This document shows, piece after piece, positions 1 to 33,160 of a DNA stretch of 33,160 nucleotides. Below the pieces are notes generated by a model, which had not been told where the DNA came from, made no database searches, and saw only the letters and a program-made list of their open reading frames with translations. The position numbers and the translations under genes are program-made. Position 1 is the stretch's first letter. The number at the start of each line of letters is the position of its first letter. The stretch is from Promethearchaeati archaeon (GTDB taxonomy: Archaea > Asgardarchaeota > Njordarchaeia > Njordarchaeales > Njordarchaeaceae), in contig JALWRR010000216.1 of NCBI GenBank assembly GCA_026993975.1, positions 1 to 33,160 of the forward strand, read 5' to 3'.

Positions 1-2
1 TT

Positions 3-197
3 TTAAAGGAGCATGAAAAGATTATAGGTGTTGTGATAGTTGATAATGTTTCAGATGTCATTAAAAATGCGTTAAAGAAATTCACTGTGAAATTCTGGAA
101 TAATTATAGTGAAGATTTAAAAGTTCCAGGAGCCGTATCAACCCCTAAGAATGCAGATGAATTATTCATCAGAGAATTTAGCTTACTGATCCCATAA
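3..197 (+). CDS. C-terminal fragment of an uncharacterised protein (truncated by window edge)
   Basis: Open frame from the window start: LKEHEKIIGVVIVDNVSDVIKNALKKFTVKFWNNYSEDLKVPGAVSTPKNADELFIREFSLLIP*, stop TAA at 195-197. It is convergent with hypF, whose stop is at 206. Confidence 0.6.
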   Translation, partial: LKEHEKIIGVVIVDNVSDVIKNALKKFTVKFWNNYSEDLKVPGAVSTPKNADELFIREFSLLIP

Positions 198-205
198 ATA
201 AAAAA

Positions 206-2515
206 TTATGCCAAGTATCTAGCTCCTGCAATAGCTACTTGACCTAGGGCTATTCCACCATCTCCAGCAGGTACTCTGTTTGGTAACAATAACCTTAGAT
301 CATCACCCACTATAGCTTCTTTTATTCCCCTCACTATATAGGTATTCACTGCTGCGCCTCCAGAAACAATTATATACTCGAGACCCTTCTTCTCTGCGTA
401 ATCTCTAGCAATCATACCTAAAGCTCTACCAAGCGATATTTGAGCAGTATACGCTAGATCCCTCCTTCTCTTATCGAGATGATTTATTATCTTCACTAAC
501 AACTCGCTCGTGCATACTATATCTTTGCCGTTAATTTTTTTAATCGGGATATCTAGAAGATCATTTATCAATTTACCACCTCTCGCTGCAGCCTCTAATC
601 TTATTGCTGGTTCACCCTCATAAGTTCTCTCACAACAAATTCCTAGCAAACAAGAAATCGAATCTAACACTCGTCCCATACTAGATGTTTTCTTAGCTTT
701 CTCTAATTGTCTTAACACTAATTTTGGGTATTTTCTAGTCCGCTCATCCCCTATCTTAAATTTATTGATAAGATCAATAATAGATTCAATATCCATCTTC
801 TTTGAGAGAATAGATATGAGCATTCTAAGCGGATAGATTACGGATAGATCTCCACCAGGCATCCCATGATACTCTAAGTGCCCTACTCTCTCATACTTCT
901 CATATGTTACAGTAAAGATCTCACCACCCCATATATTTCCATCATCACCATAGCCTAATCCATCTATAGCTATTCCTATTACTTCTGAGTCAATACCTAG
1001 TTTTTTCTCGGCCATAACGGATGCCACGTGCGCTACATGATGCTGTATTTTCAATAATTCATTCCTGTATTCCGCTTTCCATCTGTTCGCTAGAATTACA
1101 GATGAATAGTTTGGATGCTTATCTGAAACTAGAATAGCCTCGTTTAAGTCTATATTATAAGTCTTTATGAAGAATCTTAACGCTTTTTTAAGATAATCCA
1201 GATTCTCTATCTCGTCTGTATCCCCGATATACTGGGTTAATACTACTTTATCATCGAAACCAATGGCTCCAACGTTCTGTAATTCGGCGCCGAAAGCAAT
1301 TATTGGTCTCTCTAATTTAAATGGCAAATGAATCCATGCTGGAGCATATCCGCGGCTTCTTCTAAGGAATGTAACTTCACCATCAGTAAATCTCAATACG
1401 CTATCATCTACTCTATTCACGATCCTCCTGTTATGAAACACGAAAAAATCCACGATATCGCTTAATCTAGCTTTAGCGCATTTAATGTCTGTACACATTG
1501 GTTTTCCTTTCATGTTTCCGCTAGTCATTATTAAGAATTTATCCTTAGTCTCCATTAGTAATAAGTAGTGAATACCTGTATAAGGAAGCATTATTCCCTG
1601 TTTATCCAGCCCCGGTGCAACAAATCTAGATACAGGGGAATCTTCCTTCTCATCTAGAAGCAAAATAGGTTTCTCCGGGGAACTAAGCAAATCTATCGCT
1701 TCTTTACTCAACTTAACTATCTTGCTAGCTGTCTCTATATCTAGCGCCATTAAAGCGAAAGGCTTATTTTTCCTCCTCTTTCTTCTCCTAAGTTCCAGCA
1801 CGATATCATCATCCGTAGCTAAACTAGCTATATGAAATCCACCTAATCCCTTTATAGCTAGAATATATCCCTCGTTTATCAGCTTAGCTGCTTCACTGAG
1901 GGGATCCTTGGCATCTATTTTCTCCCCATCTATTGTCTCTAACCATATCTTAGGCCCACAGATAGGGCAGCTGATACCTTGAATATGGAACCTTCTTATA
2001 TTATCTGGATCATTATATTCAGCTTTACAGTACTCGCATAATGGGAAATCTCTCATAGATGTATTCTCACGATCATAAGGAAGTTTCTCGATAATTGAGA
2101 ATCTTGGACCGCACCAAGCACAGGAATTAAATGGATATCTATAGTGCCGCGAATTAGGATTCAGAATCTCTGAGATACAGTGCTCGCAGATACCGAAATC
2201 TGGTGGAATCATTGAGTATAATTTCGCTCCTCTCCCACTACTCCTTATTTCAAATGTTTTAAATCCAGTAAATACGCTATGTTTTACCCGTATTTCCTCT
2301 ATCCTAGCTGGAGGAGGCTTCTCTCTCGGTATATCCTTTAGGAACCGATCAATGTTCTCTCTGGTGCCCTCAATATGAACCTCTACCTCTGACCCACCTA
2401 AGTTCCTAACGTATCCCTTTAATCCATATTTCCTAGCTAGCCTATATATAAAAGGTCTGAATCCTACTCCTTGTACGATTCCAGAGATATAAACTTTAAC
2501 AGCAACGCCCTTCAA
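206..2515 (-). CDS. hypF: Carbamoyltransferase HypF ([NiFe]-hydrogenase maturation)
   Basis: N-terminal acylphosphatase motif GIVQGVGFRPFIYRLA; two zinc-finger pairs (CEHC...CAWC, CEYC...CPIC); YrdC-like domain; C-terminal Kae1-like motifs VQHHVAHVASVMAE and GIAIDGLGYGDDGNIWGGE. Starts with TTG overlapping the upstream stop (TTGA). Confidence 0.97.
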   Translation of the reverse strand: MKGVAVKVYISGIVQGVGFRPFIYRLARKYGLKGYVRNLGGSEVEVHIEGTRENIDRFLKDIPREKPPPARIEEIRVKHSVFTGFKTFEIRSSGRGAKLYSMIPPDFGICEHCISEILNPNSRHYRYPFNSCAWCGPRFSIIEKLPYDRENTSMRDFPLCEYCKAEYNDPDNIRRFHIQGISCPICGPKIWLETIDGEKIDAKDPLSEAAKLINEGYILAIKGLGGFHIASLATDDDIVLELRRRKRRKNKPFALMALDIETASKIVKLSKEAIDLLSSPEKPILLLDEKEDSPVSRFVAPGLDKQGIMLPYTGIHYLLLMETKDKFLIMTSGNMKGKPMCTDIKCAKARLSDIVDFFVFHNRRIVNRVDDSVLRFTDGEVTFLRRSRGYAPAWIHLPFKLERPIIAFGAELQNVGAIGFDDKVVLTQYIGDTDEIENLDYLKKALRFFIKTYNIDLNEAILVSDKHPNYSSVILANRWKAEYRNELLKIQHHVAHVASVMAEKKLGIDSEVIGIAIDGLGYGDDGNIWGGEIFTVTYEKYERVGHLEYHGMPGGDLSVIYPLRMLISILSKKMDIESIIDLINKFKIGDERTRKYPKLVLRQLEKAKKTSSMGRVLDSISCLLGICCERTYEGEPAIRLEAAARGGKLINDLLDIPIKKINGKDIVCTSELLVKIINHLDKRRRDLAYTAQISLGRALGMIARDYAEKKGLEYIIVSGGAAVNTYIVRGIKEAIVGDDLRLLLPNRVPAGDGGIALGQVAIAGARYLA

Positions 2516-3684
2516 GTATTCACACCGAGAGATAAGAAGAATTTGTTACCCTTATTAAATCTTTTTAAGAGAGAGTTAAAAACATATGATCTGAGAGCTT
2601 CATTCGATCCCTCTATAAACTCAAAAGCCTTTACATCGCGGTATAATCGCTCAATCCGCGTTCCCTTTAAGTAACCATGAGAAGCATATATGGTCATTGC
2701 TAAATCAGTAATTCTCTTAGCTAATGTTGTTGTTTTTATTTTAATAATTGATGAATAATACGGGAGCATTAATTTATCCAAGCTATCCCAATTACTACTC
2801 AGGGATAATAAGTAAGCTCCGCAAATCTCTGCATCAGCAATATATTCACCTACTTCCTGCTTAATATTATCAAATTCAACAAGCTTCTTCCCTAGAACAG
2901 TTCTCCTAACACTCCATTTTAATAATTCTTCTAAGGCTGCATACGCTATGCCTAGAGCTGTTGAAGAAGTAAATAATCTACCAAGTGCAAGGATATAGAA
3001 CATGTCTTTAAGAACATTCTTACCTCTATCTAGTATCTGCTCTTCCCTAATCTCAACATCTTTCAGAATGATACGCGATAAGCCAGCTCCCCTCATTCCC
3101 ATTAAATCAAGAACAGACTCTATCTCGACGCCATCATCTATATGAAGTAAGCATGATACAAACTCATTTTCGCTTGTTTTACATAGCACTAAGAACCATT
3201 TAGCATAAGCTCCATTAGTCACCATGCTCTTTATTCCATTAATTACAATTCTACCGTTCTTTCTAGTGACTCTAGTCTCTAAATTTTTGATATCTGTTCC
3301 AGCGCTCGGCTCAGTTATTGCTAGCGCTGAGATGTCATTATCTTTCACTATCGCTTTATAAATGTTTGGGGATACTTTTCTCAGGTACTCTAAGACTTGA
3401 GTATGCGTGAAAATAGATAAAGATAATGCTGGTAATCTTTTACCAATCTCATATAGGAGGATGTTAAATGATGTCAAGCCTAATCCTATCCCACCAAGAT
3501 CTTTTTTAACTAGAGCTTTAAAGAGTATATGATTCTCTAACTCAATCATTAATTCTTGAGGATACTTATTTTGAATATCCACAACTCCCGAGAACTGCTC
3601 TATTGATTCCAGCGCTTTATCTAGTAGATTAATTAACTCGCTTGTATACGCGTTTTTAAGCAATGAATCATACAAATTAATCAC
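2512..3684 (-). CDS. Acyl-CoA dehydrogenase family protein
   Basis: ALAITEPSAGTDIKNLETRVTRKNGRIVINGIKSMVTNGAYA, MGMRGAGLSRIILKDVEI, and the C-terminal SHGYLKGTRIERLYRDVKAFEFIEGSNEALR with the canonical catalytic-Glu position (EGxxE). Confidence 0.93.
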   Translation of the reverse strand: MINLYDSLLKNAYTSELINLLDKALESIEQFSGVVDIQNKYPQELMIELENHILFKALVKKDLGGIGLGLTSFNILLYEIGKRLPALSLSIFTHTQVLEYLRKVSPNIYKAIVKDNDISALAITEPSAGTDIKNLETRVTRKNGRIVINGIKSMVTNGAYAKWFLVLCKTSENEFVSCLLHIDDGVEIESVLDLMGMRGAGLSRIILKDVEIREEQILDRGKNVLKDMFYILALGRLFTSSTALGIAYAALEELLKWSVRRTVLGKKLVEFDNIKQEVGEYIADAEICGAYLLSLSSNWDSLDKLMLPYYSSIIKIKTTTLAKRITDLAMTIYASHGYLKGTRIERLYRDVKAFEFIEGSNEALRSYVFNSLLKRFNKGNKFFLSLGVNT

Positions 3685-3770
3685 TCCTGTTTAATATTAG
3701 ATGATTTTAAAAATAAAAGCTCTATTGAGTAATATAATTCTTTTGAAGCGATGAAGCACGGGGAGTTATA

Positions 3771-4466
3771 GTGAAGAAAATGGGTATCAGAAATTCTGGC
3801 TTACTTGTGCATTCAGCTTTAATTATAGATACGATCTATAGAATAAGTAAGGTATTATCTGGATCAAATTGGATGATCACGGGGAACATAGCGAATCAAT
3901 TATGGATCTATTTACTTGCGGGAAACTGTGTTTATTGTCGTCCTACAGATAACATAGACGTCGTCGGGATTAATATAATAAAAAACATCGAGAAGAGTTT
4001 CGGTGTGATAGCTGAGGGATTTGAAGATGACTTAGTTCGGAGAATATCATTCCTTGTTAATCATTCACCTAGACTAAAAATAAATGTTGAATCATATTTA
4101 TCACCACAATTCATAGATGAGTTAGACCGCAGACAAATAATACCATTCCAGAAACAAGAAATTCCAGTAATTAGTCTAGAAGATTTAATTGTCGCCAAGC
4201 TTGCGCTAGGAAGAAAAATAGATTTCATTGATATTACATCTTTACTAAGAGCTTACAAGAGGTATTTAAGAGCGGGAATAATTAAGAACGAGAACTATAT
4301 CTATGTAATTCACTTCTCTAAAATAATGGATCTAGCTCACAGATTATATTCAGAAGCTGCCGAGGATATATTCGATTCAATAGAGAGGATCACTAGCAGT
4401 AACATAAGTGAACTAGCTAGAAGTGAGAACAATGCACGTCAATTAATTCGCTTAATTGACCTATAA
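3771..4466 (+). CDS. Nucleotidyltransferase-fold (MNT/AbiEii-like) protein, possibly degenerate
   Basis: WMITGNIANQLWIYLLAG...CRPTDNIDVVGI resembles the GG/S...DxD region; later ISLEDLIVAKLALGRKIDFIDITSLLRAY resembles the 'PEDLI..KL..GR..D..D' segment of this superfamily. GTG start at 3771; alternative ATG at 3780. Confidence 0.6.
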   Translation: MKKMGIRNSGLLVHSALIIDTIYRISKVLSGSNWMITGNIANQLWIYLLAGNCVYCRPTDNIDVVGINIIKNIEKSFGVIAEGFEDDLVRRISFLVNHSPRLKINVESYLSPQFIDELDRRQIIPFQKQEIPVISLEDLIVAKLALGRKIDFIDITSLLRAYKRYLRAGIIKNENYIYVIHFSKIMDLAHRLYSEAAEDIFDSIERITSSNISELARSENNARQLIRLIDL

Positions 4467-4479
4467 AAACACCATCAAC

Positions 4480-5445
4480 TTAACTTATCTCTATTCTTAT
4501 ATACCCAACAATTCCGTTTCTAGATAATTCATGTATTATTAATCCTAGCGCATTATAGTATTCGGAAGCTTTTACTCGAGCGCCAGCTGCTTTTACGTGC
4601 CCCCCACCACCTAACTTCTCAGCTAATTCTCTGCCATTAAAAGTAGATTTCTTTGAGACCCTAATCGATATTCTCGCTGTATCGTCATTAGCGTTTTTTG
4701 ATAGAGAGGGGCATATTGGATCGTTATCACGCATTCTATTGATTACAACAATTACTTCTCCGCCCTTATTTATAAATAGCCATTGTAGATCAGATATCGC
4801 TAATCTTGGAAAACCTTTAATTAAGTCAACTATCAGATTCTTAACCTTCCTCTTTAAAACATCCTTTACTATTTTTTTACTAATCTCCCTTCCTTTCTCA
4901 AGGAAGTCGCTAATGCGTTTCCACTCGTTTTTAAGCCACTCATCATCTAGAAATTCTTCTCCTTTCTCTACAAGTATCCAAGCTATCTTATGTAGAATAT
5001 CTGGTTCCTTTGAATGACACTTTATGATCTTATCTAGTATATATGTCTTTTTGCTGTATCCACCAGTATCCGCTATATTTGCGAGATCTACTAGTTTTCT
5101 AGCTCTCGGATTATTCTCCAAGTTTAGGTATTTTATTAGAAGAGAAGCGGCAGAGGGCGCGGCAGGATCTATTAGATCCTTATCAGTCATTAGATTATTC
5201 TTTGTAACTCTCTCGTAGTTAGATATATGGTGATCTACATTAGCTTTAGCTAGAGGCAATTTCGGTAAATCAACTATCAAATCATACTCAATTCCCATAG
5301 CACTGTTCAGGTCTTTGAGAGTTAGATAATCTATCTTAGCATTAGGATACTTTATTAATATTAATGCTGCTGAAACAATGCCATCTACGTCAGATGCATG
5401 TGTAGCTACTCTCACATGTGTCACCATTCCTATGCATTGGCTCAT
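4480..5445 (-). CDS. DHH-family phosphoesterase (DHH/DHHA1; NrnA/RecJ-like superfamily)
   Basis: ATHASDVDGIVSAALILIKYP, VDHHISNYE (DHH motif), C-terminal LGGGGHVKAAGARVK (DHHA1 GGGH). The likely start is the GTG at 5415 (MRVATHASDVDG), 6 nt after a GGTG SD. Confidence 0.9.
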   Translation of the reverse strand: MSQCIGMVTHVRVATHASDVDGIVSAALILIKYPNAKIDYLTLKDLNSAMGIEYDLIVDLPKLPLAKANVDHHISNYERVTKNNLMTDKDLIDPAAPSAASLLIKYLNLENNPRARKLVDLANIADTGGYSKKTYILDKIIKCHSKEPDILHKIAWILVEKGEEFLDDEWLKNEWKRISDFLEKGREISKKIVKDVLKRKVKNLIVDLIKGFPRLAISDLQWLFINKGGEVIVVINRMRDNDPICPSLSKNANDDTARISIRVSKKSTFNGRELAEKLGGGGHVKAAGARVKASEYYNALGLIIHELSRNGIVGYIRIEIS

Positions 5446-5511
5446 TCAGGCAGGATTTATAAAATTATTAATTACACTAATAAATCTTTGTACAATTAAT
5501 GGGAAAACTAA

Positions 5512-7899
5512 TTAAGCTTGGTTAATTTCTCTAACTCTGCTAATGTTTCTGAAATCTTTTTCTATTTCAATTATTGTTTTAAAAATCGGTTTATATTTTA
5601 GCTCTTGCTGATGAGATATCACTATAATTTGATCAAATTCCCTATTATTCTTTAGATTCCGTAGAGCCTCAGCCACTGTCAATCTTAATTCTTCGTCGAG
5701 AGGACCAAACCCTTCATCAATAATCAGGAACCGTGGTCTTTTATCCTGAGCATAGACTTGCGCTAATAATTTCCCGATAGCCAGTCTAATCGCAAAGCCT
5801 ATTAACGTCTGTTCACCGCCACTAAATGTCTCTATCTTTCTCTCGAACCCACTTGAATATGATTTTAGTTCTATACTCTGCTGACTCCCACGAGTCTTCT
5901 TGAAATGGAATCTTATTTCGATATCTTGGTGGAATACTCGTGATAAATAATCGTTCGCGTATCGCTCTATTATCCTAAGATACTCGTCTAATAATCGAGT
6001 AGGTAGTGCTCCCGTTGCAAATATCTGTGATTCGAGTATTGTGTAAGCGTTTAGATCAATCTCTAATTTCTCTTTTTCTTTAAGTAGATCTCTTAGATTT
6101 CTCTCTTTTCTCTTGATTTCTTCAAGTTTATCTAGTTTATCCTTTAATTTTTGTTCGTTTTCGCTAATCTCTCTAATTAACTTCTCTTTCTTAGCTCTTA
6201 GCTTATTTAGTTTTGATTCTGCTAGATTCAAATCGGATTTCAATTTTTGATATCTTTGAACTAATTTATCTTTACCTAAAAGCTCTTCCTCATATGCACG
6301 GAGATCACTACTAATCTTAATCAACTTCTTTTTTAGATCGTCATACTTAATGAACTCACTATAGATATCCCGTAACTCAGTAATAATCTTCTCTAATTGA
6401 TTAATATTATCAACACGCATAGCGTTCATGATCGCATTCAGTTCGTTCTCTTGATTCTTTATTTTCTCTATGATTTCGTTACGATTCTCTCTTAATTGCT
6501 TGTATTCAGAATCTAAATCCTCTTCACCTAATTTACGCTGAATAATATTTATCTTAGTTTCTATTTCCTTCAACTTATCATTAAACTTTTTAAGCTCCTC
6601 AGCTTCTCTTTCTAGTTCCTGTTTGATTACAATGTTTTTATTGATCTCAGTATCTATCTTCTCTAGCTCTTTTAATAGCTCTAGCCTCCTTTTTTCTTTA
6701 GTTTCTTTAGTTAACTTGGCACCGCATACTGGGCAAAAAGCTTCAGCTGATTCTAATGCACCTAAGTGCTTCTGAATCTCACTCTTCTTAGCTTGCAGTA
6801 CGCTAATCAATTTGTCGATATCCCGTAATTCTTTATTCTTCTTCTCTAATAAATCTGCTTTCTTCACATAGAACTCTTTTTCTCTCTTTAATTGTTCTAG
6901 TTCATCTCTTTCACACAACTTGTCTTCTACTATACTTATATCTCTCTCTACTCGCTCTAGCTCTAATCTAAGTAAGTTATAGCTATGGATTCTATCCATA
7001 ATTCTGTTTATGTTCAAGAGGATCTCTTCACCATACATCTTTAATGCTTGTTCCACATTCCGTATCTGCTCTTGAATGTGCTTGCTTTCGCTTAAAGCTT
7101 TACGATAATGCTTCTCAAGCTCTTCTAGCCTTCCTAGCTCTGCACGTAAGTTCTCTAATTCTCGGTTTTTGGAATTAATACTTGATTGAATTTCTTTAAT
7201 ATCATTTTCTACGCTTTCTAATGATTTTTTCAGTCTGGGTAATTCTACATTACGGATCCGATCGATTTCTTCCATGATCTTGTTTTTCTTGCTTATATCT
7301 TCTTTGATCATGTTAATTTTTTCCTGCATTATTCTCAATTTATTCTCGATTAGTTTTCTTTTTTCTTTTGATGCTTCCCTAAGTGCTTCGAGATTTATTT
7401 TCAATACATCTACTAACATATTTCTCCTTTCGCTTGGAGATGCTCTGAGGAACTTGTATACATCACCTTGTCTAACCATCGCCGAATTAACTAGTATATC
7501 GAAGGTTAATCCAGTTAATTCTTTTATCTTGGTATCTACGGCCCTAATACTAGTGGTGATAAGTCTAGGAACTCCATTAGTAACCTCTACTAACTTAGCT
7601 TGAGACCCTGACCCCTCGCTAAAAACTCGCTCCACTCTATACGTTTTCCCGCCTATTTCAAATTCTAGAAATATTTTACCTATTTTTTTACCTCTCATGA
7701 CAAGTATCTTACCATATTCTCTCTCCTTTCTTCCATAAGCACTACCAAATAAGGCTGCTGTTATTGCATCAATGAATAATGTTGTTTTTCCAGCTCCAGT
7801 CTTGCCAGTGACGAAAACTGGGTAGTCTAGATCCTCAAAATCTATTTCTTGATTAAGGTAAGTAGCTATGTTCTCTATTCTCAATCTCTTTAGTTTCAA
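5512..7899 (-). CDS. rad50: DNA double-strand break repair ATPase Rad50
   Basis: Walker A VTGKTGAGKTTLFIDAITAALFG; zinc hook CPVCGAKL; ABC signature FSGGEQTLIGFAIRLAIGKLL; Walker B RFLIIDEGFGPLDEE; long coiled coil. TTG start overlaps the mre11 TGA (TTGA). Confidence 0.97.
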   Translation of the reverse strand: MKLKRLRIENIATYLNQEIDFEDLDYPVFVTGKTGAGKTTLFIDAITAALFGSAYGRKEREYGKILVMRGKKIGKIFLEFEIGGKTYRVERVFSEGSGSQAKLVEVTNGVPRLITTSIRAVDTKIKELTGLTFDILVNSAMVRQGDVYKFLRASPSERRNMLVDVLKINLEALREASKEKRKLIENKLRIMQEKINMIKEDISKKNKIMEEIDRIRNVELPRLKKSLESVENDIKEIQSSINSKNRELENLRAELGRLEELEKHYRKALSESKHIQEQIRNVEQALKMYGEEILLNINRIMDRIHSYNLLRLELERVERDISIVEDKLCERDELEQLKREKEFYVKKADLLEKKNKELRDIDKLISVLQAKKSEIQKHLGALESAEAFCPVCGAKLTKETKEKRRLELLKELEKIDTEINKNIVIKQELEREAEELKKFNDKLKEIETKINIIQRKLGEEDLDSEYKQLRENRNEIIEKIKNQENELNAIMNAMRVDNINQLEKIITELRDIYSEFIKYDDLKKKLIKISSDLRAYEEELLGKDKLVQRYQKLKSDLNLAESKLNKLRAKKEKLIREISENEQKLKDKLDKLEEIKRKERNLRDLLKEKEKLEIDLNAYTILESQIFATGALPTRLLDEYLRIIERYANDYLSRVFHQDIEIRFHFKKTRGSQQSIELKSYSSGFERKIETFSGGEQTLIGFAIRLAIGKLLAQVYAQDKRPRFLIIDEGFGPLDEELRLTVAEALRNLKNNREFDQIIVISHQQELKYKPIFKTIIEIEKDFRNISRVREINQA

Positions 7900-9098
7900 T
7901 ATAACCCGACCTCATCCATCAATGAGATAGCCAGTTCCATAACCCTCTTCTTTAAAACTGGCTCCTTTATGTTCATCGAGGCGATATATTCGAGTATGAT
8001 GTCTCTCAATGATTTTATTTTAACGGATTCAAGTGAATTAACTCTCACCGGCTTCGGATACTCTTTGTGAATCATGAATCCCAGTATTTTCCTATTGTTT
8101 AGTAAGTAACTGCGTATATCATCGATGTATCTCTCGAGAACTCTCCATGTTGCTTCATCAATTTTCATAAATATTCTAAGTAGGGATCCTGGAGGGATTC
8201 TCATTGATTCAAGGAGTTTTATTATGAGATCTCTTGGTTTCTTGTTGTTAATGAGATCTATCTTATTCGTAACTATCATGTCCCTGCACTTTAACTGTAT
8301 TCTCTCTACCATTATATCGTTGGATAACTCAATATAGAGAAAGCTCTTTTCCTCGTCTCGCTCCGAGAAATCTATTCTCTCTATAGAGCCAGCATAGTAC
8401 ACGTTTTCCTTTATTTTTTGCGGTGTATGCACATGCCCCAAAGCGACATAATCAAACTCTCTATAGAGAATATCATCTAAACTCAGCGCGGGATCATTTA
8501 AGTATATTCCGTGAATATCCTTTATTTTGGCTCCAGATAGAGTTAAATGCCCCACCAGAATCTTAAAGTCCACGTCATCTGGCGTATTATCTTTTAGCTT
8601 ATTGAGAAGCCTTCTATAGAAATTACTGTAAGTGATGCCTAATCCCTTAATCACTCTTGGATCTATGTATGGTACTGGTATTATCGCGACCTTCTTACCA
8701 TTAAGATTAATTACGAGGGGTTTATCTGGAATACTTTGTATGAAGTAGAAATTAGGTAATTTAGCTTTCATTAAAGCTAGCAGGGGATTAGTTGCTCCAG
8801 CAATTTTTGGCTTATCATGATTACCAGCGATGATGACTGTTTTTATTCCATTATTTACCACTCTACCAATCTGCTCTGAAATATATATTAGGTCTCTATT
8901 TGCTGGATCAGATCTATGAAAAACATCACCGCTAATCACTAACAAATCGACTTTTCTTGAGATAGCTTCATCAAACACTTTCTTAACATTTCTGTAGAAA
9001 TCTTCTCTTCTCGCGTCCTCCACGTTGTTACCGATAAAATTCCTGAATGATACTCCTAAATGAAAGTCTGATGCATGAATTATCTTGAGATTCGTCAT
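7896..9098 (-). CDS. mre11: DNA double-strand break repair nuclease Mre11
   Basis: Calcineurin-like phosphoesterase motifs HASDFHLG, VISGDVFHRSDPANRD, IIAGNHDKP, LVGHLTLSG, YVALGHVHTPQ. Confidence 0.97.
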   Translation of the reverse strand: MTNLKIIHASDFHLGVSFRNFIGNNVEDARREDFYRNVKKVFDEAISRKVDLLVISGDVFHRSDPANRDLIYISEQIGRVVNNGIKTVIIAGNHDKPKIAGATNPLLALMKAKLPNFYFIQSIPDKPLVINLNGKKVAIIPVPYIDPRVIKGLGITYSNFYRRLLNKLKDNTPDDVDFKILVGHLTLSGAKIKDIHGIYLNDPALSLDDILYREFDYVALGHVHTPQKIKENVYYAGSIERIDFSERDEEKSFLYIELSNDIMVERIQLKCRDMIVTNKIDLINNKKPRDLIIKLLESMRIPPGSLLRIFMKIDEATWRVLERYIDDIRSYLLNNRKILGFMIHKEYPKPVRVNSLESVKIKSLRDIILEYIASMNIKEPVLKKRVMELAISLMDEVGLY

Positions 9099-9116
9099 GG
9101 CTTATCCCATGGATTA

Positions 9117-10844
9117 TTAGAGCAAGCCCTCCTCCCTCAATGCTTCTACTTCCCTATCTATGCTAGATATAATCTCATTGACTTTGTTCTTAAAAAATGA
9201 AACTGTTTTGGAATAATCTCTTATTTTAATCACAACTGGAAATTTAACGGCTTGACCATAAATAAATACTTCTCTGGTTCTAAGTAATGGAATTATTTTA
9301 CTAAATAATTCTGCTCGTGGAGCACCGATTAGAGCTGTAGCTATATCCCTCTTATCTGTTAAAGATAGAACAAAATTCGTCCATAACATGCTGACCACAT
9401 CTGAATCCAATTCGCTTGGTCTCTGATCAATTACACATAAGATAACTCCCTTCTTCCGCATTTCCCTAGCAATTACGCCAAAAGGTGAGATTCTATAGGT
9501 TTCTTTTCCAAGGAAATTATGAGCCTCCTCTAGGAAAATAACGATCTTTGTTTCCAGCTCCTTCCCCTCTAGAGTCCTCCCCACTATTTTTTCTCTGATT
9601 TTTCTCGCAATCAAATTCGCTATCAGCATGTATAATGGCATCTCTTTCTCGAACTTACCCAAACTAATTATTATATGATTGCCCTCAGAACTCATTAAAT
9701 TATTAACAATATCCTCTATTACGTCTTTACCGAAAGTTACTGGGTAGTCTAATAACCTAGCTAATTTAGCTACTTGCGATTTATATGCGTGTTCTGCTCC
9801 AGTACCATGTTTCGCTCTAATCCTTTTATATATTCTTTCAAAAAGTGTATTGGAATCAGTGATTCCTTGTTCTGCTAACACGTTTAAGATTTTTTCTCCC
9901 TCTAAGCTCTCTGATAGAAGTTTGAAAGTCTTCTCAAACGGTATAATACCAATGATCCAGTAAGCTCTATTACCTATCACTTCGCTTATCGTTGCCTTAA
10001 ATTCTCGTAAGTATTGAATAAATGTGCTGGATACGCCGAATATCGGGGCGATTAGCTCGATATCGCCTACTGTTAATTTCGTTAGATCTATCTTGAGTAA
10101 ATCTAAGCCCCGCTTCCCCGAGAGCTCTTTATCTGGAGTATATCTCTTCACCCAATTCCTGAATACTTTTCCGACTCCATCCTCGATAGGGTTGCCTAGA
10201 TTATCCTTTAACTCGAGAGAGTATTCACTATGCATATCAAATATCAATAGTTTTATTCTTTGATCCTCTTTATTTAATAAGTCATAGAGGATCATGTAAC
10301 CCGCTATAATGTTACCTAAAAACGTTTTTCCAGAACCAGATTTCCCAAATATCCCAAAACTCAGATTTATAAGATTCTTTATGCTTATTGGTATTTCAAG
10401 CTTCGAGACCCCAGAGGTCTTTGGAACCCCTATATTCCAGGTATCTCTCTTATTCTCTGCACCAAAAAAGAACTTCACTTCATTTTCACTCAGTTCGCGA
10501 ACAATTGAAGAGAAATTCGGCATCGTATCGGATATATAGGCACTCTCACCATCTGTCTGAGCTAGCAGTGCTGCCTCGAGCCATTGGGCCCATAACACCC
10601 CGCTTACTTCTCTAGCTAGAAGATTTTTTATTTCTGGTGATATATCTCTGCTGCTGATAAACTGGGTTATTGATTGACTCGCTGTTAAACCAGAATTAGT
10701 TATGAGGCCTAGATATAGATATTTCTTGCCTTCTATGATTATTAATGATCCTACCGGGTAATCCTCAATAACTGTTTCTGGATAAAGTAATATCCTCACT
10801 CCCTCATCAATACTACCACTGATTATCTTTCCAATTTTCATCAA
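9117..10844 (-). CDS. herA: DNA double-strand break repair helicase/translocase HerA
   Basis: N-terminal HAS barrel (IGKIISGSIDEGVRILLYPE...YPVGSLIII), Walker A GIFGKSGSGKTFLGN, Walker B VIFLEEAHNF, VIDQRPSELDSDVVSMLWTNFVLSLTDKRD. ATG at 10841 preferred (GGTGA SD). Confidence 0.96.
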   Translation of the reverse strand: MMKIGKIISGSIDEGVRILLYPETVIEDYPVGSLIIIEGKKYLYLGLITNSGLTASQSITQFISSRDISPEIKNLLAREVSGVLWAQWLEAALLAQTDGESAYISDTMPNFSSIVRELSENEVKFFFGAENKRDTWNIGVPKTSGVSKLEIPISIKNLINLSFGIFGKSGSGKTFLGNIIAGYMILYDLLNKEDQRIKLLIFDMHSEYSLELKDNLGNPIEDGVGKVFRNWVKRYTPDKELSGKRGLDLLKIDLTKLTVGDIELIAPIFGVSSTFIQYLREFKATISEVIGNRAYWIIGIIPFEKTFKLLSESLEGEKILNVLAEQGITDSNTLFERIYKRIRAKHGTGAEHAYKSQVAKLARLLDYPVTFGKDVIEDIVNNLMSSEGNHIIISLGKFEKEMPLYMLIANLIARKIREKIVGRTLEGKELETKIVIFLEEAHNFLGKETYRISPFGVIAREMRKKGVILCVIDQRPSELDSDVVSMLWTNFVLSLTDKRDIATALIGAPRAELFSKIIPLLRTREVFIYGQAVKFPVVIKIRDYSKTVSFFKNKVNEIISSIDREVEALREEGLL

Positions 10845-10848
10845 TTTT

Positions 10849-11475
10849 TCACCAACCTAGTACATCACTTAATTGTGTTAATACATCGCCGATTATTTCT
10901 ATCCTATACTTCCTTACTGCTTTTACTATGGAATCAATTATTCTCTCCTTCTCGCTTGATCTCTTTAGGAAGAAATCTCTATACCTATACAGGAAATCTC
11001 TAAATACAAATATGTCTCCTCCACTATGAAAGAAGTATCCTAGGAAACTAAAATCCCAGTCTCCACTTGGTTTAAAAAACGCTTCTAATAAATCATTGTT
11101 CAGTAAGTAAACTAGATCATGGAGTCTTGGGGAGCTTGATCTATAGTGCTTTATTTCTCCTTTTTGATCAATATGACTCGTATATATTATTGATGAAACA
11201 AATAAATGATAGAGATCTAGATCTGGATACGCTCGATTTATTTCATCCCTTGACATTCTCATAGGTGTAAATGTTGGGTATTTCGATGAGTGAGCTAGCT
11301 TAACGATGATTCCGATAGGCTTTATATTCACTGAGTTAATAACTAGTAATGAACCATAGCTAATTTCACTGAAGTATTCAGGGTAAATATAGATGTTTAT
11401 TATTTCGGACTCTATTCCAGCTACTTCACCTATGGCTTTTTCAACATCGTTTAGATAAATTATCCAATCCCTCAT
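10849..11475 (-). CDS. HerA N-terminal-like (HAS-barrel) protein lacking an ATPase domain
   Basis: Reading by eye, VEKAIGEVAGIESEIINIYIYPEYFSEISYGSLLVIN...PIGIIVKLAHSS parallels HerA IGKIISGSIDEGVRILLYPETVIEDYPVGSLIIIE...LYLGLITNSG. SSSPRLHDLVYLLNNDLLEAFF parallels HerA TMPNFSSIVRELSENEVKFFF. No Walker A or B. ATGA overlap with nurA; its stop lies in the herA SD. Confidence 0.75.
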   Translation of the reverse strand: MRDWIIYLNDVEKAIGEVAGIESEIINIYIYPEYFSEISYGSLLVINSVNIKPIGIIVKLAHSSKYPTFTPMRMSRDEINRAYPDLDLYHLFVSSIIYTSHIDQKGEIKHYRSSSPRLHDLVYLLNNDLLEAFFKPSGDWDFSFLGYFFHSGGDIFVFRDFLYRYRDFFLKRSSEKERIIDSIVKAVRKYRIEIIGDVLTQLSDVLGW

Positions 11476-12563
11476 GATACGGGTCGCCTCTTAGATAATT
11501 CCTTCCTGGACAAAACATATTCTATCCCAGGTTTCCCTAAATATTTAGCGATAAGATGCTCTATTATCTCCCTATCCTCCTTCTTTATAACAGCTAACTC
11601 ATGGGCTCGCTCCATCGCTATGGGGAAGCCGTTTCCAAGAATTATTTGGGATATTATAGCTCCGTGGACTAGATTTATCATGGATTCAAATTCTCGTGGG
11701 AACTCAACTCTCACAATACTTCCATTAACCCTGATGTAGAAGGTTAATAATTCTGCGTTTTCTCCTGCTAATGGCCTTGAGTAAACCTTGAATAAAGTGG
11801 ATCTAGCATATTTATTTTTGAGATACTTGCTGAAGAATGATGCATCAGTTATACCAAGTGAAGAATCTAGGTTTTTCCCCTTGTAGATGCTTATTCCCCT
11901 TAATAAGTCTCGGCTTCTAGTATAGAATACTGCTACTGGAACAATATCGTTATCTACACAAGCATTAATGTTACTTAATACCCGCTCCACCATCTCTTTC
12001 CTCTTATTAAATGCCCAAGATAATGTATAGGCACAATTAAATGACTCGTCAAAGAGAATAATTCTGTGTTTACCCCTCAACTTGTTAATTAACTCTCTAA
12101 TAACCTCATTCTCATATTTCTTAATTAGGATCTGAAAATCAATACTATCGCCAATATCCATCGCCCCGAAAACCCTGATGATGTTTCCGTAATCTCCTGA
12201 CTTATAGTTCTGAAACCAAGCCGCTGTGGTGATTATCCCTATATTAGCCATTAAATGCGGTCCAACAATATAAAAGCTTGAGTCAAATGAACCAATAGCG
12301 ATATCATTACCCTCAAGAAACTCTCTCGCTTCCCTTGCATTACTTATTTTTGGCTTTAATGGATATTCCCTAGGAACCTCTATAGGTAGTATGAATGAGT
12401 CCTTGGTGAATTTTCTTATCTCTAAGTCTAATGGTAGTTCCTCATAGTAATGAAAGATCTCTGTGAACTTTTTTGAGTTATTCACGTTAAGCAAATAGTT
12501 CTGGAGAATCTCCTTTAATTTATCTCCTATCAACTTTATCTTATCGACTTGATAAGTTTTCAT
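11472..12563 (-). CDS. nurA: DNA double-strand break repair nuclease NurA
   Basis: NurA motif IAIGSFDSSFYIVGPHLMANIGIITTAAW; later IILFDESFNCAY; C-terminal GFPIAMERAHELAVIKKEDREIIEHLI; located in the herA-mre11-rad50 operon. Confidence 0.92.
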   Translation of the reverse strand: MKTYQVDKIKLIGDKLKEILQNYLLNVNNSKKFTEIFHYYEELPLDLEIRKFTKDSFILPIEVPREYPLKPKISNAREAREFLEGNDIAIGSFDSSFYIVGPHLMANIGIITTAAWFQNYKSGDYGNIIRVFGAMDIGDSIDFQILIKKYENEVIRELINKLRGKHRIILFDESFNCAYTLSWAFNKRKEMVERVLSNINACVDNDIVPVAVFYTRSRDLLRGISIYKGKNLDSSLGITDASFFSKYLKNKYARSTLFKVYSRPLAGENAELLTFYIRVNGSIVRVEFPREFESMINLVHGAIISQIILGNGFPIAMERAHELAVIKKEDREIIEHLIAKYLGKPGIEYVLSRKELSKRRPVS

Positions 12564-12610
12564 GAATTATATCTCAATTAAAACCATATAGAAAAAATTT
12601 GTGTTTTTTA

Positions 12611-13174
12611 CTATTTATAAAACGTCTTGAGAAGCTCCAGTGCAAAATGCGCATCATCCTTGCTAGGGAACCTACTCTGTATTAATGATATCAATTTCTT
12701 CTCATCGATCTTCCCCTGTTTATACTGCTCATAATAATCCTTAGCAATATCTAGAGGCATTAAAATATCACTAATCCTAACAGCAAGACGCCTAATTGGG
12801 TCTCTAGACCTAGATACAAGAGTCTCCTCTATGATACGCTCTAAGTGATCCAGAGGCGGGCTAATAAGGTTTTTATCCTCTATAACGAAAATTAGTCTTT
12901 TTCCAGAATATTGCTTCCAGCTCTTAAGATACTCTTCTACAGTTATGATCTCGAAATTAGCTAGTTTTATATCTGATGTTGGGGAGATACGTAGATCAAA
13001 ATTACTTTTAATATCCTCCAGTAATATGGAGAGCAATTCTTTATCATCATCATTTGGTACTACAATTACTATGTCTCCCCGTTCAACTATCAGAGATATT
13101 ATAGCGTAAGCAACTCCTCTATTAGTTAACCTCTTGGTTAAGTCAATGAACTCTCTCAAAAGCACCTCACCCAT
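12611..13174 (-). CDS. Uncharacterised 187-aa archaeal protein upstream of the nurA-herA operon
   Basis: Complete ORF with an upstream GGTG-type SD (GGGTGAGGTGCT...). No family recognised. Confidence 0.75.
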   Translation of the reverse strand: MGEVLLREFIDLTKRLTNRGVAYAIISLIVERGDIVIVVPNDDDKELLSILLEDIKSNFDLRISPTSDIKLANFEIITVEEYLKSWKQYSGKRLIFVIEDKNLISPPLDHLERIIEETLVSRSRDPIRRLAVRISDILMPLDIAKDYYEQYKQGKIDEKKLISLIQSRFPSKDDAHFALELLKTFYK

Positions 13175-13223
13175 ATTGCTTAATTCTCTCTATTCTTCCA
13201 TAAAATAAATAATATTATTAAAT

Positions 13224-13616
13224 CTATCTCACGCCCAATGATTCACCAATCATTCTTCCTAGGAATCCTAGGACACCACCTATAACAGCAGCTAGGATAC
13301 CTATTATAGGTAACATGATTACTCCAAATAACCAGGTTGCTGGGTACTCGAAATATAGGAACATTGATGAAGCCGTGATTGAGGCCGATAAGTAACCCAT
13401 GGATACAATAGATATAAAGACTGTTAGGAAACCTGACCAGAACCATGTATTATCATCACTAAACACGCCAGCTATTATGGGTGGGAGAAATGAGGATAAT
13501 ATATCAAAATACGGTATTGGAGCAATGATCTGGATAAGAACAAGCACTATAAATGTCACTAATCCTAGCAGTAATCCAATTATTAATCCTGGCTTAATCA
13601 TCATCAAAAACACCAT
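13224..13616 (-). CDS. Small multi-TM membrane protein
   Basis: Several hydrophobic segments (GLIIGLLLGLVTFIVLVLIQIIA; FWSGFLTVFISIVSMGYLSA; WLFGVIMLPIIGILAAVIGGVLGFLG). Likely true start is the ATG at 13604, 6 nt after GGTG. Confidence 0.75.
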   Translation of the reverse strand: MVFLMMIKPGLIIGLLLGLVTFIVLVLIQIIAPIPYFDILSSFLPPIIAGVFSDDNTWFWSGFLTVFISIVSMGYLSASITASSMFLYFEYPATWLFGVIMLPIIGILAAVIGGVLGFLGRMIGESLGVR

Positions 13617-13704
13617 GAACTATTAATTAAGAAATAGATTCACTGAATTCTATAAAATTGTTTGTTATAAGTTGAAATAAAATATTGAAAGAACTATTAA
13701 GTGC

Positions 13705-14721
13705 TTAATCATAGAGGTGACAGGCAACCCATCGACCTGGCTCAACCTCTTTAAGCTTTGGTTCCTCCCTTCTACATCTATCGAAAGCTTTTGGACATCT
13801 TGGCCAGAACCTGCATCCTCTCGGGATAAATATTGGCGAAGGTATCTCGCCTTTAAGAAGAATTCTCTCTTTCTTTGCTGTTGGGTCAGGGACTGGAACT
13901 GCTGATATTAGTGCTTGAGAATATGGATGCAGCGGGTCAGTTAAAACTTTTTCTGCTGGCCCAATCTCCATAATTTTACCTAGATACATAACTGCGATCC
14001 TATCGGTTAGATAACCAGCGGTGGATAAGTCATGAGTAATATAGAGTATGGTTAATCCTAATTCATCCCTCATTCTCAGCAATAAGTGTAATATACCAGC
14101 TCTCATTGATACGTCAATCATTGATACTGGCTCATCAGCCACAATGAATTCTGGCTCAACAATAATAGCTCTAGCTACTGCAACTCTCTGTCTCTGACCA
14201 CCACTAAGTTGGTGCGGATACTTTACAATGAATTCTTCCACAGGAGTCAATCTTACCCTTTTAAGCGCTCTAACTACTCTCTCCATTCTCTCTTCTTCAC
14301 TTAGATCGGGCTCTAGGAAGCGGAGTGGCTCCATTAATAGTTCTTTAACAGTCATTCTTGGATTCAGTGATCCGTATGGATCTTGATAAATTATTTGGAG
14401 TTTCTTTCTCCACGGCTTTAATTCCTTGGGCGATAATGTTGCTAGGTTAACGGGATTACCATTCTCCCTAAAAACTATGCTACCAGTATCTGGATCAAGT
14501 AATCTAATAAGCAGTTTTCCAGTTGTTGTTTTACCGCTACCGCTCTCCCCTACCAAACCGAATATCTCTCTTTTCTTAATGGTAAAGGAAATACCATCGA
14601 CAGCTCTAACCCATAGCCTAGGTCTTCTCTTAATTACATCGGCGATAGATCTTTTAACGGGGAACCATTTCCTCAGATTCTTTACTTCTATTAATGTTTC
14701 ATTTGAAGTCATCATATCCAC
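13705..14721 (-). CDS. Peptide ABC transporter ATP-binding protein (DppF/OppF type)
   Basis: Walker A GLVGESGSGKTTTGK, signature LSGGQRQRVAVARAI, Walker B EFIVADEPVSMIDVSMRAGIL, C-terminal oligopeptide-type Cys region CRFWPRCPKAFDRCRREEP. Confidence 0.95.
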   Translation of the reverse strand: MDMMTSNETLIEVKNLRKWFPVKRSIADVIKRRPRLWVRAVDGISFTIKKREIFGLVGESGSGKTTTGKLLIRLLDPDTGSIVFRENGNPVNLATLSPKELKPWRKKLQIIYQDPYGSLNPRMTVKELLMEPLRFLEPDLSEEERMERVVRALKRVRLTPVEEFIVKYPHQLSGGQRQRVAVARAIIVEPEFIVADEPVSMIDVSMRAGILHLLLRMRDELGLTILYITHDLSTAGYLTDRIAVMYLGKIMEIGPAEKVLTDPLHPYSQALISAVPVPDPTAKKERILLKGEIPSPIFIPRGCRFWPRCPKAFDRCRREEPKLKEVEPGRWVACHLYD

Positions 14722-14783
14722 CTTTAACCATGAGTGAAATTGAATATATCTATATTAAACAAAATAAAAAATTATAAAATCGA

Positions 14784-15068
14784 TTACTCAATATCTTCTT
14801 TTTCCTCCAAATCTTTTAGTATTTGCTTAATTTTTCTCTCTTTTTCTCTCGTTTTAACTTGCTCTATAACTACCCTCGCCCCCATGACTTTCGCTATAAC
14901 AACGAAGAGAGATAGGGTTGCTGAAAATATTAATATTACACCAAATATAGCTAGTTGTGGGATAGAATTATAAAAAAACCATGCTAAAAACACACCAACT
15001 ATAAATATGATTATTGGTACAGCTAACCCAGCTTTTCTGTATGTTAGCTCTGCTTCCATCTCACTCAT
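14784..15068 (-). CDS. Small two-TM membrane protein with a charged cytoplasmic-type tail
   Basis: LAVPIIIFIVGVFLAWFFY and LAIFGVILIFSATLSLFVVIAKV followed by the tail KTREKERKIKQILKDLEEKEDIE; in the dppD/dppF cluster. Confidence 0.7.
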   Translation of the reverse strand: MSEMEAELTYRKAGLAVPIIIFIVGVFLAWFFYNSIPQLAIFGVILIFSATLSLFVVIAKVMGARVVIEQVKTREKERKIKQILKDLEEKEDIE

Positions 15069-15084
15069 TAAAAAGCACCGTGAG

Positions 15085-16284
15085 CTACTCTATCATCGCA
15101 TGTGATCCCATTCCAACTAATGGTCCAATAAACATTAACCATGCTGGTAACTCTGTCCACAATAAACCTGTAGCTTGTTTAATCAACTTAGTGTATTCAA
15201 CCGCAAATACTCCCTTTATAACTGCGAAGAATAATCCCAGTATTATGAACCATAAGATTAGTACAATTATAGCGAATCTCTTAACCATTTTCATGTATAT
15301 TGGAAGTAACTTAGCTCTTCTAGCTAATTCCTCAGGAGATAATGATAGGGATATAAATTCTTCCTCTCTCATCAATATGCCTGCTGGTAATCTCTGAGAC
15401 GCAAATATTATAAGGAAGATTCCCATTATTGAGAGTACAAATAGGAATAATCCATTTGGTGTAGAGACTCCTAGCCAGTAGTACCATTTGCTTGTGGTTA
15501 CTGCTCCAGCCCAGGGATACAGTGTTGTTAGAGCAATAAGCAGGAACATTGATAATCTGATTCTCCAAGTTATTCTCAGATTTAGCCCTCTCTTAAAGAA
15601 GAATTGATCTATTGAGTATATCATCCATATCATAGAGACTATGAATCCTAGTGTAGCCCCGATACCTATTGTGAAATGAGGATCTACAATCACTCTCCCG
15701 ATATATAATGTCTCTAATGTATAACTGTATTTCAGAATTATTATCTTTAATTCCCCTATGTTCGATGCATTTAGCACCGGAATACTTAAGTAGTTATATA
15801 GTACTCCAACTAGCAACGTTGCGATAAATGCTATGATTGGACCAATTAAACTCATTATCTTCTCTTTTTTACCACTTCCTTCAAATAATCTTGCTAGTCC
15901 TGGTGGAAGTAGATTAGATTGATTAAGGAACACTAATATACCTAGGATTGCACCAATAACCACGAATATTCCTAGCCCAAAAACAGATGTGCTGAATACG
16001 CTCATGTAAACATCCTTTACAGCCTCTGTATTTCCCTGACTCACAATATAATATAACTTGTTAACGAAACTCCCGAAACCAAGACCATTAATCGTTACCC
16101 CATATTCCCCATAGTAAGCGTCAGTGGCTCTTGTTGGAATAATATTTAAGTATAAGTGGACCCAGGGTAGGAAAAGAAGCAGTAGCATTAGTACGCTGAA
16201 AATTAAGTACATGAGGCCTATTCGAGTAGTAACTATTCTACCGATTCTTATTTTAGCCTCTAAATACTCTTCAGCCATAAACAA
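15085..16284 (-). CDS. Uncharacterised polytopic membrane protein located between the two ABC ATPase genes
   Basis: Multiple hydrophobic segments along 399 aa. Likely start is the ATG at 16278 (MAEEYLEAKI), 6 nt after GGTGAT; the annotated TTG at 16284 lies inside the spacer. Confidence 0.8.
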   Translation of the reverse strand: MFMAEEYLEAKIRIGRIVTTRIGLMYLIFSVLMLLLLFLPWVHLYLNIIPTRATDAYYGEYGVTINGLGFGSFVNKLYYIVSQGNTEAVKDVYMSVFSTSVFGLGIFVVIGAILGILVFLNQSNLLPPGLARLFEGSGKKEKIMSLIGPIIAFIATLLVGVLYNYLSIPVLNASNIGELKIIILKYSYTLETLYIGRVIVDPHFTIGIGATLGFIVSMIWMIYSIDQFFFKRGLNLRITWRIRLSMFLLIALTTLYPWAGAVTTSKWYYWLGVSTPNGLFLFVLSIMGIFLIIFASQRLPAGILMREEEFISLSLSPEELARRAKLLPIYMKMVKRFAIIVLILWFIILGLFFAVIKGVFAVEYTKLIKQATGLLWTELPAWLMFIGPLVGMGSHAMIE

Positions 16285-16302
16285 TCACCAAGAATTAAAA
16301 AT

Positions 16303-17334
16303 CTATACTGTTTCATACTCATACTTCTCAAAAACAGATTCCCAGGCCTCTTCAGGAGATACATCCGCCAACTCTCTCGCGAAATGACACTTAACTAAGA
16401 CTCCATCAACATTAACATATGGAGGTTCTTTCTCCTTACAAATCTCCTTCGCAAATGGGCATCTTAATCTAAATGGGCATCCTGAAGGCGGATTTACTAG
16501 GTCTGGAGGCGCTCCTGGAATAGATATTAAACGCTTTTCTTTAACCTTTTGAATTGTTGGTACAGAGGCTATTAATCCTTTTGTGTAGGGGTGAACCGGC
16601 CGCTTATATATCTTAACTACATCGCCTATCTCCATTATTTGTCCAGCATACATTATCATTACTCTATGGGATACTTCCGCTAGAACTGCTAGGTCATGGG
16701 TAATATAAATCATTGATAGACCGTATCTTCTCTGTAATCTTTTCATTAGATCCTGTATTTGTGCTTGAATAGTTACGTCAAGAGCTGTTGTTGGCTCATC
16801 CGCGATGACTACACTTGGGTTTAAAGCTAGAGCCATAGCTATAACAACCCTTTGCTTCATACCTCCACTTAACTGATGAGGATAATCTTTTATTCTAGAT
16901 GGGTCTAGACCAACTTGAATAAAGAGTTCTCGTACTACTTCGTAGGCTTCTCTCTTTGTCATTCCTTCATGCAGAGTTAATACTTCGGCTATCTGGTCTC
17001 CAACTGTGAATACTGGGTTAAGAGCGTTCATAGCTCCCTGAAAAATCATTGAGATTTTCTTCCATCTTATTTTTCTCAGCATTACTTCATCCATATCGAT
17101 TACATTCTCCCCTTCTAGCAAGATCTCTCCAGAAATTATTTTTGCGTTTGCAGGCAATAACCTCATTAGAGAATAACCTAATGTGGATTTACCGCAGCCA
17201 CTCTCTCCAGCTAGGCCTAATGTTTCCCCTCTCTTGAGAGAGAAACTAACATCTCTGACTGCTTGGACATCTCCTCGTGCTGTAGTGTAGTGAACGCGAA
17301 GATTCTTGACTTCAAGAACATTCTCTGAGCTCAT
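16303..17334 (-). CDS. Peptide ABC transporter ATP-binding protein (DppD/OppD type)
   Basis: Walker A GLAGESGCGKSTLGYSL, signature LSGGMKQRVVIAMAL, Walker B VVIADEPTTALDVTIQAQI, Cys region CPFRLRCPFAKEICKEKEPP; GGTGAT SD. Confidence 0.95.
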   Translation of the reverse strand: MSSENVLEVKNLRVHYTTARGDVQAVRDVSFSLKRGETLGLAGESGCGKSTLGYSLMRLLPANAKIISGEILLEGENVIDMDEVMLRKIRWKKISMIFQGAMNALNPVFTVGDQIAEVLTLHEGMTKREAYEVVRELFIQVGLDPSRIKDYPHQLSGGMKQRVVIAMALALNPSVVIADEPTTALDVTIQAQIQDLMKRLQRRYGLSMIYITHDLAVLAEVSHRVMIMYAGQIMEIGDVVKIYKRPVHPYTKGLIASVPTIQKVKEKRLISIPGAPPDLVNPPSGCPFRLRCPFAKEICKEKEPPYVNVDGVLVKCHFARELADVSPEEAWESVFEKYEYETV

Positions 17335-17480
17335 TAATAATCACCAGTTTTCATTTCTCATCTATCTCTGAAATATATGTTTAAAAAATTTTATGTAATT
17401 ATGATTTTAGAATGTTTCTGATAAATATGAGTGTGTACAACTCTTATTTCTGAGTTTCTCTCGAGAAAAAAGCTATTAAC

Positions 17481-17492
17481 AAAAAATAAAAG
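17481..17492 (-). terminator. Poly-T tract terminator candidate downstream of the S8 protease gene
   Basis: Plus strand aaaaaataaaag lies just beyond the stop at 17506. Confidence 0.3.
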
Positions 17493-17505
17493 AGTTAATA
17501 GGGGA

Positions 17506-20500
17506 TTACTTTCTTTTTATCTTTATTATCACTCCTATGATAGCAATTATTGCTATGATTCCAACGATACTTATTGTGTATATGGGGGTTAAACCTACAC
17601 TATAATTTAGCTTTCCAGTGTTACCAAATGCGTCTTTAGCAACAATATTCACACTAACACTAAAGCTACCAATCCCCGCTGCTGGAATCTCCACGTACCA
17701 TAATCCATCGTTCATATTGTATTCTGCAGTATAATTATTACCCTTGTAATTTACTTTAACATCAATAACCCATGTATCATCAGTAACGTTTATAGCTAAT
17801 TTAATGGAATCAAACTCGTTGGGTGATGATGGAGTAACACTAACTACTGTTATCTCAGGCTTAGTAGTATCGCTGTAAGCTGAATCAACCTTGAACGTTC
17901 TCGTTACGGTAAGCGAGTAATACTTGGTTTCTCCTTTTACAATTGCTTCCTCAAACAATTGAGCTTTGAATACTTGAGTACCAGTGACTCTGGGAGCGTA
18001 TCTAACTAAGTAATGGTCATCATTTATTTTTCTAGGTATTAATCTTAATTCTCCCTCTGAATCTTCAACGACGGTACGGTTAATGGTGTATGGTGAGTAG
18101 AAGTCTAGACTATATACCTGACCACTAATCTTATCTGGAAGCACTAGCTTGAGTTCCTTGCTCTTATTAGCGAACTCAACAATATTCCTAGTGAAATTCT
18201 GTACACTAACGTATGGTACTCCACTGTATCCCCCAGTCATCGCCCAGTTATCGAAAACGAAGTTTGTACCTAATCCGAGAACCATTCCTGTTCCAGAGTT
18301 ACCTAAGTAAAATCTAGCTACCACCACAGGGTAATTCTCGTATTTAGCTATTGTTATCACTGCATCAGATAACACATTTATTTCAACGCCATAGAAAGGT
18401 ATAACGTCAACTCCTTTGGTCAAGATATGGTTAGGTATCACATCTATTGCTGCTGGTTGTGACTCGGAGTAAACAACTTCACCAAATTTAAAGCCAAATG
18501 CTTGAGCTAACTTATTAACGTTAGTGGGATCATTGGTTGCTTCTACAGTACTAAGGTTCATAGCATTGAATATGAATACGCCTCCATTCTCCACCCACGC
18601 TGTGATATTGCTTATCTCGCTATCACTAAATGGAGTGAGTGCTGGACCTATATAATTCCCAGTGCTCATATCGTATTTTGCGTAGTATGATGCTGTATCT
18701 GGAGCAAATAATACATCGTATCTGCTCAACAGATTCTCGTTAATTACTTGAGAGGGATAAATATGCTCTATCGCAACCCCTAGTGATTCAAGTAGAATCG
18801 AGAACTCATTGAATTGACCCCATCTGAAGTCTGTTGGAACCCACCCAGTGTGCTTAATGTCGAAAGCCCAGAATAAAATGGGTTTCTCAACTACGAACTT
18901 AAATCTTATCGTACCTATAACGTTATTATCAGCATCCCTAAATGTTAAAACACCCTCATGACTACCTAGTGGAGCATCACTCTTAACAGTGGCGTTAAAC
19001 TCCCAGATTGTTGTCCCAGCAGTAACATTAAAGATTTCTTCATAATGTGGCTCGAATACTTGGCTTAACTCGCTATCTAAGCTAACTGTTACTTGAGTAG
19101 AATACGAAGTAATTATACTTACATTAAACTCTAGTTTCATTCCTCTGAAAATCTTTTCCTTAAATGGGAAATAGGTCTTACTACTACTAATACCAGTTGG
19201 AATAGATGATGGTGATACTGTAGAGAGCTTGAGAGAACCAGAGTCAACTAGAGATTTAAGTAAATCGAATGCATCATTAACCTGAACATAACCAGCCCCT
19301 ACCTTTAATTCCCCATAACTACCAATGTGCTTAGCTGTTTTCATTAAAGCTGCTTTAATAGCACCAACCCTTGCCGCACCGCTAATTCCTTGTGAACCCA
19401 AGTAATCAGCTAGAAGAGCTGCAGCTCCAGCTACGTGAGGCGATGAGAAGGATGTCCCCTCCGCTGATGCTTGGTAATTTGCTGGAGGTATCCAAATAAT
19501 AGCTGTACCTGAGGGAGCAGAGATATCCGGTTTGACACTGAATCTTACGGTAGGTCCATAAGATGAATAGCTTTTAACAGCTGTACCACCAACATTAGTA
19601 GCTGCTACAGTGATAGCGAATTCAACATCTCCAGGGGAACCAACACTCATTGAACCAATTGTATCTCCCTCATTACCAGCAGCAACAACAACTACTACAC
19701 CATGCTCTGCAGCAGCTTTTATAGCGTAGTATAATGGATCAACATACCATGTTCCACCACCAAGGCTCATATTAATTACATCTGCTCCCTGACTGACTGA
19801 CCATTGAATAGCGGCGGTTATAGCGGCTAGAGTCGCGCCACCAGTCGCTGGGAAAACTCTAGCATTAATCAACAACGCTCCTGGGGCAACTCCTAATCCT
19901 ACGTCGGGATCACCCTCCCCTGTGCCAGCTGCTACTCCCGCTACACCAGTTCCATGGCCCACCTTATCTGTTGGATCTGGATCGTTTTGATCATATCCAT
20001 ATTTCTGGAGAACAAAGGATTTCTCTGCGATAACTTTTGTAGCTCCATTCTTCTTTAAGTCTGGGTGATCCTTATAGATTCCCGTATCTATTATAGCTAT
20101 TTTCGCTCCAGACCCATCATAACCCTGATCCCAGACATAGTCAGCTCCAATACTTTGGGCAGATTCCTTAGTTGTTGGTTTAAACTCTTTATTGTTACCA
20201 ATCACGTATTTTGGTAAGAAGAATTCCCTGTTAGCATAGATACCGTGGATCCCTGTGAATGAGGCAGCTATATGAATCAAGTTTCGTGGCTTTGTTTTAA
20301 CTAGAAGTAATGGTATCAACCAGTACTCCTCAACGATATCTATTCCATTAGCTCGAGCGGTCTTCTCGAACTGTTTCATTGATTTGAAATCTTTGAACAT
20401 TACTAGTAGTAGTTGAGGATTATTATCATCGATACTTATTAATGGATCAATCACCGGCTCTGTATGCTCCGATAAGGAATTAATCTTGACCTTAGTTCTC

Positions 20501-20598
20501 ATAGGTACTCTAGTGGTTGCGGCTAAAGGCGTGGAGAGAAACATTGTTATTAATAAAAGCGATAAAAGCACTAACTTACCCTTCATACAAAACACCAA
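17506..20598 (-). CDS. Secreted, C-terminally anchored S8 subtilisin-like serine protease with GATase/GIFT-like domain
   Basis: Signal peptide KLVLLSLLLITMFLSTPLAA; I9-like propeptide; triad Asp in IAIIDTGIYKDHPD, His in GHGTGVAGVAAG, Ser in EGTSFSSPHVAGAAALLA; oxyanion Asn in VVVAAGNEGDT; C-terminal TM IYTISIVGIIAIIAIIGVII plus KIKRK. Likely ATG at 20586, 6 nt after TTGGTG. Confidence 0.95.
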   Translation of the reverse strand: MVFCMKGKLVLLSLLLITMFLSTPLAATTRVPMRTKVKINSLSEHTEPVIDPLISIDDNNPQLLLVMFKDFKSMKQFEKTARANGIDIVEEYWLIPLLLVKTKPRNLIHIAASFTGIHGIYANREFFLPKYVIGNNKEFKPTTKESAQSIGADYVWDQGYDGSGAKIAIIDTGIYKDHPDLKKNGATKVIAEKSFVLQKYGYDQNDPDPTDKVGHGTGVAGVAAGTGEGDPDVGLGVAPGALLINARVFPATGGATLAAITAAIQWSVSQGADVINMSLGGGTWYVDPLYYAIKAAAEHGVVVVVAAGNEGDTIGSMSVGSPGDVEFAITVAATNVGGTAVKSYSSYGPTVRFSVKPDISAPSGTAIIWIPPANYQASAEGTSFSSPHVAGAAALLADYLGSQGISGAARVGAIKAALMKTAKHIGSYGELKVGAGYVQVNDAFDLLKSLVDSGSLKLSTVSPSSIPTGISSSKTYFPFKEKIFRGMKLEFNVSIITSYSTQVTVSLDSELSQVFEPHYEEIFNVTAGTTIWEFNATVKSDAPLGSHEGVLTFRDADNNVIGTIRFKFVVEKPILFWAFDIKHTGWVPTDFRWGQFNEFSILLESLGVAIEHIYPSQVINENLLSRYDVLFAPDTASYYAKYDMSTGNYIGPALTPFSDSEISNITAWVENGGVFIFNAMNLSTVEATNDPTNVNKLAQAFGFKFGEVVYSESQPAAIDVIPNHILTKGVDVIPFYGVEINVLSDAVITIAKYENYPVVVARFYLGNSGTGMVLGLGTNFVFDNWAMTGGYSGVPYVSVQNFTRNIVEFANKSKELKLVLPDKISGQVYSLDFYSPYTINRTVVEDSEGELRLIPRKINDDHYLVRYAPRVTGTQVFKAQLFEEAIVKGETKYYSLTVTRTFKVDSAYSDTTKPEITVVSVTPSSPNEFDSIKLAINVTDDTWVIDVKVNYKGNNYTAEYNMNDGLWYVEIPAAGIGSFSVSVNIVAKDAFGNTGKLNYSVGLTPIYTISIVGIIAIIAIIGVIIKIKRK

Positions 20599-20650
20599 GA
20601 ATTAAATCAAGAATAGCTAGAAGAAAAAGACTATTAAAATATTAACGTAT

Positions 20651-20672
20651 AAACAAAAAAGAAAGAAGAAAA
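20651..20672 (-). terminator. Poly-T tract terminator candidate downstream of the 1165-aa surface protein gene
   Basis: Plus strand aaacaaaaaagaaagaagaaaa lies just beyond the stop at 20684. Confidence 0.35.
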
Positions 20673-20683
20673 TGAGATAAAAT

Positions 20684-23600
20684 CTAGCTCCTGCGAATAA
20701 CAGCAATACCTAGTGCTAACAATGCAACAAAGACAGCGATTACGCCAGATGCTAAGCTGTTCGTTGATGCTGTTGAAGCCGCTCTAGCAGCAGCTTCAGC
20801 AGGCTCAGAGAACGTTACTGAAATCACTATTGTTATTGTAGCTTCATTACCAGCCATGTCGGTTGCTTTGATTGTTATTGTGTTCTGACCACTAGTTAGC
20901 GCTGTTGCTGGAATCATTATGTTGAAGTCACCCATTGTTGTGACATAGAATGCATGCTGGTTGTTTATGTTGATCAATACATTAACAGGATACATTGAAT
21001 TCTCTATTACTCTAATTGATAACTCGATGTAATCAGACTTACTTAGAGTGAATGATGAACCATTCACTGGATATGCTACATGTAGCTCAGGCGGAGTCAG
21101 ATCTATTTCAAAGAAAGCATATGATGATGCGCTGTGTCTGCTTGACTGATACTCAAAGAAGTCATAGTAAAGCCATATCAAATCAGTTGCTGTTATGTTG
21201 ATACTAACTTCAACTATGTCACTTACTATGTCTGGTGGTAGCGTTAGGATCAATGTTGAACTGTAACTGTTACCGAATCTATATGCTGGTTGCTCAGCTA
21301 CATCAACTACCTTAACACTACCGTCTGAAAGTGTGTATGTGGCGGTAATGTAGATGTATCCTAGCCATAGGTCATCACTTGCGCCGTAATCGAATTGAAT
21401 CACGTTGTTAGCGATATATGTATTCTGAATAGTTATTACTCCTGGTGCGTTAAAGTCTGGGTAATAGTACACATTTATTATTATCGTGCTGAAGTACTCC
21501 ATGTCGGAACCTGTTGGAGAGTAATAGCTTGAAGCTCCAGTTATGTATAATACATCTCCGCTGAACCAAGCATTGTATATTACTGGCATTCCCCAGAGAT
21601 CTGGATAGAAGTCTATAAATAACGGCCAGAAGATATCGATTCTATCTACTATACCTAGCGAGGAATCAATATGCCTAGCATCGAATGTTACTGCTTCCCA
21701 TCCTGATGTAATTGCGACTAGCTTTGTTCCATCACCAGCAAGCCATACTGACTCGATTGTGTCTCCAACACTTACATGATAGTTATATATCATCTCATAA
21801 ACTGTGTCATAGTAGATTACTTCTAAGGTTCCATCGGTATATGAGATTAATAGCATGTCTCCGATACCTGGATACGTTATAGTGAATATGTTATATACGG
21901 ATCCTCCATATGTATCCCAATAGTCAATTAATTCTAGTCCAGTTTTCTCGAACATGTATACTGATGGGGAAGCACCGAATGTTAAGAAGTATAGTTCTGG
22001 TGATCCATCATTATCGAAATCTCCTTCGCCATAATACTCTATATGATTGTCTCCTAGTTCATAACTAAACATAAATGTTAAGTCAGTACTGTAGACGGAT
22101 ATTAATGCATCATCTGTATCAACTGGAATTAACATTATGTCTTTGACTCCATCTCCATTTAGATCTGTTAAAACTATGTCAAACTCATCTGAGTACGTGT
22201 TTGGATAGTCTGTTAATTCAACTGAACTTAATACTTCTAGAGATGTCATGTTCATTTTCGCTAAATATGTCTTTCCTGCAGTTTTATTGTAGTAGACTAA
22301 GACTGCGATATCCGATGATAAGTACTCTACATCGCCTAGGTAGAAGTTTGTATAATAGTTAACCCATTCGCTGCTGCTCCAGTTGAACCATCCAAAGTAC
22401 TTAGTTGATGGCGAAGTCGTATAGTTCATTGCATATATTAATGCTAGTTTTCCTTCTACATCGACTGCGAGTATATTGGCCACTAGCAGTGTGTTTCTTA
22501 AGAATGGTTCTCCAAACATCTCATCTAATTGAAGTGTATCTAGATCTAACCAGTAATATGTATCATTTGTGTAACCACCCTCAGCATCAGCGACGACAAG
22601 TAGTTCTGGGCTTCCATCGCCATCCATATCTACTGGTGGTGGGTACTGACCATAGTAACCATCGTATCTTAGGGGATATTCAGAGAAACCATAATTGATA
22701 ACGCTTCCATCTTTCTTGAAGCTTAATACTTGATGCCTAGCGAATCCAACATAGTAATCATCACCAACATAATATAGATAGTAGCTACCTATGCTCGATG
22801 CTACTGGAATATACTTTAGATTATGCGCTCCCGATGTTAAGTCGATTTCGAAATATGGTCCTTCATTATTAAAGACATATACTGTTCCTCCTACAGTAGC
22901 CATGTACCAGCTGCTCGTGAAGTATAATCCACTCCCTAGAGTAATATTCCAGATCTCCTCACCATTAGTTACGTTTAGCGCATAGAGCTTTAGCAATCCC
23001 GTATCATTGGTTGCTGATAACGTCTTGTCAGCGAATATAACGGCCATCAAAGTGTCATTTGCATATCCAGGAACCGCAAACCAATAGTTTGTGTTTTCTG
23101 TATAGTTCTCGGGTATAGCTACCTCCCAGTAATCCCCACTTGTTAAGTTAGCTAGATACATGTGCGTGCCATTTAGGAAGCTCATTAACATCTTGCCGTT
23201 TACCCACATTGCAATAGGCGTTGTTGCATAATAGCTTGTTGGAACACTGAACTCTGAGATCTTGTTGAAAGTTCCCTCTGTAACATTATAGGTATCCGCC
23301 CATATCTTTGATTCATTCTCATAGTACACCCATAATTCGTTGACACCATCTCCATTAACATCTGCTAGTAAGCCGCCTCCGTTAGGTGAATCTACGTTCG
23401 ATGCTATTTGATGCTCATCCACTATAGCTGGTGCTGTAGCATTCTCTAGGGATAAAACAGCTATTGATGCATTGTATTTTCCTCCACCTAGATCATATGT
23501 TAAGTAAAGTAATACCTCGTCTCCAGCATACTTGGAATAGTAGTCTCCACCGAAATAGTAAATTAAGTAGACATCATCTGCACCAGTTAGTGTCTTTAAG

Positions 23601-24181
23601 TCTACACTAGTTACATAGGCTCCAGTTGTAGTCCATACGTACAAGTAATCTGTTCCAGTGGCATATCCTACTACATCAGTTAAGCCGTCTCCAGCGTAAT
23701 AATCTCCGACTGCATAAAAATTGGCGGATCCCACTGTTGCTTTGTATAGAGTTTCTCCCGTTTCTAGGTCGTAAACATATAAAGTGCTACCAGCGATAAA
23801 GTAGTATTCGTCTTGCGTTGGAACAAATGTGTATACATCAGAACCAGGTATTCCGCGTACCCATCCTCCCAGCTGCATTATTACATTACTGGTTTTTACG
23901 ATTACCTTTCCTTTGTAACCAAACGCGTTAGATACATAACCATATTCAGGTTGTGTTGCATGATTCCAGTCCCAATCCATGTAATATACAGGAGAATACC
24001 AGGGGCCATATGGATAATATTGCTTTGTTGTGAATTTTGTTTCTTCTGTATGTGTTGTTGCGGGTGTTTTTGTGGTTGTTGTAGAGGTATTGTTTGGCGT
24101 AGCTAGTGTCGTGGCAGCGTATGTTAGGGGTGCGAGAATTAGGAGCGTGAGAATTATTGCGTTTAGATATAGTTTTCGCAT
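20684..24181 (-). CDS. Large cell-surface protein with FG-GAP/VCBS-type repeats, Thr-rich N-terminal linker and C-terminal TM anchor
   Basis: Signal peptide; TTTTKTPATTHTEETKFTTK; Ca-loop motifs DVNGDGVNELWV, DMDGDGSPELLVV, DLNGDGVKDIMLI, DFDNDGSPELYF; Ig-like C-terminal region (DLTPPELHVAYPVNGSSF...); TM LASGVIAVFVALLALGIAVIRRS. Confidence 0.88.
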   Translation of the reverse strand: MRKLYLNAIILTLLILAPLTYAATTLATPNNTSTTTTKTPATTHTEETKFTTKQYYPYGPWYSPVYYMDWDWNHATQPEYGYVSNAFGYKGKVIVKTSNVIMQLGGWVRGIPGSDVYTFVPTQDEYYFIAGSTLYVYDLETGETLYKATVGSANFYAVGDYYAGDGLTDVVGYATGTDYLYVWTTTGAYVTSVDLKTLTGADDVYLIYYFGGDYYSKYAGDEVLLYLTYDLGGGKYNASIAVLSLENATAPAIVDEHQIASNVDSPNGGGLLADVNGDGVNELWVYYENESKIWADTYNVTEGTFNKISEFSVPTSYYATTPIAMWVNGKMLMSFLNGTHMYLANLTSGDYWEVAIPENYTENTNYWFAVPGYANDTLMAVIFADKTLSATNDTGLLKLYALNVTNGEEIWNITLGSGLYFTSSWYMATVGGTVYVFNNEGPYFEIDLTSGAHNLKYIPVASSIGSYYLYYVGDDYYVGFARHQVLSFKKDGSVINYGFSEYPLRYDGYYGQYPPPVDMDGDGSPELLVVADAEGGYTNDTYYWLDLDTLQLDEMFGEPFLRNTLLVANILAVDVEGKLALIYAMNYTTSPSTKYFGWFNWSSSEWVNYYTNFYLGDVEYLSSDIAVLVYYNKTAGKTYLAKMNMTSLEVLSSVELTDYPNTYSDEFDIVLTDLNGDGVKDIMLIPVDTDDALISVYSTDLTFMFSYELGDNHIEYYGEGDFDNDGSPELYFLTFGASPSVYMFEKTGLELIDYWDTYGGSVYNIFTITYPGIGDMLLISYTDGTLEVIYYDTVYEMIYNYHVSVGDTIESVWLAGDGTKLVAITSGWEAVTFDARHIDSSLGIVDRIDIFWPLFIDFYPDLWGMPVIYNAWFSGDVLYITGASSYYSPTGSDMEYFSTIIINVYYYPDFNAPGVITIQNTYIANNVIQFDYGASDDLWLGYIYITATYTLSDGSVKVVDVAEQPAYRFGNSYSSTLILTLPPDIVSDIVEVSINITATDLIWLYYDFFEYQSSRHSASSYAFFEIDLTPPELHVAYPVNGSSFTLSKSDYIELSIRVIENSMYPVNVLININNQHAFYVTTMGDFNIMIPATALTSGQNTITIKATDMAGNEATITIVISVTFSEPAEAAARAASTASTNSLASGVIAVFVALLALGIAVIRRS

Positions 24182-24440
24182 TGTTTTTTACACCTAGTTT
24201 TTATTTTTTAAAAATAGTTTAGAGATTGTCCGCGAATATATTTAGTAATATTTTATTTTTTAAACGTTTCGTTGGGAATTTTTATATCTTTTAAGCCAAA
24301 GTATTTATTAGCCATACTAATTTAAGTTAATATTTTCAATATTACAATTTTAGTATAGTCTCTGTAATGATTTAGAGAAATATTTCTACGATTAAAAACT
24401 TAGAACAAATAATAAATGTGTTATTTTTTGAAGAAAAAGA

Positions 24441-25265
24441 TTATTCCGCTGGTATAGGGATCTTCTTCCTGAATATTTTGTCCTTATATTTATAGATGAC
24501 ACCGGAAATTATCGCAATAATTATTATTGCAGCAGCTAAATTAAACAATAATGTATTCTTCTGGAACATATTTGTATCTGATAACTCTACTTTTAACTCG
24601 TACGAGACTCCCGACTTGGGGTAATATAACCTCATCTTTGTAACGATTCCTAGATCCTCATCTATTGATAAGTCTAGCTCGGTTAAGTACTGGTTCTCAC
24701 CTATTATTAACCATTTAGCGGTATAGATCTCCATGTATATTATTCTCCTATAAGATCCTAAAATTATGTCCCAACTAGTCTTATATATGGGTGGCCTCTC
24801 AAGAATCCTCTCTTGATAAACCGTTTGGGTCCAATATCTCTCAATTGCGTTTAGATCACTTACATCGAAGAAAGTTGTAATGTCTATTGGTGGGTCGAAA
24901 TCAATTATTTTAGTCCAATTAAGAGAACCAATGGTTTTATATAAATCTCCTCCAGGAATCTTCCCCTCTGCATTCACATCTTGAATGTATTTCTCCCCCT
25001 CATGACCATATCTTAGATCCTCTATCTCGAAATGAATCTTAGCCTTATATGTGATTTCTGATCCCTTTGAGACATCTGTAATCTCTATCGAAACAATAAT
25101 TTTGTGCGTTATAGTATTAGTTGTCTTTAAGTAACCCTCATACTTATAAATGGCTCCTTTTTTAAGACCAGGGAATCTTTCAGCAGCCCTCAACGGACCA
25201 ATAAGGGTTGGTGTCATGAAAATCATGATTAAGAATATGGATAGTATTAGTCTCTTAGACATCAA
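24441..25265 (-). CDS. Secreted/membrane-anchored protein of unknown function (signal peptide plus C-terminal TM)
   Basis: RLILSIFLIMIFMTPTLIGPLRA signal; C-terminal LLFNLAAAIIIIAIISGVIY followed by a basic tail. Likely ATG at 25262 with GGTGAT SD. Confidence 0.75.
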   Translation of the reverse strand: MMSKRLILSIFLIMIFMTPTLIGPLRAAERFPGLKKGAIYKYEGYLKTTNTITHKIIVSIEITDVSKGSEITYKAKIHFEIEDLRYGHEGEKYIQDVNAEGKIPGGDLYKTIGSLNWTKIIDFDPPIDITTFFDVSDLNAIERYWTQTVYQERILERPPIYKTSWDIILGSYRRIIYMEIYTAKWLIIGENQYLTELDLSIDEDLGIVTKMRLYYPKSGVSYELKVELSDTNMFQKNTLLFNLAAAIIIIAIISGVIYKYKDKIFRKKIPIPAE

Positions 25266-25370
25266 GTTTTATCACCAAGCAATTATAAGTTTGACATTTT
25301 ACAATCATTAAAAGCATTGTTAAGTTTTTCATATATTTAAAAATTGAGCAGGACGAGAAAACGGTCACAG

Positions 25371-25406
25371 AAAGAGAAAAAAACAGAAAAACAAAAAATA
25401 TAAAAG
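25371..25406 (-). terminator. Poly-T tract terminator candidate downstream of the solute-binding protein gene
   Basis: Plus strand aaagagaaaaaaacagaaaaacaaaaaatataaaag reads as successive U-tracts on the minus-strand transcript, just after the stop at 25417. Confidence 0.45.
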
Positions 25407-25416
25407 CATGAGTATT

Positions 25417-27420
25417 TTAGGCTGCGGGGGCTCCTCTTCTAGCGATAACCGCGATAGCTGCGATTATCACTATCACAGCTACGCCGATAGCGATCCATGT
25501 CATCTCTGGACCAAAACCTCCTCCAGCACCCGCGCCCTTATACGTCACTTTAACAGCTTTCATTACTGAATAGAAGTTAACTACTGGAGCCCCTGCCACG
25601 TTTCCAACGATTCCTTTCCACTCAGTACCATTCCATACTCCAATGATAATGTTCTGGTAGATTGGAATGATTGGTTGCTCCCAATAAAGTATCTTCTCAG
25701 CTTCTCTAGCCCAGACCTTTGCATCATCTGGCTTCATAGCTGTTAGCATCTTGTTAACAGCTTCATCGTAAGATATGTTGTAGGTGACATTCCAGTAAGT
25801 GTACTTCTCTTCTGATGGATACCATCTCCATATATAGAAGTTGTCTCCAGCCGCACTTGTGAACGCGTACAGGAATGTTGGGAATCTTCCTAATCCAAAT
25901 CCGAAGAATGTTAACTCGAAAGTACCACCGATAACAGCGTTTAGCAATGCTCTGAAGTCTCCATAAACCTCCTTGACCTTTATTCCAATTGCCCTAATGC
26001 TTGCAGCTGCAGTACTAACTATTCTCCTAACTGTAGATGACTCTGTAGCGATTATCTCTAATTCAATTTCCTTAGATGGATCATTACCATATTCTAACCA
26101 ACCATCGCCGTCAACATCCTTTAATCCAATCTCATGGAGAAGCTCTAGAGCTGCATCTGGGCTATGATCATAGTAGCTAGGTCCAGGTTCCTCGCCAGTA
26201 TACTCAATGCTCCAATCTTTCATGGCCTTTGGAACTGGTACATCTAGTGGCTCAGCGTAACCATACCACGCTACATCTATTACCTCTCTCTTATCTATAG
26301 CAAATGCTAGAGCTCTTCTAAATCTAGCATCCTGCAATAAGCCGTAGGCAGCAGTACTCTTACAATTAACTGAGATGTGACCGAAACCTAATCTAGGAGC
26401 ATAAGCGATGTTGTATCCAATGAATTGATCGATGTAAGCTCCGAACTCAAATTCTGCAGCCATATCAATTTCTCCAGCTAGCAGAGCTTGAACTAGAGCA
26501 GATGGTTCTATGATTACCTTGTATATTAGTCTCTTAACATATGGTCCCTTGAGATCAATATTGTCTGGAGTTAATGGTGACCATGGATGAATTACTTTAC
26601 CTTGCTCATCAACAGCTCTATCAAAATACAATGGGTTTCTCTCTAGGATGATTACATCGCTAGTATCGAATGTGCTACCGCTCCAGCTAGCGATCTTGAA
26701 TGGACCATAGCCCGTTAGTATTGGGTCATCTGGTGATTGGGGTGTGTAACCTACTACGTCAGCAGGGGTAGCGTTCCAAACTGGGAATGTATCAAAGTTA
26801 TTGTCATCTGATATTCCCCAAGTCTCCTCCCTCTCATAGATGTGCTTGGGGAAAACTATGTGTGTTAAACCATATAGCGCGTATAGGAATCCAGTATCCC
26901 ATGTGTAAACATATACTGTCGAGTTGTCTACTTTGGTAGCATTGATAACGAAGTATGGTAAGTCCGTCCATGCATCTGATTCTGGAGCTAGCCATAGTAA
27001 GAAGTCATATGTAAATACAACGTCATCAGCTGTTAATGGAGTGCCATCAAAGAACTTTATGTCATCTCTAAAGTGAAGTGTCCATCTGCCTATTTGGCCG
27101 TATTGACTATCTGTAACAACTTCAAATACCGGTTTCTCCGTGAGCATTAGTGGGATATCATAGTTCGTGTCGGTCCAGTTCCATGGGTTAGCCACATAGA
27201 AGCTTGGGAATAGCCACCCTAGTATGTCCCAGTCATATGCTGAAGTTGATTCAGTTGGATTCAAAACATCTAGCCACCAACCTAGTGGAAGTTTTAGTTC
27301 TGCTTCGTAGTTATATTGCTCTTGCTGTGCCTTTACTGGTGTTGTATAGTTTACTGCTGCATATGGCATTATCAGAATTGCAAGAAGTACCGACATTAGA
27401 ATGACTTTCTTTACTTGCAT
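25417..27420 (-). CDS. Peptide ABC transporter solute-binding protein (SBP family 5), C-terminally anchored
   Basis: Signal peptide; WTLHFRDDIKFFDGTPLTADDVVFTYDFLL, FRRALAFAIDKREVIDVAWYGYAEPLDVPVP (family 5 signature); C-terminal MTWIAIGVAVIVIIAAIAVIARRG anchor. Confidence 0.95.
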   Translation of the reverse strand: MQVKKVILMSVLLAILIMPYAAVNYTTPVKAQQEQYNYEAELKLPLGWWLDVLNPTESTSAYDWDILGWLFPSFYVANPWNWTDTNYDIPLMLTEKPVFEVVTDSQYGQIGRWTLHFRDDIKFFDGTPLTADDVVFTYDFLLWLAPESDAWTDLPYFVINATKVDNSTVYVYTWDTGFLYALYGLTHIVFPKHIYEREETWGISDDNNFDTFPVWNATPADVVGYTPQSPDDPILTGYGPFKIASWSGSTFDTSDVIILERNPLYFDRAVDEQGKVIHPWSPLTPDNIDLKGPYVKRLIYKVIIEPSALVQALLAGEIDMAAEFEFGAYIDQFIGYNIAYAPRLGFGHISVNCKSTAAYGLLQDARFRRALAFAIDKREVIDVAWYGYAEPLDVPVPKAMKDWSIEYTGEEPGPSYYDHSPDAALELLHEIGLKDVDGDGWLEYGNDPSKEIELEIIATESSTVRRIVSTAAASIRAIGIKVKEVYGDFRALLNAVIGGTFELTFFGFGLGRFPTFLYAFTSAAGDNFYIWRWYPSEEKYTYWNVTYNISYDEAVNKMLTAMKPDDAKVWAREAEKILYWEQPIIPIYQNIIIGVWNGTEWKGIVGNVAGAPVVNFYSVMKAVKVTYKGAGAGGGFGPEMTWIAIGVAVIVIIAAIAVIARRGAPAA

Positions 27421-27442
27421 TTATACACCTCATATCCAGGCT

Positions 27443-27452
27443 TATTTAAATA
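27443..27452 (-). promoter_or_regulatory. Putative archaeal TATA box for the solute-binding protein gene
   Basis: Minus-strand AAAAGATATTTAAATAAGCC, centred about 28 nt upstream of the ATG at 27420; purine-rich BRE-like sequence just upstream. Confidence 0.4.
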
Positions 27453-27762
27453 TCTTTTAGAATTTAATATTATTCGCATTTTCTTTTAAAGCGTATTTAT
27501 TTTAAAAATTTTCCCTTTTAGAAATCTATATTCTGTTTTTTAAGATTTGTTGCTATCTAGATAAACATTATTGAAAAGAATGGTGATGAGATATTAAACC
27601 GTTAACGTTTTCAAATTAATGATAACCATTACGTATTTATGCTTAACAATTTTTCAATAATTTTGGGTGTCTTCATTATCTCTACTTAAAATAATGTATT
27701 GAACATAAAATAGATATAGAATCATTCCACTAAGAAATTCTTGATTATTTTTTAATTTCAGC

Positions 27763-29025
27763 TTGATTGAATTAATGGAGGACATCCAAATGAATAGAGG
27801 GATAACCATCAGTGATGTTTATATTGATGCTGATCTAGGCGCTTGGAGTGATATTGATGGAGATGGCGTGATCGAAGCTATTTATGCATCAGTTTTCAAA
27901 TTGAATCTTTATAAGGGAGAAAAGCTTATTTGGTCGAGGGAAATTGAAGCTAGGAAGGAGATACGGGAATTAAGTAAAACTGAAGAAATAAAAGTTGAGA
28001 CCGAAATAGGTAATATCTTAACTAAGTTGAGCGTGTATGATATTGATCGGGATGGTAAAAAAGAGATCATAGTTGGTAGAGCAGATGGACTATTAGCTGC
28101 TCTAGATCACACGGGGAAAACGCTTTGGAGCGCTGATCTAGTTAACTATATTGTCTCATTTAGCCTCGAAGATATTAATGGGGATAATAAACCTGAAATC
28201 ATTGCTATTACGGGCACAGGCACTGTCGCTCTTCTGAATCATAAGGGTCACAAAATCTGGGTTAAGAATTACCCTAGGGATTATGGACCGAGCGATTTAG
28301 CGATATATAGGGAGGGGGACGAATTCTTTATTGTTTTAGGCATGAAAAGTGGAGGATTAGTTATATTAGATAAGAAGGGTAAAGAAAGAAAGAAACTCTA
28401 TCCCACTCACGAATCAATCAAAATAATTAAAACTGCAGATCTAACGGGAGATGGGAAAACTGAATTCATTATTGGGGGAGATCAGGGAGGTTTAGTTATT
28501 GTTAATGCTAATGGTGAGGTAATAGGGCTTCATAGGTTTGAATCAGAGGTAATTAATTTATCTCTATACGATCTAAATAAAGATGGGAAACTAGAGGTAA
28601 TAGCTGGGGATTGGAACGGATCAATCAAAATAATAAGCAGCGAGGGCGTTCTACTCACGCATGATGCATTAATTGAGATTCATGATGATATTGATAATGA
28701 TGGAGAGATTGAGAAGGTATCGAGATACTGGAAGAGAGTAACCGTCAAGAAAAATAACACAACTTACTGGGAAAAAGAATTTGCTAGATGGATTTCGGCC
28801 ATAGATATATCCGATATAAATCACGATGAAAAGAAAGAAGTAATCGTGGGGGGTTTAGATAAGGTACTCAGGATCTTCTCTCATGACGGAAAATTACTAT
28901 GGCAGAGAAAATTATTGAGAGCTCCACTATGCGTATTAGCAAGGGACTTCGATAATGATGGATCAATCGAGATACTTACGATAGGGGAAAAAGAACTGCG
29001 AATTCTTAGAACCAAAAATAAATAA
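27763..29025 (+). CDS. FG-GAP/VCBS-like beta-propeller protein, apparently cytoplasmic
   Basis: Eight DxDxDG-like loops (DIDGDGVIEAI, DIDRDGKKEII, DINGDNKPEII, DLTGDGKTEFI, DLNKDGKLEVI, DIDNDGEIEKV, DINHDEKKEVI, DFDNDGSIEIL). No signal peptide or TM. Likely start is the ATG at 27790, 8 nt after GGAGG. Confidence 0.88.
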   Translation: MIELMEDIQMNRGITISDVYIDADLGAWSDIDGDGVIEAIYASVFKLNLYKGEKLIWSREIEARKEIRELSKTEEIKVETEIGNILTKLSVYDIDRDGKKEIIVGRADGLLAALDHTGKTLWSADLVNYIVSFSLEDINGDNKPEIIAITGTGTVALLNHKGHKIWVKNYPRDYGPSDLAIYREGDEFFIVLGMKSGGLVILDKKGKERKKLYPTHESIKIIKTADLTGDGKTEFIIGGDQGGLVIVNANGEVIGLHRFESEVINLSLYDLNKDGKLEVIAGDWNGSIKIISSEGVLLTHDALIEIHDDIDNDGEIEKVSRYWKRVTVKKNNTTYWEKEFARWISAIDISDINHDEKKEVIVGGLDKVLRIFSHDGKLLWQRKLLRAPLCVLARDFDNDGSIEILTIGEKELRILRTKNK

Positions 29026-29044
29026 GATAAATTAGAGGAAAAAT

Positions 29045-30631
29045 TCAGTATCCCCTCATTTTAGGATTAAATATCTTTACTAGAGCATCTCCAATCAAGT
29101 AGAATGCTAGACCAATCAAAGTCAATGTTAAACCTGGGAATAAGACCCACCACCATGCGATAAAAGCTCCACCGCCACCGCCACCTACACCGCCACCGCC
29201 ACCACCAGCACTCTGAACAGATGCTTCTTGCAAGATTCTACCAATTGATGGCCAGTCGGGAGTAAGAACACCTAGGAAGCTTAAAGATGCTTCAGCGAGA
29301 ATATTTCCTACTACGCCAGTCATTAGGTACATCATCACTAGTGGCCAGACCCCAGGTAATATGTGTTTCCTTATTATCCATGTACTACTTGCTCCAGCTG
29401 CTTTTGCTGCCTCTACATATATAGCTGATTTCAGCGATAATACCTGTGACCTAATAACTCTAGCCATTCCAGCCCAACCAAACACCGTTAGCACTATTAT
29501 CAAAGCATAAAGTGGTCGTACACCCATCTGCGTGAAAACAAACGCCAATGTTATAAGAAGCGGTAATCCCGGCATAACCATTAGGAAGTCAACGATTCTC
29601 ATTAATACCTCATCCACTTTACCTCCAAAGTATCCAGAAATCAATCCTACTAATCCCCCGATGAATATTGATAATACTGTGGCTACTATACCGACGAATA
29701 ACGATATCTTCAAGCCATCTAGGACCATGGCGAAGATATCCCTACCATAATTATCTGTTCCAAAGACTCCGTAATAGTGACTCTCTGCTTTTAACCAGAT
29801 TTTATCTAAGAGCACAGATATACCTCCAGCTACTCTATGGTTTGGATCCTTCACTCTGAAAGTTATAGTGAATCTAACCTCTAGATTAGCTCCCTTCGTG
29901 AACATCGTGTTCTTATAGAGGCTTTCGAGTAGAGAGGTTATATCAAGCCACTTTCCAACGTCGATTGTAGGAGGCTCAATGATATATATACCTTCCTCTG
30001 GATCATACTTCTGAGGCGGAACAATTATTCCTTTTCTCCCAAGCTCGAATCTTAATTCCTCTCCGCTCATTCCCCTATATGTTATGTAAGCTGCTATAGA
30101 TACCTCGTATGCAGTTGTCTTATATAGGGTGAAATTGCCTCTGTTTACTAATTTGAACGCCATGTGTGCAGTAAATTTGAGCGGTGGTTTATTCTTTGTC
30201 CATGTAAAGAAGTAACTAACTCTAATTTTCCCTTCTGGCTTAGCGTAATCCAATTGCTTATTAGGATCATCCATAATCGTTAAATTAAGTGCTCCCGGCG
30301 AATTCGGCGCACCCTCTGATACCCATTCATAATGCGTATAGAAGTTAGATCCCGACTGAGTAGTGTCAATAAAGAATTTATTCATATCTTGAGCGGACTT
30401 GAATGTTGCATTAACAAGAGTCATGTCTGGGAAGTAATCCGGGTCAAATACACTCATCCATGCTGGAGCGGATAATTCAGCATGCCTTGTAGCCATCGAG
30501 TTACCTGGAACAATTAGTGGTGAAGCAAAAGACAGTATTGTTAGAATAACGACAATGATTAATCCAATCATACCCTCTTTCTGCCTTCTAAATTGCGATA
30601 ATATGTTTCTTCCTCCAGCTATTACAGACAT
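29045..30631 (-). CDS. Peptide ABC transporter permease (DppC/OppC type) with a large extracytoplasmic insertion
   Basis: TM1 EGMIGLIIVVILTILSFASPLIV, then ~225 aa of non-membrane sequence, then canonical FGTDNYGRDIFAMVLDGLKISL...EAAKAAGASSTWIIRKHILPG...LGVLTPDWPSIGRIL; Gly-rich loop SAGGGGGGVGGGGGGAF before the last TM. Confidence 0.95.
   Translation of the reverse strand: MSVIAGGRNILSQFRRQKEGMIGLIIVVILTILSFASPLIVPGNSMATRHAELSAPAWMSVFDPDYFPDMTLVNATFKSAQDMNKFFIDTTQSGSNFYTHYEWVSEGAPNSPGALNLTIMDDPNKQLDYAKPEGKIRVSYFFTWTKNKPPLKFTAHMAFKLVNRGNFTLYKTTAYEVSIAAYITYRGMSGEELRFELGRKGIIVPPQKYDPEEGIYIIEPPTIDVGKWLDITSLLESLYKNTMFTKGANLEVRFTITFRVKDPNHRVAGGISVLLDKIWLKAESHYYGVFGTDNYGRDIFAMVLDGLKISLFVGIVATVLSIFIGGLVGLISGYFGGKVDEVLMRIVDFLMVMPGLPLLITLAFVFTQMGVRPLYALIIVLTVFGWAGMARVIRSQVLSLKSAIYVEAAKAAGASSTWIIRKHILPGVWPLVMMYLMTGVVGNILAEASLSFLGVLTPDWPSIGRILQEASVQSAGGGGGGVGGGGGGAFIAWWWVLFPGLTLTLIGLAFYLIGDALVKIFNPKMRGY
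29169..29210. repeat. (CCA/CCG)n-like trinucleotide repeat encoding a poly-Gly loop in the DppC-type permease
   Basis: ccaccgccaccgccacctacaccgccaccgccaccaccagca; encodes GGGGGGVGGGGGG on the minus strand. Confidence 0.85.
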
Positions 30632-30645
30632 TCAATACACCTCAT

Positions 30646-31695
30646 TCAGTATCTTACTCTTGGGTCTAATACAGCATATGAAATATCCGCGATAATGTTC
30701 GCGAGAATAACTGTGAGAGCTACGAAATAGAATAGCATTTCTGCTAGAGGATAATTATCGTTAAGAACAGCTGCGAGGAATAGATTTCCTACACCAGGAA
30801 TATTGAATACTTGCTCAGTAATAATAGCACCAGTCCAAACACCAGCTAGAGCTAGTATTACTGAGGTAACAACTGGTAGGATAGCGTTTCTGAATGCATG
30901 CTTATATAGAATAACCCTCTCATCAAGCCCCTTAGCTCTAGCAGTCATAATGTAATCCTCCGTCATTACATCTACTAGTGAGTTTCTCATCAAAAGCATC
31001 CATCCTGGGAAGCTACCTACTACAAGGCTTAGTATGGGTAGCGTGAACATATACATTATGTCTGAGAAGAATAATAGTGGATCCTTAAATCCATAGCTTG
31101 TTGATGATATTCCACCACCGACCGGCCACCAGCCTAGCCAGCTTGCAAAAACCATTAATAATATGATCTGGAGCCAGAATATTGGTAGTGCGTATATAGC
31201 CATGGCGGTTGTCATTAATGAGACATCTAGCTTGGATCCTGGTTTCGAACCAATTTTAACTCCTAAATAGATACCGACTAGTATTGATAGCAATGTAGCT
31301 GGAACCATGAGGTAGAGAGTGTATGGTAATCTAGCTAATAATACTTGAACTACTGGTTGGTTTATTGCTGGAGCGCTCATTGATCTACCAAAGTTAAATG
31401 TTAACATGTTGAATACATATTTCATGAAGTGATCGAACCAGATCCCGATAGGTGCTACAAGTGATGGTAGATCCCATCTCCTCTTGAAATCTATTATCTG
31501 ATCAATAATTTTTGTTGGATCCGTTTGCCTTCCTCCGCCTCCGCCCATCAATCTGCCCATACCATATAGCGTTGCTGGATCTATACCCGTGATGAATGAT
31601 GGTAGTCTAAAGATAATGAAGTTCGCTGCTATGACAATTAGCAGTGTAATAAAACCAGTAAACATTCTCTTGATGGCATATTCTTTTAATCCCAT
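30646..31695 (-). CDS. Peptide ABC transporter permease (DppB/OppB type)
   Basis: EYAIKRMFTGFITLLIVIAANFIIF; EDYIMTARAKGLDERVILYKHAFRNAILPVVTSV (EAA loop); ITEQVFNIPGVGNLFLAAVLNDNYPL; SYAVLDPRVRY C-terminus. Confidence 0.96.
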   Translation of the reverse strand: MGLKEYAIKRMFTGFITLLIVIAANFIIFRLPSFITGIDPATLYGMGRLMGGGGGRQTDPTKIIDQIIDFKRRWDLPSLVAPIGIWFDHFMKYVFNMLTFNFGRSMSAPAINQPVVQVLLARLPYTLYLMVPATLLSILVGIYLGVKIGSKPGSKLDVSLMTTAMAIYALPIFWLQIILLMVFASWLGWWPVGGGISSTSYGFKDPLLFFSDIMYMFTLPILSLVVGSFPGWMLLMRNSLVDVMTEDYIMTARAKGLDERVILYKHAFRNAILPVVTSVILALAGVWTGAIITEQVFNIPGVGNLFLAAVLNDNYPLAEMLFYFVALTVILANIIADISYAVLDPRVRY

Positions 31696-31919
31696 TTATT
31701 CACACCTTGATGCTTAGGATAAATAATATATATAATTTATTGATTCGATATACATATATATTTTATTAATCTTCTTCATAGAGTTATGTTGAGTCCTTCT
31801 AATTATAAAAAATTTCTTATTATACGTTTTCTTATATGCAGTGGATTTCTCAGAAAATATGCAAAGGTTTATTAAAGTGCTTTATAGATTAATCTAGTTT
31901 AACAAGTTAAGGACTGCTG

Positions 31920-33074
31920 GTGAACCATCTGCGCAAGCAAGTACCTTTAGAATACTTGAGAGAATTACTTAATTCTAAAGATGATTCAGCGTTAAAAAGC
32001 ATGTTAAGGAGCCTGCTAGAAAGCTCTGGTGATGATTTCATTGAAATATTGAATGAATTATTTGAGACATCTGATGAAAAAGTTCGGGATAGATTATGTA
32101 GTTGTTTATCTGAGCTTGGTTTGCATCTAGATCTCTGGAGTAATAAGGTCGATTTGCTTTACCATTTAATATCGAGAAATTGTAAGCCGATATATCTAGC
32201 AGACTTTAAAGTTGTGTTAAATCATAACGTGATGATGCTTAAGAGAGTCATTGATTTTGAGTTCTATGAAAAGTATGGCGTCGATATGGTCCTACTTTTT
32301 GAAACTATCATAAATCCAAATATGCAAATAAACGGTGAATTCCATAAACGACTCGTTAATAATGTACCCAAGAGCTTACTGAAACGTATTATGGATGTGG
32401 TTAATCATATATCAAACAAATATAAGTTATTTAGAAGGGATACTGTATTTATAGCTGAGTTATTAATAAATAAATTAGATATTATGGGTATTGCTAGTAG
32501 CATTGAGTTATCTGAGTATATCGTCGAGAAAATTAGTAAAATAGAGAAGAAGCTTGATTATACTAGATCTCTGATCCTCACTTTCATTTTAATGCATTTA
32601 CCTACCAGGAACATAGACAAGCTAGTTAAAGCACTATTAGATCACTCTACCAACGTAAGTTCGCTCCTAGGTATAGCTTCTGGAATAATCCTTACTATTA
32701 TTCATTATCTTGATCCATCTGTACTAATAAATAATCTTAATCATCCATCCATAGTTTGGATTTTTCTGGAAAAGATTATGATGAGACCTGGAGACGACTT
32801 CATTCAAATAATCGATTTAGTTAGGAAGAAATTAACGAACATTCTTTTATCGAAAATTAGCTTAAGCTTAGTTAGAGCCCTATTAGATAGAGAAGATAAT
32901 ATATGCGTAAGAGATATGCTCAATATCGCTTACGCTGTGGGAGTGAACTCACCAGCTGACTGTATTGGTGTTACGAGACTCTTAATGAACAAGAAAATAA
33001 ATCAAGATACCCTCTACATAGTTCTTAGAATAAGGCTTATTCTCATAATTAACTTTTTCTTCGACTTCTCATAG
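31920..33074 (+). CDS. Uncharacterised alpha-helical (HEAT/ARM-repeat-like) protein
   Basis: 384-aa ORF from GTG, almost entirely amphipathic helices (EYLRELLNSKDDSALKSMLRSLLESSGDDFIEILNELFETSDEKVRDRLCSCLSELG); promoter-like AT-rich region upstream. Confidence 0.7.
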   Translation: MNHLRKQVPLEYLRELLNSKDDSALKSMLRSLLESSGDDFIEILNELFETSDEKVRDRLCSCLSELGLHLDLWSNKVDLLYHLISRNCKPIYLADFKVVLNHNVMMLKRVIDFEFYEKYGVDMVLLFETIINPNMQINGEFHKRLVNNVPKSLLKRIMDVVNHISNKYKLFRRDTVFIAELLINKLDIMGIASSIELSEYIVEKISKIEKKLDYTRSLILTFILMHLPTRNIDKLVKALLDHSTNVSSLLGIASGIILTIIHYLDPSVLINNLNHPSIVWIFLEKIMMRPGDDFIQIIDLVRKKLTNILLSKISLSLVRALLDREDNICVRDMLNIAYAVGVNSPADCIGVTRLLMNKKINQDTLYIVLRIRLILIINFFFDFS

Positions 33075-33110
33075 CCTTCTCATAGAGCAAGAAAAATAGT
33101 CATCGGCGGC

Positions 33111-33140
33111 CTTAAATACGCAGTAATATATACGTATTAC
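33111..33140 (+). promoter_or_regulatory. Putative promoter (CTTAAATA) with inverted repeat GTAATA-tatacg-TATTAC
   Basis: TATA-like element at 33111-33118, perfect 6-bp-arm inverted repeat at 33123-33140, ATG at 33149. Confidence 0.4.
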
Positions 33141-33148
33141 GAGGCAAC

Positions 33149-33160
33149 ATGCCAATAGAG
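33149..33160 (+). CDS. Start of a further gene (MPIE...), truncated by window edge
   Basis: ATGCCAATAGAG preceded by GAGG and by a TATA-like CTTAAATA at 33111-33118. Confidence 0.4.

Follow-up and report, generated by a model that had tools for sequence, protein, structure and literature searches.

A motorless HerA-related protein encoded beside or between nurA and herA in two or more archaeal phyla

Results

Gene content of the locus

The stretch of DNA analysed here (33,160 nucleotides; hereafter, the window) comes from a metagenome-assembled genome (MAG) whose nearest named relatives are Candidatus Njordarchaeota MAGs of the kingdom Promethearchaeati (Asgard). Because of this placement, the Desulfurococcales setting in which a preliminary description had viewed the locus is wrong, and the host is a Njordarchaeota MAG. 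Five genes lie on the minus strand in the order nurA-X-herA-mre11-rad50: nurA (11472-12563, 363 aa; Pfam NurA, 35.8 bits), a gene that we call X (10849-11475, 208 aa; an ATG-start ORF with homology to the HerA N-domain), herA (9117-10844, 575 aa, starting at TTG 10844 or ATG 10841; Pfam DUF87, 62.2 bits), mre11 (7896-9098, 400 aa; Pfam Metallophos, 58.9 bits), and rad50 (5512-7899, 795 aa; an ORF with phmmer homology to Rad50 ORFs of syntenic loci). Upstream of nurA, a 187-aa ORF without a clear family match (12611-13174, minus strand) is kept at the same place in another genome (G005; L036 2214-2780; phmmer E 3e-104).

Gene X is tightly packed between its neighbours. Its coordinates, start codon, and stop codon agree with the earlier account of a 208-aa ORF between nurA and herA, and its start overlaps the end of nurA in an ATGA (11472-11475, minus strand; the nurA TGA occupies 11472-11474). 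As had also been read from the sequence, the X stop codon lies within the putative ribosome-binding signal of herA: its TGA (10849-10851) is part of a Shine-Dalgarno-like GGTGA (10849-10853, minus strand) that stands 4 nt upstream of the herA TTG, with the alternative ATG one codon further on. Translation of X is probably coupled to that of both nurA and herA.

Relationship of X to the N-terminal domain of HerA

HerA is an archaeal DNA translocase that consists of a HAS domain, a RecA-like ATPase, and a helical bundle (e.g. PDB 4D2I). A profile of nine X members aligned in register with the profile of window-type HerA, beginning at the HerA N-terminus and running to roughly residue 140 (P 1.8e-4), with a score of 38.1 for the HerA N-domain compared to a maximum of 25.1 among 200 column-shuffled controls and 12.3 for the ATPase half. 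When a 21-member X profile was compared to the combined HerA N-domain using hhalign, the match reached 97% probability (P 8.6e-11) over 136 columns, in which X residues 11-146 (11038-11445, minus strand) are colinear with HerA residues of about 3-148 and the alignment stops just short of Walker A. Additionally, a plain X HMM matched the N-termini of adjoining HerAs (E 1e-6 to 2e-5), and window X alone gave colinear matches to four HerA models of PADLOC (residues 9-134 of X with 8-133 of HerA; best E 7e-4). In a search of its whole genome, one of these models (214 positions) retrieved five HerA-type ATPases and X. The parallels previously noted by eye between the two proteins (YPE..GSLL/YPE..GSLI and PRLHDLVYLLNNDLLEAFF/PNFSSIVRELSENEVKFFF) occupy matching columns when the two profiles are aligned. 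By sequence comparison, X is confirmed as a genuine homolog of the HerA N-terminal HAS domain, with which it has a common ancestor.

This relationship emerges from alignments, which were required for detection. Searching the genome contigs with the single X protein returned nothing, and single-sequence scans of window X against Pfam and NCBIfam gave no match. Several members of the X family, window X not among them, match PF09378 at E 7e-4 to 0.05, with a best score of 20.1 bits and every member under the curated cut-off of 25.2 bits; this model is insensitive here, because the HerA of the window also misses it. X was not found in a scan of viral contigs, HerA itself was the sole defence model to match, and no family in Pfam, NCBIfam, or PADLOC describes X as such.

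The HAS fold was founded on HerA and on the N-terminal barrel of subunit A of the A-type ATP synthase, and many or most of the weak extra matches of the X profile were to this barrel. Positions 6-49 of the X profile aligned with it at P 1.2e-7, a value that is inflated because the subunit A loci were chosen by their match. In A/V-type subunit A the alignment with X is confined to the first part of the barrel, and the two have no common genomic setting.

Unlike HerA, X has no RecA-like ATPase with Walker A and B. None of the 21 family members contains a Walker A motif, and the proteins stop at 161-219 aa; where HerA carries its ATPase, X has a helical tail of about 60 residues (residues 147-208; 10852-11037, minus strand; AlphaFold2 helices). 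The preliminary description was therefore right on the nature of the protein, as HAS homology, the helical tail at the place of the HerA Walker A, and the missing motif all accord with an ATPase-less HerA paralog in a nurA-herA-mre11-rad50 operon. The adjoining HerA is intact, retaining both Walker A (GKSGSGKT) and, by alignment, its own HAS domain, which rules out X as a split-off piece of HerA. A fragment of NurA is likewise ruled out, as NurA is complete and the X profile matched neither the NurA nor the Mre11 profile.

Several elements are common to the X family, including an IG-x-V motif and a barrel glycine (G41). An R-x-E-I-x4-YPD motif (residues 76-85; 11221-11250, minus strand) has P84 in 95% of members and D85 in 71%, and lines up with the helical insertion in the HerA HAS domain. 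It is followed by a barrel-exit motif, P-x-h-x-D-x-V (PRLHDLV in window X, residues 116-122; 11110-11130, minus strand; P116 in 100% and an acidic residue at 120 in 90%), and by the signature F-[FH]-x3-G-x5-[FY] (residues 133-144; 11044-11079, minus strand; F133 in 81%, G138 in 90%, and an aromatic residue at 144 in 100%), which sits directly ahead of the point where HerA enters its ATPase. AlphaFold2 models, built from five sequences with two choices of query, had mean pLDDT values of 53 and 50, with the barrel below 50 and only the helical tail confident (block means of about 70-95 from residue 131). These low-confidence models place a helix at residues 75-82 between barrel strands 4 and 5, and one of them shows six strands; Foldseek searches with these poor models returned no meaningful matches. 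Finally, comparison between relatives shows that X is under purifying selection (pN 0.24-0.30 versus pS 0.80-0.86).

Distribution of X in the Asgard phylum

Profile searches found X clearly in 9 of 232 genomes of the phylum. HerA of the window type (E 1e-60 or better) was present in exactly those nine, a co-occurrence with some circularity, since X-linked HerAs had supplied the HerA profile. X lies immediately upstream of herA at all nine loci (in some, the gene is cut by the contig end). The order nurA-X-herA recurs in other Asgard families, often with mre11-rad50, and one genome (G009) has an X-herA pair apart from nurA.

For comparison, twelve X-less loci of the same phylum with the next-closest HerAs have nurA adjoining herA with nothing like X between them, and mre11-rad50 follows wherever the contig permits. 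The ORFs upstream of X-less herA had NurA as their sole or best Pfam match in 10 of 10 scanned, five of them over the cut-off, and as a profile they matched window-type NurA. As HerA retains its HAS domain next to X and these twelve operons have nurA and herA directly adjoining, X is best regarded as an extra subunit rather than as part of a split HerA.

In the window genome itself (contigs C80, C195, C127, and C112), seven HerA/DUF87 ATPases score above the cut-off and there are four NurA genes; each of the three other NurA genes adjoins a HerA, and none of these three pairs includes X. A second genome, placed in the same genus (G003), has the same five-gene set (L035 6072-12909), with proteins only about 30% identical to those of the window, reflecting either replacement of the whole operon or a misbinned contig.

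X in a second archaeal phylum

At E 0.001, no X was found outside its own phylum among 397 relatives searched. Among 397 sampled genomes from another archaeal phylum, X is present at 13 loci and encodes proteins of 161-181 aa. At nine of these loci herA lies directly downstream of X: six have the order mre11-rad50-nurA-X-herA (G404, G539, G725, G671, G431, and G703), and in three X adjoins herA without a neighbouring nurA (G411, G428, and G781). The remainder comprise nurA-X without an adjoining herA (G463), nurA-X at contig ends (G599 and G693), and a lone X (G469). Weak matches outside the operon setting (G570, G530, and G651) were dismissed as chance. Within one family of this phylum (f36), X occurs with nurA but no adjoining herA, or alone (L125 6596-7282, L121 205-738, and L123 6037-6720), and in another member (G431, L124) the operon is complete, with the order mre11-rad50-nurA-X-herA.

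These loci refute a restriction of X to Njordarchaeota. The family is old and spans at least two archaeal phyla, a breadth that the preliminary description missed. Since nurA-X-herA is found in both phyla, this core is an old one, while its placement relative to mre11-rad50 varies (before or after). Genetic linkage of X to herA and nurA holds across loci: X accompanies herA where nurA is not adjoining (G009, G411, G428, and G781) and nurA where herA is not (G463).

Discussion

Work on HerA-NurA, mostly in Sulfolobus and Thermococcus, has treated it as a two-protein machine of 6:2 composition. For T. kodakarensis, a 6:2 complex with C2 symmetry has been described, in which the HAS alpha-1 helices, together with the loops before them, contact the NurA dimer in three ways (PMC12977600). 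The complex cuts up both strands of dsDNA and may target foreign DNA, and according to this 2026 study the isolated two-protein HerA-NurA does not act as a clean end-resection enzyme (PMC12977600). In Deinococcus, too, NurA is docked by the HAS domains (PMC9960219). Among the bacterial systems SIR2-HerA, DUF4297-HerA, and NurA-HerA, docking of a nuclease partner by the HAS ring has been shown for NurA-HerA, and the portions of these two sources considered here include no motorless HAS subunit in their descriptions of the three systems (PMC12977600, PMC9960219). In our literature search, no paper dealt with a third gene lying between nurA and herA; the founding herA and nurA papers, which lay outside this search (Iyer 2004; Constantinesco 2002/2004; Rzechorzek 2014), may contain an earlier mention.

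X belongs to the HerA HAS lineage, lacks the motor, and is tied to NurA-HerA. The presence of a third gene wedged between nurA and herA in two phyla suggests that a regulatory or structural part of the complex has been missing, and the DNA-end-processing machine of X-bearing archaea probably has a third part that we have not found described. We favour, with a probability of roughly 0.55, the reading that X is a conserved non-catalytic third subunit of NurA-HerA that binds at the HAS crown or at the NurA interface. X would retain the barrel, as well as the helical insertion through which HerA docks NurA, with a short helical tail standing where HerA has its ATPase, and could bind the surface used by HerA HAS domains at the top of the HerA ring. 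There, where a six-fold HerA ring meets a two-fold NurA dimer, it might cap, space, or substitute HAS contacts between the two, and would thereby set NurA docking or nuclease access; the stoichiometry and the exact binding site are guesses. Of the earlier suggestion that X is an adaptor or modulator of HerA-NurA, the linkage to herA and nurA, the co-occurrence with a HerA subfamily in the phylum, and the loss of the motor stand as observed, and from these we infer the binding, position, and modulating effect. X is not essential to the basic machine, as many archaea with NurA-HerA have no detected X.

A more tentative extension of this third-subunit reading is that three-component HerA-NurA-X end-resection machines exist in at least two phyla, with motorless HAS subunits forming a mixed HAS crown that gates NurA. 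Such a crown would resolve the six-to-two symmetry mismatch, similar to the non-catalytic subunits of rotary ATPases. X could also alter how cleanly HerA-NurA resects in species that have it; T. kodakarensis is not known to carry X.

A possible, clearly less probable, alternative is that X is an assembly or loading factor that binds HerA protomers, or open or heptameric rings, by contacts between HAS domains, governs closure of the ring on DNA, and departs when NurA docks, acting as a chaperone or decoy. In the absence of NurA or ATP, Sulfolobus HerA forms mainly heptamers, and NurA binding turns it into a hexamer (PMC5715905), a transition at which a motorless HAS paralog could act, and X adjoins herA at most loci. 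However, archaea without X form HerA-NurA, and X stays by nurA in G463 where herA is not adjoining, which suggests more than a HerA-only role.

It is unlikely that X bridges HerA-NurA and Mre11-Rad50, despite the five-gene set being complete in the window and in eight other genomes (G003, G011, G404, G539, G725, G671, G431, and G703). X is found with herA and/or nurA without adjoining mre11-rad50 in G007, G009, G463, and G781, while X-less operons still have mre11-rad50. Coupling to Mre11-Rad50 was the weakest part of the first interpretation, and a specific coupling is unsupported because X keeps its link to herA or nurA where mre11-rad50 is not adjoining (G007, G009, and G463).

Less probable still is a role outside end processing, for example in destruction of foreign DNA by a HerA-NurA-X complex. 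The possible action of T. kodakarensis HerA-NurA on foreign DNA (PMC12977600) would fit such a role, as would an X-herA pair in G781 that lies downstream of a gene resembling a CRISPR RAMP protein by eye; the linkage is nevertheless mainly to mre11-rad50, and HerA is the only defence model that X matches. Lastly, the absence of single-sequence Pfam or NCBIfam matches for window X might suggest that X is a HerA copy in decay, or a small unrelated barrel, and plays no part in the complex, a reading largely refuted by purifying selection, by a family-specific signature kept in two phyla, and by clear homology to HerA.

Single-ORF Mre11-Rad50

A literature search for the phrase Mre11-Rad50 fusion found no paper. 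In five other Asgard genomes of the same phylum (G128, G095, G097, G144, and G143), Mre11 and Rad50 form a single ORF of about 1190-1217 aa directly after nurA-herA. The Mre11 profile matches at the start of this ORF and the full Rad50 profile from about residue 415. These ORFs lie at L092 1345-4908, L095 2560-6135, L097 2080-5682, L098 2722-6348, and L103 2800-6372 on the minus strand, and at L093 6743-10393 on the plus strand.
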